Below are positions 1-64,000 of a stretch of DNA of 64,000 nucleotides, piece after piece. Below the pieces are notes generated by a model, which was not told the DNA's origin, searched no databases, and saw nothing but the letters and a program-made list of their open reading frames with translations. Where the stretch lies: assembly GCA_947470895.1 (NCBI GenBank), contig CANIVF010000005.1:1-64000 (forward strand), read 5' to 3'. A program made the translations under genes and the position numbers. The first letter of the stretch is position 1, and every line of letters starts with the position of its first letter. The stretch is from Bacteroidota bacterium. GTDB taxonomy: Bacteria > Bacteroidota > Bacteroidia > Cytophagales > Cyclobacteriaceae.

Positions 1-148
1 GGATGGTTTGGAATAATACTTGCTCAAAGAGTCTGATTTTCATAGAGTTATATCGAATTCTATTTTTCTAATGCATGATCTCGGTTAAATGTCATGCTCA
101 TAAATAAAGGCAGAGTTCGATTTTCGGCCAACCAGCGGCAACAAGATA

Positions 149-180
149 AAGCCCTCTTTCACTTGCGATCCAGAGGGCTT
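149..180 (-). terminator. Possible terminator hairpin downstream of the M19 peptidase
   Basis: A 9-bp perfect stem (AAGCCCTCT at 149-157 pairing with AGAGGGCTT at 172-180) encloses a 14-nt loop. On the minus strand it follows the peptidase stop codon by about 30 nt and is trailed by TTTATCTTG, a weak U-rich tail. The large loop and poor tail make this only a tentative call. Nothing else was recognised in bases 1-148. Confidence 0.4.
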
Positions 181-209
181 ACCGATTAAACACAACGCTA
201 GACACGTTA

Positions 210-1877
210 TCAGTAATGCTTTTTCACAAACTCGTAAGCGTTATTAAAGCATATCATGCGGGCGAGATCTTCTACGTGGTAGCTTCCAAACCAAATTGGA
301 TCTTCGCGCTTCATCTCATTTAAAATTTTTATTAAGTCTTGCTCAAAGGTGGCGAACTGCAACACGGAAGAGTAACGCTCCATCGGTTGCATAAACCCAT
401 CAAAGCCACTCCCCAAAGCGATGCGATGCCAGATGTCGTAAGGCTCTGGCACATGGTAGTCGAAAGGAATTCGTACGAATTGTTGCAGCGTACGCTTGAT
501 CAGGTTAAGGGTTCGCTTTCTTGCCAGTGGTGCAAAGGGAATGTTATTGAGCCACGTGGTACTGTTTCCTCCAAGTAGATGATGGTCGAGTGTAAGACCT
601 AGCAGACCTTGACTGTTGAAAATTTGCAGAACATCTTCATCACACAAGTTTATACTCCAATTCAAAAATCCATTTTGATGACTATCGTCTGTCTCTAATC
701 CTTTCTTACCTTGGTCGATTTGATTTTGCAAATAGTCAGTGCCAGCATAACCCGCATGACTGGCAATGACAGGTATGGGATTTTCTTTATTAATGCGGTT
801 ATGCGGTTCAACAATGGTTTTGTAGTAAGCAAGACGCGATGCTGCACTCATGTGATGCACATCAATCAATATGCGTGGTGAACCCGTTGGTTCAAGCATA
901 TGGGTTAACCCAAGTAATTCACACCACACATCCTGGCAGCCGGTAGTCGTTCCTTCATTTATGCCTTTGCGTTGATCGAATAGCAGCGATGCGGGTAGAG
1001 AAAACCTTTTTGTATGACCACATAGTGTGTTATGAAAGTGCTGCGCGAAGGTGATATAGAAGGGGCGATGTTTCCATTTGTTAAAAGGACTATTTTCGAG
1101 GACTTCCTCACCCTTAAGTTGGCGAATTCGTCTTTTGATGGTTTCCAATTTTACATCCATCCTGTGCTGACCTGGCCGGTTTTCTGAGTCTTCAGGGTTA
1201 CCAATTCCAAGGGAATGGATGCCTCCGAGGGTAGGCACGATAAAAATCTCGTTATTATCCGGATCAATTTCTATTTCATTTCCACCTGATGCAAGCGTAA
1301 AGGTTCCCCGCCACGTGTGAGGAATGCTGGTGTTTTCTATTTGTATTTCGTACGGGGTAGCGGTGGATTGTCCGGAACGTTCCAGAAAGAATTGATACTC
1401 ATCTTTGAGCGATTCAAAATAATCGTACTGCCCATTTTGCAACTTTTTTACCTGATCTGGATTAAGGTTCATGCTCCGTGAACATAGAAACATCATATCA
1501 CCATGGGTGAAATTCATACGCGGGTCACGCTGATGTATTTGTTTGAGAAGCCACTCACAAGTATTCTTATCTCCATCGTTATGCCAGCGCTCATGCAATT
1601 CAATCATGAACTGCTTGTTGAAGCGACTGCCTCCCATGCCACTAAAAAAACCTTTTTCTATTGGTGATAATGATGCAAAGAGTAAGCGTGTATTTGATCG
1701 AAGGCATTTGGCAAGATCCGATTGACTATAGCCTGCCTTTCCTTTAGGGCGATCTGACCTTTTAATGTTGCTGGGTGCTATCGCCCAAGGATGCCGATGG
1801 TCTTTATCTTCTTTGTCTTTCAAACGGACATGATCGTAGCCAAAAGCAGCAGGATGCGAATGTAAATCTGCGTACAT
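210..1877 (-). CDS. Peptidase M19 / renal dipeptidase-like amidohydrolase
   Basis: A 555-residue protein of the metal-dependent hydrolase fold. The N-terminus carries the metal-binding HxH in YADLHSHP (H6, H8). Further motifs expected of the M19 family follow in order: DVHHMS in the middle, VIASHAGYAG after it, and GSGFDGF near the C-terminus, matching the family G(S)DFDG box. M19 enzymes cleave dipeptides or related amides with two zinc ions. At 555 residues it is clearly longer than the usual 350-420, with extra sequence between about residues 60 and 300, so substrate preference may differ. No signal peptide is visible, so it is probably cytoplasmic. It sits 9 nt downstream of the receiver-like gene and may share its transcript. 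Confidence 0.75.
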   Translation of the reverse strand: MYADLHSHPAAFGYDHVRLKDKEDKDHRHPWAIAPSNIKRSDRPKGKAGYSQSDLAKCLRSNTRLLFASLSPIEKGFFSGMGGSRFNKQFMIELHERWHNDGDKNTCEWLLKQIHQRDPRMNFTHGDMMFLCSRSMNLNPDQVKKLQNGQYDYFESLKDEYQFFLERSGQSTATPYEIQIENTSIPHTWRGTFTLASGGNEIEIDPDNNEIFIVPTLGGIHSLGIGNPEDSENRPGQHRMDVKLETIKRRIRQLKGEEVLENSPFNKWKHRPFYITFAQHFHNTLCGHTKRFSLPASLLFDQRKGINEGTTTGCQDVWCELLGLTHMLEPTGSPRILIDVHHMSAASRLAYYKTIVEPHNRINKENPIPVIASHAGYAGTDYLQNQIDQGKKGLETDDSHQNGFLNWSINLCDEDVLQIFNSQGLLGLTLDHHLLGGNSTTWLNNIPFAPLARKRTLNLIKRTLQQFVRIPFDYHVPEPYDIWHRIALGSGFDGFMQPMERYSSVLQFATFEQDLIKILNEMKREDPIWFGSYHVEDLARMICFNNAYEFVKKHY

Positions 1878-1886
1878 CGATTTCTT

Positions 1887-2234
1887 TTAATTAAGCCACA
1901 GCTCGGTGTACTTCATTTTTTGCACTTCTTTCAACGTAAGCATGGATGCTTTCAACCGTCCTGCTAGCTTCGTGTAGCTAAGGGTTTCATTGCCATCGGT
2001 TAGCATAATCACAGGCACCTGCATATTGATTGAAAACATTCTTAATGACCTTACCATTTCAAAACCGGTAACCACCGGCAAGTCATAGCTGCTGATGACC
2101 AAATCATAATGCTTGGTGCGTGCCTCAGAGAGGCCCACCCATCCGCACGTCACACAAGTGACTATGCACTGCGGAAGCTGATCTTTGATATGGTCGGCAA
2201 TCGATGCCTGCCGGTGAACTACCAGAACCTTCAT
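1887..2234 (-). CDS. Receiver-like protein lacking the phosphoacceptor aspartate (pseudo-receiver)
   Basis: A 115-residue stand-alone domain that aligns with the two-component receiver fold over its whole length: a beta-1 strand (MKVLVV), the DLVISSYDLPVVTG segment that corresponds to the phosphorylation loop, and the PVIMLTDG segment with the conserved Thr. The key acidic residues are gone. The usual Asp-Asp pair after beta-1 is His7-Arg8, and the residue four before the conserved Pro53, normally the phosphorylated Asp, is Ser49. It therefore cannot be phosphorylated by the standard mechanism and is more likely a protein-binding or constitutive module. It lies downstream of a NarL-type regulator on the same strand. 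No output domain is present. Confidence 0.65.
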   Translation of the reverse strand: MKVLVVHRQASIADHIKDQLPQCIVTCVTCGWVGLSEARTKHYDLVISSYDLPVVTGFEMVRSLRMFSINMQVPVIMLTDGNETLSYTKLAGRLKASMLTLKEVQKMKYTELWLN

Positions 2235-2382
2235 AAACTAAACTTGTAAACCCGAATTTCTATGTTGTGTGTAAGTTGGCGAACTCGATTGACTTCGGTT
2301 TTTGCCAAAATGGGAAAGCGATTGGAAGCGAGCGGTTAAGGCCTGCATTTGGTCTTAAAAAAGTGCCTTTTTGAGCTATTTT

Positions 2383-2410
2383 AAAAAACATCTAAGGATA
2401 TCCTTAGATG
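2383..2410 (-). terminator. Perfect 22-bp palindrome followed by T-run; likely terminator of the response-regulator gene
   Basis: Bases 2389-2410 are a perfect inverted repeat: CATCTAAGGAT followed directly by its reverse complement. Read on the minus strand it is followed by six T (2383-2388 are A on the plus strand), the form of an intrinsic terminator with a very small loop. It stands about 100 nt past the stop of the NarL-type regulator. A role as an operator for the downstream receiver-like gene is the alternative. The 278-nt gap 2235-2512 shows nothing else. Confidence 0.55.
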
Positions 2411-2512
2411 GAGGTGGTGTAAATTCTTAGAAAAATCGGAAAAATAGTATTTCTTAGAAATGGGAATTTTCCAAAATCGGGCCTATGGGAGGTTTAAAAC
2501 GCAAAAGATGGG

Positions 2513-3166
2513 TTATCGGATTATCCCCATTTCGAATGCAGCGCGCACCATGCCTACAGTAGTTTTTACCTTTAATTTGGTTATGATATTTCCCTTATGA
2601 CTGAACACTGTTTTTTCGTTAATGTTCAAACGGGCAGCTATTTCTTTGATGGTTTTGTCTTCACAAATTAATCGGAGGACTTCTTGCTCGCGATCTGATA
2701 GTGCTGCGGCACCGGAGAATTCGGGACGCCTTGCTTTAAGTTGGTTGCGCATGCCCTTGCGCAGAAGTGACATTAGCAAGTCATTATGATAGAAATCTCT
2801 ATCCACCACAGAATAAATCGCCCGTTCAAGTTCGGAAGGATCACTGCTTTTCAATAAGAAAGAATGCACACCAATCTCAATCATGTGCAAAATGGATTTC
2901 TCATTATCGTGCATGGTGAGAATCACAATCTTAACATCGGGAAAATTGAGTACGAGCTTTTCTGCACAATCTACTCCGTTCATCACGGGCATTTCCAGAT
3001 CCAGAATTACCACATGGGGTTGTTTTTTAGCCACGAGTTCAAGGCATTTCTGTCCATTTTCGGCATCAGTTACAGTGTTGATCCGAGGGAAGGTTTGCAC
3101 CAATTCACAAAGAGCCTTTCTAAAAATGTGATGATCGTCAACGATGCAAATATCAATGTTATTCAT
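2513..3166 (-). CDS. NarL/FixJ-family response regulator
   Basis: A 217-residue two-component transcription regulator. Residues 1-120 form the receiver, with the acidic pair D10-D11, the phosphoacceptor D56 in VVILDLEMP, the conserved Thr in VILTMHD and the Lys in FLLKSSDP. Residues 150-215 form a LuxR-type helix-turn-helix, seen in LSDREQEVLRLICEDKTIKE and INEKTVFSHKGNI. Regulators of this type bind DNA as dimers after phosphorylation by a histidine kinase. No kinase gene is present nearby, so it is an orphan in this window. The regulated genes cannot be read from the sequence. All key residues are intact, unlike the receiver-like protein downstream. Confidence 0.93.
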   Translation of the reverse strand: MNNIDICIVDDHHIFRKALCELVQTFPRINTVTDAENGQKCLELVAKKQPHVVILDLEMPVMNGVDCAEKLVLNFPDVKIVILTMHDNEKSILHMIEIGVHSFLLKSSDPSELERAIYSVVDRDFYHNDLLMSLLRKGMRNQLKARRPEFSGAAALSDREQEVLRLICEDKTIKEIAARLNINEKTVFSHKGNIITKLKVKTTVGMVRAAFEMGIIR

Positions 3167-3407
3167 TAAGCAGTATTGATTGTTTAATCTTTTGGTTCAC
3201 TGAAGACTCATCTATTTAACAATTTCCAATTTCACGGAACATATTATTCCAAAGATAAACCAATTACTTACCCGTTAATCATGAAAACTTATAGAAGTAA
3301 ATTTTTCGTGAACATGCTCAGATAGGGTAATCAAATGTCTTCGGTTTTTTAAGACAATCTATTATAATCTTTGACTTTAGAGGATGATTTTTTGGTGTTT
3401 ATGGATT

Positions 3408-3415
3408 TATCTTTG
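3408..3415 (+). promoter_or_regulatory. Bacteroidota-type -7 element upstream of the GNAT gene
   Basis: TATCTTTG matches the TAnnTTTG -7 consensus of primary-sigma promoters in Bacteroidota and lies 26 nt before the ATG at 3442. No convincing -33 TTTG at the normal spacing was found, so this is supported by one element only. Confidence 0.45.
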
Positions 3416-3441
3416 ACACAGAATATTCCAAATTCAGTAAG

Positions 3442-3894
3442 ATGATTACAATCAGGCAGGCCGCACAAAACGATGCGTCCACAATCAGTGACTTTCAGCA
3501 GAAGATGGCCAAGGAAACAGAGAATGTTCTTTTAGATCCAATTGTACTCTCAGAAGGAATACAGCGTTTATTTGACGATCCTGCCAAGGGAAAATATTAT
3601 GTGGCTGAGAATGATGGAGACGTGGTTGGCTGTATGATGATTACCTATGAGTGGAGCGAGTGGCGCTGTGGCAATGTGTTGTGGATACAATCAGTATACA
3701 TTAAGTCATCACATCGTGGCAAGGGTGTGTTTAAAAAGATGTATAAGCACATGCAAAGCATGGTTACTCCCGGGGCGGGCTATCGTGGCATTAGGTTGTA
3801 TGTGGATAAATCCAATGCAGTTGCACAAAAGGTCTATGAAAAACTAGGAATGAATGGAGAACACTACCAGGTGTATGAATGGATGGGCTCGTGA
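3442..3894 (+). CDS. GNAT family N-acetyltransferase
   Basis: A 150-residue acetyl-CoA-dependent acyltransferase. It begins with MITIRQAAQNDAS, a common GNAT opening. The acetyl-CoA-binding motif A is IQSVYIKSSHRGKGVFKKMY (central HRGKGV, the Q/RxxGxG/A-type loop), and the C-terminal NAVAQKVYEKLGM segment is the usual motif B. The substrate cannot be told from sequence; this subgroup often modifies small amines or protein N-termini. It is a single-gene unit with its own promoter-like element, and the gene that follows is on the opposite strand. Confidence 0.88.
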   Translation: MITIRQAAQNDASTISDFQQKMAKETENVLLDPIVLSEGIQRLFDDPAKGKYYVAENDGDVVGCMMITYEWSEWRCGNVLWIQSVYIKSSHRGKGVFKKMYKHMQSMVTPGAGYRGIRLYVDKSNAVAQKVYEKLGMNGEHYQVYEWMGS

Positions 3895-3915
3895 AACCAC
3901 CTCTTAAGTGATTAC

Positions 3916-4281
3916 TTAGCGCCTTGGAAATACTAACTTGACCCTACGGTTTCTTTTGCCACCCACCTCAACAAAGAAGCGTGACTCGCGCAAGTTTCCC
4001 TGGTGATCCCAGAAATAATTAATACCCATTTTGCCATCCTTAATACTTTGGGTAGTCATGCGAGTGAGCCAGTATGAATTCATTTGACTAAATGGCATAC
4101 ATCCAGCAGCGGATAAGATCGGTGACTGATAAGCACTTTGCATTTGATGTGCCGGCAAAAATTTGTTTGACTTGGACTTAGTTGATTTTGTATCTAAGAT
4201 ATACAGATTAACGGGCTTTGTATGAGGGCGAAATTGTGCTACAGCGTAAACACATACTGAGATGAATAGGCCATAATTCAC
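3916..4281 (-). CDS. Small hypothetical protein, possibly secreted
   Basis: A 121-residue reading frame that I do not recognise. The first 17 residues (MNYGLFISVCVYAVAQF) are hydrophobic and could act as a weak signal peptide cleaved near VAQ. The C-terminal 50 residues have a plausible folded composition, with NYFWDHQGNLRESRFFVEV followed by a strongly basic tail (GGKRNRRVKLVFPRR). There is no competing gene on the plus strand between 3895 and 4340, which favours it being real, but no known domain supports it. It would be convergent with the GNAT gene, 21 nt away. Confidence 0.45.
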   Translation of the reverse strand: MNYGLFISVCVYAVAQFRPHTKPVNLYILDTKSTKSKSNKFLPAHQMQSAYQSPILSAAGCMPFSQMNSYWLTRMTTQSIKDGKMGINYFWDHQGNLRESRFFVEVGGKRNRRVKLVFPRR

Positions 4282-4340
4282 TTTATGAAGTTACAAACTT
4301 TAACTGAAACTGGTAACTTCGGATAAACTTTGCAAAGTCT

Positions 4341-4913
4341 ATGTCAGAAGTGTTTCGTTGTCCGTGGTGCCTCAAGTTTGATCAATACATTCAATACCAC
4401 GATGAAGAGTGGGGTGTGCCCGTGCATGACGATCATGTGCATTTTGAGTTTCTGATTCTGGAAGGAGCGCAAGCAGGGTTGAGCTGGGCAACAGTGTTGA
4501 AGAAGCGCGATGGCTACCGTAAAAGCTTTGCTCACTTTGATCCTGTGAAAGTTGCGCGATTTACAGAAAAGCGCATCGAAAGGATTTTATTGGATCCGGG
4601 CATTGTTCGGAACAAATTGAAAGTATATGCCGCTGTGAATAATGCGAAGCGATTTCTGGAAGTTCAGAAGGAGTTTGGAAGCTTTGATCAGTACATCTGG
4701 GGTTTTGTTAATCACAAGCCCATATTGAATAAATGGAAGACCTTGGCTCAGGTTCCTGCCACCACCAAAGAAGCGGATGCACTTAGTAAAGATTTGATCA
4801 AGCGAGGTTTTAAGTTTGTGGGTTCAACAGTGATCTACGCACACATGCAGGCTTGTGGGCTGGTAAATGATCATTTGGTGGATTGCTGGAGGTATAAAAA
4901 AGGGAAGGAGTAG
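4341..4913 (+). CDS. tag: DNA-3-methyladenine glycosylase I
   Basis: A 190-residue base-excision repair enzyme that removes 3-methyladenine from alkylated DNA. The Tag signature is complete: FRCPWC...YHDEEWGVPVHDD at the N-terminus, FLILEGAQAGLSW for the substrate pocket, then a helix-hairpin-helix region. The zinc-snap ligands can be placed as C7 and H20 (13 apart, as in E. coli Tag) and H178 and C182 in VNDHLVDC near the C-terminus. Length is typical. It precedes the sulfatase by 28 nt on the same strand, with no functional link apparent. Confidence 0.95.
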   Translation: MSEVFRCPWCLKFDQYIQYHDEEWGVPVHDDHVHFEFLILEGAQAGLSWATVLKKRDGYRKSFAHFDPVKVARFTEKRIERILLDPGIVRNKLKVYAAVNNAKRFLEVQKEFGSFDQYIWGFVNHKPILNKWKTLAQVPATTKEADALSKDLIKRGFKFVGSTVIYAHMQACGLVNDHLVDCWRYKKGKE

Positions 4914-4941
4914 ATAGTTAAAATTCATCAGGTACTTAAGT

Positions 4942-6396
4942 ATGAAAAAACAATACAGGTTCAATTTCTTTTTGATATTGGTCTCAATCTGTTCGTCACA
5001 ACATCTTTATGCGCAACAGCCAAACATTCTTTTCATTCTTGCTGATGATATGAGTTACCCCTATTCCAGTGTGTATGCAGGTCAGGTGGTAAAAACACCC
5101 AATCTCGAAAGGTTGGCTCAGCATGGAGTAACATTTACAAACGCGTATAGTGCAAATCCTTCCTGCACTCCGTCAAGAGCTGGAATTCTCACGGGTCGTT
5201 ATCCACACAAACTGGGTGAGGCTGTCAATCTGGTCGGAAGGTTAGATGCATCTATTCCCACGTATGTGCAGTCGCTACGCAAAGAGGGATATGAAGTGGC
5301 TTATGATCGAAAGGGTTGGGCTCCCGGTGATTTTACACAGATGGGCTACAAAGAAAACCCAGCCGGCAAGCAAATGGAGTTTCAACAGATGCTTGGTCAG
5401 TTGTCGAAGGATAAACCTTTCTTCTTTTGGTTTGGCACCAACGATCCGCACCGTACCTTTCTATTTGGTAAGGGAAGAGCATCTGGCATTGATCTTACTA
5501 AAATAAAAGTGCCAGCCTTCTTACCTGATGTGCCTGAAGTGAGAGGTGATCTCGCTGACTATTTTTATCTGATCAAAAGATTGGATGATGAAGTAGGAGA
5601 GCTTCTTAAAGCACTTGAGCAAACGGAAAGACTGGAGAATACAATTATTGTACTGTCTTCGGATAACGGCATGCCATTTCCACATGCCAAAGCAAACTTA
5701 TATGATTATGGAACGCGTGTTCCATTAATCATCTCCAGTTTTTCAAAGAAAGTGATACAAAACAAGAAGAATGATTCATTCGTAAACCTGATCGACTTGA
5801 CTCCTACATTTCTGGAACTGGCCGGAGCCAGAAATAAACCACCGATGGATGGCAAGAGTCTTGTGCCAGTGCTTACCGGACAAACTACAGCTAATCGGAA
5901 CGAAATTTTTTTAGAGCGCGAGCGTCATTGCATGGCCCGAAATGAAATGGATCGAGGAGCAGGATATCCGATGCGCGCTATTCGAACCAAAAACTTTCTA
6001 TTCATCGTTAACTTACGCTATTACCGCATGCCCGGTGGCGATGAATCGATGCCCGGCACGACTTCTGAATTTGGTGATGTTGATGGTGGCCCAACCAAAG
6101 CATTCATTCTCGATAACCGCAACGATCCTAAGGTAAAACCATTTTTTGATTTAGGATTTGGTAAACGTCCAGCGGAAGAACTATATGATTTAAAAAAAGA
6201 CCCCTATAACGTAACCAATCTAGCGGAGGTGGCTGAGTATGCACCTGTTAAAAAAGAACTCAGCGAAAAATTAGCGCAGTGGATGAAAGAGGAAAAAGAT
6301 CCGCGCTTAAATGGCGGAGGCGATGAAATTGATCGCTACAAACCAACTACATGGGCTTGGATTAAAAAATGGAGTATTGAATTTGTTAAAGAATAA
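4942..6396 (+). CDS. Secreted sulfatase
   Basis: A 484-residue sulfatase of the alkaline-phosphatase superfamily. Residues 1-24 are a signal peptide ending LYAQQ. The metal-binding ADD (D35, D36) follows in PNILFILADDMSYPY. The formylglycine motif CTPSR begins at C75 in NPSCTPSRAGILTGRYP, so activity needs conversion of C75 by a sulfatase-maturing enzyme. SSDNGMPFPHAK supplies the second metal site. It resembles the sulfamidase/N-sulphoglucosamine branch, and a role in hydrolysing sulfated polysaccharide is likely. No SusC/SusD pair, glycosidase or maturase gene lies nearby, so the substrate is open. It ends 23 nt from the convergent LysE gene. Confidence 0.92.
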   Translation: MKKQYRFNFFLILVSICSSQHLYAQQPNILFILADDMSYPYSSVYAGQVVKTPNLERLAQHGVTFTNAYSANPSCTPSRAGILTGRYPHKLGEAVNLVGRLDASIPTYVQSLRKEGYEVAYDRKGWAPGDFTQMGYKENPAGKQMEFQQMLGQLSKDKPFFFWFGTNDPHRTFLFGKGRASGIDLTKIKVPAFLPDVPEVRGDLADYFYLIKRLDDEVGELLKALEQTERLENTIIVLSSDNGMPFPHAKANLYDYGTRVPLIISSFSKKVIQNKKNDSFVNLIDLTPTFLELAGARNKPPMDGKSLVPVLTGQTTANRNEIFLERERHCMARNEMDRGAGYPMRAIRTKNFLFIVNLRYYRMPGGDESMPGTTSEFGDVDGGPTKAFILDNRNDPKVKPFFDLGFGKRPAEELYDLKKDPYNVTNLAEVAEYAPVKKELSEKLAQWMKEEKDPRLNGGGDEIDRYKPTTWAWIKKWSIEFVKE

Positions 6397-6419
6397 TTTA
6401 CCGGACAGAGTACTCAATA

Positions 6420-7028
6420 TCAAAGAAGATATTTTATAAATGCATAAAGGCCCAACACGAGCAACGTAACTCCGGGCACCATCTTCACGATTTTATTGTC
6501 TTTTACATAGTGGGCAAGTCGCTTTGCCAGAAAGGCAAAGATGATGAGCAGGATCATCACGCCAACGGCAGTACCCAACACATAGCTATGCACAAACCAA
6601 GGAGTTGACAAATCAATCCAACCTTGCGATTTAAGGAATGCCGTATAAGCAACCCAAAAGGGAATTGCCATTGGATTGAGAATGCTAAGTACAATCCCTC
6701 TACGAAACCCACTTTCATTAAATCGCACCGAAAACTCGCTGGGTTTGCGAGCCGACCAAATAGAAAACGCACCAATCACGGTCATCACAATCGCAGTAAT
6801 CAGTTGAAAATTATCAATAATTATTGGTGAAGAAGTTACCCAATCTTCAAACACAACCCCTATCCACGCATATGGATATTCAATGATGGAAACAGCCAAC
6901 GAAAAGCGGAGGGCAGTTTTAATTTTTTGTTCCATGCCCAACTGTAACACAGCCAGGTTAAGCGTGCCGGGTGGTATAGAACCAATGAAACTGATAATCA
7001 ATCCGACTAAAAATACCTGAACAATCAT
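6420..7028 (-). CDS. LysE/RhtB-family exporter
   Basis: A 202-residue inner-membrane protein with about six hydrophobic segments. The N-terminal FIGSIPPGTLNLAVLQLGME is the family signature (GxxPGPxN-like) of amino-acid efflux carriers. Known members export lysine, threonine or similar metabolites using ion gradients. Its start codon overlaps the stop of the upstream ATP-grasp gene by 4 nt, so the two are translationally coupled. This suggests that the ligase product could be the exported compound, which is inference. Length is typical of the family. Confidence 0.85.
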   Translation of the reverse strand: MIVQVFLVGLIISFIGSIPPGTLNLAVLQLGMEQKIKTALRFSLAVSIIEYPYAWIGVVFEDWVTSSPIIIDNFQLITAIVMTVIGAFSIWSARKPSEFSVRFNESGFRRGIVLSILNPMAIPFWVAYTAFLKSQGWIDLSTPWFVHSYVLGTAVGVMILLIIFAFLAKRLAHYVKDNKIVKMVPGVTLLVLGLYAFIKYLL

Positions 7029-8065
7029 ACTCCTGGGGCCATGTTTTTTTTTACTCGCTTATAAATTTTTTTTCCTTCCTCCAGCGAAAGGTATGGAACT
7101 CCACGTTCATGATTTTCTTTACTTACTCGATATAAATTGCGCCAGTGAGTGATCAATACTCCAATTGCTTTAATGATTGAAGAGCCAGGATGGTAGATAT
7201 GAGAAGGTTCGGCACCACAACCATTTAACTCCATGATTTTTATATTCCCATTTTGCAAATCCTGCAATGAAGCGCAGCGTAAATCATAACGACCAAAGTA
7301 AAAGCCGTTGATTTGTTTGCTGATGGTATCGAACGAAGCATTTAGCTTTTCGTTGATCAAATGATTGAAGTTTAAGAAGGTGGTACCCAGACAATGATTA
7401 CCAATGGAAACGAGTTCTATTTTTTGGTCCGAAGAAATGATTTCGCTTAAGCGATTGGCATATGCCGCGCTAAGTGAATTCCACTGAATTTTAGCTCTGT
7501 CTATTTCAAGAATCAATTCCTGTAAGTTTTTCTTCCCATCACCAGTAACGGATAGAAATTCTTTTCCGGTAATGGAATTGACGATCCCATGCTCTTGCGA
7601 TGGAAAGCGAACATAATACACTCCAAATTCCAGAGGAAGATCGACCAGTTCCTGCACGATAAAATCAATTTTAATTTCGTTCAGATATTGTTCGATATCC
7701 TCTTCGTTTTTTATTCTGCGCACCATCCAGCCGCGCTCGCCCAAATCGGGTTTTAGAATAATAGGGAAAGTTAAGCCGGCTTCACGCATAATCTCTGTAA
7801 CACGGGTTACAGTAGTGGGTAGTTTAATCAAAATAGTTTTTGGCTTTAACGATTCGGGAACCAGATGCAGCACCTCATACTTCGATTCGCCCAACATACC
7901 TCCCGTAAGGATAGAGGGGTTAGATGCAGAAAAATATAAAAGAGATCGTTCCTTTAATGCATACCAAAACCAGATAAAGAAAATAGGGAACTGAATGATG
8001 CCAAAAGGCCAGTATTCCCACGAAGTGAACTTGATAAAAAAATTACTTCTGAAGAATTTTTGCAC
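7025..8065 (-). CDS. ATP-grasp ligase with hydrophobic N-terminal segment
   Basis: A 346-residue protein with an ATP-grasp core. TFPIILKPDLGERG is the nucleotide-binding lysine loop, FIVQELVDLP is the next strand, and IMELNGCGAEPSHIYHPG carries the C-terminal Glu and Asn that bind magnesium in this fold. Residues about 15-40 (WPFGIIQFPIFFIWFWYALK) are strongly hydrophobic and may be a membrane anchor or a buried helix. ATP-grasp enzymes join a carboxylate to an amine or thiol through an acyl-phosphate. It lies upstream of and overlaps the LysE exporter. The substrate cannot be assigned; a D-Ala-D-Ala ligase role is unlikely because the family motifs differ. Confidence 0.75.
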   Translation of the reverse strand: MQKFFRSNFFIKFTSWEYWPFGIIQFPIFFIWFWYALKERSLLYFSASNPSILTGGMLGESKYEVLHLVPESLKPKTILIKLPTTVTRVTEIMREAGLTFPIILKPDLGERGWMVRRIKNEEDIEQYLNEIKIDFIVQELVDLPLEFGVYYVRFPSQEHGIVNSITGKEFLSVTGDGKKNLQELILEIDRAKIQWNSLSAAYANRLSEIISSDQKIELVSIGNHCLGTTFLNFNHLINEKLNASFDTISKQINGFYFGRYDLRCASLQDLQNGNIKIMELNGCGAEPSHIYHPGSSIIKAIGVLITHWRNLYRVSKENHERGVPYLSLEEGKKIYKRVKKNMAPGV

Positions 8066-8096
8066 AACAATTTAGGAATGGCTCAAAAATACAGAA

Positions 8097-8609
8097 TTAG
8101 TGAGTAGCCACTACCGATTCCTTATATCGCAATGTCGAAACAGCAATCCCAAAATCTATCGGCAAGGTGATGTAATCAGCTATTTCCCGGATTCCGATTT
8201 TCATGATGGCCATGTGGTGCACAGCATGCTCAATGTTGTATACCAATTCACGCAGGTAGTTCGTGTTGATCGTTTCACACACATCGCTATCGGGTAAATA
8301 CCCCACTTCCAGCTTTAGTACCTTGTCTCCCTGATTGATATTGATAAATTCTTGTATCTGTTTTATTGTATGGATCGCAATGAACTTGTCATTTTCCATC
8401 GCCTTATTGTGAATGCGTTTGTCGTAATTAACAATGCCTTCAGCGTAGCCCTGCTCAAGGCAGATGAAGAACTCAAGTGTATGGCGCAAGTGTTGACCAA
8501 CGGTAGCGTGCAATGAATGTGACGGTTTACTAAAATCATCTTCTGTGATTTGTTCCACCACTCCAGCTAATTGTTTCAGTATGTTATTCGCTGCCTGAGA
8601 AAGCTGCAT
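8097..8609 (-). CDS. DinB-family protein
   Basis: A 170-residue four-helix-bundle protein of the DinB/YfiT type. The three metal-binding histidines can be placed: one in TVGQHLRHTLEFF near residue 40 and two in NIEHAVHHMAIMKIG near residue 130. Members are predicted metal-dependent enzymes, some of them thiol transferases; most have no known reaction. It is 31 nt upstream of the ATP-grasp gene stop region on the same strand and may be the first gene of that unit, as the upstream spacing to the YHS gene is larger. Confidence 0.8.
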   Translation of the reverse strand: MQLSQAANNILKQLAGVVEQITEDDFSKPSHSLHATVGQHLRHTLEFFICLEQGYAEGIVNYDKRIHNKAMENDKFIAIHTIKQIQEFININQGDKVLKLEVGYLPDSDVCETINTNYLRELVYNIEHAVHHMAIMKIGIREIADYITLPIDFGIAVSTLRYKESVVATH

Positions 8610-8686
8610 GTTGCTTGAGGTAATTTTATAAAATGTAAAGTTATACGAAATCTCAAATCTTATATGAAAGAAAAAGACTCAGGCGT

Positions 8687-9136
8687 TCATTGAACGATCT
8701 TCTTCCAATTTTGATCGGCTTTTGACTTTAATTGCTTCTCATTCTTTTTCCAATCGGTAAGCGTGTTATTTCCCCAGAAATTATAGAATAGGTAGAGTTT
8801 GCCATCAATGATTTTAAAAGTCTCTGGGTCTACTTTTACTTTTTCACCTGTTTCTCCCATAGCATAAGCACACCATCCTCCAGAATCGGGTTCATACTTT
8901 TCGGGAGCGGCCATAAACTTTGCCAGATTTTGTGAAGAGGTAAATAGATACGGGGCTCCTTTAAATAAAACTTTTAATTCAGATTTTCCCTCCACCGGTT
9001 TGTTATCGAAATAGCTTAGCGGGTCATATCCCTCAAGGGCAATCTGTTTTTTCAAATTGAAATGTTTAGTTCGAATATTATCGCTTTGGCCCCACACCAG
9101 CGACCTAAACAGAACAAGAAGGATGGTTAATTTCAT
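8687..9136 (-). CDS. YHS domain-containing protein, intact copy
   Basis: A 149-residue secreted protein. Residues 1-16 form a short signal peptide (KLTILLVLFRSLVWG). The YHS domain runs from about 35 to 85, with ALEGYDPLSYFDNKPVEGK and LFTSSQNLAKFMAAPEKYEP, followed by GGWCAYAMGETGEK and the conserved C-terminal block DGKLYLFYN...DQNWKK. YHS domains are short metal-associated modules found in copper-handling proteins and oxygenases. A second, decayed member of the same family lies at 45493-45924, and comparison with this copy shows what the other has lost. Function is not known. Confidence 0.82.
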   Translation of the reverse strand: MKLTILLVLFRSLVWGQSDNIRTKHFNLKKQIALEGYDPLSYFDNKPVEGKSELKVLFKGAPYLFTSSQNLAKFMAAPEKYEPDSGGWCAYAMGETGEKVKVDPETFKIIDGKLYLFYNFWGNNTLTDWKKNEKQLKSKADQNWKKIVQ

Positions 9137-9209
9137 ACTGGTAAAAACGTGAGAAGTACAAAATTGGGGTTTGTTAATTCCTTGTTTTGTCGTGCTGCTT
9201 GCAAAAGTC

Positions 9210-9710
9210 TTAATCAGCCATCAAATCTTTAACACATTCCCACACCATGTCGGGTTCGTAACCCTTACCGATAGCAAAGCGGGCTACTTTGTCACGTTTC
9301 TTAAAAGGATTTTCTTCTTTGCTTTCGGATGCTTTTTTTTTGATAAGCGCCTTTAGTGTTTTAGAATAATCACCAGCCTCAATTTCTTTCAAACCGCGTT
9401 GGATGCAGTTTTTTGTAAGGCCCATAAACTCCAATTCATTTTTGATTTTCAGTTTGCCCCACTTCTGCATTCGAAATTTTCCACCGGCATACGCTTTGGC
9501 AAAGCGCTCTTCGTTGAGAAAGCCATCGGTAATCAGTTGAGATACGATCTCATCCACCTCACTTTGATAGAGCCCGTAATCATGTAGCTTACTTTTTACT
9601 TCTTTGTGCGACCGCTCCTGATAGGCACAGTAGTGTTGAATTTTTGCCAGCGCTTCAGTGGGAGAAAATCTTTTCTTCGGTTTTGATTCCTGATCTTCGT
9701 AGCCAGCCAT
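9210..9710 (-). CDS. recX: Regulatory protein RecX
   Basis: A 166-residue protein made of repeated three-helix units, as in RecX. The first unit is seen in ALAKIQHYCAYQERSHKEVK, the second in ITDGFLNEERFAKAYAGGKF followed by RMQKWGKLKIKNEL, and the third near the C-terminus. RecX binds RecA filaments and limits their growth, so it modulates recombination and the SOS response. recA is not in the window, which is common in this phylum. Length is typical. No signal peptide. Confidence 0.9.
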   Translation of the reverse strand: MAGYEDQESKPKKRFSPTEALAKIQHYCAYQERSHKEVKSKLHDYGLYQSEVDEIVSQLITDGFLNEERFAKAYAGGKFRMQKWGKLKIKNELEFMGLTKNCIQRGLKEIEAGDYSKTLKALIKKKASESKEENPFKKRDKVARFAIGKGYEPDMVWECVKDLMAD

Positions 9711-9796
9711 GCGTCAAATATCATCATGTATTCAGCTACAATCAAGTTTCGATCGGCTGGGCTGGCGCTGAACAACCATGAGCGAATAACCAGCAG

Positions 9797-10270
9797 CTAT
9801 TTTATCAAACCCTTATTCCTCAACACACTGGTCAAAAACTTGCGTTCATTTTCGGTATTAAAAATCTTGAATGGCAAATGAATGAGTTGAGCTTTGTTTA
9901 CAAAAAGCAGAAAATAGTCTTTTCCTATTTCAGCACTTTTAATTTGATCCCATTTGATAGGCATGCCTTCGCGGGCGTTGAGTTTCATGATAATCTGTTG
10001 ACTGGTGATTTCGTAAGAAAAACGCTCGAACAGCATTTTGCCTTGCTCCAGTTGAGTAACTCCGTAAAATTGAATCCACCAAAACAACAAATACAAACCG
10101 GCACCAAGAAGGGCACCGATAAACCACCAGATGCTGGCCACCCACAAATAGCCAAGACAAATGGCCACTACAATTAATCCAACCCACCATTGTTGCTTTA
10201 AAATGGCTTTAAGGGCCATTTTGATATAATTATTCTTTTCCAGTCGATAATTACGTGTCTTCACAATCAT
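9797..10270 (-). CDS. YcxB-like membrane protein
   Basis: A 157-residue protein with two adjacent transmembrane segments at about residues 28-45 and 48-65 (WWVGLIVVAICLGYLWVA and WWFIGALLGAGLYLLFWW). A soluble C-terminal domain follows, with the pattern FERFSYEITSQQIIMK and PIKWDQIKSAEIGKDYFLLF seen in YcxB-like C-terminal domains. The domain is widespread but of unknown role. It stands alone between recX and nadC on the same strand. The two-helix hairpin plus small beta-rich domain is the whole architecture. Confidence 0.75.
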   Translation of the reverse strand: MIVKTRNYRLEKNNYIKMALKAILKQQWWVGLIVVAICLGYLWVASIWWFIGALLGAGLYLLFWWIQFYGVTQLEQGKMLFERFSYEITSQQIIMKLNAREGMPIKWDQIKSAEIGKDYFLLFVNKAQLIHLPFKIFNTENERKFLTSVLRNKGLIK

Positions 10271-10330
10271 AGCAAACCTTCAATTTTAATGCGGGCAAAA
10301 ATAACGGGGATTTGTGGGATTTTCTAATCT

Positions 10331-10380
10331 GAACAAAACAAGCCACAGATTCAAGGATTTAAATCAGTGAATCTGTGGCT
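10331..10380 (-). terminator. REP-like hairpin and terminator downstream of nadC
   Basis: A perfect 13-bp inverted repeat (AGCCACAGATTCA at 10341-10353 against TGAATCTGTGGCT at 10368-10380) encloses a 14-nt loop that itself contains the short palindrome GATTTAAATC. On the minus strand it stands about 20 nt after the nadC stop and is followed by TTGTTTTGTTC, a usable U-rich tail. From memory, repeats built on CACAGATT occur scattered in many Bacteroidota genomes, so it may be both a repeat unit and a terminator. Confidence 0.65.
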
Positions 10381-10400
10381 GCTAAATAGTAAATCCTATT

Positions 10401-11261
10401 TTACTTCTCGACTTTCAGACTCAAATCCAAACTTTTTACAGAGTGTGTAAGTGCACCTACGGAAATATAGTCCACACCACATTCTGCCACTGACCGAAGT
10501 GTGGTTTCAGTCATGCCACCACTGGCTTCTGTTTTATATTTTTGGTTGATGATTTTTACCGCTTCTTTCATATCCTCAATGCTCATGTTGTCGAGCATGA
10601 TAATATCGACACCACCGACATTCAAAACTTCTTGAACTTCGTGCAGATTACGGGTTTCGATTTCGATCTTTAGATCCTTATTCTTTTCATTTAAATATTT
10701 CCGGGTGTTCTCAATCGCAGTTCGAATGCCTCCGGCCATATCAACGTGATTATCTTTCAACATCACCATGTCGTATAGCGCAAAGCGGTGGTTCTTGCCT
10801 CCTCCAATGGCAACAGCCCATTTTTCCATCAGGCGAACGTTAGGCGTAGTTTTGCGTGTGTCCATGAGTTGAGCCCTCGTTCCCTCAATCATTTTGCAAA
10901 GTCGCTGGGTATAAGTAGCAATGCCACTCATGCGCTGCATACAATTCAAAACCAGGCGCTCGGCAGATAGAATAGACTGTGCCGGGCCTTCCACGACAAA
11001 AGCGATTTCTCCTTTTTTTACAATCTCACCATCATGTTTAAAGAACGTAACACCCAAAGCAGGATTAACTTCACCGAAAATTCTTTCAGCCATATCAAGG
11101 CCGGCAATAATGCCGTCATCTTTTATCAGTAGCCTAGCTTTACCTACTTTGGATGCTGGCACTGCTCCCAACGAAGAATGATCACCTTCGCCAATATCTT
11201 CGGCTAGCGCACTTTTGATAAAATCATGAATGGCCTGATGGGTAAGATAGGATTGCAGCAT
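10401..11261 (-). CDS. nadC: Nicotinate-nucleotide pyrophosphorylase (carboxylating)
   Basis: A 286-residue quinolinate phosphoribosyltransferase of NAD synthesis. It converts quinolinate and PRPP to nicotinate mononucleotide, CO2 and pyrophosphate. Diagnostic segments are ALAEDIGEGDHSS, LVLNCMQRMSGIAT, MDTRKTTPNVRLMEKWAVAIGGGKNHR (binding of phosphate and quinolinate) and IMLDNMS, ending EASGGMTETTLRSVAECGVD and YISVGALTHSVKSLDLSLK. Length is normal. Its ATG at 11261 shares one base with the stop of the DUF4783 gene upstream, so the two are coupled. nadA and nadB are not in the window. Confidence 0.97.
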   Translation of the reverse strand: MLQSYLTHQAIHDFIKSALAEDIGEGDHSSLGAVPASKVGKARLLIKDDGIIAGLDMAERIFGEVNPALGVTFFKHDGEIVKKGEIAFVVEGPAQSILSAERLVLNCMQRMSGIATYTQRLCKMIEGTRAQLMDTRKTTPNVRLMEKWAVAIGGGKNHRFALYDMVMLKDNHVDMAGGIRTAIENTRKYLNEKNKDLKIEIETRNLHEVQEVLNVGGVDIIMLDNMSIEDMKEAVKIINQKYKTEASGGMTETTLRSVAECGVDYISVGALTHSVKSLDLSLKVEK

Positions 11262-11662
11262 TACTCTTTCACAAAACTGATTTCGTGCACGAGATAATCA
11301 TTCCCTGTTTGCTTTACGCGAATGAGCACGTTGTAGGTTTCATTATTGCTCTTAAGATTGCCAATCGCATACTGAAGCCCTCCTTTGGAGGAACCCGTAT
11401 GCACGATGGTAAAGTCGGTAGGGGGATGTTTTTTGAAAAAATCGCGTAACACAAACTCGGCCTGTGCTTTACTATAGGTGTTGATTTCTCCTTCGAGGTT
11501 AATATCCAGTGATTGATTGAATGATTTCACGGCTTCTTTGGCACTTCCAGCCTTTATGGCATCTTTTATAGGCACAAAGATCTCCGCCTGCGCCCATAAT
11601 AGGTGTGCAGCCAGGATCAAGATGACGATAAATGCCCATTTCTTACTCTTCATAGCGTTCAC
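11261..11662 (-). CDS. DUF4783 family periplasmic protein
   Basis: A 133-residue protein with a signal peptide (residues 1-27, ending LLWAQAEIF). The rest matches the DUF4783 pattern, a small NTF2-like fold: IFVPIKDAIKAGSAKEAVKS, then FVLRDFFKKHPPTDFTIVHT and YNVLIRVKQTGNDYLVHEISF. DUF4783 proteins are found almost only in Bacteroidota, commonly just upstream of nadC, and have no assigned function. Here the stop overlaps the nadC start by one base. The conserved pairing suggests co-expression rather than a shared reaction, because this protein is exported. Confidence 0.82.
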   Translation of the reverse strand: MNAMKSKKWAFIVILILAAHLLWAQAEIFVPIKDAIKAGSAKEAVKSFNQSLDINLEGEINTYSKAQAEFVLRDFFKKHPPTDFTIVHTGSSKGGLQYAIGNLKSNNETYNVLIRVKQTGNDYLVHEISFVKE

Positions 11663-11797
11663 GGTTAGACCAAAATTATGCCATTAATGCGGTACTGAAA
11701 AATTAATTCAAATATGAATGAAAGAAGCCTAACATTTGTTGTTTGGTTATTCACGACAGAACTGATCAAAGAAGGTCAAAAAACCATAAATCAACTC

Positions 11798-11805
11798 TAT
11801 ATTTG
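11798..11805 (+). promoter_or_regulatory. Bacteroidota-type -7 element upstream of gpmI
   Basis: TATATTTG fits TAnnTTTG exactly and ends 28 nt before the gpmI ATG at 11834. A -33 element at the usual distance is not clear. Confidence 0.45.
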
Positions 11806-11833
11806 ACCTGGAAAATTTTGAAAAATAAAGACT

Positions 11834-13360
11834 ATGAACAAGAAAGTGTTGTTGATGATTTTAGATGGTTGGGGTATCGCAAAAAACCGGAAGGTATCGG
11901 CTATCGATCATGCACAAACTCCGTACATCAAATCGCTCTATAATAAATATCCACATAGTAAGTTAGAAGCCTCAGGTCTTGCCGTGGGCCTGCCTGCAGG
12001 CCAGATGGGCAACTCAGAGGTTGGCCACATGAACATTGGTGCCGGACGCGTAGTATATCAGGATTTGGTGCGCGTAAACAAAGCTGTGCAAGAAAAGGAA
12101 TTGGACTCCAACCCGGTGCTGGTGGAGGCATTAATTTATGCCAAGAAAAACAATAAGGCAGTTCATTTGATTGGATTGGTTTCGGATGGTGGTGTGCACT
12201 CACACACGGATCACCTGAAGGGACTTTGTACCATTGCTGCCAATTATGGACTCAAAGATGTATTCATCCACGCGTTTACCGATGGTCGTGATACCGATCC
12301 TAAAGGGGGGATTGGTTATTTAACAGACATTAAAAATCATATTGCCAAAACAACTGGGCGCATTGCCACAATAGTAGGTCGATACTATGCCATGGATCGG
12401 GACAAGCGATGGGAACGCGTGAAACTTGCTTTTGATGTGATGGTACATGGTACTGGTGAGAAAACAACAGATGTGCTGAAGGCTATTGAAAAATCATATG
12501 AAGCTGGTGTGACCGATGAATTCATCAAGCCAATTGTTGCCGTTGAAGCCAATGGAGCACCATTGACTACTGTAAAAGATGATGATGTGGTTTTATGTTT
12601 CAACTTCCGTACTGATCGTGGAAGAGAAATCACGAAGGCACTCACACAGCAGGATTTTCATGAGCAGAATATGTATAAGCTCAACCTTCATTATGTTACA
12701 CTTACCAACTATGACGATTCATTTGTTGGGGTGAATGTGATTTTCGATAAGGATAACCTGGTGAACACACTGGGGGAGATTGTTTCTAAAGCGGGAAAGA
12801 AACAAATCCGCATAGCGGAAACAGAAAAATACCCTCACGTTACCTTCTTCTTTTCAGGAGGTCGCGAAGAAGTTTTTCCGGGAGAATCACGATTGATGTG
12901 CCCATCGCCAAAAGTGGCTACTTATGATCTAAAGCCCGAGATGAGTGCCAATGACATCAAAGATAAAATCATACCCGAACTCGAGAAACGCTCTGCAGAT
13001 TTTATCTGTTTGAATTTTGCAAATCCCGATATGGTAGGACACACGGGTGTGTTTGAAGCGGCCGTGAAAGCATGCGAAACGGTTGACAAGTGTAATGAAT
13101 CGGTTACGGAAACGGCACGTAAAAATGGATATGCCATTATTATCATTGCCGACCATGGCAATGCTGATATGATGGTGAATGAAGATGGTAGCCCCAACAC
13201 GGCACACACCACCAACTTGGTGCCTTGCATTTTAGTGGATGATGACTATAATGGAAAATTGAAAGATGGTAAACTGGGCGATCTTGCCCCTACTATTCTT
13301 ACCTTGTTGGGAGTGCCTATACCAAAAGAGATGACAGGAAATATACTGCTTGATATCTAA
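11834..13360 (+). CDS. gpmI: 2,3-bisphosphoglycerate-independent phosphoglycerate mutase
   Basis: A 508-residue glycolytic enzyme that interconverts 3- and 2-phosphoglycerate using two Mn ions. D11 (LMILDGWG) and S61 in GQMGNSEVGHMNIGAGR are the first metal ligand and the phosphorylated serine. The inserted phosphotransfer domain contains FTDGRDTDP and GRYYAMDRDKRW, and the second metal cluster is IADHGNADMM followed by HTT. The length of about 510 is typical. A lipoprotein gene begins 5 nt after the stop, suggesting one transcript with the ABC exporter downstream. Confidence 0.97.
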   Translation: MNKKVLLMILDGWGIAKNRKVSAIDHAQTPYIKSLYNKYPHSKLEASGLAVGLPAGQMGNSEVGHMNIGAGRVVYQDLVRVNKAVQEKELDSNPVLVEALIYAKKNNKAVHLIGLVSDGGVHSHTDHLKGLCTIAANYGLKDVFIHAFTDGRDTDPKGGIGYLTDIKNHIAKTTGRIATIVGRYYAMDRDKRWERVKLAFDVMVHGTGEKTTDVLKAIEKSYEAGVTDEFIKPIVAVEANGAPLTTVKDDDVVLCFNFRTDRGREITKALTQQDFHEQNMYKLNLHYVTLTNYDDSFVGVNVIFDKDNLVNTLGEIVSKAGKKQIRIAETEKYPHVTFFFSGGREEVFPGESRLMCPSPKVATYDLKPEMSANDIKDKIIPELEKRSADFICLNFANPDMVGHTGVFEAAVKACETVDKCNESVTETARKNGYAIIIIADHGNADMMVNEDGSPNTAHTTNLVPCILVDDDYNGKLKDGKLGDLAPTILTLLGVPIPKEMTGNILLDI

Positions 13361-13365
13361 ACATA

Positions 13366-13959
13366 ATGAGCAGAATCTTTCTTCTATTTTGTGCAGGTGC
13401 ATTTATGCTTTCTGGGTGTGATCGTACCAACCAAAGATATGACAAAGCCTATTTTGATTTTGATAGTTTGATCAATGTGCAGGTGGCAGGTTTGTTAAGA
13501 GCGCAAGCAGCCATCAGCAAAAAGTCGATGCTTAATGGAAAGCAGGATGAATCTTCATTCGTTCCGGATAGTCTCAAACTAGCTTATGAGCTGGAAGTAT
13601 TCCGGCAACTGGACATCATCAACAAGCCTCTGTATAGAAACGTTTATGAGATCAAAGACGGAGAGCAGGACACTAAAAGCAATTTGCTTATCCGAAGCTA
13701 CACGGCAAAGGCTCCCTCTCTGGTACAGATCGTAAGATTTTATTATCACTCGTCAATGCAGGATATAAGGAAAATAGAATCCGTTTTTCACGAAGAAAAT
13801 ACCTTGTATGACACCAAAAGAAATTTGTTGATGGAGTTTGAAGATAGCATCCACTCCTCATTACTTAAGGGTTATCAATTAAGCGGCACTCAAAAAATGA
13901 TCATGAACGATACGGTCAATTTTTCGGTGAACGTTTCTTTTTCATCGGGTAAACATTAA
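13366..13959 (+). CDS. Putative lipoprotein of unknown function
   Basis: A 197-residue protein with a clear lipoprotein signal: a hydrophobic stretch to residue 17 and the lipobox LSGC (Cys18). The mature part is mostly helical at first (DFDSLINVQVAGLLRAQAAI) and then carries strands near the C-terminus, such as LVQIVRFYYHSSMQDIRKIE. No family is recognised with confidence. It lies between gpmI and an ABC exporter in what looks like one transcript. It is presumably anchored to a membrane facing the periplasm. Confidence 0.7.
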   Translation: MSRIFLLFCAGAFMLSGCDRTNQRYDKAYFDFDSLINVQVAGLLRAQAAISKKSMLNGKQDESSFVPDSLKLAYELEVFRQLDIINKPLYRNVYEIKDGEQDTKSNLLIRSYTAKAPSLVQIVRFYYHSSMQDIRKIESVFHEENTLYDTKRNLLMEFEDSIHSSLLKGYQLSGTQKMIMNDTVNFSVNVSFSSGKH

Positions 13960-13990
13960 GTCTAATTTTATTTTAGTCTGTTAATCAACT

Positions 13991-15778
13991 ATGGCCAAGC
14001 GCAGATCACTGGAGGAGGGAGAAAAACGACCTTTGAATAAATCAGGTATTGAAAAACTGATTGGCATTTTTCGGTTTGTTCTTCCTTACCGATGGACGTT
14101 TATTGTGGGACTTATAGCATTGGGTCTTTCAAGCGGAACGTTGCTTTCATTCCCCTATTTTGCAGGCAAGCTATTGGATGTGGCACAGGGCAAAACCGAT
14201 TTTGTCTTAACAACCATTAATCAGATCGGACTAGCACTCATTGCAATTCTATTAGTGCAAGGTATTTTTTCTTTTTTGCGGGTGTACACGTTCACCACTG
14301 TAAGTGAACGCACCCTGGCCGACTTGCGACAACACGTTTATTCTAAAATCATCTGGCTTCCTATTTCATTTTTTGATCAACGCAGAGTGGGTGAGCTAAT
14401 CAGTCGCATCACATCTGATGTAAGCACACTGCAGGACACCTTTACATTTACGCTGGCAGAATTATTAAGACAGGTACTGGTTTTGATCATCGGTGTGCCC
14501 ATGATATTTATTCTTTTTCCAAGCCTTACCATTTTTATGTTGCTCACGTTTCCGGTCTTGATCCTGGCGGCATTGTTTTTTGGAAAGTTCATCCGCAAAC
14601 TTTCCAAGAAGACACAAGATCAACTGGCAACTTCGAATGTGATTGTTGAAGAAACATTACATTCTATTGCGGTAGTGAAATCATTTACCAATGAGCTATT
14701 TGAAGTATTGCGTTATAAGAAATCATTGAATGAAGTAGTAAACACAGCAATCCATGCATCGAAGTTCAGAGGCATCTTTATTTCATTTACCATAGTAGCA
14801 TTATTTGGGGGCATCGTGGCCGTGAGTTGGTATGGTGCCTATTTGGTAGAGGCGGGCAAAATATCCGTGGGTGATCTGTTCTCATTTGTATTATACACAA
14901 CATTTATTGGAGGCTCTATTGCTGGCCTTGGAGATATCTATTCTCAGCTGCAGCGATCCGTGGGCGCTTCGGAAAGAATTTTAGAAATTCTGGATCAGCA
15001 GGATGAGCAGGCTCCCGCTTCGAATAAGCTGAAGCTATCTGGTAAGATTGAATTTGATCATGTTCAGTTTTCATATCCAACCCGAAGTGATGTTACGGTA
15101 TTACAAGGCATCTCCTTCTCCATAAAACCAGGTCAAAAAATTGCCCTGGTAGGGCCTAGTGGTTCGGGTAAGTCGACTATCATTAACATGCTGATGAGAT
15201 TTTATTCACCTTCTGGTGGAGAAATCAAAGTGGATGATTTGAGCGCGTTGAATTATAATCTTTCAGACTATCGCAGCAACATTGGCATCGTTCCGCAAGA
15301 GGTAATTTTATTTGGCGGCACCATTCGCGAAAATATTACATACGGAAAGACAAATGCAACCGAAGAAGAAATCATTGAAGCTGCCCGAAAAGCCAATGCA
15401 TGGGAGTTCATTGAGAGTTTTCCTGAGAAATTAGGTACGGTGGTTGGTGATCGTGGAGTAAAGCTATCCGGTGGGCAAAGGCAGCGCGTGGCGATAGCGC
15501 GAGCAATTTTAAAAGATCCAGCCATTTTAGTGTTGGATGAGGCCACCAGTTCATTGGATGCAAAATCGGAGCAATTGGTGCAGGAAGCACTTGAGGAACT
15601 CATGGAAAATCGCACCACGGTAGTCATTGCCCATCGCCTGAGCACCATCCGCAAAGTGGACACTATTTTTGTAATTAAAGATGGCTCTATTGCCGAATCA
15701 GGCACTCATGCCCAGCTTGCTTCTTTGGATAACGGTATTTATAGTACTTTGCTTAAGTTACAACTAGAGCTACATTGA
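13991..15778 (+). CDS. ABC transporter, fused permease and ATPase (MsbA-like exporter)
   Basis: A 595-residue half-transporter that would work as a homodimer. Residues about 30-320 form the six-helix exporter domain. The ATPase follows, with Walker A GPSGSGKST, the Q-loop in IGIVPQEVILFGG, signature LSGGQRQR, Walker B ILVLDEATSSLD and the H-loop VIAHRLST. All catalytic motifs are intact. Homologues export lipids, peptides or drugs, and the substrate is not predictable from sequence. The stop is just 2 nt before the ATG of the Fur-type regulator, so regulator and transporter are probably co-transcribed. Confidence 0.92.
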   Translation: MAKRRSLEEGEKRPLNKSGIEKLIGIFRFVLPYRWTFIVGLIALGLSSGTLLSFPYFAGKLLDVAQGKTDFVLTTINQIGLALIAILLVQGIFSFLRVYTFTTVSERTLADLRQHVYSKIIWLPISFFDQRRVGELISRITSDVSTLQDTFTFTLAELLRQVLVLIIGVPMIFILFPSLTIFMLLTFPVLILAALFFGKFIRKLSKKTQDQLATSNVIVEETLHSIAVVKSFTNELFEVLRYKKSLNEVVNTAIHASKFRGIFISFTIVALFGGIVAVSWYGAYLVEAGKISVGDLFSFVLYTTFIGGSIAGLGDIYSQLQRSVGASERILEILDQQDEQAPASNKLKLSGKIEFDHVQFSYPTRSDVTVLQGISFSIKPGQKIALVGPSGSGKSTIINMLMRFYSPSGGEIKVDDLSALNYNLSDYRSNIGIVPQEVILFGGTIRENITYGKTNATEEEIIEAARKANAWEFIESFPEKLGTVVGDRGVKLSGGQRQRVAIARAILKDPAILVLDEATSSLDAKSEQLVQEALEELMENRTTVVIAHRLSTIRKVDTIFVIKDGSIAESGTHAQLASLDNGIYSTLLKLQLELH

Positions 15779-15780
15779 TC

Positions 15781-16197
15781 ATGCAGAAACTAGAAGGACA
15801 GATTCTGAAAGATTACGAACTTAGAACCACCACAAGCCGGTCGGCCATATTAAGGCTTTTCATAAAAAACGCATTTGCACTTTCTTATTCCGATATTGAG
15901 CGTGAAATAGCGGCCACTTTTGATCGCGTCACTGTATACCGGACGCTCAAAACCTTTTTGGATAAAGGGGTTATTCATAAAGTGCTTGATGATGAAGGTA
16001 GCTTGAAATATGCTTTGTGTAGCGAGCCATGCTCCACCCATGAGCATCACCATGAGCATGTCCATTTTAAATGCTCCACATGCGGACACACCAATTGCCT
16101 GGAAGATGTAACGATTCCCATGGTTAGATTGCCTAAAGGTTATGTGGTGGCAGAAGTAAACCTCTTGATCCAGGGAACGTGCAATAATTGTCAATAA
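15781..16197 (+). CDS. Fur-family metalloregulator, possibly Zur-type
   Basis: A 138-residue repressor of the Fur superfamily. The winged-helix domain covers residues about 15-80 (SYSDIEREIAATFDRVTVYR). A His-rich metal site follows in CSTHEHHHEHVHFKC, with two CxxC pairs (CSTC and CNNC) that form the structural zinc site. The metal sensed is not provable here; zinc is plausible because of the zinc-uptake-like locus at 26.9-30.1 kb. I chose the ATG at 15781; a TTG two codons upstream overlaps the ABC transporter stop. It is the only Fur-family gene in the window. Confidence 0.85.
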   Translation: MQKLEGQILKDYELRTTTSRSAILRLFIKNAFALSYSDIEREIAATFDRVTVYRTLKTFLDKGVIHKVLDDEGSLKYALCSEPCSTHEHHHEHVHFKCSTCGHTNCLEDVTIPMVRLPKGYVVAEVNLLIQGTCNNCQ

Positions 16198-16339
16198 ATG
16201 GCCCTCATTATTGCGTAGTATTATTATTACAGGAACGATAAAGAAATTAATTGTAGATTTACCTATAGTTGAAAGGTGATTAAGTGACTTTTATGTCAAT
16301 AATTACCTATTTTTTTGATTAAAACCTGAGAAAGACATA

Positions 16340-17380
16340 ATGCTTTTATTTACGCTGTTCAATTTCGAGATTAATGATCAAACCTTTCTCTATAGTGTAT
16401 TTGCAACTATAATTTCCGTTTTTCTTATACTCGATCTCGGGATTTTTAATAAATCAGCTCATAAAATTTCAACCCAATCAGCGCTTTACCAGTCGATTTT
16501 CTGGGTTATCGTCAGCACAGCTTTTGGTTTTTTGGTTTATAAAATGGGTCCTTTTGAAATTGAAGAGGACGGAAAGTTTTTAAGTGTTTCAGGTTTAGAT
16601 GCGTCTGTTGAATATTTCTCTGCATATCTTACTGAGTATGCCCTATCCGTAGATAACATATTTGTTATTCTCCTTATTCTCAAGTTCTTTAAAGTCAAAG
16701 AGCAATATTTTCACAAAGTATTATTTTGGGGCATCTTAGGAGCTGTTCTCTTCAGAGGCGTTTTCATTTTCGTGGGTGCTATTTTAATCCATCACTTTCA
16801 CTGGATCTTGTATGTGTTCGGAGTGTTCCTGATTTACTCTGGTATTAAAATCTACTTTGATGACGGTGACGAAAAGATAGATCCTGAAAAGAACCCCATA
16901 CTAAAGTTTTGTCATAAGTATCTGCCGATCACTAAAGATGACATGGGCGGACATTTTTTAGCCAAAGTGAATGGAAAACTAATGTTCACCCCTTTATTTC
17001 TGGTGATCGTTCTGATTGAAACAACAGACCTTATTTTTGCTGTTGATTCTATTCCGGCAGCCTTTGCAATCACGACCAATGAATTTATTATTTATACCTC
17101 TAACATTTTCGCGGTGATGGGCCTCCGGGCCATGTTCTTCCTGCTTTCGGGTATCATTGATAAATTTTATCTACTACAGAAGGGCCTTTCGGTCATCCTA
17201 TTCTTCATTGGTGCAAAGATGTTGCTCGAAATAGGAAAAGGTTCAGATGTGCTTCCCAAAGTTTTAACGGATATGCCACCCACCTTGTCCTTCATCATTA
17301 TCATTCTTACGTTATCGTTGTCTATTGTCTTTTCCATTCTTATTCCACAGAAGAGCAAAGAATCAGAAGAACTTTCTTAG
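16340..17380 (+). CDS. TerC-family integral membrane protein
   Basis: A 346-residue protein with about nine membrane segments. The family motif EYALSVDNIFVILLIL is at about residue 95, and LVIVLIETTDLIFAVDSIPAAFAIT carries the second conserved acidic set. These Asp and Glu residues within membrane helices are thought to bind metal. TerC proteins are linked to manganese efflux and metal loading of exported proteins. I looked for a manganese (yybP-ykoY) riboswitch in 16198-16339 and saw none. It converges with the LETM1-like gene with only 3 nt between stop codons. Confidence 0.9.
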   Translation: MLLFTLFNFEINDQTFLYSVFATIISVFLILDLGIFNKSAHKISTQSALYQSIFWVIVSTAFGFLVYKMGPFEIEEDGKFLSVSGLDASVEYFSAYLTEYALSVDNIFVILLILKFFKVKEQYFHKVLFWGILGAVLFRGVFIFVGAILIHHFHWILYVFGVFLIYSGIKIYFDDGDEKIDPEKNPILKFCHKYLPITKDDMGGHFLAKVNGKLMFTPLFLVIVLIETTDLIFAVDSIPAAFAITTNEFIIYTSNIFAVMGLRAMFFLLSGIIDKFYLLQKGLSVILFFIGAKMLLEIGKGSDVLPKVLTDMPPTLSFIIIILTLSLSIVFSILIPQKSKESEELS

Positions 17381-17383
17381 CCT

Positions 17384-18649
17384 TTATTTGCCGATCTCAG
17401 CGAAGAAATTATTAGGCAGAATTTTTAACAACATAGGGAGTGTTAGAAACCGCTGAGGCAACGACATAATTACAAATGTGGGTATAGATTTGAGGATCAT
17501 CAATAGCATCTCCTGCATTTGTCTTTTTTCCTCATCGCTCAATTCCTGTGAATTTGCTTTTGCAAGAAGAGTCATCAACTCCTGACTTTCCTGAACTTCC
17601 TTCAGGAGACGATTTTTATGAGTACTGGTAATTTTGCTCATGCGAGAGACAAACCTATCGCTTACTTCCTGGTAGTCTTGTTTGTTTTGTAGAGAGGTAA
17701 GGTGCTCCCAGTGTTCCAGAACAAATCCTTCTATAGCCATCAGGCTGTTTTCAAGATCTTCTTCACTAAATCCAAGGTTTTGACTCAGTTTTCTTAAGAA
17801 ATCCATCTCAGAGTCTTCCACGCGCTTGTCGGCCCATATGGTGAGAATGGCAATTTCGATAAAGTATTTTTTAAGAATCCATGAGTTATTGGTGGGCAGA
17901 TTAATTTCTTCAATGGTAATTCCATCGTCAAATATTTTCTTTGCCTCTTTCTTTTTCTGAGGAGATAGATCAGAGCTTTGCAAGAAGAATTCCAAAAGCC
18001 TGCGCTCTTCATACTCCACATTCGCATTGGCATGAGCCGCACAGGCAATCACCTTCACTACAGAGAAACGGAGTTCGTCACTTTCAAATTTGAAGAAGTC
18101 GGAAACAATGCGATCCGCATTGGTGTGAATCCATTGACCAAAAATAAAAATATCAAGGAAGAACAAGCTGTTGTGAAAAAATTGTGTCCAGAAATTTTTG
18201 CTGAATTCGCCCGCCCGATCGATGCGCTTGTCCAGAATTTTTTCAGCAAGTTCAAGTGCGCTCTTCTTCTTTCCAAAAAATGTTTTACTTGCCGTAGCTA
18301 ACTCCGGAAAAATAGTATTGTAGAAATTCCCGATTTTCTCAAGACTTTTGGCAATAACCTGACTTAGTTCATCAGGATTCCTAATAGGCTTATCATGAAA
18401 CAGTAATGAACTGCAAATGAGACTTTCGGCTAATAATATTTTCATCCTGTCCTTTTCATCCCACTGTTCAGATTGTGGAAGAGAAATAGTACCCACAGGT
18501 TGACCATACATGAGTCCAGTTGGCTGAATAACTCTATAGAGCGAGTGCTCTGGATGTGCCGATCGTTTCACATTTTCGTTAAGATCTTTTAAAATATCTT
18601 TTCGAAATTCTAGATACTCCTTAAGCCAACCCTTTTCGCCTGGATTCAT
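17384..18649 (-). CDS. LETM1-related protein with TerB-like middle
   Basis: A 421-residue protein. The C-terminus (LKSIPTFVIMSLPQRFLTLP and MLLKILPNNFF) closely resembles the membrane-proximal LETM1 segment seen in Bacteroidota LETM1-related biofilm-associated proteins. The middle, about residues 195-330, has a TerB-like helical pattern (ACAAHANANVEYEERRLLEF, then WADKRVEDSEMDFLRKL). The N-terminal 180 residues are helical without a known domain. Its role is unknown; LETM1 in mitochondria affects potassium and proton exchange, but that cannot be carried over. It follows the purEK operon on the same strand and is convergent with terC. Confidence 0.65.
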   Translation of the reverse strand: MNPGEKGWLKEYLEFRKDILKDLNENVKRSAHPEHSLYRVIQPTGLMYGQPVGTISLPQSEQWDEKDRMKILLAESLICSSLLFHDKPIRNPDELSQVIAKSLEKIGNFYNTIFPELATASKTFFGKKKSALELAEKILDKRIDRAGEFSKNFWTQFFHNSLFFLDIFIFGQWIHTNADRIVSDFFKFESDELRFSVVKVIACAAHANANVEYEERRLLEFFLQSSDLSPQKKKEAKKIFDDGITIEEINLPTNNSWILKKYFIEIAILTIWADKRVEDSEMDFLRKLSQNLGFSEEDLENSLMAIEGFVLEHWEHLTSLQNKQDYQEVSDRFVSRMSKITSTHKNRLLKEVQESQELMTLLAKANSQELSDEEKRQMQEMLLMILKSIPTFVIMSLPQRFLTLPMLLKILPNNFFAEIGK

Positions 18650-18707
18650 AGATTGATTTATGCATGTGCGAAATTAAGTTACACCTTTGTTGAGGATTAT
18701 TAAAACA

Positions 18708-19220
18708 TCATTGGATGTGTCGCCAACCCTTTTTTTCAATGACCTTGAATGAGTCTTCAACTTTTTTGCGAAGACTGGCTTTAAAGGCATCTAATTTTTT
18801 GGCAATCGATTTGTCATGTGAACCTAGTATCTGCGCAGCTAAAATACCGGCATTCTTCGCGCCATCCAATGCTACTGTTGCAACGGGGACTCCTCCGGGC
18901 ATTTGAAGAATGGAAAGCACGGAATCCCAACCATCAATGGAGTTGGACGATTTGATGGGAACACCAATTACCGGAAGTGAGGTGAGTGAAGCAACCATGC
19001 CTGGCAAATGGGCTGCTCCGCCAGCTCCCGCTATAATTACTTTCAATCCGCGCAAGCGAGCAGAAGAGGCATATTCAATCATGCGTTGAGGGGTGCGATG
19101 TGCTGACACTATCGTAAGTTCAAAAGGTATTTTCATTTCTTCAAGAAATTCGGCAGCCTCTCTCATGATTTTAAGATCTGACTGACTTCCCATGATGATG
19201 CCAACTACGGGTTTGCTCAT
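18708..19220 (-). CDS. purE: N5-carboxyaminoimidazole ribonucleotide mutase
   Basis: A 170-residue purine-synthesis enzyme that converts N5-CAIR to CAIR. The class I PurE signature is present: [25 protein letters not shown] with the catalytic His, [19 protein letters not shown] and [18 protein letters not shown]. Length is typical of the bacterial octameric enzyme. Its ATG overlaps the purK stop by 4 nt, the usual purK-purE coupling, and the two enzymes together replace the single-step AIR carboxylase. Confidence 0.97.
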
Positions 19221-20356
19221 GCTTTTACTTTCAAGGTTTGTTTTACAAAGTTGGCTTTCTTTTTCAAACTTTCCAGATCCAGATCAACCAACGTAACGTG
19301 CCCCATTTTTCGAAAGGGTTTAGTTTGTTTTTTTCCATAAAGGTGAACGTGCACGCCTGATAAAGATAATACTTCATTTAGGCCTTCGTATCGGGCCAAT
19401 CCAGCAAAGCCTTCTTCGCCTAGTAGATTAACCATAGCGCTAGGTGCAGTGCAACTGGTATCACCCGCGGGAAGCCCTAAAATAGCACGAAGATGTTGTT
19501 CATATTGTGAGGTAACATTGGCCTCAATAGTTTGATGGCCACTGTTGTGTGGCCGCGGGGCGACTTCGTTAACGAGTACTTGCCCGTCTTTAGTAACAAA
19601 CATTTCAACAGCGAGCAGGCCAACTAAGCCAAATGAATGAATCACATTCGTTGCAATTTCTTTTGCTTGCAGCGCAACGGCTTCATTGATATGTGCAGGT
19701 GAGAACAGGTATTCCACCAGGTTTGCCTCTGGATGAAACACCATTTCTACGGCTGGGAATGCTGCAATTTCACCAGCTGTATTGCGTGATACAATCACGG
19801 CTATTTCTTTTTCAAAATCGATGAGCTTTTCAAGTAAGCCTGGTGCGTCAAATGCTTTTGAAAGATCTTCTTTATTTCGAAGCATCTGCACACCACGGCC
19901 ATCATAACCTTCACGTCCTAGTTTATTTACCGCAGGCAAATAAGATTGTTGGGTAAAAATTTCTTCTTTGTTCTCTATAAGCAAAAAATCGGCAGTGGGG
20001 ATATTGTTGTTTTTAAAAAACTGTTTCTGTTTTCGTTTGTCTTGTATCAGTTCAATAATGGAGGGCTGAGGAAAAACTTTTTTGCCTGCCTTTTCAAGAT
20101 CGGCCAATGCCTTTGTGTTTACGTTTTCGATCTCGATGGTAATCAAATCACAATCCTGACCAAAATCCCATACGGTTTGATAGTCAGTTAGCTTACCACA
20201 GGTAAAAGATGCCAATTGATGACAAGGTGCCTGCGGATCTGGATCGAGCACTGAAAAGTTAAGGTTAAAATCGATGCCGGATTGAATGAGCATTCGGCCT
20301 AGTTGTCCACCTCCTAGTATGCCTATTTTAAACTTCTGATAGAATGCCTGCGTCAT
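19217..20356 (-). CDS. purK: N5-carboxyaminoimidazole ribonucleotide synthase
   Basis: A 379-residue ATP-grasp enzyme that carboxylates AIR with bicarbonate and [21 protein letters not shown] is the N-terminal signature, [20 protein letters not shown] is the ATP-binding loop, and [20 protein letters not shown] is the catalytic and magnesium-binding segment. Length is normal. It is the first gene of the purK-purE pair. The gap between it and the TerB-like gene (20357-20491) holds no recognisable element. Confidence 0.97.
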
Positions 20357-20491
20357 AATTACGCAAAGTAATTAATTATCCAGCAGAAGAATGCTAAGAA
20401 TTTTATACCCTGCTTCAATTTTGAAATATGTTTGGCAAGAACCATCCAACAAAAAGAAAGTATGCAAAGGCAAAAAATCCAGCCTTCAGGT

Positions 20492-20875
20492 CTATTTGAC
20501 TTGCTTCTTGGCGCGGTCTACTACATCATTAAACTCAATGCCACCGGCTGCTTTGATGGAATAAAGAAGAAGACGTACCTCTTTTATGTGAACCGCACCA
20601 TCTACTTCAGACAGGTTGTAAAGATTGGCAAAGACATCTATTTTTTGCTGGTCAGTACACTCGCTGATAAGGTCAATTCCCGTTCTATAGATTTCCTTTT
20701 CTTTCTTATCCTTGATGCCATCTTCAAACTCTTTGAAAACGGAATCAGGTATATTCTCTCGGTTTTTTAAACGGAGCAAGGAGGTGAATTCTTTTTCATC
20801 AATGACACCATCAGCAGAGATGAGTAAGTGCACGAGGTAAAGTAAACCCATCTGATTTTTTTTTGATGAATTCAT
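20492..20875 (-). CDS. TerB-like protein
   Basis: A 127-residue helical protein resembling the TerB/DjlA-N fold. The first helix pair is LLYLVHLLISADGVIDEKEF, with the acidic DGVIDEKE loop, and the repeat is FANLYNLSEVDGAVHIKEVR. TerB folds are small metal-binding helical bundles linked to tellurite resistance and stress, but many members stand alone with no known role. I chose the ATG at 20875 rather than a TTG nine codons upstream. An 18-bp palindrome lies 30 nt upstream of the chosen start. A TerC-family gene is 3 kb away, not in the same operon. Confidence 0.7.
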   Translation of the reverse strand: MNSSKKNQMGLLYLVHLLISADGVIDEKEFTSLLRLKNRENIPDSVFKEFEDGIKDKKEKEIYRTGIDLISECTDQQKIDVFANLYNLSEVDGAVHIKEVRLLLYSIKAAGGIEFNDVVDRAKKQVK

Positions 20876-20905
20876 TGGTGGGGATTGTTTGGTAAATATC
20901 AAGAA

Positions 20906-20923
20906 ATTTAATACGTATTAAAT
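20906..20923. promoter_or_regulatory. Perfect 18-bp palindrome upstream of the TerB-like gene
   Basis: ATTTAATAC followed by its exact reverse complement lies between the feoB stop (20953) and the TerB-like start (20875), both on the minus strand. No T-run follows on the minus strand, so it does not look like the feoB terminator. An operator for the TerB-like gene is the better reading. The stem is AT-rich, so chance is less negligible than for a mixed-composition repeat. Confidence 0.4.
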
Positions 20924-20952
20924 AACAAGACATAGAAATTTATTTTCAATTG

Positions 20953-23067
20953 CTATGAAAGCGATTGATAGACTAAAAAAGCCGATAGATAGGCAATGGC
21001 AGTCATGTAAGCTAATTGTATCGCAGGCCACTTCCATCCTTTTGTTTCCCGCTTCACAACGGCAAGAGTGCTCATGCATTGCATAGCCAGTGTGTAGAAC
21101 ACCAAAAGAGAAAGACCTACAGCAGGAGTATATCGAGGGCCTCCGGTTTCAGGATTGATTTCTCTTTTCAAACGTGTTTTGATGGTGAGTTGATCTTCTG
21201 AACTTCCCAAACTATAAATAGTAGCGATTGTGCCCACAAATACTTCTCGTGCTGCGAAAGATGTGATTAATGCGATTCCAATTTTCCAATCATATCCCAA
21301 TGGTTTTATTACAGGCTCAATAGTTTTACCTACGATGCCGGCATAAGAATGTTCAAGTTTATAAGCAGCGATGTGATCTTGAATTTCCTGTTGGCTAAAC
21401 CCTTGAGTGGTTGGATCGGATAATACTCTCATTTCAGCATCCTGCATACTTTGTCCGGGTCCGTAGCTGGCGAGCACCCACAGAACAATCGATATGGCCA
21501 GAATTATTTTACCGGCTTCAAATACAAATGCTTTAGTTTTCTCAAGAATGGTGTATCCTACATTTGCCCACTTTGGTTTGCGATAGGTGGGTAATTCCAT
21601 GATGAGATAACTTCTTTCTTTTGATTTAATCAGAAACTGTAAAGCCATAGCTGAGAATATGGCAGCTAGAAAGCCAAGGATGTATAGAGCCATTAATACA
21701 AGACCCTGATAATTAAAAAATCCTAAAATCTTATCATCAGGAATGATTAGGGCCACAAGTATGGTGAACACTGGTAATCGAGCAGAGCAACTCATGAACG
21801 GTGTAACAAAAATGGTAATGAGTCGGTCTTTCCAGTTATCGATGGTGCGTGTGGCCATAATGGCTGGGATGGCACAAGCTAAACCTGAGATAAGAGGCAC
21901 GACACTCTTTCCATTAAGGCCAAATTTCCTCATGATTTTATCCATCAAAAAAACCACGCGTGCCATATACCCGCTTTCCTCCAGAATAGAAATGCAGGCA
22001 AATAGAATAACGATTTGAGGAATGAAAATAATAATGCCCCCAATGCCAGGCACCACGCCTTGCGATATCAGATCAAACAAGGGTCCGTCTGGTAAATTGT
22101 TATCAGCCATGTTGCTGAGGGCTGTAAATGATTGGTCAATAAAATCCATGGGTATTTGTGCCCAGGCAAAGATCGATTGGAAGATCAGGAATAGTACAGA
22201 GAAGAAAATCAAATAACCCCACACTTTATGCGTAAGTACTTTATCGATGCGATATGAAAATTTTTTCCATTCGGGATCGGATGTTTTTAGAATAACTTTA
22301 TTCAACAAGTCCTGAATGAAACCATAGCGCATTACGGTTTCTGCACCTTGGTATTTATGCGGAAAGAATTGATTCTCTTTTGCTTCCTTACGAATAAAAT
22401 TTCGCTCCTCTTCGCTTAAAAAAACGAGATTATCAGTTTGTTGCAGAAACTGATAAGCTTCATAGTCCGTAGCGAGATGAAATTGATCTTTAATTTTAGT
22501 TACTACTTTCTTAATCTCATTATCCAATTGAAAAATTGTTTTGGTGGATGGACTAAGCTTCGTTTTCAACGCCTGCTTTAGCTCATAGGCACCTTGACCG
22601 CTCCGGGCATTGATCATGACCACTGGCACATCCAGTGAGGATGTCAGCATTTGAATGTCTATGCTTTGACCAGACTGTGCCGCGAGGTCCATCATGTTTA
22701 GGGCAAGCACCGTTGGTAATTTCAAATCCATGAGTTGAGTGAGCAGAAGTAAGCAATTTTTGAGATTGGTCGCATCGGCCACCAACACCACGGCATCGGG
22801 GTATTGTCTGTTGTTTTTATCCGCTAACAGTTCGGCCACAACTTTTTCATCCAGCGTTCGAGGATAAAGACTGTAGATTCCGGGCAAATCAATGATCTCG
22901 GCTTGGGTTTTATCATCCAGATTACAAAGACCAATACGCTTATCAACAGTGACACCGGGAAAGTTTCCGATTTTTTGGTTAAGACCGGTGAGTTGATTGA
23001 AGAGCGAAGATTTACCTGAGTTTGGTTTACCCGCTAATGCTACCCTAAGAATCCTCTGTTCAGCCAT
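20953..23067 (-). CDS. feoB: Ferrous iron transport protein B
   Basis: A 704-residue GTPase-permease for Fe(II) uptake across the inner membrane. The N-terminal G domain shows AGKPNSGKSSLFNQLTGL (G1), the switch region GNFPGVTVDK, DLPGIYSLYP (G3) and LNMMD (G4). The membrane part has the two Gate regions, including ARVVFLMDKIMRKFGLNGKS, and conserved CA and SCSARLPVF motifs. Length is normal. Its start shares one base with the stop of feoA, so the two are coupled. FeoC is absent, as is common outside gammaproteobacteria. Confidence 0.96.
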   Translation of the reverse strand: MAEQRILRVALAGKPNSGKSSLFNQLTGLNQKIGNFPGVTVDKRIGLCNLDDKTQAEIIDLPGIYSLYPRTLDEKVVAELLADKNNRQYPDAVVLVADATNLKNCLLLLTQLMDLKLPTVLALNMMDLAAQSGQSIDIQMLTSSLDVPVVMINARSGQGAYELKQALKTKLSPSTKTIFQLDNEIKKVVTKIKDQFHLATDYEAYQFLQQTDNLVFLSEEERNFIRKEAKENQFFPHKYQGAETVMRYGFIQDLLNKVILKTSDPEWKKFSYRIDKVLTHKVWGYLIFFSVLFLIFQSIFAWAQIPMDFIDQSFTALSNMADNNLPDGPLFDLISQGVVPGIGGIIIFIPQIVILFACISILEESGYMARVVFLMDKIMRKFGLNGKSVVPLISGLACAIPAIMATRTIDNWKDRLITIFVTPFMSCSARLPVFTILVALIIPDDKILGFFNYQGLVLMALYILGFLAAIFSAMALQFLIKSKERSYLIMELPTYRKPKWANVGYTILEKTKAFVFEAGKIILAISIVLWVLASYGPGQSMQDAEMRVLSDPTTQGFSQQEIQDHIAAYKLEHSYAGIVGKTIEPVIKPLGYDWKIGIALITSFAAREVFVGTIATIYSLGSSEDQLTIKTRLKREINPETGGPRYTPAVGLSLLVFYTLAMQCMSTLAVVKRETKGWKWPAIQLAYMTAIAYLSAFLVYQSLS

Positions 23068-23324
23068 TAGTTCAGAATGGTAATGGATGAGGCTTCACTA
23101 ATACGTAATGAAAGATCAAGACCTGAAACACTTACACAAACAGGGTCTCCGAAAGGAGCAGTAAAATTAAACCTCACGGCAGTGCCAGGTAAAAAACCCA
23201 TCTCCAGCAGTTTTACTGAAATCTCTTCGTCCGTAAAACCTGAAATTACCGCTGTTTCTCCGGGAACCATCTGTGCAACTGTTTTGGTCCTTGCCACCTT
23301 CTTATTTAGATTGATTTTAAACAA
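23067..23324 (-). CDS. feoA: Ferrous iron transport protein A
   Basis: An 85-residue SH3-like cytoplasmic protein required for FeoB activity. The pattern MVPGETAVISGF, then LLEMGFLPGTAVRFNFTAPFGDPVCVSV and LSLRISEASSI, is typical. The frame opens with TTG at 23322-23324; the first in-frame ATG is codon 19, which would remove part of the fold, so TTG is preferred. It directly precedes feoB with a one-base overlap. The 47-nt region upstream shows no clear Fur box or FNR box. Confidence 0.92.
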   Translation of the reverse strand: MFKINLNKKVARTKTVAQMVPGETAVISGFTDEEISVKLLEMGFLPGTAVRFNFTAPFGDPVCVSVSGLDLSLRISEASSITILN

Positions 23325-23371
23325 CGCAATATAGGAGTAGACAAACAGTTACGCAATGATTATATTAGGCC

Positions 23372-23515
23372 GTGAAAAAGAAAGTTAAGAAGTCGCACAA
23401 AACCCAAAAGGAACTACCCAAGCCTAGCACGCAAGTGATTGTGGAAATAGCGGATCCATTTAACTTTGGTGGATTGCCTCAACTAGATTTAAAGAAAAAT
23501 CTGGGTTGTGGTTAA
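23372..23515 (+). CDS. Very small conserved-looking protein (47 aa)
   Basis: A GTG-initiated frame of 47 codons, starting KKKVKKSHKTQKELPKPSTQ and ending FGGLPQLDLKKNLGCG. The basic N-terminus, a central IVEIADPFNFGGLPQ and the terminal NLGCG are unlike random translation. From memory, small Bacteroidota proteins with DPFxFGGLP...KNLGCG tails exist, but I cannot confirm this without a search. It is divergent from feoA and is followed after 5 nt by a second small frame, which supports a two-gene mini-operon. Cellular role unknown. The Cys before the terminal Gly is the most striking residue. Confidence 0.55.
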   Translation: MKKKVKKSHKTQKELPKPSTQVIVEIADPFNFGGLPQLDLKKNLGCG

Positions 23516-23520
23516 AACTT

Positions 23521-23673
23521 ATGCATGAGATGAAACAGGTTTTCAAGATTCTGGCCAATGTAAATAAGGTAATCATGCCACGCTTTAGTCAAAAAGATAT
23601 CACACGACTATCAAAAATTGAAAAAGCATTGGTAGCTTACCGCTATTGGGTAACCATTAACGCATTAGATTAA
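23521..23673 (+). CDS. Very small conserved-looking helical protein (50 aa)
   Basis: A 50-codon frame beginning with ATG, 5 nt after the previous small gene. The sequence MKQVFKILANVNKVIMPRFS then QKDITRLSKIEKALVAYRYW is amphipathic and basic and looks like a real helical protein. It ends with the stop at 23671-23673, immediately next to the murF-alr stop codon on the other strand. I believe homologues of about this size occur across Bacteroidota, but no function is known to me. The tight spacing on both sides argues that it is a gene rather than leftover space. Confidence 0.6.
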   Translation: MHEMKQVFKILANVNKVIMPRFSQKDITRLSKIEKALVAYRYWVTINALD

Positions 23674-26115
23674 TCAAATACTTTCGGCATAGTAAATTCT
23701 CTTTACACGCTCGCTGGTGTTGGTGAGAATTTCATAGGGAATGGTATTTGCGCGAGCTGCCAGCTCCTGAATGGGCAAACCATCACCAAAAATAATTACT
23801 TCATCACCTTCTTTGGCTTCAATACCAGTCATATCAATCATGGTCATGTCCATGCACACATTACCAACTACGGGAGCTTTCTTTCCATTTATTAAAACGA
23901 CACCTGCGCCTCGGCTAAAACTCCTACTGAATCCATCAGCATAGCCTATCGCAATGGTGGCCAGGGTCATCTTATAGTCTGCTTTTCCTTTTCTTCCGTA
24001 GCCAATTGATTCCCCTGCTTTAATTGTTTTTACTTGTGAAATAACAGTCTTTAGAGTGGCAGCTGGTTGAAGCTGATAGAATGCTTCAGAGGTGGGATTT
24101 AAACCGTATAAACCAAGGCCCAACCTTACCATATCCATCTGATGTTTATGAAAACGTAGAATGCCTGAAGAGTTTAAGATGTGCCTGATCGGCGCAATAT
24201 TTAATTGAGAGGAGATGGTATGGTACGCATGTTCATAGCGGGAAACCTGGGATTTTGAAAATTCATCATGAACCGATTCATCTGCTCCGGCCAGATGTGA
24301 AAACATCGATGCTATTTTAATATTAGGATTAATTTTTAAGATGCTTATGGCTTCCTCTAAATCCTCTGCCTCCAGTCCTAAACGGTTCATTCCGGTTTCT
24401 GCCTCTAAATGCACGGTGCATGATTTTGATCCAAGGAAATCGGATAACGAGCGAAGCATGCTTAAACTATACATCACAGGTTGCAGATTATAATCAACGA
24501 TAGTTTGAAAACTTTCTTCTGTCGCATTCATCACCATGATGGGAATAGTGATATGATTTTTGCGAAGCTCCACTCCTTCATCCGCATAAGCGACACCTAA
24601 ATAATGGACACGATGATATTGTAAAAGTGTAGCGATTTCTTCGCTTCCACTACCGTAAGCAAAAGCTTTTACCATCACCATTATTTTAACCCCAGACTTA
24701 AGCTGTGCCTTGAAAAAATTAAGGTTGTGAACAATTTTATTCAAGTCGATTTCCATGCGGGTGCCATGCACCTTGTGCTGTAGGAGTCCAACTATTTTTT
24801 CGAAGTGAAATGTGCGTGCGCCTTTGATTAAAATAACTTCCAGGTGAAAGTCATTACGGTTTATTTCCTTTAATCCACTTTCGCTGTCAGGATAAAATGT
24901 GGTTTCAATGGATAGTTCTTTAAACTCATCCTGACACTTCTTGAGTACGGGACCGATTCCAATCAATCGGGTAATGTCACTTGTGAGAATAAGTTCTTTG
25001 ATTTTTTGTATCAGTTCTTTTTCATCAAGTCCGGATTGTAAAATATCAGAAAGGATAATGGTTTTTTTCTTTTTTTGAATTCCTGCCAGGAAATCAAGAC
25101 TGATGCGTAAGCCACCTAAATCATTATTATAAGAATCATCGATAATCTGGCAGTTGTTGATTCCTTGCTTGAGCTCAAGGCGCATGGGCACCGTTTTCAA
25201 TAAGCTGATTCGTTCTTGGATGGTTTGAACCGAATGTCCTAAATGTAACATCACTGCAATGCAGTGAAAACAATTTTCTGCTGAGGCAGGGTCTCTAAAC
25301 GGAAGCTGGATCGTTTGTTTTTGCCCTTCCCAACTTAACATGAAGGACTCGCCTGATGGAGTAATTTGTAAATCTGCGTTGTTATAAAACGCCCAAGAGA
25401 ATGATGGGATACATGTGGCTAAAACAGCGGATTGCACCAGCTCATGATCAGCACAATAAATTAATTTCTCAACTTTTGAAAACAGCTTTAATTTCTCAAA
25501 AATCTTTTGTTCGAAAGAAGTAAATCCTTCATCGTGAGCGGGGCCAATATTGGTGAAGATTCCTAATGTTGGTTGAATAACTTTTTGCAATTCTTGCATT
25601 TCATTGGGCTTCGAAATACCCGCTTCAAAAATGCCAAACTCATGATGCGGTTGCATTTGCCATACTGAAAGCGGTACTCCTAGTTGTGAATTATAGCTTC
25701 CTGGATTTTTTATAATTCGATAATCAGGTGAGAGTAATTGATATAGCCATTCTTTGATAATGGTCTTACCATTGCTTCCTGTGATGCCTATAATAGGAAT
25801 AGAAAATTCATTTCGATGTGCACTGACTAAACCCTGTAAGGCTTCCACCGCGGAATGAACGAGAAGAAAATTTGCTTCTGGAAAATTTTCAACCAATACC
25901 ATTCTTTCCAAAACAAACTGGCGAATGCCTTTGGCGTAAAGCTCGGCTACATAATTATGCCCGTCATGTCTTTCTCCCGGAATGGCGAAGAACAATGCGT
26001 GTTCGGAAAGCATGGCCTTGCGACTATCAATCACAAGGTCTTCTACATTTCGATCTTTAACCAATTGAATGATTACGCCATCGCATACAGCGGGTAGTTG
26101 TGTAAATTGAAACAT
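23674..26115 (-). CDS. Bifunctional MurF ligase / alanine racemase
   Basis: An 813-residue fusion supplying and using D-alanine for peptidoglycan. Residues 1 to about 445 are MurF, which joins D-Ala-D-Ala to UDP-MurNAc-tripeptide; the ATP loop is GITGSNGKTIIKEWLYQLL. Residues about 455-813 are a PLP-dependent alanine racemase, with the lysine in MVMVKAFAYGSGSEE, GMNRLGLE, MVRLGLGLYG and the catalytic Tyr in ESIGYGRKGKADY. This fusion is usual in Bacteroidota. I placed the start at the ATG at 26115 (MFQFTQLP), 4 nt after the csaA stop, rather than at an ATG 24 nt upstream that overlaps csaA. Confidence 0.95.
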   Translation of the reverse strand: MFQFTQLPAVCDGVIIQLVKDRNVEDLVIDSRKAMLSEHALFFAIPGERHDGHNYVAELYAKGIRQFVLERMVLVENFPEANFLLVHSAVEALQGLVSAHRNEFSIPIIGITGSNGKTIIKEWLYQLLSPDYRIIKNPGSYNSQLGVPLSVWQMQPHHEFGIFEAGISKPNEMQELQKVIQPTLGIFTNIGPAHDEGFTSFEQKIFEKLKLFSKVEKLIYCADHELVQSAVLATCIPSFSWAFYNNADLQITPSGESFMLSWEGQKQTIQLPFRDPASAENCFHCIAVMLHLGHSVQTIQERISLLKTVPMRLELKQGINNCQIIDDSYNNDLGGLRISLDFLAGIQKKKKTIILSDILQSGLDEKELIQKIKELILTSDITRLIGIGPVLKKCQDEFKELSIETTFYPDSESGLKEINRNDFHLEVILIKGARTFHFEKIVGLLQHKVHGTRMEIDLNKIVHNLNFFKAQLKSGVKIMVMVKAFAYGSGSEEIATLLQYHRVHYLGVAYADEGVELRKNHITIPIMVMNATEESFQTIVDYNLQPVMYSLSMLRSLSDFLGSKSCTVHLEAETGMNRLGLEAEDLEEAISILKINPNIKIASMFSHLAGADESVHDEFSKSQVSRYEHAYHTISSQLNIAPIRHILNSSGILRFHKHQMDMVRLGLGLYGLNPTSEAFYQLQPAATLKTVISQVKTIKAGESIGYGRKGKADYKMTLATIAIGYADGFSRSFSRGAGVVLINGKKAPVVGNVCMDMTMIDMTGIEAKEGDEVIIFGDGLPIQELAARANTIPYEILTNTSERVKRIYYAESI

Positions 26116-26119
26116 AATC

Positions 26120-26452
26120 TTAAAAAAATTTGGAACCATTAGGGACGGGCAGGCTCACCGAAGTAAGAGCCACTCTGTTTTTTTCATCCGGAAAGCCAGT
26201 CACCAGAACTTCAGAGTTAAAATTGGCAATTTTTTTTGGGCTAAAATTGACCACACAGACCACCTGTAGTCCAATTAATTGATCTAACGTATAGAGGTCA
26301 GTTATTTGGGCACTTGATTTTTTTATTCCCAAATGGGGTCCTAAATCAATCCAAAGCTTGAATGCGGGTTTTTTCGCCTCCGCAAACGCTTCCGAACGAA
26401 CAATTGTACCGACTCTCAAGTCAATTTTATTAAAGTCTTCCCACGTTATCAT
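26120..26452 (-). CDS. csaA: CsaA-like tRNA-binding / chaperone-like protein
   Basis: A 110-residue OB-fold protein. It matches CsaA over its full length: [20 protein letters not shown], then [20 protein letters not shown] and [20 protein letters not shown], ending [15 protein letters not shown]. CsaA proteins form dimers, bind tRNA and have been reported to have export-related chaperone activity in Bacillus. The start at 26452 gives the normal family length; an upstream GTG would add eight residues. It is 4 nt upstream of murF-alr. Confidence 0.9.
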
Positions 26453-26524
26453 TTCCAAAAAATTACTATTTTGCACAGCTTACCCCGAAGGTAAGAGGTT
26501 AAAACCAAATAAGTTCGGATTTAG

Positions 26525-26881
26525 ATGAAACCAAATTTTTCTCATTTTCTAGGTTTTTTCTTCGTGCTAATGACGCTGGCAAGTTTTTCTGTCAGTGCTC
26601 AAGAAGGTATTCCTAATAATGAGATTCCGGATACGAGGTTTAACCATGAACTTCAGGGTGAAAAACCACTTTTATTTGAGCCTGAGCGATCTCCGTCCAA
26701 TTCGGAAAAAGTAACACCTCTTGCGAAAGGTGAAATGCCTTCAATCCCAAAGTCAGGTAAATCAAAATCATCTGAATCAGTTAAAAATTCATCTGTAAAG
26801 CATGAAGATGATGCTTTGTCTTTCAACTTTCTCTACTTTATCATTCAAAAGTTTAAAATATCGGATATTGTAGAGCAATAG
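26525..26881 (+). CDS. Small secreted protein of unknown function
   Basis: A 118-residue protein with a clear signal peptide (residues 1-25, ending FSVSAQE). The mature part is Ser-, Lys- and Pro-rich and probably disordered up to residue 95 (for example PSIPKSGKSKSSESVKNSS). It ends in an ordered, hydrophobic segment, ALSFNFLYFIIQKFKISDIV, which looks like a conserved C-terminal motif. No function is known to me. It lies 65 nt upstream of the TonB-dependent receptor on the same strand, but the receptor has its own operator-promoter, so co-function is only possible, not shown. Confidence 0.65.
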   Translation: MKPNFSHFLGFFFVLMTLASFSVSAQEGIPNNEIPDTRFNHELQGEKPLLFEPERSPSNSEKVTPLAKGEMPSIPKSGKSKSSESVKNSSVKHEDDALSFNFLYFIIQKFKISDIVEQ

Positions 26882-26923
26882 TTCCGGTCGTGTAATCGAT
26901 TCTCTATCATATCTTGAAAAAAG

Positions 26924-26944
26924 TATCTTTGCAACTCAGTTGCA
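26924..26944 (+). promoter_or_regulatory. Candidate metal-repressor operator on the TonB receptor promoter
   Basis: A perfect 15-bp palindrome, TGCAACT-C-AGTTGCA (26930-26944), overlaps the end of TATCTTTG (26924-26931), an exact match to the Bacteroidota -7 element TAnnTTTG. A repressor bound here would block transcription initiation. The same arrangement recurs at 29397-29417 before the lipoprotein gene. The form (7+1+7, A/T flanks around GCAAC) is the size expected of a Fur-superfamily dimer site. That Zur is the binding protein is inference. Confidence 0.65.
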
Positions 26945-26946
26945 TT

Positions 26947-29358
26947 TTGAAAAAATCAGTTATTTTCACTTTCATTCTTTCTTTCCACACATGGTTAGCA
27001 GTGGGACAGGTTACGTGTAAATTATCCGTTACCGGTAAAGTGCTGGATGAATTTAAAAATCCCCTGCCGGGTGCCACCGTATTTATCAAAGAACATAATG
27101 TTGGAAAGGTAACAGACCGGGATGGTATATATGTCTTTTCTGAAGTGTGTGAGGGTGATTATGCACTTGAGATTAAGTTTTTAGGATACCAAACGCAAGT
27201 AGTGAAACTCAATCTGAAAAAATCTGAAACGATACAATCAATACTCATTACTGAAGATAGACTTCTTTCCGAAGTAGTTATTGCTGACCATCTCGATCCA
27301 ATAGGAAAAGCATCTAATTATGGGGCACTTTCAGGAAAGTCTTTAGAGGAAGTAAGGGGAAAATCTTTGGGCGAATCGCTCCTGAGCATTACCGGAGTAA
27401 ACACTATTCAATCAGGGCCGGCCGTTTTCAAACCGGTCATTCATGGAGTGCACAGTCAGCGCATTTTGATTCTTAATAATGGCGTTCGCCAAGAAGGACA
27501 GCAATGGGGAGCTGAACATGCTCCTGAGATTGATCCCTTTATTGCTTCCAACCTGGTGGTCATAAAAGATGCGGGCGCAATCAAATATGGTACAGATGCA
27601 TTGGGTGGTGTGATCATCGTAAAACCGGCTGATCTTCCTAAGGATCAACAGCTAGGTGGACAACTTCATGTGGTTGGGTCCAGTAATGGAAGGTCTGGTG
27701 TAGTTTCTGGCATGCTAGAGGGTGGAATAAAAACACATCATGGTTGGGGATGGCGAGTGCAGGGTACGGCAAAAAAATCAGGAGATCTTCATACGCCAGA
27801 TTATAATCTATCTAATACAGGATTTAACGAATTGAATTACTCAGCCTCAGCGGGCTATCATCAAGAGGGAAAAGGATTTGAGGTTTATTACAGTCATTTC
27901 AACACAACTATAGGAATTTTGAAAGGTTCGGTGGTTGGCAGCACCGAAGATCTTGCCATTGCGTTGGAGCAAGAACCGCCTCAAAACACGCACCAGTTTA
28001 CCTATCAGATAAATTCACCAAGGCAAGATGTAAAGCATGATTTTGTTAAGCTTATAGGCCACCTTCGCAAGGGAGAGAGTCTTTTCAATTTTCAATATGG
28101 TCTTCAGATAAATAATCGAAGGGAGTATGATTTGCGAAGAGGAAGCCTTAATGAGGTTCCTGCTCTTGGATATACATTATATACTCATACTCTGGATGCA
28201 GAGTGGGAAAAAACTAAAGAGAAATCTCATATACGCTCTCTTGGAATAAATGGTATGGCACAAGACAACAATAAAATGGATGGCACTCAAACACTGCCAT
28301 TCATCCCTAATTTCAATAATTATTCAGCCGGATTATTTTGGATAGAGAAATTTTCAAAGACCAACTGGGATTGGGAAATAGGGGCTCGCTATGATCTCAG
28401 GTATTATAAAATTGTTGGGTATGATTTTAAAAATAAATTGTATCGAAGTGAGTTCAGCTTTCATAATGTAAGCGCCACAGCCGCAGGAACTTTAAAAATC
28501 AATTCATCATCAACGTTTACTTCAAGTTTAGGTAGCGCGTGGAGGCCACCAAATGTGGCAGAGCTTTATAGTTTGGGCACCCATCAAAGCGCTGCCGCCA
28601 TTGAGTTTGGATTGTTGTTGGATGAAATCACCAACGAAGTACGATCACCAGATGAAGTAAATTTTCGTGCCGAACAGGCAATAAAATGGGTGAACACTTA
28701 TCGCAGGCAAAAGGAAAGATTGACTATAGAAATTTCGGTTTACATGAATTACATTTTTAATTACATCTACCTGAAGCCTCGTGGAGTGACCGAAAACACG
28801 CGAGGTATTTTCCCATACTTTCGATATACTCAAACCGATGCTTTCTTTCTCGGTGCCGATCTTTCGATGGGTTATGAGATGACAAAAAAATTAAAGCTAA
28901 ATGCACGGATTTCATTGTTGAAAGCAAAAGATGAAACCAATAACGACCATCTGACTTTTATTCCATCAAACCGGTATGAAGTTTCTATGCGATACGATGC
29001 CTCCAACATACAATCATGGACAAGCCCTTTTGTTGAGGTGAGATTAAAGTATGTCGCAAAGCAGAATAGCGCCCCAAGAGTTGTGCCTATCCGTGATATT
29101 ATCCTGGCAAAAGAGCAAGGGATTGATTTGTTTGAAAATGATAGTCGCAATTTTGATTTTGTTGATTCACCTGAGGGTTACTTTCTGGCTTCTTTTAGTG
29201 CCGGCATTTCCAAGCCCATTAAGAAGTCAAAGTTGGATTTTAGAATTTCGGTTGAAAATTTGACGAATAACGCATACCGTGAATATTCAAACAGGATGCG
29301 CTATTATGCCGATGAAATCGGCCGCAATATTTCTATTGCCCTGAAATACAGCTTTTAA
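26947..29358 (+). CDS. TonB-dependent outer-membrane receptor, ZnuD-like
   Basis: An 803-residue receptor for energy-dependent uptake across the outer membrane. A signal peptide (KKSVIFTFILSFHTWLAVGQ) precedes a carboxypeptidase-regulatory-like domain at about residues 25-105 (VLDEFKNPLPGATVFIKEHN). The plug follows, with GVHSQRILILNNGVRQEGQQ and EHAPEIDPFIASNLVVIKDA, close in pattern to zinc-type ZnuD plugs, and then a 22-strand-type barrel ending in aromatic ALKYSF. I prefer the TTG start at 26947 because an earlier in-frame TTG (26914) would put the operator-promoter inside the gene. The substrate, zinc or a zinc complex, is inferred. Confidence 0.85.
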   Translation: MKKSVIFTFILSFHTWLAVGQVTCKLSVTGKVLDEFKNPLPGATVFIKEHNVGKVTDRDGIYVFSEVCEGDYALEIKFLGYQTQVVKLNLKKSETIQSILITEDRLLSEVVIADHLDPIGKASNYGALSGKSLEEVRGKSLGESLLSITGVNTIQSGPAVFKPVIHGVHSQRILILNNGVRQEGQQWGAEHAPEIDPFIASNLVVIKDAGAIKYGTDALGGVIIVKPADLPKDQQLGGQLHVVGSSNGRSGVVSGMLEGGIKTHHGWGWRVQGTAKKSGDLHTPDYNLSNTGFNELNYSASAGYHQEGKGFEVYYSHFNTTIGILKGSVVGSTEDLAIALEQEPPQNTHQFTYQINSPRQDVKHDFVKLIGHLRKGESLFNFQYGLQINNRREYDLRRGSLNEVPALGYTLYTHTLDAEWEKTKEKSHIRSLGINGMAQDNNKMDGTQTLPFIPNFNNYSAGLFWIEKFSKTNWDWEIGARYDLRYYKIVGYDFKNKLYRSEFSFHNVSATAAGTLKINSSSTFTSSLGSAWRPPNVAELYSLGTHQSAAAIEFGLLLDEITNEVRSPDEVNFRAEQAIKWVNTYRRQKERLTIEISVYMNYIFNYIYLKPRGVTENTRGIFPYFRYTQTDAFFLGADLSMGYEMTKKLKLNARISLLKAKDETNNDHLTFIPSNRYEVSMRYDASNIQSWTSPFVEVRLKYVAKQNSAPRVVPIRDIILAKEQGIDLFENDSRNFDFVDSPEGYFLASFSAGISKPIKKSKLDFRISVENLTNNAYREYSNRMRYYADEIGRNISIALKYSF

Positions 29359-29396
29359 ATTGTTGAAAATAGGTAGTGGGAATCAAAGTTTTATTT

Positions 29397-29417
29397 TATT
29401 ATTGCAACATTGTTGCA
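29397..29417 (+). promoter_or_regulatory. Second copy of the candidate metal-repressor operator
   Basis: TGCAACA-T-TGTTGCA (29403-29417) is a perfect 15-bp palindrome that shares the TGCAAC/GTTGCA arms with the site before the receptor gene. It overlaps the end of TATTATTG (29397-29404), a one-mismatch -7 element. It sits between the receptor stop (29358) and the lipoprotein ATG (29438), implying an independent promoter for the lipoprotein under the same regulator. Confidence 0.65.
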
Positions 29418-29437
29418 TAAATATTATAATCATTAAT

Positions 29438-30061
29438 ATGAAAGTCTATTTTAATTTCCTGCTTCTTTTACTCAGTACTACTTCGTTCATCTTATTAACT
29501 AGCTGCAAGAATGACGACCCAGAGCCGGAGAATATCCCAGAGTTAATAACTAAAGTGACTTTAAAATTTACCCCTGCTGGAGGCGGGGCTGAGATGATCA
29601 TTACGGCAACTGATCCGGATGGAGAGGGAGTGCAGGACATTAAAGTGGATGGCCCCATCAACTTAATAAAGGGAACACAGTATACATTATCATTGGACTT
29701 AATCAATGGGTTATATAAACCAGGAGATGCTGGTTATAACATCACCACTGAAGTTGAAGAAGAAGGAGAGGAGCATCAATTTTTCTTCCGTTTTTCTGAC
29801 GGGATATTTTCATCGCCAACTGGCACAGGAAACATTAAAGACAATGCATCTTCTACTGCGGAAAGTATTAATTATTTAGACAATGATGTTAGCAACATAC
29901 CGATAGGCATTAGTACATCTTGGACGTCATCCAATACGGCGTTAATGGATAAATCATTCAGAGTACTTTTAAAGCACCAACCCGGAATAAAATCATCCAC
30001 CTCTACGTCTCTAGATGGAGAGAGTGATCTGGACATCAGCTTTGTGGTCAATGTGAATTAA
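29438..30061 (+). CDS. Lipoprotein partner of the TonB-dependent receptor
   Basis: A 207-residue lipoprotein with a signal peptide and lipobox LLTSC (Cys near residue 22), followed by an acidic linker (KNDDPEPENIPE). The mature domain is beta-rich, with VTLKFTPAGGGAEMIITATD and EEEGEEHQFFFRFSDGIF followed by LLKHQPG. This matches a Bacteroidota family sometimes annotated as a type 1 periplasmic-binding-fold lipoprotein, often found beside a TonB-dependent receptor. It is probably a surface or periplasmic binding component for the same ligand. The conserved EEEGEEHQFFFRF could bind metal. The ATG at 29438 is 20 nt after the operator. Confidence 0.75.
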   Translation: MKVYFNFLLLLLSTTSFILLTSCKNDDPEPENIPELITKVTLKFTPAGGGAEMIITATDPDGEGVQDIKVDGPINLIKGTQYTLSLDLINGLYKPGDAGYNITTEVEEEGEEHQFFFRFSDGIFSSPTGTGNIKDNASSTAESINYLDNDVSNIPIGISTSWTSSNTALMDKSFRVLLKHQPGIKSSTSTSLDGESDLDISFVVNVN

Positions 30062-30082
30062 TCAATCCATGAACTGCTGATA

Positions 30083-30110
30083 AAAAAACCCGGAGCATTC
30101 CGGGTTTTTT
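30083..30110. terminator. Bidirectional intrinsic terminator
   Basis: CCCGGA-GCAT-TCCGGG (30089-30104) flanked by seven A on the left and six T on the right. It can stop transcription from the lipoprotein gene on the plus strand and from the HisA-like gene on the minus strand, which converge here. Confidence 0.9.
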
Positions 30111-30113
30111 TAT

Positions 30114-30854
30114 TCAACTTTTCTTCACGATGAATTGTTCCAGATCTTTAAGCTTAAGAATTCCCTCATAATAAGCTTTGCCAAAGATGACAGCAAAGAT
30201 TCCCATGTCATTGAGTTTTTTTATGTCATCTACTCCACGCACGCCTCCGCTGGCAAGCACTTTTAAATCTTTAAAGTGATCGAGGATTTCCTGATAAAAT
30301 GAAAAGGCCGGACCTTCCAGTACACCATCGCGCGATACATCGGTCGATTTCACATACTTCAATCCTCGGTCATAAAAATATTGAAGATGATCGAACAAGG
30401 TGATTTCAGATTTGGTTAACCAACCGCGAAACGCTATTTTCTTTGAAACAATATCAGTAACATCAGCACCCAAGGTCATTTTTTCTCTGCCATAAGAAAT
30501 AATCCATGAGGCAAATAATTCGGGATTGGTAACTGCAATGCTTGAGGCTGTGATATAATCAGCACCAAATTCATAAGCTTTTCCGATATCGCCATCGGTG
30601 CAAATGCCTCCGGTAAAATCTACTTTAAGATTGGTGTGGCCTGCAATAGCTTCAAGCACATGATAATTCTTAGGACTCCCACGTTCAGCACCATCCAAAT
30701 CCACTAAATGAACAACTTCAATTCCGTGAGATTCAAATCGCTTTGCCAGATCTAATGGATTTTCATTATACGCTTTCTCACTGGCCGGATCGCCCTTCCT
30801 CATTTTAACAACTTTTCCGTTACGAATGGCTATGGAAGGAATTACCTGTATCAT
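30114..30854 (-). CDS. HisA-like phosphosugar isomerase homologue lacking the catalytic Asp
   Basis: A 246-residue TIM barrel with HisA-family phosphate-binding sites: GGI in VDFTGGICTDGD, TDVSRDG, and VLASGGVRG followed by FGKAYYEG. Canonical HisA opens with a strand ending PA-(I/L)-D, where Asp8 is the general base. Here the segment reads VIPSIAIRNGKVV, with Ala9 at that position. The general-acid Asp is kept (GADVTD) and so is the Thr-Asp of TDVSRDG. There are no other histidine genes around it. It is probably a HisA paralogue with a different reaction or a non-catalytic role, though most databases would call it HisA. Confidence 0.8.
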   Translation of the reverse strand: MIQVIPSIAIRNGKVVKMRKGDPASEKAYNENPLDLAKRFESHGIEVVHLVDLDGAERGSPKNYHVLEAIAGHTNLKVDFTGGICTDGDIGKAYEFGADYITASSIAVTNPELFASWIISYGREKMTLGADVTDIVSKKIAFRGWLTKSEITLFDHLQYFYDRGLKYVKSTDVSRDGVLEGPAFSFYQEILDHFKDLKVLASGGVRGVDDIKKLNDMGIFAVIFGKAYYEGILKLKDLEQFIVKKS

Positions 30855-30953
30855 TTAATTGCAATTACTTTGTAAAATCAAAAGTACCACCACTTCATTA
30901 GATTCAATAAAGGTTTCCAACAAGAAATTTCAAAAAACTAGGTGTCAGATCTT

Positions 30954-31505
30954 TTATTGATTTGTAAAAGGAAGAGCCACTAAAGTTTTGTCCCAAATAA
31001 ATGTTAACTCATGTTCTTCACCCATGTTTTTTTCAACGGCTATGGTGAATTGCTCAAATTCTTTTTCTATTCCTACAGGAGAAGCCTCGATTGAAACAAC
31101 ATCTTTGGCCGGATTCCGATTCGCTTCTCCGTTAAAACCAACTCCCCATTGGCCATACTCAGAATTAAATATAATGGTCCATGATTGTTCGCCAGGTACC
31201 GTCCACAAGCTGTATTTTCCTGCTTTTAAGCTTTTACCTCCAAAAATTAAGTCTTTACTGGTTTCAAACGTAGTCGCTTCGTTGGCACCGGTTCTCCATA
31301 CTTTTCCGAAAGGAACAAGTTCACCAAAGATTACCCTTCCTTTTTTTGACGGACGATTATAAACCACCACAATTTTTAAAGTCCCATCTTCAAATTTAAC
31401 CTGATCCTCAGGGCTGAAAGACTTGGTATAGTATACTCTGAAATAGGTAAGAATCCCCAGAATGATAACTAAGATGATACCCAAAACAAGAAGAAATTTC
31501 TTCAT
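30954..31505 (-). CDS. DUF2911 domain protein, membrane-anchored
   Basis: A 183-residue protein with an uncleaved-looking N-terminal membrane segment (residues 3-23, FLLVLGIILVIILGILTYF). The rest is the DUF2911 domain: VVVYNRPSKKGRVIFGELVP, FGKVWRTGANEATTFETSKD, LKAGKYSLWTVPGEQSWTII, then FNSEYGQWG. DUF2911 is common in Bacteroidota, often secreted, and has no known function. It is followed at 100 nt by the HisA-like gene on the same strand, without evidence of coupling. Confidence 0.87.
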   Translation of the reverse strand: MKKFLLVLGIILVIILGILTYFRVYYTKSFSPEDQVKFEDGTLKIVVVYNRPSKKGRVIFGELVPFGKVWRTGANEATTFETSKDLIFGGKSLKAGKYSLWTVPGEQSWTIIFNSEYGQWGVGFNGEANRNPAKDVVSIEASPVGIEKEFEQFTIAVEKNMGEEHELTFIWDKTLVALPFTNQ

Positions 31506-31648
31506 GACATAGTTTGTTTAAATCCCTTTTGGTTAATAAACCATTAAAATAAGGTTTCGAGTTTACAATTTTTAAAGATCATTTTGCAAATAATCTGGCC
31601 ATAGGCTTTAAATTTGATCGATTTTACTTTTCAACAAAATAGACAACC

Positions 31649-31753
31649 ATGGTTTTTTACGTAGTGCTTGCTCTTTTCGTCTTAGCTATTGTTTCGGTTT
31701 GGGTATTTCCAAATAGTAAGGTAAGCGACAACGAACACGACATTAAGCACTAA
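31649..31753 (+). CDS. Small single-pass membrane protein (34 aa)
   Basis: A 34-codon ATG frame: a hydrophobic segment FYVVLALFVLAIVSVWVF (residues 3-20) followed by a short polar tail ending EHDIKH. It lies 14 nt before the LOG-type gene, and the preceding 143 nt hold no other gene. A clean membrane helix of this length in such a short frame is more likely real than not. It could also act as a leader peptide for the downstream gene. No family is known to me. Confidence 0.5.
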   Translation: MVFYVVLALFVLAIVSVWVFPNSKVSDNEHDIKH

Positions 31754-31767
31754 TTTTCAGGGCTTTA

Positions 31768-32310
31768 ATGAATGTTTGCGTCTTTTGTGGGTCAGCTGCT
31801 GGCGCAAGAAATGACTATGCAGATGCCGCAATAGAAATGGGCAATCTTATCTGTAAGACGCAATCCTCATTGATTTATGGTGGTGGCAACATCGGTCTGA
31901 TGGGTATTGTTGCCGATGAGGTAATGAGGCTTGGAGGCCATGTAATTGGCGTGATTCCTGACTTTCTTTTGCAACGGGAAGTAGCACACAAGGGAATAAC
32001 ACAACTGGAAGTTGTGAATAGTATGCATGACCGAAAAAGGCGCATGGCGGATCTGGCAGATGCTTTTGTTGCCATGCCGGGCGGTTGGGGAACGCTGGAT
32101 GAACTGGCAGAAATTCTCACCTGGAAGCAATTAGGATTAATCCATGCTTCTGTAGGTATATTAAATACACAGGGTTATTTCAACCCACTAATAGAACAAA
32201 TGGAATTAATGGTGAAGGAAGGATTTCTTCAGGCAAACAATCTTAAGGAATTAAAAATTTCAGAAACTCCTCACCAACTCCTCCTTCAACTTGGCGTTAT
32301 AACAAGATAA
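31768..32310 (+). CDS. LOG-family nucleoside 5'-monophosphate phosphoribohydrolase (TIGR00730)
   Basis: A 180-residue Rossmann-like protein of the lysine decarboxylase-like/LOG family. The diagnostic motif is PGGWGTLDELAE, close to the usual PGGxGTxxE, together with the N-terminal VFCGSAAGARNDYADAA and YGGGNIGLMGIVAD. LOG proteins release the free base from adenosine or cytokinin ribotides; in bacteria they may serve nucleotide salvage or cleanup. The old name lysine decarboxylase is not correct. Length is typical. A 34-residue membrane peptide gene lies just upstream. Confidence 0.9.
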   Translation: MNVCVFCGSAAGARNDYADAAIEMGNLICKTQSSLIYGGGNIGLMGIVADEVMRLGGHVIGVIPDFLLQREVAHKGITQLEVVNSMHDRKRRMADLADAFVAMPGGWGTLDELAEILTWKQLGLIHASVGILNTQGYFNPLIEQMELMVKEGFLQANNLKELKISETPHQLLLQLGVITR

Positions 32311-32362
32311 AGCTTAAGGATTTCCGAAAAAATCTTAGCTTTAACTTAAGCCGCTGTATTGT

Positions 32363-33604
32363 ATGGGTACAAATCAATTTGTCGGGTTTATTTTGTTTTT
32401 TCTCGCGGGCATCTCATCAGGCTACGCTCAGGTACTGGGTTTCTCTCTTCCGGAAGGAAAATCCAAGGTTCAATTTCCAATAGAAGTATATAACAACCTG
32501 GTCGTGTTGCCTGTTATATTAAATGGTCAATTGCCATTAAAATTTATTCTGGATACTGGCGTACGCACTTCTATACTAACGGAGAAAGCATATAGCGATA
32601 TTCTGAATCTTCCATACTCAAGAAAATATACGATAGCTGGACCGGGTGGTGAAAAATTGGTAGATGCATACGTAACCAACAACGTTACGTTGGATATGCC
32701 CGGTGTGCATGGGCAAGGGCATGCCTTGTTGGTGTTGGAAAAGGATTATCTCGAACTTCGAAACTACCTGGGCACCGATGTTCATGGAATATTAGGGTAT
32801 GAGTTATTTAGTCGATTCATTATCAAGATTGACTACGAAAGAAAATTGCTCACCCTCATGCATCCCGAAAGGTTTAAACCTAGCAAGAGGCACAACTGGT
32901 TACCAATTACTGTTGAGGACACAAAACCGTATATCATTGTGGGTTTGCAAATGAATGACTCCACATCACTTTCAGGAAAACTTTTGGTGGATAGTGGTGC
33001 AAGCCATGGAATTTTTCTGGAAATTCAATCCAATCCTAAAATCACCATTCCACAAAATCATGTGAGCGCGATAATTGGCCGAGGGCTTGGAGGAGAAATT
33101 ACCGGCCAAATGGGAAGAATAAAGGCGGTTGAAATAGGCAACTATCTGGTTCCTGGCATAATCGCAAATTTTCCTGACCATCAAAGTTATAGCGACACAT
33201 TAAAAACAAGTCGTACCGTTTTTAGAAATGGATCTATTGGCGGGGAGATACTGAGCCGATTCACGGTCATCTTCAACTTTCCGGGAGAAAGAATTTACCT
33301 GAAGAAGAACTCATCACTAAAGAAGGAATTTTATTTTAATTTGAGCGGACTCACCGTTAGGGCTCGGGGAGCGAAGCTAAGAAATTTCGAGGTTTCAGAC
33401 GTACGCGAAAATTCGTCAGCGGCAAATGCAGATATTCGAAAAGGCGACAAAATCATTTCGGTTAATGGAAGGGATGCCAGTGACTTAGAATTAAGTACGA
33501 TCAATGGTTTTCTAAACTCAAAGCCTGGCAAGAAGATATTCCTTCAGATTCAACGGGATGGTACTAAAGTGAATAAGGAATTCAAGTTGAAAAATAGTAT
33601 TTAA
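32363..33604 (+). CDS. Secreted retropepsin-like aspartic protease with PDZ domain
   Basis: A 413-residue protein with a signal peptide (residues 1-22, ending GYAQV). Two retropepsin-like half-sites are visible: KFILDTGVRTSIL (DTG) and GKLLVDSGASHGIF (DSG), so both catalytic Asp residues sit in one chain. The C-terminal PDZ domain (about residues 325-410) shows VSDVRENSSAANADIRKGDK followed by IISVNGRD. The same architecture is frequent in Bacteroidota. It is probably periplasmic or outer-membrane associated, and its substrate is unknown. It starts 52 nt after the LOG gene. Confidence 0.9.
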   Translation: MGTNQFVGFILFFLAGISSGYAQVLGFSLPEGKSKVQFPIEVYNNLVVLPVILNGQLPLKFILDTGVRTSILTEKAYSDILNLPYSRKYTIAGPGGEKLVDAYVTNNVTLDMPGVHGQGHALLVLEKDYLELRNYLGTDVHGILGYELFSRFIIKIDYERKLLTLMHPERFKPSKRHNWLPITVEDTKPYIIVGLQMNDSTSLSGKLLVDSGASHGIFLEIQSNPKITIPQNHVSAIIGRGLGGEITGQMGRIKAVEIGNYLVPGIIANFPDHQSYSDTLKTSRTVFRNGSIGGEILSRFTVIFNFPGERIYLKKNSSLKKEFYFNLSGLTVRARGAKLRNFEVSDVRENSSAANADIRKGDKIISVNGRDASDLELSTINGFLNSKPGKKIFLQIQRDGTKVNKEFKLKNSI

Positions 33605-33665
33605 TTCCACCTAGTTTAAACAGATCTTCCATGGTTAGGTTTTTTCATCGAGGTGAACTTATAAA

Positions 33666-34775
33666 ATGAATTGCATCGTCATTGTTGGAGGAGGACTATC
33701 GGGATTGATTGCTGCTAATTTCTTAGCCCGTGTGGGCGTTGAGGTAACCGTGATAGAAAAAAAGAGTTATCCATTTCACCGTGTGTGCGGAGAATATATT
33801 TCCAATGAAACAATTCCCTTTCTTAACTCAATTGATCTGTTTCCATCCGAATTTAATCCACCGTCAATAACAAAATTTCAACTTACTTCCGTTAACGGCA
33901 AGTCAGCTCGGCTACCTTTAGATTTGGGCGGTTTTGGAATTAGCCGATATACCTTCGATAATTTCCTGTACAGAAAAGCTTCTGAAAGAGGTGTTAGGTT
34001 CTTGTTAAATACTGAAGCAGAGCAGATCGTATTTGATGGGAATCAATTTCGAATAAAGGTAGGCGATCAATTTTTGTATGGTGATGTCGTGATGGGGTCT
34101 TTTGGTAAGAGGTCGCGCATGGATGTTGCCATGAAGAGAACATTCATTCAAAAAAGATCTCCTTATGCTGGGGTGAAGTATCACGTTCGCACCGACCAGC
34201 CGGCTGATCAAATATCACTTCACAATTTTAAAGATGGATATTGTGGAATCAGTCAGATCGAAGATCAGAAATTCACCTTGTGTTACCTTACGCATCGCGA
34301 CAATCTGAAAAAGTATGGCAGCATAAAAGCGATGGAAGAAGTGGTGTTGCAGAAGAATCCTTTCTTAAAATCTTTGTTTGCTGACTCAGAGTTTCTTTAT
34401 GATCGCCCCGAAGCAATCAATGAGATTTCATTCGCTACTAAACAGCCTGTTGATAATCATGTGTTAATGGCAGGTGATGCCGCAGGAATGATTACACCCT
34501 TATGTGGTAACGGCATGGCGCTCGCCATTCATTCGGCAAAAATTCTTAGTGAATTGATATTGCAGTTTGTCAGAAAGGAAATTAGTCGCGAGCAGATGGA
34601 GTCTAGCTATCAGAAAAAATGGAATGCTATGTTTGCACGCAGGCTTTGGGCAGGAAGGCAAATACAGCAACTCTTTGGCGCAGAGTGGACATCAAATCTG
34701 GCTGTTAATCTTATGCATAGCGTTAAGCCCGTTGCCGGTTTTCTGATTAGGCAAACCCACGGCAGTCCATTTTAA
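33666..34775 (+). CDS. FAD-dependent oxidoreductase of the type III PKS locus
   Basis: A 369-residue flavoprotein of the geranylgeranyl-reductase / aromatic-hydroxylase type. The FAD site begins VIVGGGLSGLIAANFLARVG (GxGxxG), the acidic residue binding ribose follows in VIEKKSYPFHRVCGEY, and HVLMAGDAAGMITPLCGNGM is the second flavin motif (GD). The FHRVCGEYIS segment is typical of reductases and hydroxylases acting on lipid-like or polyketide substrates. Together with the prenyltransferase, type III PKS and methyltransferase nearby it likely tailors the same product. The order of reactions cannot be read from sequence. Confidence 0.85.
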   Translation: MNCIVIVGGGLSGLIAANFLARVGVEVTVIEKKSYPFHRVCGEYISNETIPFLNSIDLFPSEFNPPSITKFQLTSVNGKSARLPLDLGGFGISRYTFDNFLYRKASERGVRFLLNTEAEQIVFDGNQFRIKVGDQFLYGDVVMGSFGKRSRMDVAMKRTFIQKRSPYAGVKYHVRTDQPADQISLHNFKDGYCGISQIEDQKFTLCYLTHRDNLKKYGSIKAMEEVVLQKNPFLKSLFADSEFLYDRPEAINEISFATKQPVDNHVLMAGDAAGMITPLCGNGMALAIHSAKILSELILQFVRKEISREQMESSYQKKWNAMFARRLWAGRQIQQLFGAEWTSNLAVNLMHSVKPVAGFLIRQTHGSPF

Positions 34776-34864
34776 CTTCTTACATAAGATTATCACCGCT
34801 TCAAGCAATCCGGGCGTATTTTTATTATTCATGCGTTACCTTCATCTCAATTAAACCTTAAATA

Positions 34865-35839
34865 ATGAATCGCGAACAATTTATCAAATCCCTTGGCTTA
34901 ATCACCGTAAGCGGATTAAGTGCCAGTACATTTTTAGCCGCCTGTGCAGGAAAAACTTCGGAAACATCTACGGCAGTAATCTCGGCTGTAAATAGAGAGT
35001 TATTTTTTAAAATTTCTTTAGCAGAATGGTCACTGCACAAGGCTCTTTTTGCAAAGGAATTTGAAAATCTTGACTTTCCCGCTAAGGCTAAAAATGAGTT
35101 TGGCGTCAGCGCTGTAGAATATGTGAATCGATTTTTCATGGATAAAGCTAAGGATACAGGGTATCTAAATGAATTAAAGAAACGAGCCGCTGATGTAGGC
35201 GTTACCAATGTATTAATTATGTGTGATGGAGAAGGAGAAATGGCAAATCTGGATGCAAAGAAGCGAACCGAAGCCGTGGAGAATCATTACAAGTGGGTGG
35301 ATGCTGCGAAATTTCTGGGATGTCATTCCATACGCGTCAATTGTTTTGGAATTGGTACGGCCGAAGAAGTAGCGAAGGCGGGAGCAGATGGATTGAGAAG
35401 ACTGAGTGAATATGCACAACCCATCGGCATCAATGTAATTGTTGAAAACCATGGTGGATATTCATCAAACGGGCAATGGCTGGGTGGAGTAATGAAGGAG
35501 GTGGGTATGGCTAATTGCGGAACACTTCCTGACTTTGGAAATTTTTGCACCAAGCGTGAAGGGGGTGATATGTGGGAATCAAAATGCATTGAAGAGTATG
35601 ATCGCTATAAGGGTGTAGAAGAGATGATGCCATTTGCAAAAGGCGTAAGTGCAAAAGCCAACAACTTTGATGCGCAGGGAAATTGCATCGAAACAGATTA
35701 CGCTAAAATATTGTCGATTGTAAAAGCAGCAGGATATACCGGTTACATTGGTATCGAGTTTGAAGGAAGTGAGTTGAGTGAAGCAGATGGAATTAAAGCG
35801 ACCAAAGCATTGCTTGAGCGTGTGGGAGCTACAGTATAG
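34865..35839 (+). CDS. Secreted TIM-barrel sugar isomerase/epimerase homologue
   Basis: A 324-residue protein of the xylose isomerase-like TIM-barrel family. The N-terminus ([20 protein letters not shown], then LAAC) is a lipoprotein or export signal with Cys near residue 27. Metal-binding positions are visible in [21 protein letters not shown] (Glu), LPDFGNF and the late [11 protein letters not shown]. Relatives act on sugars or inositols; the substrate here is unknown. It interrupts the polyketide locus between the FAD enzyme and the prenyltransferase, with its own promoter region and terminator, so I do not count it as part of that pathway. Confidence 0.82.
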
Positions 35840-35856
35840 TACTGATTCGATAACAG

Positions 35857-35890
35857 ATGCCAGCCTTTTGGTATAGGCTGGCATTTTTAT
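35857..35890 (+). terminator. Intrinsic terminator after the sugar isomerase homologue
   Basis: ATGCCAGCC (35857-35865) pairs with GGCTGGCAT (35876-35884) over 9 bp, with a 10-nt loop and a T-rich tail (TTTTTATTT). It lies 17 nt after the stop codon, between converging genes. Confidence 0.85.
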
Positions 35891-35901
35891 TTAGTAATTT
35901 A

Positions 35902-36795
35902 TTATTGAAATAGTTGTCCAATATGAGTGTTCTCCAAAAAGAACCAAACAAAAAATCCGTTGAGGCATAAAGCCGATAGAAAGTTAAGCCACATCGTGTA
36001 GAAAAAATTTGCCTTGGCGGGGTTCTTCAACACGAGGAAAAGCCAAATTAAAAAGAAGACCACCACTGGACTTAAAGATAGCAGGAAGGCGATTCCAAAG
36101 CGCAATTCAAAAAATGAATAGAAGTACCCCACATAACCGGCAGCCGCTAAGGTGAAGATGATCAGAACAAATAGAAACGTGCCTTTTATGCCTAGCATTA
36201 AACTGATGGTACGATCGCCCCGCCTAGCATCTTCTTCATGCTGATAAACCTGTGTCATCGGGTAAGTACCTAATAAAATAATACTGGAAAGTGTAGCCGG
36301 GATCAGAACGCGTGCATTCATGATATTCTCAATTCCAAAATCATTGATACCGACATAACACGTCAGAAAAGTAAATAACCCTTGAAAAATGCCCACGGTA
36401 AGCCAACCTCCAATCGGAAATTTCTTCAACCGAATAGAAGGATGACTGTAGGCTTTTGACACCAGACCGTAGACTAAAAGCATCACTGCGAACAGCAGGC
36501 TTACTTTGATAAGGCTTAACACAATAGCAACACCATCAAAGAGAAGCGATAAATAATACAAACCTTTATTTACCGGAGGAGGATTCTTCAATCCGCCAAT
36601 GCTCTTTTCATCCTTATCAAAATAACTATTGAACCCGTTGCTGGCCGGATACAAAAACAAGTGGATGATGATAAACGACCAAAGCAAACGGCTTTCGGTG
36701 AAGTTGGGCGAAATGCCCAAAGCGAAAATATAAACCGGCATCAGAAAGAATGAAAAGGGTATGCGCAGGTGAAGCCAGGCCGAACGTGAAAACAT
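35902..36795 (-). CDS. UbiA-family prenyltransferase-like membrane protein of the PKS locus
   Basis: A 297-residue membrane protein with about eight helices. The first Asp-rich motif is LYPASNGFNSYFDKDEKSIG, where the common NDxxDxxxD pattern is changed to NSYFDKDEKS, so the last Asp is missing at its usual place. The second motif, QHEEDARRGDRTIS, keeps DxxxD. UbiA enzymes attach prenyl groups to aromatic acceptors in the membrane. It is divergently transcribed from the type III PKS with 84 nt between the start codons, which suggests shared control. The aromatic product of the PKS is the likely acceptor, by inference. Confidence 0.82.
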   Translation of the reverse strand: MFSRSAWLHLRIPFSFFLMPVYIFALGISPNFTESRLLWSFIIIHLFLYPASNGFNSYFDKDEKSIGGLKNPPPVNKGLYYLSLLFDGVAIVLSLIKVSLLFAVMLLVYGLVSKAYSHPSIRLKKFPIGGWLTVGIFQGLFTFLTCYVGINDFGIENIMNARVLIPATLSSIILLGTYPMTQVYQHEEDARRGDRTISLMLGIKGTFLFVLIIFTLAAAGYVGYFYSFFELRFGIAFLLSLSPVVVFFLIWLFLVLKNPAKANFFYTMWLNFLSALCLNGFFVWFFLENTHIGQLFQ

Positions 36796-36879
36796 TGTTT
36801 TATAAATTATTAGTTGATCAAGGTAATGAATTCACCAAAGTTAAATCAATGTGAGTAGTTTTTTGTTATACTTGAAGTC

Positions 36880-37983
36880 ATGAGTTTCATAACCGCCATT
36901 GGCACAGCTAATCCCGAGAATAAATTTAGTCAGTCGACCATCGCTGATTTTATGGTTCGCGCTATGCACATGGATGATGAGGATGCGAGAAGGCTTCGCG
37001 CTCTATTCCGCATGACGGGCATCGAAACGCGTCACTCCGTGATTGCCGATTACGGTAGAGCGGATGAATACGATTTCTATTCGAACACAAAGAACTTTGA
37101 ACCTGTTCCTTCCACGGGCACCAGACTTTTGCTTTATCGCCAAAAGGCGTTGATGTTGAGTGTTGCTGCGATCAATCAGTGCTTTAATAAGGTAAGCAAC
37201 TTTGACAAAAAATCAATCACGCATTTAATCGTAGTAAGCTGCACAGGCATGTATGCACCGGGCTTAGATATTGATTTAGTGAAAGCATTGGGATTGCCCA
37301 CCAACACGCAGCGGTTGTGTATCAACTTTATGGGATGTTACGCAGCGTTTAATGGATTGAAGCAAGCCGATATCATCTGTCAATCAGATACCAAAGCTAA
37401 AGTGCTGGTGGTTTGCACGGAGCTGTGCAGCATTCATTTTCAGAACGAAAATACAGACGATAATTTATTGGCCAATGCATTGTTTGCCGATGGATCAGCA
37501 GCGTTGCTGGTCGAATCTTCGCCTCGCAAGGGATTAAATTTAAAGCCAGTAAGTTTTTATTGTGATCTCGCCCCCGAAGGAGATCAGGATATGGCATGGA
37601 CCGTGGGCGACCTGGGTTTTGAAATGCGATTATCTTCATATGTTCCAGATGTGATTCAACGTGGAATAAAAACACTCACGCATTCACTGCTTGACCAGAT
37701 TTCATATGATCTTGCTGATGTATCTTATTTCGCTATACATCCGGGGGGCAAAAAAATACTGGAGGTGATTGAACAGGAGTTGAACCTAACGAAAGAGCAA
37801 AACAAATCCGCTTACGAAGTACTTCGCCAGTATGGAAACATGTCGTCACCAACGGTTCTTTTTGTGCTTCAGGATGTTTGTAAAAACTTGGATGGTGTAG
37901 ATGATCGAAAGAAGATTTTAAGTTTTGCTTTTGGACCAGGATTGACGCTCGAAAGCATGGTGTTAGAAATACAAAATCATTAA
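36880..37983 (+). CDS. Type III polyketide synthase (chalcone/stilbene synthase-like)
   Basis: A 367-residue homodimeric ketosynthase that condenses malonyl-CoA units onto a CoA starter without an acyl carrier protein. The catalytic triad is complete: C121 in IVVSCTGMYAPG, H287 in FAIHPGGKKILE and N320 in QYGNMSSPTVLF. The C-terminal FAFGPGLTLE is the cyclisation-site GFGPG-like loop. Products in this phylum could be alkylresorcinols, pyrones or phloroglucinols. A methyltransferase gene follows with only one base between stop and start. No dedicated acyl-CoA ligase is present, so the starter unit is unknown. Confidence 0.92.
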   Translation: MSFITAIGTANPENKFSQSTIADFMVRAMHMDDEDARRLRALFRMTGIETRHSVIADYGRADEYDFYSNTKNFEPVPSTGTRLLLYRQKALMLSVAAINQCFNKVSNFDKKSITHLIVVSCTGMYAPGLDIDLVKALGLPTNTQRLCINFMGCYAAFNGLKQADIICQSDTKAKVLVVCTELCSIHFQNENTDDNLLANALFADGSAALLVESSPRKGLNLKPVSFYCDLAPEGDQDMAWTVGDLGFEMRLSSYVPDVIQRGIKTLTHSLLDQISYDLADVSYFAIHPGGKKILEVIEQELNLTKEQNKSAYEVLRQYGNMSSPTVLFVLQDVCKNLDGVDDRKKILSFAFGPGLTLESMVLEIQNH

Positions 37984-37984
37984 C

Positions 37985-38704
37985 ATGCCAATAGATTTCT
38001 CTAATCGATCTTCAACCATCGAGATCATGGACGATTTGGCCTGTGATGGCGAAGTCGTATTTCAAACTTTGAGGGAATTAGACATCATCAATCAATGGTT
38101 GGGCGGCAATGCAGTAACGATTAATGCACTTAAAAAATGCTGGGCAACAGTCCCTAAAGAATACATCATCACGATTGCCGACTTAGGTTGTGGCAGCGGA
38201 GAGATCTTGCGCATCATTTCAAATTTGGCTGAGAAAGAAAACCGAAAAGTAAAATTGATTGGCTTTGATGCGAACCCGCATATCATCGCTTATGCCCGAA
38301 CGCATTCCAGAGAGGTTCCAAATGTTTCTTTTGAGTCTACCAACGTGTTTTCAAAAGAGTTTCTGGATCAGCAGTTCGATTTTGTTTTGGCTACTTTGTT
38401 TATGCATCATTTCACCGAAGCTGAGTTGATCAATTTGTTTTCCTCACTGAAAAAAATAACCAGATCGGCTATTATCATCAATGATATCCATCGCCATCCG
38501 CTGGCGTATTATTCTATCACGTGGTTGACCCAATTATTTTCGCGCTCCACGATGGTTCGATTCGATGCGCCCTTATCGGTGATGCGCGCCTTTAAGAAGA
38601 AAGAATTTGATGCGGTGATGAGTAAATGCGCCATCACGAATTACTCCATGAAATGGAAATGGGCTTTTCGGTGGCAGCTAATCATTCCCGCTAATGGAAA
38701 CTAA
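37985..38704 (+). CDS. SAM-dependent methyltransferase of the type III PKS locus
   Basis: A 239-residue class I methyltransferase. Motif I is TIADLGCGSGEILRII, the acidic residue after beta-2 is in IGFDANPHIIAYA, and motif IV is FDFVLATLFMHHF. The N-terminal LACDGEVVFQTLRELDIINQ is a segment I associate with methyltransferases adjacent to type III PKS genes in Bacteroidota. It starts 1 nt after the PKS stop codon, so translational coupling is near certain. It probably methylates the polyketide at O or C; the acceptor position is unknown. Confidence 0.87.
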   Translation: MPIDFSNRSSTIEIMDDLACDGEVVFQTLRELDIINQWLGGNAVTINALKKCWATVPKEYIITIADLGCGSGEILRIISNLAEKENRKVKLIGFDANPHIIAYARTHSREVPNVSFESTNVFSKEFLDQQFDFVLATLFMHHFTEAELINLFSSLKKITRSAIIINDIHRHPLAYYSITWLTQLFSRSTMVRFDAPLSVMRAFKKKEFDAVMSKCAITNYSMKWKWAFRWQLIIPANGN

Positions 38705-38756
38705 ACTCTGGCACAATTTTTACTAATTTTAGTTTCGAATTATCAAACTACCCCAT

Positions 38757-39308
38757 ATGAAGACAAATCTGATTTCTTTCGCCATCATTTTATTGGTGCT
38801 CTCTGCTTGTGGTTCAAGTCCTTTCGGTCAGAAAGTAAAAGAACCTTTTCGCGGCAATGCCTACGAATCCAATAACCGATTTTTCCGTGGTACCGGTAAG
38901 GGAGAAAGTTCTCAGGACAATATTGCGCGAAGCAAAGCTGACCTTGATGCGAAAGCGCAATTAGCAGGACAAGTAAACACCACGATGCAACAGGTGGCTG
39001 ATCAATATTTAGGACAAACCGAAAATGAGCATGCTGCAGATGTAGCTGATAAGTTTCAAAGCTTAGTGCGCCAGACTATGAACACACAAATTGCCGATTT
39101 GCGTAAGATTGGTGAGCAAAAATATTTCAACAAGAAGGAAAATAAATACACCGTCTTTATGGCTTATGAAATAAAGAAGAACGCCATGTTCCGCTTTATG
39201 AAAAAGCAAGCCCGTGTAGATAAGACCATCGATGAGCGCCAGATGGATATCATTGATAAAATCCTGGACGAACAAATCAAAAAGGCTGAAGAAGAAGGAG
39301 AGAATTAG
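38757..39308 (+). CDS. LPP20-like lipoprotein
   Basis: A 183-residue lipoprotein with lipobox LSAC (Cys18). The mature region resembles LPP20-type domains: RFFRGTGKGESSQDNIARSK, ADLDAKAQLAGQV and KYTVFMAYEIKKN. The C-terminal 45 residues are highly charged and likely helical or coiled (RQMDIIDKILDEQIKKAEEE). LPP20-like proteins are surface or periplasmic antigens of unclear role. It lies 52 nt downstream of the methyltransferase on the same strand but is not expected to join that pathway. Confidence 0.72.
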   Translation: MKTNLISFAIILLVLSACGSSPFGQKVKEPFRGNAYESNNRFFRGTGKGESSQDNIARSKADLDAKAQLAGQVNTTMQQVADQYLGQTENEHAADVADKFQSLVRQTMNTQIADLRKIGEQKYFNKKENKYTVFMAYEIKKNAMFRFMKKQARVDKTIDERQMDIIDKILDEQIKKAEEEGEN

Positions 39309-39340
39309 TCCTGCTATGGATTGGCATCGTTAAACCTGAT

Positions 39341-39980
39341 CAGGTAACCCACTTGACACCAAACGAAAGATGCCCTTTCCAAATCTCTCCTTGCTTTACG
39401 TCATTGGGTTGCATCCATTCCGTTGGTTCGTGTTCAACACTTGAGACAACCGCATCAGTAGCATCATATATTACTGATATATGACGCATACCCAAACCAG
39501 CATAGAGATCATAATAGAATTACCTACTAATTTGCCCGATAAACCCTATTTTTCCACAAAGGCCCCAAACATTTCGATCAATATTTGCCTTTGTGTATTC
39601 ATAGGTTAATCCATCGGAATAGTAGTAACCATTTTCCTTTGTATACTTTTTTGGTATTGAAAAATATTCCACACCAATATATCGTTTTGATCTGTTTGTG
39701 AAATAATAACGGACTTCAGTTCTGATTTTGTAATAGTTTAAATTCTGAAGAGATTGGTTCCAATTGAAAATTGATTCGTTGATTTTCAATCCATATTCAA
39801 CCTGTCCGCTCCATTTATCTACACGATACTCCACACCAAGTGCAACTGTGGGAACACCAGGTTCAATAAAACCAAGAGGAGCATGTTTTATGAATAGATA
39901 TTTTCTTGTTGTGCGCTAGACCTATAAGCCCCCGCAATAAGCAGAAGACATAACCAAACAAGTTTAGAAATGGTTGGCAT
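39341..39980 (-). pseudogene. Decayed outer-membrane barrel protein (DUF3575-like) with frameshift and nonsense codon
   Basis: Reading from the ATG at 39980 gives a signal peptide, PTISKLVWLCLLLIAGAYRS, then SAQQENIYS and a stop. Adding one base to the AAAA run at 39901-39904 restores a long frame: KYLFIKHAPLGFIEPGVPTV, then the barrel-like part YRVDKWSGQVEYGLKINESI and TEVRYYFTNRSKRYIGVEYF. A TAA at 39520-39522 interrupts that frame, after which it continues in frame as FYYDLYAGLGMRHISVIYDA to a natural stop at 39341-39343. The whole, about 210 codons, resembles DUF3575 outer-membrane proteins. Two independent lesions argue for true decay rather than one sequencing error. The same span would otherwise be a 740-base gap. 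Confidence 0.75.
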
Positions 39981-40051
39981 AAACAACGGTTGACGGTTGA
40001 AAAAAAATATCCAGCTATTTGAAAGTAGGATATTTATTCTGAAAATAAAAG

Positions 40052-41122
40052 CTACCTACCCCCCTCTGCCATTTTCTCAGCAGTTTCAGCAATCTTAAGC
40101 TGATTAATAAACTCATCAACCTCTCCGTTCATCACTGCGGGGAGGTTGTGTTGTGTATAGCCAATCCGGTGATCGGTAACACGACTTTGCGGATAATTGT
40201 AGGTACGGATTTTTTCTGAACGATCGCCACTGCGAACCTGGCTTTTGCGTGAAGCACCAACTTCTGCCTGCTTCTTTTCCACTTCAAGTTCATAGAGCTT
40301 CGCCCGCAACATCACCATGGCACGCGCACGGTTTCCGTGCTGAGAACGTTCTACCTGGCAAGTAATCACAATGCCTGTTGGCTTGTGCGTCATCTGAACT
40401 TTCGTTTCCACTTTGTTCACGTTCTGACCACCAGCTCCACCTGATCGTGATGTGATCACTTCTATATCGGCTGGATTGATCTCCACATCAACATCTTCAG
40501 CCTCCGGCAAAACAACTATCGAGGCAGCAGAAGTATGTACGCGACCTTGTGTTTCTGTTTCAGGCACACGCTGTACACGATGAACTCCCGATTCATATTT
40601 AAAAATTCCGTAGGCGCCATCGCCTTCAATGCTGCTGATCACTTCTTTATAACCACCTGCAGTACCTTCGGTGATATCCAATACTGACATTTTGAACCCC
40701 CTTCGTTCACAAAAACGCTGATACATTCTCCATAAATCGCCAGCAAAAATCGCGGCTTCATCGCCACCGGTGCCTGCCCTGATTTCGAGAATGCAGCTCT
40801 TATAATCGTTCGGATCTTTAGGCATCAGCAGCTCTTTGATCTCTGCCTCCAACGCTTCACACTTTGGCTCAAGTTCTTCGATTTCCATCTTAGCCATCTC
40901 ACGAAAATCAGCATCTTTTTCTTTTTGCAGAATTTCTTTGGCATGCTTCACACCATCCAATGCAGCCTGGTATTGATCGTATTTAATCACCACCTTTTCC
41001 AGGTCTCGGTATTCTTTACTGAGCTGCTGGAATTTTTTCTGGTCTTTAACAGTCTCAGGCTGCCCCAAAAGTTGACCAACTTCCTCGAAACGGCTCTTTA
41101 TATCTATCAGTTTCTCAATCAT
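40052..41122 (-). CDS. prfA: Peptide chain release factor 1
   Basis: A 356-residue class I release factor that ends translation at UAA and UAG. The catalytic GGQ is in [20 protein letters not shown], and the upstream codon-recognition region carries [20 protein letters not shown]. The N-terminal domain 1 is helical ([20 protein letters not shown]). The C-terminus [20 protein letters not shown] is typical. It is a single-gene unit, divergent from the lipoprotein at 41209. No programmed frameshift is expected or seen, because that belongs to prfB. Confidence 0.97.
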
Positions 41123-41208
41123 ACATCCAAAAAGAAGGCTGTAAAGTTAGTAAATTAGTGATTCGTGTTAGCGAAGACTTTTTACCTTCGCATTTGTTTT
41201 AAAGAGAT

Positions 41209-41685
41209 ATGAAATATTCAATCATGTTGATCGTGGTAGTCTTGGTTTCTTGCACGGGTTCCCTAAGCGATTCGCAAAAGGATAGGATCAAGGAAAGTAT
41301 GGAGCAGGGACAAATCAAAAAGGTATCGGAGGCGCAGGTGATTGAAGCGGCATTTACCTACGGCCGTAAGATTGCTGGCCAAGTGAATAATAGCGATAAG
41401 AACTTAGCTAAAACGACATTGCTCGATTCTCTGTCGCAAGCCTATCAGGTTGTGATTGTTTCTCTTCAGCCCGATAATCAGACTATGCGAGGTGTAGAGC
41501 GAAAATTGCTGGAAGCCTATATGAATGGAGGTGCATCGGATGATAATATTCAGAAGATGGGCACCGATTCTCTTCTTTATACGATGCCCATCGTTGGTGA
41601 AAAGCCGGATGGATCTAATGAATTTTTAAAAGCGATCGGCATTCGTATGACGCGCAAACAAGTGGTGCTATCGATCAAAAATTAA
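41209..41685 (+). CDS. Putative lipoprotein upstream of the oxoprolinase-like gene
   Basis: A 158-residue protein with a lipoprotein signal: a hydrophobic stretch to residue 14 and the lipobox VVSC (Cys15). The mature part is mostly helical (EAQVIEAAFTYGRKIAGQVN) and ends with MRGVERKLLEAYMNGGASDD and FLKAIGIRMTRKQVVLSIKN. No family is recognised with confidence. Its stop codon shares a base with the ATG of the large hydantoinase/oxoprolinase gene (TAATG), so the two are translationally coupled although the products work in different compartments. Confidence 0.68.
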   Translation: MKYSIMLIVVVLVSCTGSLSDSQKDRIKESMEQGQIKKVSEAQVIEAAFTYGRKIAGQVNNSDKNLAKTTLLDSLSQAYQVVIVSLQPDNQTMRGVERKLLEAYMNGGASDDNIQKMGTDSLLYTMPIVGEKPDGSNEFLKAIGIRMTRKQVVLSIKN

Positions 41686-44600
41686 TGAACGCAATGCCCT
41701 GGAAAATCTGGGTGGACACAGGCGGCACGTTTACCGATTGCATCGCTCATGATCCTGACGGAAAAACTAAACGATTAAAGGTTTTAAGTAGTGGTATACT
41801 GAAGGGGCAGGTAATGGAAAGACTTGATGGCAAGTCAATTGTAGTACAACTCAGTTGGCCTGTTCGAAGAGATATCTTTAAAAATTTTTTGGTTACGTTT
41901 TCAAAAAATCCAAAAGAGACATTTACCATTGCTTCAACAGAAATTGAAAAGTCTATCCTTCATTTTGATGACTCAATTTCGCGCAGCATCGGGAAGGGTG
42001 ATGTTTTTGAAATCAGTTCGGGAGAAGAAGTGCCGGTGTTTGCAGCGAGATTGATCACGCAAACAGGACTTCTTGAAAGCTTTCCTTCCATTGAAATGAA
42101 GTTGGGCTCAACGCGTGGCACCAATGCATTGCTTGAGCGAAAAGGCGCTCGTGTTGCGTTTCTGGTTACGAAAGGATTCAAAGATTTGCTGCTGATCGGC
42201 ACACAACAACGAACCGATTTGTTTGCGCTGAAGATCATCAAAGAGAAACCTTTGTATGATTCTGTCATCGAAGTGGATGAACGCATAGAATCCAATGGAG
42301 ATGTTTATAACTTGCTTAACAAAAATGAAATCCTTCGCATTGTATCAAAGGTAAAAAAATCAGGTTGTGATGCAGTGGCGATATCCTTGCTCAACAGCTA
42401 TAAAAATCCTCAGCATGAAAATTTGCTGAAGGAAGCGCTCATTAAGAATGGTTGTCAGTTTGTTTCCGATTCACATTCGCTTTCGAGTCAGATAAAAATC
42501 TTGCAGCGTGCTGAAACCACCGTGGCAAACGCGTACCTCGATCCGATTGTTCATAATTATATCAATCGCATTCAACAAGGCTTGCGCGGGGCACAATTAA
42601 AAATTATGACTAGTGCTGGCGGCTTAGTGGACGCAAGAAATTTTTATCCGAAGGATAGTTTATTGAGTGGGCCGGCTGGAGGGGTAGTTGGAGCAGCCAT
42701 TTCTGCAAAGCAATCGGGCGTGGATCAACTCATTACGTTTGATATGGGTGGCACAAGCACCGATGTTTCGCTTTATGATAAACGCTTTGCTTATCGCTAC
42801 GAATCGAAAGTGGGTGAAATTAAAATTCTTTCACCGTCACTGGCCATTGAAACTATTGCTGCAGGTGGAGGATCGATTTGTGATTTTGATGGACACCGAT
42901 TGATTGTTGGTCCGCACAGTGCAGGCGCGTCACCCGGGCCAGCTTGTTATGGCAGTGGTGGGCCGCTCACGATCACCGATGTCAACTTGATACTCGGTCG
43001 TGCCGATGCAGAATTCTTTTCCATTCCGCTTTATCGTGAAAGATCAGAAGCAGCATTGGAAAAGCTAATGTTGAAAATTCAACGAGCTACAGGTAAGAAG
43101 GCAAAGGCAGAAACGATATTGGAATCATTGACCCTAATCGCCAATGAAAAAATGGCTGAGGCCATTAAAAAAGTTTCTGTGCAGCATGGTCATGATCCTG
43201 CGAGCTATACACTCTTAAGTTTTGGTGGAGCTGGCGGACAACATGCGTGTTCGCTGGCGGAGATTATGGACATGAAACAAATTCTTATTCCCTATGATGC
43301 GGGTTTGCTGAGCGCGTATGGAATTGGAAAAGCCCGTGTTGAACGCTTTGAAGAGCAACAAGTGCTTCAACTTTATTTGCAAGCAGAAAAGAATTTATCT
43401 CGCTCCTTTCAGCAGTTGTTTGAACGAGGCGTAAAGCAATTTGTGAAAGATGGTTTTGCTGAAAGCAAGATTGTGAATGATAATGAGCAACTCTTTTTAC
43501 GATTTAAAGGACAGGAAAGTACGATAGAGGTTTCTTATGAAAAAGGAAAAGGAGTGCTCGCGCGTTTTCAGAAAAAATATAAAGCCATTTATGGTCACTG
43601 GCTTACAGATCGCGAAATAGAAATTGAATCCATCCGCACAGTTTTGTGCCTTGAACAAGAACGTAGAACTAAAAGGAGGACCCGAGTCACATCATACAAG
43701 CCATCGCCAGTAAAGCAATCTAAAATCTTTTTTAACGGTGCTTGGAAAAAGACAGGTGTGTATTTGTGGGAGCAACTGAAGTATGGTGCAATAGTAAATG
43801 GCCCCGCTTTAATTGTGAGCCAGAATTCAACTACCGTGGTGAATGATCATTGGGAGTTTAAGTTGGATGAAAATAACAATGCCTTGCTTCGCGAAAAGCA
43901 AAAGCGCAGAGTAAAACCAAAAAATCAAAATCACGAAGCTTCTTTAGAATTATTCAGCAACCGGTTTACAGCTGTAGCCCAAGAGATGGGAGCGCTTTTG
44001 CAACGCACGTCATTTTCTGTGAATGTAAAGGAACGACTGGATTTTTCCTGTGCGATGATGGATGCGGAAGGATACCTGGTAGTGAATGCACCGCACATTC
44101 CCGTTCACTTGGGCAGCATGGGCGTATGCGTGCGTGAAGTGAGGAAAGTTTTACCTATGAATGAAGGCGATGTCGTGATCACGAATCATCCTGCTTTTGG
44201 TGGCTCGCACTTGCCGGATGTGACGTTGATCAAACCGGTGTTCTTCAAAAAAAAATTAGTGGGCTATGTAGCGAATCGTGCTCATCATGCGGAGATCGGT
44301 GGAAAGAAGCCAGGTTCGATGCCGGCCGATGCGGTGTCGTTAGAGGAAGAAGGAGTGATCATTCCTCCTGCTTACTTGGTGAAGCGAGGCAAAGTGCAAT
44401 GGCCTCATGTGCGGAAAATATTTTCGTCCGCGTTATATCCTACGCGATTGCCGGATGAGAACATGGCCGATTTAAATGGAGCACTGGCCTCGGTCAACAT
44501 TGGTAGCGATGCTCTACAAGAACTTTGTAAAAAGCACAGCCTTAAGCAGGTGAGCTTTTATATGAAAGCATTGCGCAACTACGCCTCGAAGCTTCTTAAG

Positions 44601-45464
44601 GTAAAGATCAAGGAATCGAAAGTTAAAACATTTCAGGCTGAAGAGCGGCTGGATGATGGCTCGTTGTTGAAAGTGAACATCTTGTTGGATAAAAAGAATA
44701 AGTTGTTCATTGATTTTTCAGGATCAGCCAAAGTGCATCATGGTAATCTTAACGCCACCAAAGCGATTGTTCAAAGTGTGGTGTTGTATGTGTTGCGTCT
44801 GTGGGTAAACAAGCCGATTGCCATGAACGAGGGATTGATGGAATCGGTGAACATCAAGTTACCAACAGGCCTGCTCAATCCTGATTTTTCAGGAATTAAA
44901 TTACCTGCAGTGGTAGGAGGAAACACCGAAGTAAGTCAACGATTGACCGATACGTTATTGAAAGCTTTCGATCTGGTAGCCTGCAGCCAGGGCACCATGA
45001 ATAATTTTCTGTTTGGCAACGATCGTTTCGGATTTTATGAAACCATTTGTGGCGGCACCGGAGCAGGATTTGGCTTCGATGGTGCGAGCGGAGTACATTC
45101 ACACATGACCAACACGCGCATCACCGATCCTGAAATTCTCGAGTTGCGCTATCCTGTTCGCTTAGAAAAATTTGAAATCAGAACGGGATCTGGCGGAAAG
45201 GGAAAATGGAACGGAGGCGATGGTATTGTGCGTGAAGTAACCTTCAAACAAAAAGTAGAAGTAAATATACTTTCTCAGCATCGCGTTGAGCAGCCATACG
45301 GACTGAAAGGTGGGCACGCTGGAAAGCCCGGACAACAAAAGTTAATCAACAAGAATGGTGAAGAAAAAATCCTTAAAGGCATGGATAGTGTGGTTGCCGA
45401 AGTAGGAGATCGGGTTCAAATCCAAACACCGGGAGGCGGTGGTTTTGGAATAGTGAGCAAATAG
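41685..45464 (+). CDS. 5-oxoprolinase / hydantoinase A-B fusion
   Basis: A 1259-residue fused enzyme of the ATP-dependent 5-oxoprolinase type. Residues 1 to about 710 are the hydantoinase A half, with the phosphate-binding DTGGTFTDC near residue 12 and TFDMGGTSTDVSLYDKRF in the middle. Residues about 740-1259 are the hydantoinase B half, recognised by FTAVAQEMGALLQRTSFSVN, VVNAPHIPVHLGSMG and ITNHPAFGGSHLPDVTL, ending GGGGFG. Such enzymes open 5-oxo-L-proline to glutamate with ATP, though hydantoin or acetone carboxylase-type substrates occur. It is shortened at the front compared with canonical 1280-1290 residues, but the motifs are intact. Confidence 0.92.
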   Translation: MNAMPWKIWVDTGGTFTDCIAHDPDGKTKRLKVLSSGILKGQVMERLDGKSIVVQLSWPVRRDIFKNFLVTFSKNPKETFTIASTEIEKSILHFDDSISRSIGKGDVFEISSGEEVPVFAARLITQTGLLESFPSIEMKLGSTRGTNALLERKGARVAFLVTKGFKDLLLIGTQQRTDLFALKIIKEKPLYDSVIEVDERIESNGDVYNLLNKNEILRIVSKVKKSGCDAVAISLLNSYKNPQHENLLKEALIKNGCQFVSDSHSLSSQIKILQRAETTVANAYLDPIVHNYINRIQQGLRGAQLKIMTSAGGLVDARNFYPKDSLLSGPAGGVVGAAISAKQSGVDQLITFDMGGTSTDVSLYDKRFAYRYESKVGEIKILSPSLAIETIAAGGGSICDFDGHRLIVGPHSAGASPGPACYGSGGPLTITDVNLILGRADAEFFSIPLYRERSEAALEKLMLKIQRATGKKAKAETILESLTLIANEKMAEAIKKVSVQHGHDPASYTLLSFGGAGGQHACSLAEIMDMKQILIPYDAGLLSAYGIGKARVERFEEQQVLQLYLQAEKNLSRSFQQLFERGVKQFVKDGFAESKIVNDNEQLFLRFKGQESTIEVSYEKGKGVLARFQKKYKAIYGHWLTDREIEIESIRTVLCLEQERRTKRRTRVTSYKPSPVKQSKIFFNGAWKKTGVYLWEQLKYGAIVNGPALIVSQNSTTVVNDHWEFKLDENNNALLREKQKRRVKPKNQNHEASLELFSNRFTAVAQEMGALLQRTSFSVNVKERLDFSCAMMDAEGYLVVNAPHIPVHLGSMGVCVREVRKVLPMNEGDVVITNHPAFGGSHLPDVTLIKPVFFKKKLVGYVANRAHHAEIGGKKPGSMPADAVSLEEEGVIIPPAYLVKRGKVQWPHVRKIFSSALYPTRLPDENMADLNGALASVNIGSDALQELCKKHSLKQVSFYMKALRNYASKLLKVKIKESKVKTFQAEERLDDGSLLKVNILLDKKNKLFIDFSGSAKVHHGNLNATKAIVQSVVLYVLRLWVNKPIAMNEGLMESVNIKLPTGLLNPDFSGIKLPAVVGGNTEVSQRLTDTLLKAFDLVACSQGTMNNFLFGNDRFGFYETICGGTGAGFGFDGASGVHSHMTNTRITDPEILELRYPVRLEKFEIRTGSGGKGKWNGGDGIVREVTFKQKVEVNILSQHRVEQPYGLKGGHAGKPGQQKLINKNGEEKILKGMDSVVAEVGDRVQIQTPGGGGFGIVSK

Positions 45465-45492
45465 ATATTCGTTTACTTAAACGTTGAGTTTT

Positions 45493-45924
45493 CACCTTTG
45501 GCCAGTTGGCGTTGGCTATCTTGATAAACTCACACTGATTCTCATTACAGATTTTTCGAATGTCAGTATTATAATTCAAGTACAGCTTACCCTCCATTAT
45601 CGTCTACGCTTCGGGATCAGTTTTCGCTTTATATCCGCGCGACATTCTGTAGGCACGGTAACCGCCAAACTGAGGCACATATTTTTCTGGAGATACTTTA
45701 AAAGTGTTTAGATTTTCTGCTGAAGCGAAATACCAGTTTTCTCCAGCCAGGTTAGCCGTAAATTCTTTTTTGCCTTTCATCGGTTTACTCTCAGTAAAGT
45801 AAGCAACCACACAGTATCCCTGAACGGCACCATCGCTGGTAGAGAAAATTTCAGAGGTCTGAACATTGGATATAAAAGAAAGGAACAGAAGCCCAACAAA
45901 CATGAAGACAACATATTTTTTCAT
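45493..45924 (-). pseudogene. Decayed YHS domain gene with internal amber codon
   Basis: The frame from the ATG at 45924 has a signal peptide (KKYVVFMFVGLLFLSFISNV) and a YHS domain (VVAYFTESKPMKGKKEFTAN, EKYVPQFGGYRAYRMSRG). After residue 106 (KTDPEA) it meets TAG at 45604-45606, and the same frame then continues as TIMEGKLYLNYNTDIRKICN to ANANWPKV. The intact homologue at 8687-9136 shows DPETFKIIDGKLYLFYN at this point, so the stop replaces an internal residue, probably Trp (TGG to TAG). The YHS core also has Arg for the conserved Cys (GYRAY against GWCAY). After WPKV no early stop follows. Residual expression of the first 106 residues is possible. Confidence 0.7.
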
Positions 45925-46038
45925 GGCAGAAGATTAAATTTTTCGGCAAGATATGTGTGCAATTCATTTGTGCTTGTCAAGTAAGCGACACTTGCTGTTA
46001 TTCGGTGACAAAGAAATCTTAAAGCAATGAATGGATTA

Positions 46039-46752
46039 TCACTTCAATTGTCGCAAATAATGTTGAATGGTGTTTTCAAGGCCCAGGTATAATGCATCGC
46101 AAATCAACGCATGACCAATAGAAACTTCATCGAGGTATGGGATGGATTCTTTGAGGAAGCGCAGATTGTGAAGATCCAAATCATGGCCGGCATTTATGCC
46201 GAGACCCAATTCATGAGCAATTTTTGCTGCATCTATATAAGGCTGTACAGCTACTATTCGGTTCTGATGATAGTGCGAAGCATAGGGTTCTGTATAAAGT
46301 TCTATCCTATCTGCGCCAATTTTTTTTGCTCCTTCCACCATCCTGTCTGAAGGATCGACAAAAACAGAAACACGGACGCCAAATGATTTTAGCTCAGCGA
46401 TAATTTCGGTAAGCATGCTTTCGTTTTTAATCGTATTCCATCCGGCATTGGAGGTGATCGCATCTGGTTTGTCGGGCACGAGCGTAGCTTGTTCTGGTTT
46501 TGTTTCCTGAACAAGCCTCATATAACGTTTGTCAGGATATCCTTCCACGTTAAATTCGGTTGTCACAATTCTTTTCAGTTCAATCACATCCGCATAAAGA
46601 ATATGTCGTTCATCAGGGCGCGGGTGAACAGTAATGCCTTGCGCACCAAATCGTTCGCAGTCAATGGCCACTTTGGTTACATCGGGATTGTTGCCACCGC
46701 GTGCGTTGCGGAGGGTGGCGATCTTGTTTATGTTTACGGATAGATGAGTCAT
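46039..46752 (-). CDS. pdxJ: Pyridoxine 5'-phosphate synthase
   Basis: A 237-residue TIM-barrel enzyme that condenses deoxyxylulose phosphate and 3-amino-2-oxopropyl phosphate into pyridoxine phosphate. Diagnostic segments are [20 protein letters not shown] with the phosphate-contacting Arg, [13 protein letters not shown] with the catalytic His, [11 protein letters not shown] and [13 protein letters not shown], ending [18 protein letters not shown]. Length is typical. It is divergent from the yqeY homologue; the intergenic 108 nt carry a -7 element for that gene. Confidence 0.97.
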
Positions 46753-46825
46753 GCTGTGAAAGGTTGTATCTTTAATCGCTTCATAGAGAACAAAAAATCT
46801 ATTTTTATCTCGATAAAAGTAGCGT

Positions 46826-46833
46826 TAATTTTG
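46826..46833 (+). promoter_or_regulatory. Bacteroidota-type -7 element upstream of the yqeY homologue
   Basis: TAATTTTG fits TAnnTTTG exactly and lies 27 nt before the ATG at 46861. The expected -33 position has a T-run rather than a clear TTTG. Confidence 0.45.
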
Positions 46834-46860
46834 GAGCAAATTTATTAAACGATTTTACAT

Positions 46861-47313
46861 ATGAGCCTGAAACAACAAATTGATAGTGATATAAAATCGG
46901 CCATGCTGGCGAAGAATAAGGAAGAGCTGATGGCCCTTCGTTCGATCAAGTCGCTCATCCTGTTAGCCGAAACGGAAAAAGGCGTGAGCGCAGAAATAAG
47001 TTCTGAGGTTGAAAGCAAGTTGTTGATGAAGGCAGCCAAGCAACGCAAGGAGTCGGCCGAAATTTTTCAGAAAGAAGGTCGTGAGGAGTTGGCTCAGAAA
47101 GAGTTACTGGAGCTGGAAGTGATCAGCCGCTACTTGCCTAAGCAAATGTCCGAAGACCAGATCACCGCGGAGGTGAAAAAAATCATCGAGCAGCTTGGAG
47201 CAAAAAATCCGCAGGATATGGGTAAGATCATGGGCACCGCTACCAAGCAATTGGCAGGCAAAGCCGATGGGAAATTGATTTCTGAAATTGTAAAAAAAAT
47301 ATTGGCGTCTTGA
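46861..47313 (+). CDS. GatB/YqeY domain protein
   Basis: A 150-residue protein consisting of the YqeY domain, a small helical module related to the tail of the GatB amidotransferase subunit. It starts LKQQIDSDIKSAMLAKNKEE and contains KQRKESAEIFQKEGREELAQ and LEVISRYLPKQMSEDQI, all characteristic. Stand-alone members are thought to interact with tRNA or amidotransferases, but a precise role is not established. Its stop overlaps the TTG start of the CvpA gene by a few bases. Confidence 0.92.
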   Translation: MSLKQQIDSDIKSAMLAKNKEELMALRSIKSLILLAETEKGVSAEISSEVESKLLMKAAKQRKESAEIFQKEGREELAQKELLELEVISRYLPKQMSEDQITAEVKKIIEQLGAKNPQDMGKIMGTATKQLAGKADGKLISEIVKKILAS

Positions 47314-47816
47314 GTAAAGCAGATCTTGTCATTGCAATCATTCTTGGGGTAGGAGCATTTCTCGGATATCGCAGGGGTTTTTTATTAGAGTTATTCTTTT
47401 TGTTGTCTATTGTTTTGGGGGTCTTCATCGGTTTCAAACTCATGGGTATTGGTGTGGAGTATTTATCAAAAGAGTTTAATGCCGATAAAGCAGTATTGCC
47501 ATATCTTTCTTTCGCCATTATTTTTTTAATTGTGATGATTGTAGTTTCACTGATAGGAAAAAGTATTAAAAATTCATTAGACAAAACCTTTTTAGGAACG
47601 ATGGATGCCATAGCTGGTGCTGCGCTTGGTCTGATCAAATTTGCATTTGGAATCAGTGTCATCATCTGGTTGGCAGAGGCTCTTGAGATACCGTTTCCGG
47701 AAGGGTGGAAAGAAGAATCTACTCTTTATCCGATGGCGGCTAAAGTAGCGCCCATGCTTTCTGAGTATTTTGGAGGAATTGTGCCTTTTTTTAAAGAAAC
47801 TTTCAAGCAGTTCTAA
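47310..47816 (+). CDS. CvpA family membrane protein
   Basis: A 168-residue inner-membrane protein with four hydrophobic segments. It opens SKADLVIAIILGVGAFLGYR followed by RGFLLELF, the CvpA-type start with a conserved GYRRGF turn, and ends at GGIVPFFKETFKQF. The start is TTG at 47310, overlapping the yqeY stop by 4 nt. CvpA is associated with colicin V production and envelope stress in E. coli, but its mechanism is not known. It belongs to the envelope-oriented gene run that extends to 56.7 kb. Confidence 0.85.
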   Translation: MSKADLVIAIILGVGAFLGYRRGFLLELFFLLSIVLGVFIGFKLMGIGVEYLSKEFNADKAVLPYLSFAIIFLIVMIVVSLIGKSIKNSLDKTFLGTMDAIAGAALGLIKFAFGISVIIWLAEALEIPFPEGWKEESTLYPMAAKVAPMLSEYFGGIVPFFKETFKQF

Positions 47817-47858
47817 GGTTCGTTTTTTTTTAGTTACTTATCACAAAATAAGCGTAGT

Positions 47859-48617
47859 ATGTCCTTGGTTGTAAAAGAAAAAGATGGGTTTAAGTATGTG
47901 GATGAAGGTAACGGACAGGTGCTTATGTTGTTGCATGGTCTTTTTGGTGCCCTGAGCAATTGGGAAGCCGTGGTTAGCCATTATTCAAGGCACTTCAGGG
48001 TCATCATTCCTATGTTGCCGATCTATGAAATGCCCATCAAAGAAGCTGGTTTACCAGGCTTGCGCGAATACGTGGAGCAATTTGTGGTCCTCATGAAATT
48101 AGATAATCTTATCATCATGGGTAATTCACTGGGTGGCCATGTGGGTATTCTGTTTACGCTCGCCAATCCAGAAAAAGTTTCAAAGCTTGTCCTTACTGGA
48201 AGTTCTGGTCTGTTTGAAAATACGATGGGAGGTTCTTATCCGCGCAGAGGAAGTTATGAATACATCCGCGAGCGCGTTGCTTATACTTTCTATGACCCCA
48301 ATGTGGCATCCAAGGAATTGGTGGACGAAGTATTCGAAACAACGAAAAGTATACCGAAGTGCATGCGAATTGTTGCGATAGCAAAATCAGCACAGCGTAA
48401 TAATCTTGCTCTTGAGTTACCTAAAATTAAAGTGCCTACGTTGTTGGTATGGGGTTTGAACGATACGATTACACCACCTATGGTGGGTTATGAATTCAAT
48501 CGACTTATTCCTAATTCAGAATTGAAATTTGTTGATCGATGTTGCCACGCTCCTATGATGGAGCATCCGGAGAAGTTTAATGATATCGTTGAAGACTTTC
48601 TGATGAGGAAAAATTAA
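47859..48617 (+). CDS. Alpha/beta hydrolase
   Basis: A 252-residue hydrolase with a complete catalytic triad: nucleophile S90 in IIMGNSLGGHVG, acid D202 in VWGLNDTITPP and base H230 in CCHAPMMEHPEKF. The oxyanion-hole motif is LLHGLFGALSNW. The substrate is unknown. Members with this gene order in Cytophagales sit directly upstream of a CBS protein and NAD kinase. The stop overlaps the CBS gene start by one base, so expression is coupled. Confidence 0.9.
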   Translation: MSLVVKEKDGFKYVDEGNGQVLMLLHGLFGALSNWEAVVSHYSRHFRVIIPMLPIYEMPIKEAGLPGLREYVEQFVVLMKLDNLIIMGNSLGGHVGILFTLANPEKVSKLVLTGSSGLFENTMGGSYPRRGSYEYIRERVAYTFYDPNVASKELVDEVFETTKSIPKCMRIVAIAKSAQRNNLALELPKIKVPTLLVWGLNDTITPPMVGYEFNRLIPNSELKFVDRCCHAPMMEHPEKFNDIVEDFLMRKN

Positions 48618-49294
48618 TGAAGGACGGCATGATTGCGGAAGAGCTTATTAACCACATGATCCCACCTCTGAAAATCACGGATGATGCACACAAAGCAATA
48701 GTCTGGATGGAAGAGTTCAGATGCAGGCATTTGCCCGTGGTGGATGACGGTCATTTACTCGGTTTTATTTCGGAGGAAATCATTCTGGAATCAAACGACA
48801 TTGAACGCACGCTCTCCAGTTTCATATTGGTGGGTAAAGATTGTACAGTTCAATTGCACTCTCATTTTTACGACATACTCAAGGTTACTAACGATCAGCA
48901 GTTGCAAATGGTGGCGGTACTGAATGAGGAAGATAAGTATGCCGGTGTCATCACCGTGCAAGACATTATGATTTCCTTTGCTCAAACAGCAGCCGTGCAA
49001 ATGCCCGGTGGTATTATCGTGTTGTCGATGGATTTGATTGATTACTCGTTGGCAGAAATCAGTCGTTATGTAGAAGAGAATGATGCCAAGATCATCAGTA
49101 GTTCTATGATCGAGGACCCCCTGGATAAAGGCAAAATTAAACTTACCCTTAAAATCAATCAGGTAGAATTGAATCGTGTTGTTGCCACGCTGGAGCGTTT
49201 TGGATACCGTGTGATTGGTCGATATAATGAGATCAAGCGCGACACCGGTGAGAAAGAAAAGATTGATATGTTGTTACGATACCTCGACATCTAA
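48617..49294 (+). CDS. CBS-domain protein with C-terminal ACT-like domain
   Basis: A 225-residue protein. Residues about 5-130 form a CBS pair: LINHMIPPLKITDDAHKAIV, FRCRHLPVVDDGHLLGFISE and QLQMVAVLNEEDKYAGVITV. The rest, from IIVLSMDLIDYSLAEISRYV to LERFGYRVIGRYNE, has the strand-helix-strand pattern of an ACT-like domain. CBS pairs bind adenosyl ligands and often regulate a partner protein. It is followed after 11 nt by nadK, which makes a regulatory link with NAD(P) metabolism possible but unproven. Confidence 0.87.
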   Translation: MKDGMIAEELINHMIPPLKITDDAHKAIVWMEEFRCRHLPVVDDGHLLGFISEEIILESNDIERTLSSFILVGKDCTVQLHSHFYDILKVTNDQQLQMVAVLNEEDKYAGVITVQDIMISFAQTAAVQMPGGIIVLSMDLIDYSLAEISRYVEENDAKIISSSMIEDPLDKGKIKLTLKINQVELNRVVATLERFGYRVIGRYNEIKRDTGEKEKIDMLLRYLDI

Positions 49295-49305
49295 TCAACC
49301 CATCC

Positions 49306-50181
49306 ATGCGCATCGGTATACACGGCAGAGACTTTAAGACAAAATCATCTCGATTTATTGATAAGTTGCTTGATCAACTGAAACAGTATAATGCTGAAAT
49401 CTGGTTGTCATCGAAATTTGTTAAGCAAGTAAAATCCAGTTCACTAAAAGGCATTAAATACAAAAGCTTTGAACTGGGCGACAATCTGAAAAGCCTGGAT
49501 TTCTTTTTTTCACTGGGAGGTGATGGCACTATGCTGGAGTCCGTAACATTTGTTGGAAAATCAGAAGTGCCCATTTTAGGAATCAATACCGGGCGACTGG
49601 GATTTTTGGCAACCACAAGTCGTGAACACGCAGATAAAACGTTGGCCTCAATCTTCAAGGGAAACTATAAAATTGAAAGCCGAACCTTATTAAGACTGAT
49701 TTCAACACCCAAGCTTTTTGGCAATCTTAACTTTGCTTTGAATGATTTAACTATCATGAAGAAGGACACCTCATCCATGATTACGGTTCATGTATATGTA
49801 GATGGTGAGTTATTGAATTCCTATTGGGCCGATGGCGTTATTGTTTCGACCCCAACAGGATCTACAGGGTATTCTTTGAGTTGTGGTGGGCCATTGGTTT
49901 ATCCAAAATCGGAGAGCTTTGTGATTACGCCAGTCAGTCCGCATAATTTAGGTTCGCGCCCTATCGTTATAGCAGACAATTCAGAAATTTCATTTCAAAT
50001 TGAAGGGCGCAGTAAAAAATACCTGGTTTCGGTTGATTCCCGATTTGAGACCATTGATGATACAGTTAAGTTGGTAGTGAAAAAAGAGAAATTCAAGGTA
50101 AAGCTGGTGATTCTACCGGGCCATCATTATTTCAAAACTTTGCGTCAGAAACTTAATTGGGGGCTCGACATTCGCAATTAA
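49306..50181 (+). CDS. nadK: NAD kinase
   Basis: A 291-residue enzyme that phosphorylates NAD to NADP. The catalytic GGDG is in DFFFSLGGDGTMLESVTFVG, followed by ILGINTGRLGFLATTS and the NE/D-type motif around FALNDLTIMKKD. The C-terminal substrate site is IVSTPTGSTGYSLSCGGP. Length is typical. In this gene order it links the CBS protein and the two outer-membrane barrel proteins, and the run continues to uppS and bamA. Confidence 0.96.
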   Translation: MRIGIHGRDFKTKSSRFIDKLLDQLKQYNAEIWLSSKFVKQVKSSSLKGIKYKSFELGDNLKSLDFFFSLGGDGTMLESVTFVGKSEVPILGINTGRLGFLATTSREHADKTLASIFKGNYKIESRTLLRLISTPKLFGNLNFALNDLTIMKKDTSSMITVHVYVDGELLNSYWADGVIVSTPTGSTGYSLSCGGPLVYPKSESFVITPVSPHNLGSRPIVIADNSEISFQIEGRSKKYLVSVDSRFETIDDTVKLVVKKEKFKVKLVILPGHHYFKTLRQKLNWGLDIRN

Positions 50182-50207
50182 CACTAAAATATTCGCCTGT
50201 TTTTTTA

Positions 50208-50215
50208 TAAGTTTG
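50208..50215 (+). promoter_or_regulatory. Bacteroidota-type -7 element upstream of the first DUF6089 gene
   Basis: TAAGTTTG fits TAnnTTTG exactly and ends 22 nt before the ATG at 50238. It would give the outer-membrane block its own promoter inside the long gene run. Confidence 0.4.
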
Positions 50216-50237
50216 TGGTTCTCAAACGACTGTCTCC

Positions 50238-51299
50238 ATGAGAAAAGTAATATTTAGTATTTTATGCCTCGTCTTTCTTATTGGTTTATCAGAGCATGCT
50301 CTTGGCCAGATCAAGAGAAAATCAATCAAGAGGAACAATAAGCGAATGGCTTCTTTCAAAGGAAAAAAGTCTGGCTTCAAGAATAAGGCATATAGTGCTT
50401 TTGGTGTTTCTTTAAATGCTTTTAATTATTACGGAGACATATCTCCCCAACCTCAGAATGTAAGTACAGATATATCATTTACGAGACCTGCTTTAGGATT
50501 TTCATTTATGCATCGTTTTGGACCGAGATATACTTTTTTAACTCAGTTTATGTATGGCACACTTAAGGGTGCTGATGCAGAATCTGCCGACTTTGGTGAT
50601 CCGGAAAACGGAAAATACAGATATCAGAGGAATCTATCTTTTAGAAACCGCATCAAAGAACTTTCCATGCTCGCATACTTTGATTTGTTTGAAAATGATG
50701 CCACCTACCGTAGCCGTGTGAAATGGACGCCCTATGTTTACGTGGGTGTTACTGGTTTTTTGCATAATCCTCAAGCTTTGGCTCCTGCCACAGATTTATC
50801 TGGTGCAGCATTGGCGGAGGCTGGCCAATGGGTGGATTTGCAACCATTGGGCACAGAAGGACAATACTCTACCTTGTTAGATACCGATGCAAATAGTGGG
50901 ATTAAACCCTATAGCAAAATACAGGTTGCTATACCAATTGGACTTGGTGCTCGTTTTAGGGTAAACGAAGTTATTGACTTGTGGGCAGAAATTGGTTTTA
51001 GGTATACATTTACCGATTACCTTGATGATGTTAGTAAAAACTATGTTGATCTGGGGGTGCTAAATAGCCCACTCGCAAAAGCGATGTCTTACCGAAGCAA
51101 TGAATTATCAGCCAGTGAGTTACCAACACTTAAACCCTATCTCGCCAGAGATGGAAAAACATATAATACCATACCCGGCTATGGACAGGAATCTCAATAT
51201 AATATCCGTGGTTCAAAAGACAAAGATATTTATATGGTAACAAGTATTCGTCTTACCTACATTATCGGGGCTACCTTTCATAAAGCAAAATACAGATAG
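50238..51299 (+). CDS. Outer-membrane beta-barrel protein (DUF6089-like), larger copy
   Basis: A 353-residue protein with a signal peptide (residues 1-23, ending EHALGQ) and a lysine- and arginine-rich stretch (KRKSIKRNNKRMASFKGKK). The remainder alternates like barrel strands, with AFGVSLNAFNYYGDISPQPQ near the start and KDIYMVTSIRLTYIIGATFH at the end. DUF6089-type barrels are found beside uppS and bamA in Cytophagales. It may be structural or porin-like. A smaller copy follows 11 nt later, consistent with duplication. Confidence 0.75.
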   Translation: MRKVIFSILCLVFLIGLSEHALGQIKRKSIKRNNKRMASFKGKKSGFKNKAYSAFGVSLNAFNYYGDISPQPQNVSTDISFTRPALGFSFMHRFGPRYTFLTQFMYGTLKGADAESADFGDPENGKYRYQRNLSFRNRIKELSMLAYFDLFENDATYRSRVKWTPYVYVGVTGFLHNPQALAPATDLSGAALAEAGQWVDLQPLGTEGQYSTLLDTDANSGIKPYSKIQVAIPIGLGARFRVNEVIDLWAEIGFRYTFTDYLDDVSKNYVDLGVLNSPLAKAMSYRSNELSASELPTLKPYLARDGKTYNTIPGYGQESQYNIRGSKDKDIYMVTSIRLTYIIGATFHKAKYR

Positions 51300-51310
51300 T
51301 CTAATCAAGA

Positions 51311-52015
51311 ATGGGTAAGACACACTTTCTGATTCTTTTATTGTTATTGGTCTTACAAAAAACCGATGTGACAGCGCAACAAATACTTGGGCATAGAGCA
51401 GAGCTAGGTTTTGGATTGGGCACTTTCAACTATACAGGTGATTTAGTAAGGACCTATAATCTAGCCACTTCAAAGCCAGCGGCAACTGTTTTTTTCAGGT
51501 CTAATATCAGTAACGTAATAAGTTTGCGCACCGCCATCACCGCAGGCAAGATCGGGGCATCTGATTCGGTCACTCCTATTGATGCGTTTGCAGTAAAAAG
51601 GGATGCTTCTTTTAACCTCTTTCTGTTTGAAGCCGCAGGAACTTTCGAATATCACTTTTTAGATTGGAGAGATAGCAAACGAAAATTAAGGTTTACCCCA
51701 TATTTGTTCGCAGGGGCAGGACTGTTTGGTATATCCGGAGCGGAAAAAAAGACGGCAGAGTATAGTAACATACAAATGACCATTCCATTTGGTGGAGGCA
51801 TGAAGTATGTACTCAATCCCAAGTACTACATAGCTTTTGAATTTGGGATCAGAAAGACGTTTTTTGATTATCTTGATAATGTTTCAGACGGGAGTTCTGC
51901 GGTTAAAAATTACCAGTACGGTAATTCATTTGATTACGATAATTACTTTTTCACGGCCATTACCCTCACCTATACTTTTTACGATATTCCTTGTCCTGGA
52001 AGCCCATATCGTTAA
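51311..52015 (+). CDS. Outer-membrane beta-barrel protein (DUF6089-like), smaller copy
   Basis: A 234-residue protein with a signal peptide (residues 1-22, ending VTAQQ). The mature part starts HRAELGFGLGTFNYTGDLVR, a DUF6089-like opening, and contains RFTPYLFAGAGLFGISGAE and MTIPFGGGMKYVLNPKYYIA, followed by FEFGIRKTFFDYLDNVSDGS. It ends in a strand, FFTAITLTYTFYDIPCPGS. The resemblance to the preceding gene (WTPYVYVGVTGF, FTDYLDDVSKNY) supports a tandem duplication. Function unknown; it is probably an outer-membrane barrel of 8-10 strands. Confidence 0.78.
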   Translation: MGKTHFLILLLLLVLQKTDVTAQQILGHRAELGFGLGTFNYTGDLVRTYNLATSKPAATVFFRSNISNVISLRTAITAGKIGASDSVTPIDAFAVKRDASFNLFLFEAAGTFEYHFLDWRDSKRKLRFTPYLFAGAGLFGISGAEKKTAEYSNIQMTIPFGGGMKYVLNPKYYIAFEFGIRKTFFDYLDNVSDGSSAVKNYQYGNSFDYDNYFFTAITLTYTFYDIPCPGSPYR

Positions 52016-52114
52016 TTTAATCATCGTTTTGTCAACTTTTTTAGTTTTTGAATCATCCTTCTAAGGCTAATTGTTTAAGTCTTTAATTGTAATGAGGAAG
52101 TTTGGAAAAAAGGC

Positions 52115-52122
52115 TACTTTTG
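52115..52122 (+). promoter_or_regulatory. -7 element very close to the uppS start
   Basis: TACTTTTG fits TAnnTTTG exactly and ends only 7 nt before the GTG start of uppS at 52130. A TTG lies upstream at 52087-52089. If used, the transcript would begin at or within a few bases of the GTG, a leaderless or near-leaderless mRNA. Confidence 0.4.
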
Positions 52123-52129
52123 CCCCCTT

Positions 52130-52873
52130 GTGGCATCACTAAAAGAAAATATAGACTTCCGTAATTTACCCAAACACATTGCCGTTATTATGGACGGAAA
52201 TGGGCGATGGGCAAAAGGAAAAGGTGCGGCCCGTATTTTCGGACATCGCAATGCGATACAGGCGGTGAAAGATGTGACTGAAGGATGCGGTGAATTGGGG
52301 ATAAAATACCTGACCCTATATGCTTTTAGCACCGAAAATTGGGGTAGACCAAAAGACGAAGTAGACGGTTTAATGGAGTTATTGGTAAACACCTTGCAAA
52401 AAGAAATTAAAACGCTGCACGAAAATCAGGTTAAACTCCAAACCATAGGAGACATCAGTCATCTGCCTGTTGATTGTCAGAAAAATCTGGCAAAAGCAAA
52501 AGAGGCAACACAAAATAACAGAGGGCTTATACTTCAATTGGCGCTTAACTATAGCGGAAGATGGGAGATTCTGGAAGCAGTGAAGAAACTAGGTGATGAG
52601 ATAAAAAAAGGACTAATACAACCTGGCGAAATTGATGAGCAACACTTTTCTAAGCACTTGCAAACTTCAGGTGTTCCTGATCCGGAGTTGCTCATAAGAA
52701 CAAGTGGAGAACTTCGCATAAGTAATTTTCTACTATGGCAAATCGCATATACGGAGATATTCATAACTCAAACCTTATGGCCTGATTTCAGAAAAGAAAA
52801 TTTGTATGAGGCTATTTGTGCATATCAGAAAAGAGAAAGAAGGTTTGGAAAAGTATTGGACCCAATAGGCTAA
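52130..52873 (+). CDS. uppS: Isoprenyl transferase (undecaprenyl diphosphate synthase)
   Basis: A 247-residue cis-prenyltransferase that makes the C55 lipid carrier for cell wall and polysaccharide. The active-site motif is HIAVIMDGNGRWAKGKG, then TLYAFSTENWGRPKDEV, LQLALNYSGRWEILEA and RTSGELRISNFLLWQIAYTE. The start is GTG (ASLKENIDFRNLPKH), required because the first in-frame ATG is the catalytic MDGNG. It is followed 7 nt later by bamA, a pairing frequent in many bacteria and usual in this phylum. Confidence 0.96.
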   Translation: MASLKENIDFRNLPKHIAVIMDGNGRWAKGKGAARIFGHRNAIQAVKDVTEGCGELGIKYLTLYAFSTENWGRPKDEVDGLMELLVNTLQKEIKTLHENQVKLQTIGDISHLPVDCQKNLAKAKEATQNNRGLILQLALNYSGRWEILEAVKKLGDEIKKGLIQPGEIDEQHFSKHLQTSGVPDPELLIRTSGELRISNFLLWQIAYTEIFITQTLWPDFRKENLYEAICAYQKRERRFGKVLDPIG

Positions 52874-52880
52874 TTTTAGA

Positions 52881-55583
52881 ATGAAGAATTTTATACTTGT
52901 AACCGCGCTTTCTCTTTTTTGCATAGGTGCTTTGCACGCTCAATTCAGAAGCAGCAAAGGCCAAACCCAGTCCTCGACAGATGCGGTACTTAACTATGCA
53001 TCCCCGCAAGAATATATCATCGCGGGCTTGGAGGTTACCGGACTCAATGTGTTGGATAAAAGCGCTATGATTTCACTTACCGGTCTAAAGATTGGAGATA
53101 AAATAAAAATACCGGGAGATGCTATTGCCGGTGCCATACGAAAACTCTGGAAACATGGCCTAATAGGAGATGCCATCATTCTGGTACAGAAAATAGAAGG
53201 GACCAATGTTTTTTTAGAAGTCAGGTTAGCTGAACGCCCACGCCTTACCGAATTTTATTTTGTTGGTATAAGCAAATCTCGCCAAACTTCATTGAAAGAA
53301 GACTTAAGTCTGATAAAAGGAAAGATTGTAAATGATGCCACGATTCGAAACGCAGAACTAAGTGTTAAAAAACACTTCGTAAAGAAAGGGTTTTTAAACA
53401 CCGTGGTAAAGATTGTACAGGAATTTGACACCGTGAGCCGTGGCGGTGTGAAGTTACGGATAGATGTTGATCTGAAGTCGAAAGTGCGGATTAACGAAGT
53501 TCAGATTGTGGGTAATCAGGATGTTGAAGATGCCAAGCTCAAAAGTAAGTTAAAGAAAACCAAAGAGCATGCGCGGATAAATATCCACAGAGTTATCTTA
53601 GGCGAGGCTCTTAGATTCAGACCAAGAAAATTGAAACCTGTACTGGAGGCAAGTCGCTCGGTAAGTTCACTCGATGTAAAAGAATTTATTAATAAGAATA
53701 TTAAACTGAATATTTTTAGCGGATCAAAATTTATCAAATCTGAATACGAAGAAGATAAGCAGAAATTGATTGAGTACTATAACTCGCAAGGTTATCGTGA
53801 TGCAGAGATCATTTCCGATTCAATCGTTCGCTATGATGACAAAAACATTAATGTAATTATCAATGTTTATGAAGGGAGAAAGTACTACTTCCGCAATATT
53901 AATTGGGTAGGTAATTACATTCACAGCACCAATACACTGAATAAAATTCTGGACATCAATAAAGGAGATGTTTATAACAATGAGCTACTTGTTAAAAAAA
54001 CCACGTTCAATCCAAAGGGTGCCGATATCAGTGGCCTCTACATGGATGATGGTTATTTATTTTTTAGTGTAGTACCCATAGAGGTGGCCGTATCCGGGGA
54101 CTCTATTGATATTGAGATGCGTGTGCGTGAAGGAAATCAGGCCACGATTGATGAGGTAATTATCAGTGGTAATGAGAGAACCAATGATCACGTAATTCGT
54201 AGAGAGCTCAGCACTATACCAGGTCAAAAATTCAGAAGATCGGATTTGATCAGAACCCAACAGCAATTAGGGCAAATGGGATATTTTAATGCACAAAAAA
54301 TTGAGCAAGATATTCGCCCCGATCCTTCTGATGGAACAGTGGATATAGAGTGGAAAGTAGAAGAGCAATCGAACGATCAAATTGAATTATCAGGAGGTTG
54401 GGGTGGATACTATGGATTTGTTGGTACGGTCGGACTTTCTTTCAATAACTTCTCGATGCGCAATGTTCCAAACTTTAAAAAATGGAAACCACTTCCTGTT
54501 GGTGATGGACAAAGACTATCGTTGCGCGCGCAAGCCAATGGTAAATCCTTCCAGAGCTATAGTCTTTCCTTCACCGAACCTTGGTTGGGAGGCAGAAAAC
54601 CGAACTCACTTACGGTTAGTTTAAATAAATCCATTTCAAGATTGGCTAACCAAAGCTATGAGTTCACCGATCAAACATCTTTAAAGCAAGGTGGCATTAC
54701 AATCGGGTTAGGGCGCAGATTGGAGTGGCCCGACAACTACTTTGTACTTACTCATTCACTATCATTTCTGGTTTACAAATACAGTAACTATTTCAATTCG
54801 CCAGTATTGCCTACGGTTGGTAGAACCAAGGAGATCATGTTAAATACAACACTTTCCCGCAACAGTATTGATAATCCAATGTATCCATCTGCGGGTTCAA
54901 CGATATCACTTAGTTTAAGTCTAACACCTCCTTATTCTTTATGGCGCGATCCAAGTTATTTATCAGATAAAGATAGAAGGTACGAGTGGACAGAATTGCA
55001 TAAGTGGATGTTTGACTTTAAATACTATTTGAAATTAATAGGAAGCGATAAACCAGATGGCCGTAGCCTCGTTTTGGAAACAAAGGCCCATTTCGGATTC
55101 ATAGGTACCTATAATAGTAATTTAGGCCCTGGTCCCTTTCAGCGATTCGTAATGGGAGGCGATGGTTTAGCTGGAGGATTTAATTCATTTGTGTTAGGGC
55201 AGGAAATCATTGGCCTAAGAGGTTATCCTAATAACCAAGTGACACCACCTCTTTATTCTAAGCGTGGCACACAGCAGTCTCCTGGAATTGAAGGTGGAAT
55301 TGCATACAATAAATTTGGAATGGAGCTTCGTTATCCTGTATCTACCAGCCAATCGGCAACTATCTATGGGTTCTTGTTCACTGAAGCCGGTAATAACTGG
55401 AACAATTACCAGGAGCATAATCCCTTCAAATTGTATAAGTCGGCAGGGGTTGGTGCGAGAATATTTATGCCAGCATTCGGTTTAATTGGACTTAACTGGG
55501 CTTATGGATTTGACACATTACCTTTCGCAACAAAGATAAGTGGCTCACAATTCCACTTCACTATAGGTCAGCAAATCAGATAG
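52881..55583 (+). CDS. bamA: Outer membrane protein assembly factor BamA
   Basis: A 900-residue protein that inserts barrel proteins in the outer membrane. A signal peptide (residues 1-20, ending GALHAQ) leads into five POTRA-type domains. Recognisable pieces include YIIAGLEVTGLNVLDKSAMI, RINEVQIVGNQDVEDAKLKS and TIDEVIISGNERTNDHVIRR. The Omp85 barrel starts near residue 500 (SGGWGGYYGFVGTVGLSFNN), with IIGLRGYPNNQVTPP in the conserved barrel segment and FHFTIGQQIR at the end. It is longer than proteobacterial BamA (about 800), as is normal for Bacteroidota. The first Skp-like gene starts 3 nt after the stop. Confidence 0.96.
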   Translation: MKNFILVTALSLFCIGALHAQFRSSKGQTQSSTDAVLNYASPQEYIIAGLEVTGLNVLDKSAMISLTGLKIGDKIKIPGDAIAGAIRKLWKHGLIGDAIILVQKIEGTNVFLEVRLAERPRLTEFYFVGISKSRQTSLKEDLSLIKGKIVNDATIRNAELSVKKHFVKKGFLNTVVKIVQEFDTVSRGGVKLRIDVDLKSKVRINEVQIVGNQDVEDAKLKSKLKKTKEHARINIHRVILGEALRFRPRKLKPVLEASRSVSSLDVKEFINKNIKLNIFSGSKFIKSEYEEDKQKLIEYYNSQGYRDAEIISDSIVRYDDKNINVIINVYEGRKYYFRNINWVGNYIHSTNTLNKILDINKGDVYNNELLVKKTTFNPKGADISGLYMDDGYLFFSVVPIEVAVSGDSIDIEMRVREGNQATIDEVIISGNERTNDHVIRRELSTIPGQKFRRSDLIRTQQQLGQMGYFNAQKIEQDIRPDPSDGTVDIEWKVEEQSNDQIELSGGWGGYYGFVGTVGLSFNNFSMRNVPNFKKWKPLPVGDGQRLSLRAQANGKSFQSYSLSFTEPWLGGRKPNSLTVSLNKSISRLANQSYEFTDQTSLKQGGITIGLGRRLEWPDNYFVLTHSLSFLVYKYSNYFNSPVLPTVGRTKEIMLNTTLSRNSIDNPMYPSAGSTISLSLSLTPPYSLWRDPSYLSDKDRRYEWTELHKWMFDFKYYLKLIGSDKPDGRSLVLETKAHFGFIGTYNSNLGPGPFQRFVMGGDGLAGGFNSFVLGQEIIGLRGYPNNQVTPPLYSKRGTQQSPGIEGGIAYNKFGMELRYPVSTSQSATIYGFLFTEAGNNWNNYQEHNPFKLYKSAGVGARIFMPAFGLIGLNWAYGFDTLPFATKISGSQFHFTIGQQIR

Positions 55584-55586
55584 AAA

Positions 55587-56120
55587 ATGCGTTTTTTTGC
55601 CACGATAATATTCTTTCTAGTTTTCGGCCTGAATTTTGTCTCTGCACAGAAGTTCGGATACTTTGATTCTGACTTTGTGCTAAGCAAGATGCCAGAATAC
55701 AATAAAGCTCAGGGCGAGATAGATCAGTTGTCGAATGCATGGCAAAAAGAGATTGAAGACATGCAATTGAAAGTAGATGAACTTTATCGTACCTATCAGG
55801 CAGAACAAGTATTGCTGACAGAAGAGATGAAACAGGAAAGATTAGAGACGATTAAAAAAAAGGAGACAGAGTTGAAGGATTATCAGAAGAAAGTATTTGG
55901 GTTTGGCGGGTTGTTTTTTTTGAAAAAACAGGAATTGATTAAACCTTTGCAGGACAAGATTTTTGATGCGGTGGAAAAGGTAGCAAAAGCAAATCGTTTG
56001 GCTTTTGTGTTTGATAAAGCGGCCGAGTTAGTGATTGTTTACACAGACCCTCGTCATGATTACACCGATTTTATTTTAGAAGAATTAGGATTAGGAGACC
56101 CCAACGATAAAGTCAAATAA
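55587..56120 (+). CDS. OmpH/Skp-family periplasmic chaperone, first copy
   Basis: A 177-residue protein with a signal peptide (residues 1-21, ending NFVSAQ). FGYFDSDFVLSKMPEYNKAQ is the Skp-type opening and is followed by a long charged coiled-coil (QKEIEDMQLKVDELYRTYQA to KKKETELKDYQKKVFGFGG). The C-terminal DKIFDAVEKVAKANRLAFVF and ILEELGL end is typical. Skp binds unfolded outer-membrane proteins in the periplasm and hands them to BamA. It starts 3 nt after bamA, so the coupling fits that role. Confidence 0.93.
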   Translation: MRFFATIIFFLVFGLNFVSAQKFGYFDSDFVLSKMPEYNKAQGEIDQLSNAWQKEIEDMQLKVDELYRTYQAEQVLLTEEMKQERLETIKKKETELKDYQKKVFGFGGLFFLKKQELIKPLQDKIFDAVEKVAKANRLAFVFDKAAELVIVYTDPRHDYTDFILEELGLGDPNDKVK

Positions 56121-56144
56121 ATTAAACAACTAACGTGAATTGAA

Positions 56145-56696
56145 ATGAGAACAGTTTTTTTACTTCTTTTTTGTGTATTTGCAGTAAGTGCACAAGCCCA
56201 GGAAACACAGAAGATTGGCTATGCCGATTGGGAATACATTTTTAGTCAGCTGCCTGAATTCAAGCAAATTGATAATGAGCTAAAAACACATGGCACACAA
56301 CTTGAAAATCAGTTGAAAGCGAAATATTCTGATTATGAAGCAAAGGTGAAGGCGTATCAAGGTATTCCTGCGACTACACCTGATGCTATTAAAGCGGATA
56401 AGGAACGAGAGCTTGCTGGTTTACAGGAAAGCATTCAAAAGTTTCAGCAAGACGCACAAACGTCATTGCAAAATAAACAAACTGCTTTGATGGATCCTGT
56501 TTTCAAAAAAGTGGGAAAGGCAATTGAAGATGTCGCAAAAGAAAATGGCTTTGCTTTCATCATGGCTCCACAGGTTGTGGGCGGTGGAGATATTCTGTTG
56601 TACAGCGATGAAAAGTATAATATCTCAAATCTTGTATTGAAGAAGTTGGGTGTAACCCCTCAACCGGTTCCGGCTACACCTGCCATAAAGAAGTAA
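56145..56696 (+). CDS. OmpH/Skp-family periplasmic chaperone, second copy
   Basis: A 183-residue protein with a signal peptide (residues 1-18, ending VSAQAQ). It has the same plan as the previous gene: IGYADWEYIFSQLPEFKQID, a coiled-coil (KELAG-type segments AKYSDYEAKVKAYQGI and ERELAGLQESIQKFQQDAQT), then DVAKENGFAFIMAPQ and a Pro-rich tail. Two tandem Skp-like genes after bamA are normal in Bacteroidota. The second copy could form homotrimers or mixed trimers with the first. A strong terminator follows. Confidence 0.93.
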   Translation: MRTVFLLLFCVFAVSAQAQETQKIGYADWEYIFSQLPEFKQIDNELKTHGTQLENQLKAKYSDYEAKVKAYQGIPATTPDAIKADKERELAGLQESIQKFQQDAQTSLQNKQTALMDPVFKKVGKAIEDVAKENGFAFIMAPQVVGGGDILLYSDEKYNISNLVLKKLGVTPQPVPATPAIKK

Positions 56697-56716
56697 TATT
56701 TCAGTATTGTAGACGT

Positions 56717-56748
56717 AAAAGCCCTGCGAATACAGGGCTTTTTTATTT
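56717..56748. terminator. Bidirectional intrinsic terminator between skp and uvrA
   Basis: AAAAGCCCTG (56717-56726) pairs with CAGGGCTTTT (56733-56742) over 10 bp with a 6-nt loop. A T-rich tail follows on the plus strand and an A-run precedes. The uvrA stop codon is at 56743-56745, so the hairpin also ends the minus-strand transcript. Confidence 0.9.
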
Positions 56749-59619
56749 TACGTTTAGTTTTAAACGCAAATATTCGGCTGTATATCCTTTACCTTTCCTA
56801 ACCATTTCTTCAGGGGTGCCTTCAAATAGGAGATTGCCACCCTTTTTCTCACCACCTTCAGGCCCAAGGTCAATAATCCAGTCAGCACATTTAATCACTT
56901 CAAGGTTGTGTTCAATTACAATGACTGTGTGACTTTGATCAACCAACGCGTTGATCGCCTTGAGTAGTTTAGATATATCGTGAAAGTGAAGACCTGTAGT
57001 TGGCTCATCAAAGATGAACAAGATGTTATTTTGATTATCTGAATTATTCTTGCCCAGGAACGAGGCGAGCTTTACCCGTTGTGCTTCTCCTCCTGAAAGT
57101 GAGTTAGAAGATTGGCCCAGTTTTACATAGCCAAGACCTACTTCAAACAAGGGGAGTATTTTTTCATACACCGGTTTTTTGTTCCTGAAAAACTCAAGGC
57201 CATCTTCCACAGTCATGTCCAGCACATCGAAAATATTTTTTCCTTTATGCTCTACCTCCAAAACTTCTTGTTTGAAGCGCTTTCCATGACAGCTTTCGCA
57301 CTTCAAATAGATGTCGGCCATAAACTGCATCTCAACCTTTATCTCACCTTCTCCTTCACAAGTGTCACATCTTCCTCCCTCCACATTAAAGGAAAAATGT
57401 GAAGGTTTATAACCCCGTTTTTTACTGATTGGTTGCTCGGAATAGAGTGTGCGTATCGCATCATAAGCTTTAACATAGCTGATGGGATTTGAACGCGAAG
57501 ATTTCCCAATCGGGTTTTGATCTACAAACTCGACTTGCGTGATTTTAGTTACATCACCTTCAAGCCGATCATATTTACCTGGAGTTTCAGAAACAGATCC
57601 GCTTAAGCGGCCTAATGCAGGATAAAGTATTTTCTTTATCAATGTAGATTTTCCTGAACCACTTACACCGGTAACCACCGTGAGTGCACCTAACGGGAAT
57701 TTTACTGTTAAATTCTTCAGATTGTTTTCGCGAGCGCCAGTGACCGTTACAGAATCCTTCCATTTTCTTCTGATCGTTGGCACGGAGATCTTTTCAACTC
57801 CCGTTAGGTAATTGGTGGTGTGCGATTTGATCTTTTGATTAAGGTCATTTTGAGTGCCTTGAAAAATCAATTCTCCTCCATGCGAACCTGCATCAGGCCC
57901 AATGTCAATGATCTGATCAGCGGCTCGCATAATTTCCTCTTCATGCTCTACTACAATAACGGTGTTTCCTAAGTCCCGTAAGGACTTTAAAACCTCGATC
58001 ATACGAGCCGTGTCGCGCGGGTGTAACCCGATACTGGGTTCATCCATGATGTACATGGACCCCACCAAGGCACTACCCAATGATGTGGCCAGTTTTATAC
58101 GTTGAAACTCCCCACCGGATAAAGTTGATGTAACCCGGTTTAGCGTTAGATAACCTAACCCTACTTTCGTCATATATTCCAGGCGGGATTTGATTTCGGT
58201 AAGGATGCGTTCAGAAACTTTTTCTTCATATACAGGAAGTTTTAGTTTTTCGAAAAAAGCCAATGTGTCTTCAATTGGCATCAATACTAAATCGGTGATG
58301 GATGTATCTGCAATTTTTACATAGGCTGCATCTTTTCTCAATTTAGTTCCGCGGCAATCGGGACACGTAGTGCGTCCTCGATAGCGCGATAGCATGACAC
58401 GATATTGTATTTTATGAGTTTTTGATTCCAGGTATTTGAAGAAAGCATGAATTCCTTCGAAATATTGGTTCCCATTCCAAAGTAAGTCGCGTTCTTTTTG
58501 GGAGAGCTCTCCATAAGCTCTGTGGATTGGGAAATCGAACTTGATTCCGTTTTTGATTAATGGCTTCGCCCACTCACTCATTACCTCACCTCGCCATGGG
58601 GCTACAGCACCTTCAAAGACAGAAAAACTTTTATCGGGGATCACCAGATCTTCATCAATGCCTAAGATCTTGCCAAATCCTTCGCAGGTATGACAGGCCC
58701 CAAAAGGATTATTGAAACTGAAGAGGTTGATGGAGGGTTCTGTAAAGGTGATTCCATCTAATTCAAAACGATCTGAGAAATGCGTTTTCTGGTTTTCGGA
58801 ATAGATAAGACAATCACCATGACCTTCAAAAAAAGCAGTCTGAACAGAATCTGATAAGCGGAAAGTAAGATCTTCATCATCAGCATTAACTACAGCACGA
58901 TCGATTAATACTTCAAACTCTCCTTCATTTATTTTTGATGCCTTAACTGTTTTTTTCTTTTTAGCTGTTTCTTTTGCTTCATCGGTAGGTGCTAGGGTAG
59001 GATTTACGATTTCTTCAATGAATTTGACTTCACCATTAACCAGAATCCGCGCAAAGCCTTTGCTCAACAAGAGATTTAACTCATCTTCTAACTTTCTACC
59101 CTTCGAAATTTTCAAAGGAGTGGCAACCATTACCCGGGTGCCTTCCTTATACTTATTAATGAAGTCAATTACATCCGATACGGTGTCGCGCTTTACTTCT
59201 TTGCCACTGATTGGTGAAGATGTAGTTCCAATTCGGGCGAACAACAACTTGAGATAGTCATAGATTTCTGTGGTGGTGCCTACGGTAGACCGCGGATTAC
59301 GTGTGTTCACCTTTTGTTCAATGGCAATAGCTGGAGAAACTCCTTTAATGTAATCCACTTCTGGCTTCTCCATTCTACCTAAGAACTGACGCGCATACGA
59401 ACTAAGGCTTTCGACATACATGCGCTGCCCCTCAGCAAAGAGCGTATCAAATGCCAGCGATGATTTTCCCGAACCAGACAAACCGGTGATGACTACCAGT
59501 TTATTTCGTGGTATGGCAACGCTAAGGTTTTTAAGATTATTGACTCTGGCCCTTTTGATAATGATAAACTCTTTTGGGTCGAGATCGTCTAAATGGGAAT
59601 CGTTCGGAATTGGAAGCAT
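56743..59619 (-). CDS. uvrA: Excinuclease ABC subunit A
   Basis: A 958-residue nucleotide-excision-repair protein that finds DNA damage with UvrB. Two ABC ATPase modules carry Walker [15 protein letters not shown] and [13 protein letters not shown], signatures [12 protein letters not shown] and [12 protein letters not shown], and zinc-finger segments [24 protein letters not shown] and CESCHGKR. I chose the ATG at 59619 ([20 protein letters not shown]). A longer frame to 59745 would add 42 residues that do not resemble UvrA and runs into the terminator of the upstream gene. A Lys-rich linker ([20 protein letters not shown]) around residue 225 is longer than in E. coli. Confidence 0.95.
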
Positions 59620-59700
59620 GGGAAACGGCAAAAATAGAAAATAGGAACGCGTTGTCCTACTCGGTATTAAAACACCATGGTGTGTTATATCTAAGGCGGA

Positions 59701-59733
59701 TAAAACAAAAACACCAACCGTGTGGATGGTGTT
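59701..59733 (-). terminator. Intrinsic terminator of the acidic-tailed small protein gene
   Basis: On the minus strand, AACACCA pairs with TGGTGTT (59710-59716 and 59727-59733) and is followed by TTTGTTTTAT. It lies 24 nt after the stop at 59757 and before uvrA on the same strand, so uvrA must have its own promoter downstream of it. Confidence 0.7.
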
Positions 59734-59756
59734 CGCATAAGACAAAAAAAAATATA

Positions 59757-60125
59757 TTAATTATCGAAGTCTGGATCGTAGCTGGCTTCTTTGCCACCTT
59801 CGTCACTATCACTATCAAAGTCTCCACTGTTATCAAAATCATCATCTTCGGCTGGCGTGCGCGCATCATCATCGCCATCGAATTCCTGCTTTTTGCTGGA
59901 CTCCACATCATACCCACCATCACTATTTTTAGTTGCTGGTACTTTCACCAAGTACACAGAGTCGTACGTTTCAAGCGGGAACACGAAGATCGGTTCTTTT
60001 TTTGCGTTGGAAATTCTCGTAATGCTGGACTCATAACCATTTGGGTATTGCTCTCGCAACAAATCCTTTAGGTCTTCACTCAGATTCTCCAGACTTTTGA
60101 TTACTCTTTTTTTTGCTACTGCCAT
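59757..60125 (-). CDS. Small protein with highly acidic C-terminal tail
   Basis: A 122-residue protein. The first 75 residues look folded: AVAKKRVIKSLENLSEDLKD and PIFVFPLETYDSVYLVKVPA. The last 45 are almost wholly acidic (EFDGDDDARTPAEDDDFDNS, then FDSDSDEGG). A basic N-terminal start with a folded middle and acidic tail is a pattern I associate with an uncharacterised Bacteroidota family, but no name is known to me. It precedes uvrA on the same strand with a terminator between them, and is divergent from the sigma factor. I chose the ATG at 60125 over an upstream TTG. Confidence 0.7.
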   Translation of the reverse strand: MAVAKKRVIKSLENLSEDLKDLLREQYPNGYESSITRISNAKKEPIFVFPLETYDSVYLVKVPATKNSDGGYDVESSKKQEFDGDDDARTPAEDDDFDNSGDFDSDSDEGGKEASYDPDFDN

Positions 60126-60292
60126 GGTTTTTAAAATCGGGCTCAAATAGCATAAGAAATTATGTAGGAGGCAAGAATTATTTTAAAAATTTTTGTGCTT
60201 TCGAAGAATATTTCTACTTTTCAATTCACAAACATTCCATTTAACCCACATACTATCGAGCCAGACATCTACGTTACCTAAACGAAAGAAAG

Positions 60293-60946
60293 ATGATTGA
60301 CAGAAGATTCAGCGACAGCCAATTGGTTACGCTCTATCAAACCGGTAACGAAGAAGCCTTCGGCATGCTACTTCAGAGACACAAATCCCGTATTTATACG
60401 GCTATTTACATGATTGTAAAAGATCGTTATGAGGCTGAAGATCTGCTTCAGGATACCTTTATCAAGGCGGTGAATACCATCAAAAGTGGTCGGTATAATG
60501 AAGAAGGTAAATTTTTGCCTTGGATTAGTCGCATTGCTCACAACCTTGCCATTGACCGCTTTCGCAGAAATAAGCGCTACCCACAGGTGGTGTTGGAAGA
60601 TGGTAGTAGGGTTTTTGATTCCATGCAGTTTTCAGAAGAGTCGTCTGAATCAAAGCAACTTATTCGCGACACCAGATCACGACTTCGGGATTTGATCAAA
60701 GAATTGCCGGAGGAACAAAAGCAGGTATTGATCATGCGCCATTACCTGGAAATGAGTTTTCAGGAAATAGCGGATCGTTCTGGAGTAAGTATCAATACGG
60801 CATTGGGCAGAATGCGTTATGCCTTGATCAACCTTAGAAAGAGAATGAATAAAAATAATATTGCCTATGATAAAGACCTTTACCCAAAACGATCTGATCA
60901 GGTTTCTATACCACGAGACTTCGGAGAAGGAGACCAGGGAGATTAA
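60293..60946 (+). CDS. RNA polymerase sigma factor, sigma-70 family (ECF-type)
   Basis: A 217-residue sigma factor. Region 2 (about residues 10-95) has LVTLYQTGNEEAFGMLLQRH, YEAEDLLQDTFIKAVN and the -10 recognition helix FLPWISRIAHNLAIDRFRRN. Region 4 (about 130-185) has LPEEQKQVLIMRHYLEMSFQ and GVSINTALGRMRYALINLRK. It lacks region 1.1 and 3, as in ECF sigma factors. The last 80 nt overlap the start of a small acidic gene in another frame. That pair may be a sigma/anti-sigma unit. Confidence 0.93.
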   Translation: MIDRRFSDSQLVTLYQTGNEEAFGMLLQRHKSRIYTAIYMIVKDRYEAEDLLQDTFIKAVNTIKSGRYNEEGKFLPWISRIAHNLAIDRFRRNKRYPQVVLEDGSRVFDSMQFSEESSESKQLIRDTRSRLRDLIKELPEEQKQVLIMRHYLEMSFQEIADRSGVSINTALGRMRYALINLRKRMNKNNIAYDKDLYPKRSDQVSIPRDFGEGDQGD

Positions 60947-61094
60947 CCGAGCACTTCTTTGTGACAGCGAACTGCAGGCTCAGTATAACGAATTGAATTC
61001 TGTTCGTCACGAACTAGAGTCAACGCTCCTCGAGCCATCAGCCGAATCTGTTCAGAATATTCTTCATTACTCATGTAGTATGCAGGAGAAATAG
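60867..61094 (+). CDS. Small protein overlapping the sigma factor; putative anti-sigma-like partner
   Basis: A 75-residue protein starting at the ATG at 60867, in a different frame from the sigma gene that it overlaps by 80 nt. It is helical and acidic: IKTFTQNDLIRFLYHETSEK, ETREINRALLCDSELQAQYN and ELNSVRHELESTLLEPSAES. The layout resembles the N-terminal helical domain of anti-sigma factors (zinc-less, ASD-like), but it is short and has no membrane segment. I recall the same pairing in other Bacteroidota. Anti-sigma activity is inferred from position only. Confidence 0.65.
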   Translation: MIKTFTQNDLIRFLYHETSEKETREINRALLCDSELQAQYNELNSVRHELESTLLEPSAESVQNILHYSCSMQEK

Positions 61095-61117
61095 TCTCAG
61101 CTTCTTAGCCTTTTATA

Positions 61118-61160
61118 AAACAAATAAGGTCTTCCCCAAAGGGAAGACCTTATTTGTTTT
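61118..61160. terminator. Long bidirectional terminator hairpin
   Basis: A perfect 19-bp stem (61118-61136 with 61141-61159) around the 4-nt loop CAAA, with A- and T-rich outer ends. It lies between the small sigma-linked gene and the convergent DUF1080 gene and can end both transcripts. Confidence 0.9.
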
Positions 61161-61174
61161 ATAGTCAATTTTGT

Positions 61175-61768
61175 TTACAGTGTTTTGATTCGGATATTCT
61201 TCCATCTCACTTTAACACCACCACCATCATGAATTTGGAGCGCAATTTTACCTGAACTAGAACCAATCTTTTCGTCCGTCAGCGTGATCATCTCGGTGCC
61301 GTTAAGCCAAGTGGTAACAGTGTTTCCTTTCACCATTACTTTCATTTCATTCCAATCATTTTCAATAAGCACTTTTTCTTTGTCGGCCGTTGGTTGAATG
61401 AGCCAACCTCTTCCATAAGATTCATATATACCGCCACTGTGCAAATTTATAGGTGCCACCTCAGCCTGCCAGCCGTTTATTACAATTCCTTCTATTTGTG
61501 AATGAAAGAAAACACCACTATTGCCATTTGACTCCTGTTTAAACATTAATGTGAGTTCAAAGTCTTTGAATTCTTTGTCTGTTGCTAGATATCCGTATTG
61601 TTTATCGGGTCCGCTTTCACAGATGAGTTCCCCTTTACTGACATACCATTTTTCGGTGCCATGAATTTTCCAGCCCTTAAGGTCCTTTCCATTGAATAAT
61701 TTTTCAGGTTTTTGACTAAAGCCCATTTGGGCACAGGTTAGAAGAACAAGAAATGGGATGAATTTCAT
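61175..61768 (-). CDS. DUF1080 (3-keto-disaccharide hydrolase) family secreted protein
   Basis: A 197-residue protein with a signal peptide (residues 1-18, MKFIPFLVLLTCAQMGFSQ). The DUF1080 jelly-roll follows: EKLFNGKDLKGWKIHGTEKW, FKDFELTLMFKQESNGNSGV, then FFHSQIEG and ALQIHDGGGVKVRWKNIRIK. Members include 3-keto-disaccharide hydrolases and carbohydrate-binding folds, but most are unassigned. I chose the ATG at 61768, since an upstream ATG adds 15 hydrophobic residues that break the signal pattern. No sugar-utilisation genes lie beside it. Confidence 0.9.
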   Translation of the reverse strand: MKFIPFLVLLTCAQMGFSQKPEKLFNGKDLKGWKIHGTEKWYVSKGELICESGPDKQYGYLATDKEFKDFELTLMFKQESNGNSGVFFHSQIEGIVINGWQAEVAPINLHSGGIYESYGRGWLIQPTADKEKVLIENDWNEMKVMVKGNTVTTWLNGTEMITLTDEKIGSSSGKIALQIHDGGGVKVRWKNIRIKTL

Positions 61769-61873
61769 AATTAGAAAATTTGATGTTTTCAAAAGTAACA
61801 AATAATAGAACATGCCAAGTAAAAAGCTTTATCGTATTGAGGTGATCCACACTTGGTTTTCTTTCTTTGCACC

Positions 61874-63046
61874 GTGAATGTGTTAATCCTTCATCAGCAT
61901 TTTAATCTTCCCGAAAAGGGCGGAGCCATCCGATCTTATTATTTGGCTAAAGCCCTCGTTGATAGGGGTATAAAGGTGTCGATCGTCACAACACATCATC
62001 ACAAAGAATATATAAAGCAGAATATTGAAGGGATAGAAGTGCATTACTTGCCAGTAGCTTATGATAATCGTTTTGGGTTTGTTGCTCGTAGCTGGGCTTT
62101 CATTAAATATGTCTGGGGAGCGGTAAGATTAAGTAATCAATTTAAAACCGCTGATTATTGCTACGCGATTTCGGTACCCCTCACAGTAGGATTGGCCGCA
62201 CGGTGGATTAAGTGGCAACATAAAATTCCTTACATCTTTGAAGTGGGAGATCTATGGCCCGATGCTCCGATTCAAATAGGTTTTGTAAACAATTACTTTT
62301 TTCAGACCCTGCTCTATCAACTCGAGAAGTCAATTTATATATCCGCGCATTCGGTGGTGGCATTATCGCCCAGCATCCAATCAGCAATTGAAAAGAAGGT
62401 GCCCGGCAAGAAAGTTCACCTGCTACCCAACATGGCAGACTGCGATTATTACAAGCCGGAGGCAAAGAACCCGATGTTGGAGGAGAAGTTTAATGTGAAA
62501 GGAAAATTTGTGATCTCTTATATCGGAGCAGTTGGGTTGGCAAATGGTCTTGATTATCTATTGGAATGTGCCAATGCATCGCGCAAAGCGGAGTTGCCTA
62601 TTCAATTTTTTATCTGTGGCGATGGTGCATTACTGGATCGATTGAAGGGAAATATTAAACAAATGGGGTTGTTAAACCTCACGTTTATCGATTTCACCAA
62701 TCGCGATGGCGTTAAAGAATTACTAAACGTGACAGACGCCACATTCATTTGTTATAGGCCTCTTCCTATTTTAGAAACCGGTTCACCTAATAAATTTTTT
62801 GATGGCCTTGCTGCCGGTAAACTCATTGTCATCAATTTTGGTGGATGGATCAGGAAGGAGATTGAGGAGAGTAAATGTGGTGTTTATACAGATCCACATC
62901 AGCCTACTGAATTTGTAAAAAAGATCAGACCTTTTCTTTCAGATCGGGAGCTTCTCACAGCACATCAGCAAGCATCACGACAATTAGCAGAGAAGAAGTA
63001 TTCCAAAAATCTGCTTTCAAAGAAATTTTTAGAGTTATTCCGCTAA
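61874..63046 (+). CDS. Glycosyltransferase family 4-type protein
   Basis: A 390-residue GT-B fold enzyme. The opening NVLILHQHFNLPEKGGAIRS, the NDP-sugar half with FVISYIGAVGLANGLDYLLE, and the acceptor/donor loop near TGSPNKFFDGLAAGKLIVIN with the conserved Glu are as in WbuB-like transferases that build surface polysaccharide. I placed the start at GTG 61874, because the motif NVLILHQ is where the family begins; TTG at 61853 is the alternative. It stands alone with no other polysaccharide gene nearby. Confidence 0.87.
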   Translation: MNVLILHQHFNLPEKGGAIRSYYLAKALVDRGIKVSIVTTHHHKEYIKQNIEGIEVHYLPVAYDNRFGFVARSWAFIKYVWGAVRLSNQFKTADYCYAISVPLTVGLAARWIKWQHKIPYIFEVGDLWPDAPIQIGFVNNYFFQTLLYQLEKSIYISAHSVVALSPSIQSAIEKKVPGKKVHLLPNMADCDYYKPEAKNPMLEEKFNVKGKFVISYIGAVGLANGLDYLLECANASRKAELPIQFFICGDGALLDRLKGNIKQMGLLNLTFIDFTNRDGVKELLNVTDATFICYRPLPILETGSPNKFFDGLAAGKLIVINFGGWIRKEIEESKCGVYTDPHQPTEFVKKIRPFLSDRELLTAHQQASRQLAEKKYSKNLLSKKFLELFR

Positions 63047-63094
63047 ACTGGGGAATCACAACGCTCTTGCTTAAAAGTTTATTTTTTGTTTATT

Positions 63095-63108
63095 TGCTTT
63101 ACAAAGTA
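63095..63108. promoter_or_regulatory. Possible PadR operator upstream of the padR gene
   Basis: TGCTTTACAAAGTA is an imperfect dyad around CTTT-AC-AAAG, 12 nt before the PadR ATG. PadR regulators are often autoregulated by sites of this composition. The match is short and partly asymmetric, so this is a weak call. Confidence 0.3.
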
Positions 63109-63119
63109 TAAGCATATAT

Positions 63120-63452
63120 ATGGCTAAAGATTATCTTGGTGAATTTGAAGAATTGATTTTAACGATGGTAGGGGCTTTACAGGAAGATGCTTACGGGGCA
63201 GCTATTGCAGAGGAAATAGAGACTCGGTTGAAGCGTGAAGTGAATCTCAGTGCTGTTCATGTTACACTCTATCGACTGGAGGACAAAGGATTTATTAAAT
63301 CGAAATTAGGTGGCGCCACCAATGAAAGAGGAGGCAGAAGAAAGCGCATCTATACGATTACGAGTGCAGGCATGGCCATGCTGCGTGCCATGAAGAATGC
63401 TCGGGTGGATTTATGGAAGATGATACCACAATTGAAAATTTCAGGGTCGTGA
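63120..63452 (+). CDS. PadR-family transcriptional regulator
   Basis: A 110-residue winged-helix regulator. The order is typical: LGEFEELILTMVGALQEDAY at the N-terminus, AIAEEIETRLKREVNLSAVH for the recognition helix, VTLYRLEDKGFIKSKLG for the wing start, and RRKRIYTITSAGMAMLR for the wing and dimerisation helix. PadR proteins usually repress adjacent transporter genes in response to a ligand. The stop overlaps the next gene's possible GTG start and precedes a permease with a PadR-linked prefix domain, a pairing common in Bacteroidota. Confidence 0.92.
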   Translation: MAKDYLGEFEELILTMVGALQEDAYGAAIAEEIETRLKREVNLSAVHVTLYRLEDKGFIKSKLGGATNERGGRRKRIYTITSAGMAMLRAMKNARVDLWKMIPQLKISGS

Positions 63453-63457
63453 AAACG

Positions 63458-64000
63458 ATGGGTAATGAACCTCCCTCTTGGGTCCTATGGTTTTTACGTT
63501 GGTTTTGTCCTCCATATATTCTCGAAGAGATTGAAGGTGATCTTTTTCAAAAGTTTGAAAAAGATATAAAGTCATTTGGAATAGGAAAAGCAAAGAAAAG
63601 ATTAGTGTGGAATACGATTCGTTTTTTCAGGCCAGGAATTTTATTTAGAAATAGATTTTCAGTTGAACTAAATTTTTTCCCTATGATCTTGAATAACCTA
63701 CTGTTCAGCGTACGTCATTTAAGACGACAAAAACTTAATTCGTTGCTTCATGTTACAGGCTTAACGCTAGGAATGAGTGTGTGCATACTGATTGGATTAT
63801 TTGTAAAACATGAATTGAGTTTTGATGTGTATCATAGCAAAACAGATCGCATTTATCGTGTAAATTCTGTTTGGACAGAAACAGGCAAGCAATTTAATCT
63901 TTATGCTTCACCATTTCCGTTGGCAGAAGCAATACGCAATGATATATCAGGTATTGAAACGGTTGCATTAGCCCGCCCACAATTTAAGGCGATGATTGAG
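63458..64000 (+). CDS. ABC-type permease (FtsX/MacB-like) with prefix domain, 5' part only
   Basis: The open frame runs from the ATG at 63458 (or GTG at 63449, overlapping the PadR stop) to the end of the window without a stop, 181 codons. The first 60 residues, FLRWFCPPYILEEIEGDLFQ and onward, match the permease prefix domain found in PadR-controlled permeases. Then come SVRHLRRQKLNSLLHVTGLT and LGMSVCILIGLFVKHELSFD, the first membrane helix of the MacB/FtsX-type fold, with the start of its periplasmic domain (RIYRVNSVWTETGKQFNLYA). The rest lies outside the window. Likely a transporter or adaptor for a PadR-sensed compound. Confidence 0.85.
   Translation, partial: MGNEPPSWVLWFLRWFCPPYILEEIEGDLFQKFEKDIKSFGIGKAKKRLVWNTIRFFRPGILFRNRFSVELNFFPMILNNLLFSVRHLRRQKLNSLLHVTGLTLGMSVCILIGLFVKHELSFDVYHSKTDRIYRVNSVWTETGKQFNLYASPFPLAEAIRNDISGIETVALARPQFKAMIE

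Follow-up and report, generated by a model that had tools for sequence, protein, structure and literature searches.

Which regulator reads the 15 bp dyad that stands before each gene of a TonB-receptor/lipoprotein pair in this Cyclobacteriaceae genome, and what might that pair take up? The locus lies in the window analysed here, a stretch of 64,000 nucleotides (positions 1 to 64,000 of contig CANIVF010000005.1), and the features that bear on the question are as follows.

15781-16197, forward strand: Fur-superfamily regulator, the proposed Zur (Pfam FUR domain, PDB match, conserved Cys/His)
26924-26931, forward strand: -7 promoter box TATCTTTG, a perfect Bacteroidota -7 box overlapping operator 1
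26930-26944, no strand: operator 1, TGCAACTCAGTTGCA (exact match; matrix score 25.2)
26947-29358, forward strand: TonB-dependent receptor (CarboxypepD_reg-like, plug and barrel domains by Pfam)
29397-29404, forward strand: -7-like box TATTATTG, a one-off version of the -7 box overlapping operator 2
29403-29417, no strand: operator 2, TGCAACATTGTTGCA (exact match; matrix score 28.7)
29438-30061, forward strand: lipoprotein of 207 amino acids (likely lipobox Cys23; predicted mostly beta; conserved family)
30079-30114, forward strand: terminator-like hairpin (16-pair stem, T run) that follows the lipoprotein

The two operators share the consensus TGCAACNNNGTTGCA, with 12 fixed bases and a 3-base spacer, and, just as an earlier note on this DNA had described them, both are exact, have the same arms and lie each just before one gene of the pair. 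They are the sole exact copies in the whole genome of 4,922,601 bases (4.92 Mb), in which the reversed pattern, serving as control, has no exact match; the motif is thus not scattered. Scored with a weight matrix derived from 138 sites of other loci, the operators reach 25.2 and 28.7 and the third-best place in the window 9.0; in four simulated genomes, matched for size and dinucleotide make-up, nothing scored 24 or more. When two mismatches are tolerated, the count in the window is ordinary (5 vs 3.4 expected), as it would be if the dyads were a product of chance or a repeat with no regulatory role; the exact sites, however, occur nowhere else in the genome and keep their position among relatives, and their uniqueness, placement and conservation, along with the simulated genomes, rule out a chance origin and leave that reading a negligible probability.

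The Bacteroidota -7 consensus is TAnnTTTG, and the overlap of each dyad with a ‘-7-like’ element, also claimed in the earlier note, is borne out, the box being perfect at the first site and one-off at the second. This overlap depends on gene direction at both the receptor and the lipoprotein sites: TAnnTTTG is present at the exact offset of operator 1 in 27 of 50 receptor sites (1/50 in the opposite orientation), and TAnnnTTG at the offset of operator 2 in 34 of 64 lipoprotein sites (3/64 in the opposite orientation). Such a layout, with the operator lying on the -7 box, suggests simple repression. The longest receptor ORF starts at TTG 26914, upstream of operator 1; TTG 26947, 2 bp past the operator, is the likelier start, because the start codon of many relatives sits just after the operator.

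As to the reader of the motif, the gene at 15781-16197 does encode a Fur-superfamily protein, as had been proposed: searched as 137 amino acids after the first Met, it contains the FUR domain PF01475 (43.3 bits, cut-off 23.1). Its best PDB matches are Zur/FurB structures (2o03 and 3mwm, which we take to be actinobacterial, with 3mwm named Zur), FurB, a zinc regulator, coming first; the zinc regulators, at E 1.6e-6, are followed next in the list by Fur and PerR structures (E 2.7e-5 and 3.2e-5). The Cys and the His-x-His that precede CxxC align with FurB, whereas the second His pair of FurB, presumably a regulatory one, is not conserved in the alignment with the regulator, and the operator of actinobacterial Zur/FurB presumably differs as well. 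Over 30 alignment rows the structural CxxC...CxxC (C97, C100, C133 and C136) is invariant (30/30), as are D69, H92 and H94, with C79 at 90% or more; we take Cys79, the two His and the Asp to form a Zur-type regulatory metal site. That site is kept in the regulator, and the genome's other Fur protein (on contig C21) is without part of it, having by eye no Cys at the Cys79 position.

Among the ten family models listed, the E. coli-type Zur model NF008646 is the best for the regulator, at 36.0 bits vs a cut-off of 167, with PerR at 34.0 and Fur at 33.8, all far below cut-off; judged by sequence, PerR and Fur models fit the protein almost as well as Zur models do. These scores, the rank of the Fur and PerR structures and the presence of a FeoB gene in the window (20953-23067) would all be consistent with a regulator of Fur, PerR or Mur type (iron, peroxide, manganese) and with uptake of iron or heme by the pair. 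We nevertheless consider this unlikely, given that Cys79 is present in the regulator and missing from the C21 protein, that FeoB has none of the window's eight top matrix places in front of it, and that the sites of relatives precede genes of another kind (see below). A further comparison is offered by PgFur of Porphyromonas gingivalis, likewise of the Fur family and from the Bacteroidota, which has two CxxC motifs and a link to a lipoprotein gene (hmuY); its description (PMC6613475) places it in a subfamily of its own, without the regulatory histidines, which the regulator here keeps.

Across 58 genomes (its own included) the motif occurs at 61 sites, against 7 matches of the reversed control, and is found in 26 of the 32 genomes that bear the regulator and in none of the 26 that do not; six relatives with the regulator have no exact site. 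On the tree there are at least five changes and one supported independent pair, so that few independent changes underlie the co-occurrence; with too few independent pairs the tree test is not significant, and for the same reason Fisher values are not used here as probabilities. The same genomes bear on the C21 protein, which might conceivably read the motif in place of the regulator, being the one Fur protein besides the regulator that turned up in the genome, and being present in 25 of the 26 motif-bearing genomes. Against this, it occurs in 50 of the 58 genomes altogether, including 19 of the 26 in which window regulator and motif are both missing; in G018, a genome with three sites, it was not found. 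The motif tracks the regulator at 15781, and on this co-occurrence we reject the C21 protein, which we hold to be a very improbable reader.

A survey of the phylum gave 71 strong regulator matches, and 13 of these are preceded by an exact site at a distance of no more than 300 bp (0.002 expected); these cases come from 9 genera and 6 families; the motif thus stands before the regulator's own gene in other genomes, the gene in the source genome being without an operator of its own. Of the 56 surveyed genomes in which the regulator has a strong match, 29 have no exact site. Where a strong match is missing, the exact sites look like background: the first-listed sites of nine such genomes fall inside ORFs in seven cases (G202, which is of the same genus and has no regulator match, G110, G221, G076, G130, G180 and G169) and outside in two (G094 and G138).

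The genes that follow the sites in relatives point to zinc. At 36 of the 61 sites the first gene is the lipoprotein or a TonB receptor of the same cluster, and at 15 more, COG0523, ABC, MerC, ZIP, FUR or associated genes are among the first four. The search of related genomes that the earlier note had called for found the motif upstream of matching loci and adjoining ZIP, CobW with CobW_C, and MerC genes; operons with ZIP, CobW/CobW_C (COG0523), MerC or Fur-family genes are preceded by sites, and operators before zinc-uptake genes (ZIP, CobW/CobW_C, MerC, TonB receptor) are therefore found in relatives, which argues against a regulator of iron or heme uptake. In 16 of 80 named loci the regulator gene immediately precedes the receptor, with both on one strand; 26 of the 80 lack a site in the upstream windows. 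Genera in which the receptor/lipoprotein pair comes with sites that are exact or one mismatch away include Chryseotalea, Algoriphagus, Cyclobacterium, Ekhidna and Polaribacter. In the source genome, no site stands at the places of CobW-family and ZIP type that were examined, which for CobW were two of the six matches, and four of the six one-mismatch sites lie inside ORFs. Of the remaining two, that on contig C78 falls within a PMT-family ORF if this is read at its longest, but ahead of a likelier ATG; that on C36 stands before a Cation_efflux gene and has a weaker second dyad at a distance of 80 bp. Both are leads only, since chance alone should give 3 to 8 matrix scores of 16 or higher per genome.

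The likeness of the receptor to ZnuD is genuine, but slight: ZnuD (4rdr) is its best PDB match, at 30 bits, and the ZnuD model NF038289 gives 62 bits against a cut-off of 950. Its best NCBIfam match is the heme-receptor (TonB-hemin) model, at 123 bits and below the cut-off of 317, which counts in favour of iron or heme; the SusC model gives 64.6 bits vs a cut-off of 368. Zur-controlled ZnuD-type receptors presumably have an operator sequence that differs from the one here. ZnuD-type TonB receptors under Zur are reported for Caulobacter (PMC4176598) and Neisseria (PMC4557270), as we propose for this one, which differs in its N-terminal CarboxypepD_reg-like domain and its adjoining lipoprotein gene, and in scoring so far below the ZnuD cut-off.

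The lipoprotein goes with the receptor, a receptor match being found in 77 of the 80 lipoprotein loci examined. Its AlphaFold2 model has a pLDDT of 92.6, and His113, His180 and acidic residues are invariant in its family. The protein itself has no Pfam match, and its single NCBIfam match lies far under the cut-off, whilst its profile found no relative by sequence (best E 0.061). Comparison of the predicted fold with the PDB gave no usable relative and nothing at E 0.001 or better, and HmuY is not among the best 50 of 1606 PDB fold matches. For 61 members of the family, SusD is absent among the 16 Pfam families listed, weak fimbrillin-type Pfam matches are seen in five, and 12 match the Fimbrillin/Mfa1 model NF038041 (NCBIfam) at E 0.1 or better, the best being 3e-5; taken singly, two of ten members match that model over their first 60 residues, at 15-16 bits vs a cut-off of 130, and we do not read these weak matches as fimbrillin membership. 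SusC/SusD and HmuR/HmuY are likewise pairs of a TonB receptor and a lipoprotein encoded side by side, and the present pair departs from SusC/SusD in the SusC score and the SusD match just discussed. Tentatively, we see in the lipoprotein a possible partner of the receptor at the cell surface, for capture or for gating.

Taken as a whole, we propose with considerable confidence that a Zur regulon controls the ZnuD-like receptor and an uncatalogued lipoprotein; the zinc-type regulon, with Zur on the motif, that the earlier note had put forward is supported, at the level of sequence, by the placement of the sites, their zinc-type neighbours and the co-occurrence with the regulator. The protein encoded at 15781-16197 would be Zur. 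When zinc is sufficient, a zinc-loaded dimer would bind TGCAACNNNGTTGCA, covering the presumed transcription start together with the last part of the -7 box and so blocking RNA polymerase at two separate promoters, those of the receptor and the lipoprotein; when zinc is short, both proteins would be made, and zinc or a zinc carrier would be taken across the outer membrane.

The operator sequence is not new, as it is already known as a predicted Zur box: a 2004 study of two Desulfovibrio genomes (PMC545781) places a predicted ZUR box, ATGCAACNNNGTTGCAT, before znuABC-zur_D, a prediction rather than an assay result. The 12 fixed bases and the 3-base spacer are identical, and a Fur-superfamily regulator is encoded there with a zinc transporter; the phylum is another one, however, and the target there is an ABC importer rather than an outer-membrane receptor and lipoprotein. 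The view that the site is little described must thus be given up for the sequence as such, and stands for the Bacteroidota, for which no Zur box is described in the literature searched (this leaves aside subscription papers and RegPrecise).

We also speculate, with rather more doubt than conviction, that much of the Bacteroidota may run its zinc-starvation response via this Zur and operator with a two-part outer-membrane gate, made up of a TonB receptor and a dedicated lipoprotein at the surface, from a family that has no name; His113, His180 and acidic residues of the lipoprotein would capture zinc or its carrier and pass it on to the receptor, much as SusD does for the sugars of SusC. A defined operator and regulator would offer a way to read the zinc-starvation genes of the Bacteroidota; the same operator sequence is present in two distant phyla, and an uncatalogued lipoprotein family is now tied to a testable role.

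Taking the comparisons together, we regard the receptor and lipoprotein loci with their operators as a predicted Zur unit, a reading that we consider very probable; the earlier proposal of a zinc-type unit in which Zur binds the motif is thus well supported by comparison. We stop short of a firmer statement because PerR and Fur models score close, and because G202, a genome of the same genus with no regulator match, is an exception: its one exact site lies inside an ORF. The features concerned are as follows.

15781-16197, + strand: Fur-family protein, the proposed Zur (the window regulator)
26930-26944: operator 1, a 15-bp inverted repeat
26947-29358, + strand: TonB receptor
29403-29417: operator 2, a 15-bp inverted repeat
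29438-30061, + strand: lipoprotein, 207 aa

A check of the window sequence finds both dyads exact and where the earlier note had placed them. They are the only exact copies in the whole genome (4,922,601 bases, 167 contigs), such that the motif is not scattered at random; the reversed pattern, our control for chance counts, has no match in the same scan. At up to two mismatches the window count is ordinary (5 against 3.4 expected), and the weight of the observation therefore rests on the perfect copies and their positions. A weight matrix trained on 138 sites of other loci (some genomes are in both source sets, so not all are independent) scores operators 1 and 2 at 25.2 and 28.7, with 9.0 for the next-best place in the window and no score of 24 or more in four simulated genomes. 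On contig C36 of this genome, two imperfect copies lie 80 bp apart between Cation_efflux and Hsp20 genes (L069:4105-4119 and 4185-4199); singly they are near chance level, and as a pair they are a possible third Zur target.

Operator 1 overlaps a -7 box, TATCTTTG, and TTG 26947, the likely receptor start, lies 2 bp past it; we prefer this codon to TTG 26914, whose longer ORF would enclose the operator, because in many relatives the start codon falls just past the operator. Operator 2 overlaps TATTATTG, with the lipoprotein ATG 20 bp further on and 79 bp between receptor stop and lipoprotein start. With a box and an operator before each gene, and a terminator-like hairpin 3' of the lipoprotein gene, the two genes therefore seem to be served by separate promoters and operators. 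Across 142 contexts (identical sequences counted once, one-mismatch sites taken in), TAnnTTTG starts exactly 6 bp before the operator at 27 of 50 receptor sites, against 1 of 50 in the opposite direction, and at 17 of 64 lipoprotein sites, a count that rises to 34 of 64, against 3 of 64 in the opposite direction, once one position is relaxed; regulator genes show no preference for this offset (1 of 28, with 4 of 28 in the opposite direction). The 7-1-7 form of the 15-base dyad is general for Fur-family operators. Operators are often paired 37-38 bp apart (L083:6303/6341, L092:6007/6045, L089:8674/8711, L202:6920/6958), as if two dimers acted jointly or each served one promoter.

Just upstream of the receptor promoter, 26525-26881 encodes a small protein (118 aa) that looks secreted and has no Pfam match, and a gene of similar size holds the same place in L043, L045, L084, L089, L093 and L094. 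Six loci without the regulator (L156, L157, L159, L160, L161 and L163) keep the receptor/lipoprotein pair and lack the operator; there a small-protein gene (105-142 aa) sits just before the receptor, as does one of similar size in the regulator-bearing L165 and L166.

Exact sites occur in 26 of 58 genomes, our own included (61 sites against 7 reversed-control matches), and the flanks of all 61 were fetched and read by script. The expectation that the motif would precede matching loci in relatives is borne out: 36 of the 61 sites are followed first by the lipoprotein gene or by the gene for a TonB receptor from the same sequence cluster, a cluster that may take in non-orthologues. At 15 more, zinc-type or associated gene clusters stand among the first four genes (COG0523 GTPase, ABC ATPase, ABC permease, MerC, DUF1826, Fur-family, ZIP and two co-travelling small proteins); six precede other genes and four have no called gene within 300 bp. 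Among ten cluster representatives, Pfam confirms eight (cobW with CobW_C, Zip, two MerC, FUR, ABC_tran, ABC2/DUF3526 and DUF1826) and matches neither co-travelling small protein. ZIP and TonB receptors are the usual company of Zur. COG0523 genes are reported to follow putative Zur sites in many bacteria (PMC2770081). In L044, L075 and L090, sites precede genes for an ABC ATPase and a pair of ABC-2 permeases (the one run against Pfam is DUF3526), joined in L044 and L075 by a DUF1826-type protein, and also a small protein whose start is EDGW-like, then another small protein and COG0523; these genes are likely further members of a zinc-starvation set.

The best 80 of 513 loci related by lipoprotein profile carry, by title, 78 Bacteroidota names, one Verrucomicrobia and one 'bacterium'. 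In their 1.02 Mb we count 68 exact sites (reversed pattern: 0) and 70 with one mismatch (reversed pattern: 1). Windows immediately upstream of the receptor, lipoprotein and regulator genes, 48.7 kb in all, take in 101 of these 138, in 54 of the 80 loci (26 have none there). A regulator match is present in 27 loci; in 16 it is the gene next upstream of the receptor, in the same orientation, and a site precedes the regulator in 11 of those 16. In L168, a locus from outside this set, site, regulator, receptor and lipoprotein follow in succession.

As candidate readers of the site, the genome encodes two Fur-family proteins, the window regulator and one on contig C21. Matches to the former (E 0.001 or better, orthology not implied) occur in 32 of the 58 genomes, and exact sites in 26 of these 32 against 0 of the other 26; among 39 lipoprotein-bearing genomes the figures are 25 of 29 and 0 of 10. 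Of the six with regulator and no exact site, G019, G026, G028 and G043 have one-mismatch sites in their fetched loci, not all at promoters, and G017 and G041 have none there. The C21 protein is found in 50 of 58 genomes, including 19 of the 26 that lack both window regulator and motif; no match to it was found in G018, where there are three sites. When mapped on a tree of the lipoprotein from 34 genomes, the regulator requires five or more changes, as does the motif, and just one supported independent pair exists; with so few changes, the co-occurrence counts are not independent.

Adjacency gives better evidence for the link. A set of 198 genomes drawn from the whole phylum holds 67 exact sites, spread over 45 genomes (reversed control: 18 matches in 17), and 71 strong regulator-profile matches in 56 genomes (counted at E 4e-22, a cut-off of our choosing). 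An exact site lies within 300 bp upstream of 13 of the 71 (0.002 expected); these 13 come from 12 genomes in 9 genera and 6 families. Of the 56 genomes with a strong match, 27 have exact sites and 29 have none; of the other 142, 18 have exact sites. Among 28 loci examined around first-listed sites, those of genomes without a strong match lie mostly inside ORFs; sites precede MerC-like genes in G182 and G206, the receptor in G106 and G242, and the lipoprotein in G121. In the window (13991-17380), the regulator gene is flanked by genes for an ABC exporter and a TerC-family protein (TerC by Pfam), an order also seen in L171 and L173.

Among PDB entries the regulator matches FurB best (E 1.6e-6), a protein that carries the annotation of zinc regulator; next come 3mwm (7.8e-6), which we take to be Streptomyces Zur, and then Fur (2.7e-5) and PerR (3.2e-5) structures. 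With scores so close, whole-sequence likeness alone is a weak guide to type. It falls short of the E. coli Zur equivalog (36 bits against a cut-off of 167). D69, H92, H94, C97, C100, C105, C133 and C136 are invariant in 30 relatives and C79 nearly so; C79, H92 and H94 align with FurB Cys and His that are presumably regulatory-zinc ligands, and the C21 protein, unlike the window regulator, has by eye no Cys at the C79 position.

The receptor has plug and barrel behind a CarboxypepD_reg-like front domain. The suggested likeness to ZnuD holds in that the receptor's best match in the PDB, which covers the plug, is to ZnuD (E 1.2e-6), but NCBIfam heme-receptor models outscore the ZnuD model, all below cut-off; the substrate therefore cannot be read from sequence alone, and it is the regulon that suggests a zinc-type ligand. 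For the window's lipoprotein, Pfam gives no match and NCBIfam a single one, far short of cut-off. Other members of its family show weak, scattered matches; the most frequent are to Mfa1-type fimbrial subunits and cover the first 60 residues. The lipoprotein's model is confident (pLDDT 92.6) and largely beta, and nothing in the PDB matches it at E 0.001 or better. All 61 members compared share D59, E109, E112, H113, D150, H180 and D197; such invariant residues would suit a metal site, which is not proof of one.

In 2004 the motif was predicted to be the Zur box in two species of Desulfovibrio (ATGCAACNNNGTTGCAT; PMC545781). The strings 'Bacteroid' and 'Flavobacter' are absent from the available text of a 2018 Zur review (PMC6103462), and a 2025 Riemerella zinc study (PMC11960050) treats ZntR and a ZIP importer, with no Zur box in the text examined. 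No paper on a Zur regulon in Bacteroidota was recognised by title or start of abstract; most subscription papers and RegPrecise lay outside this scope, so an earlier description elsewhere is possible. The claim that the operator is little described thus stands in part: its sequence is known from another phylum, whereas the Bacteroidota regulon and the lipoprotein partner seem to be new.
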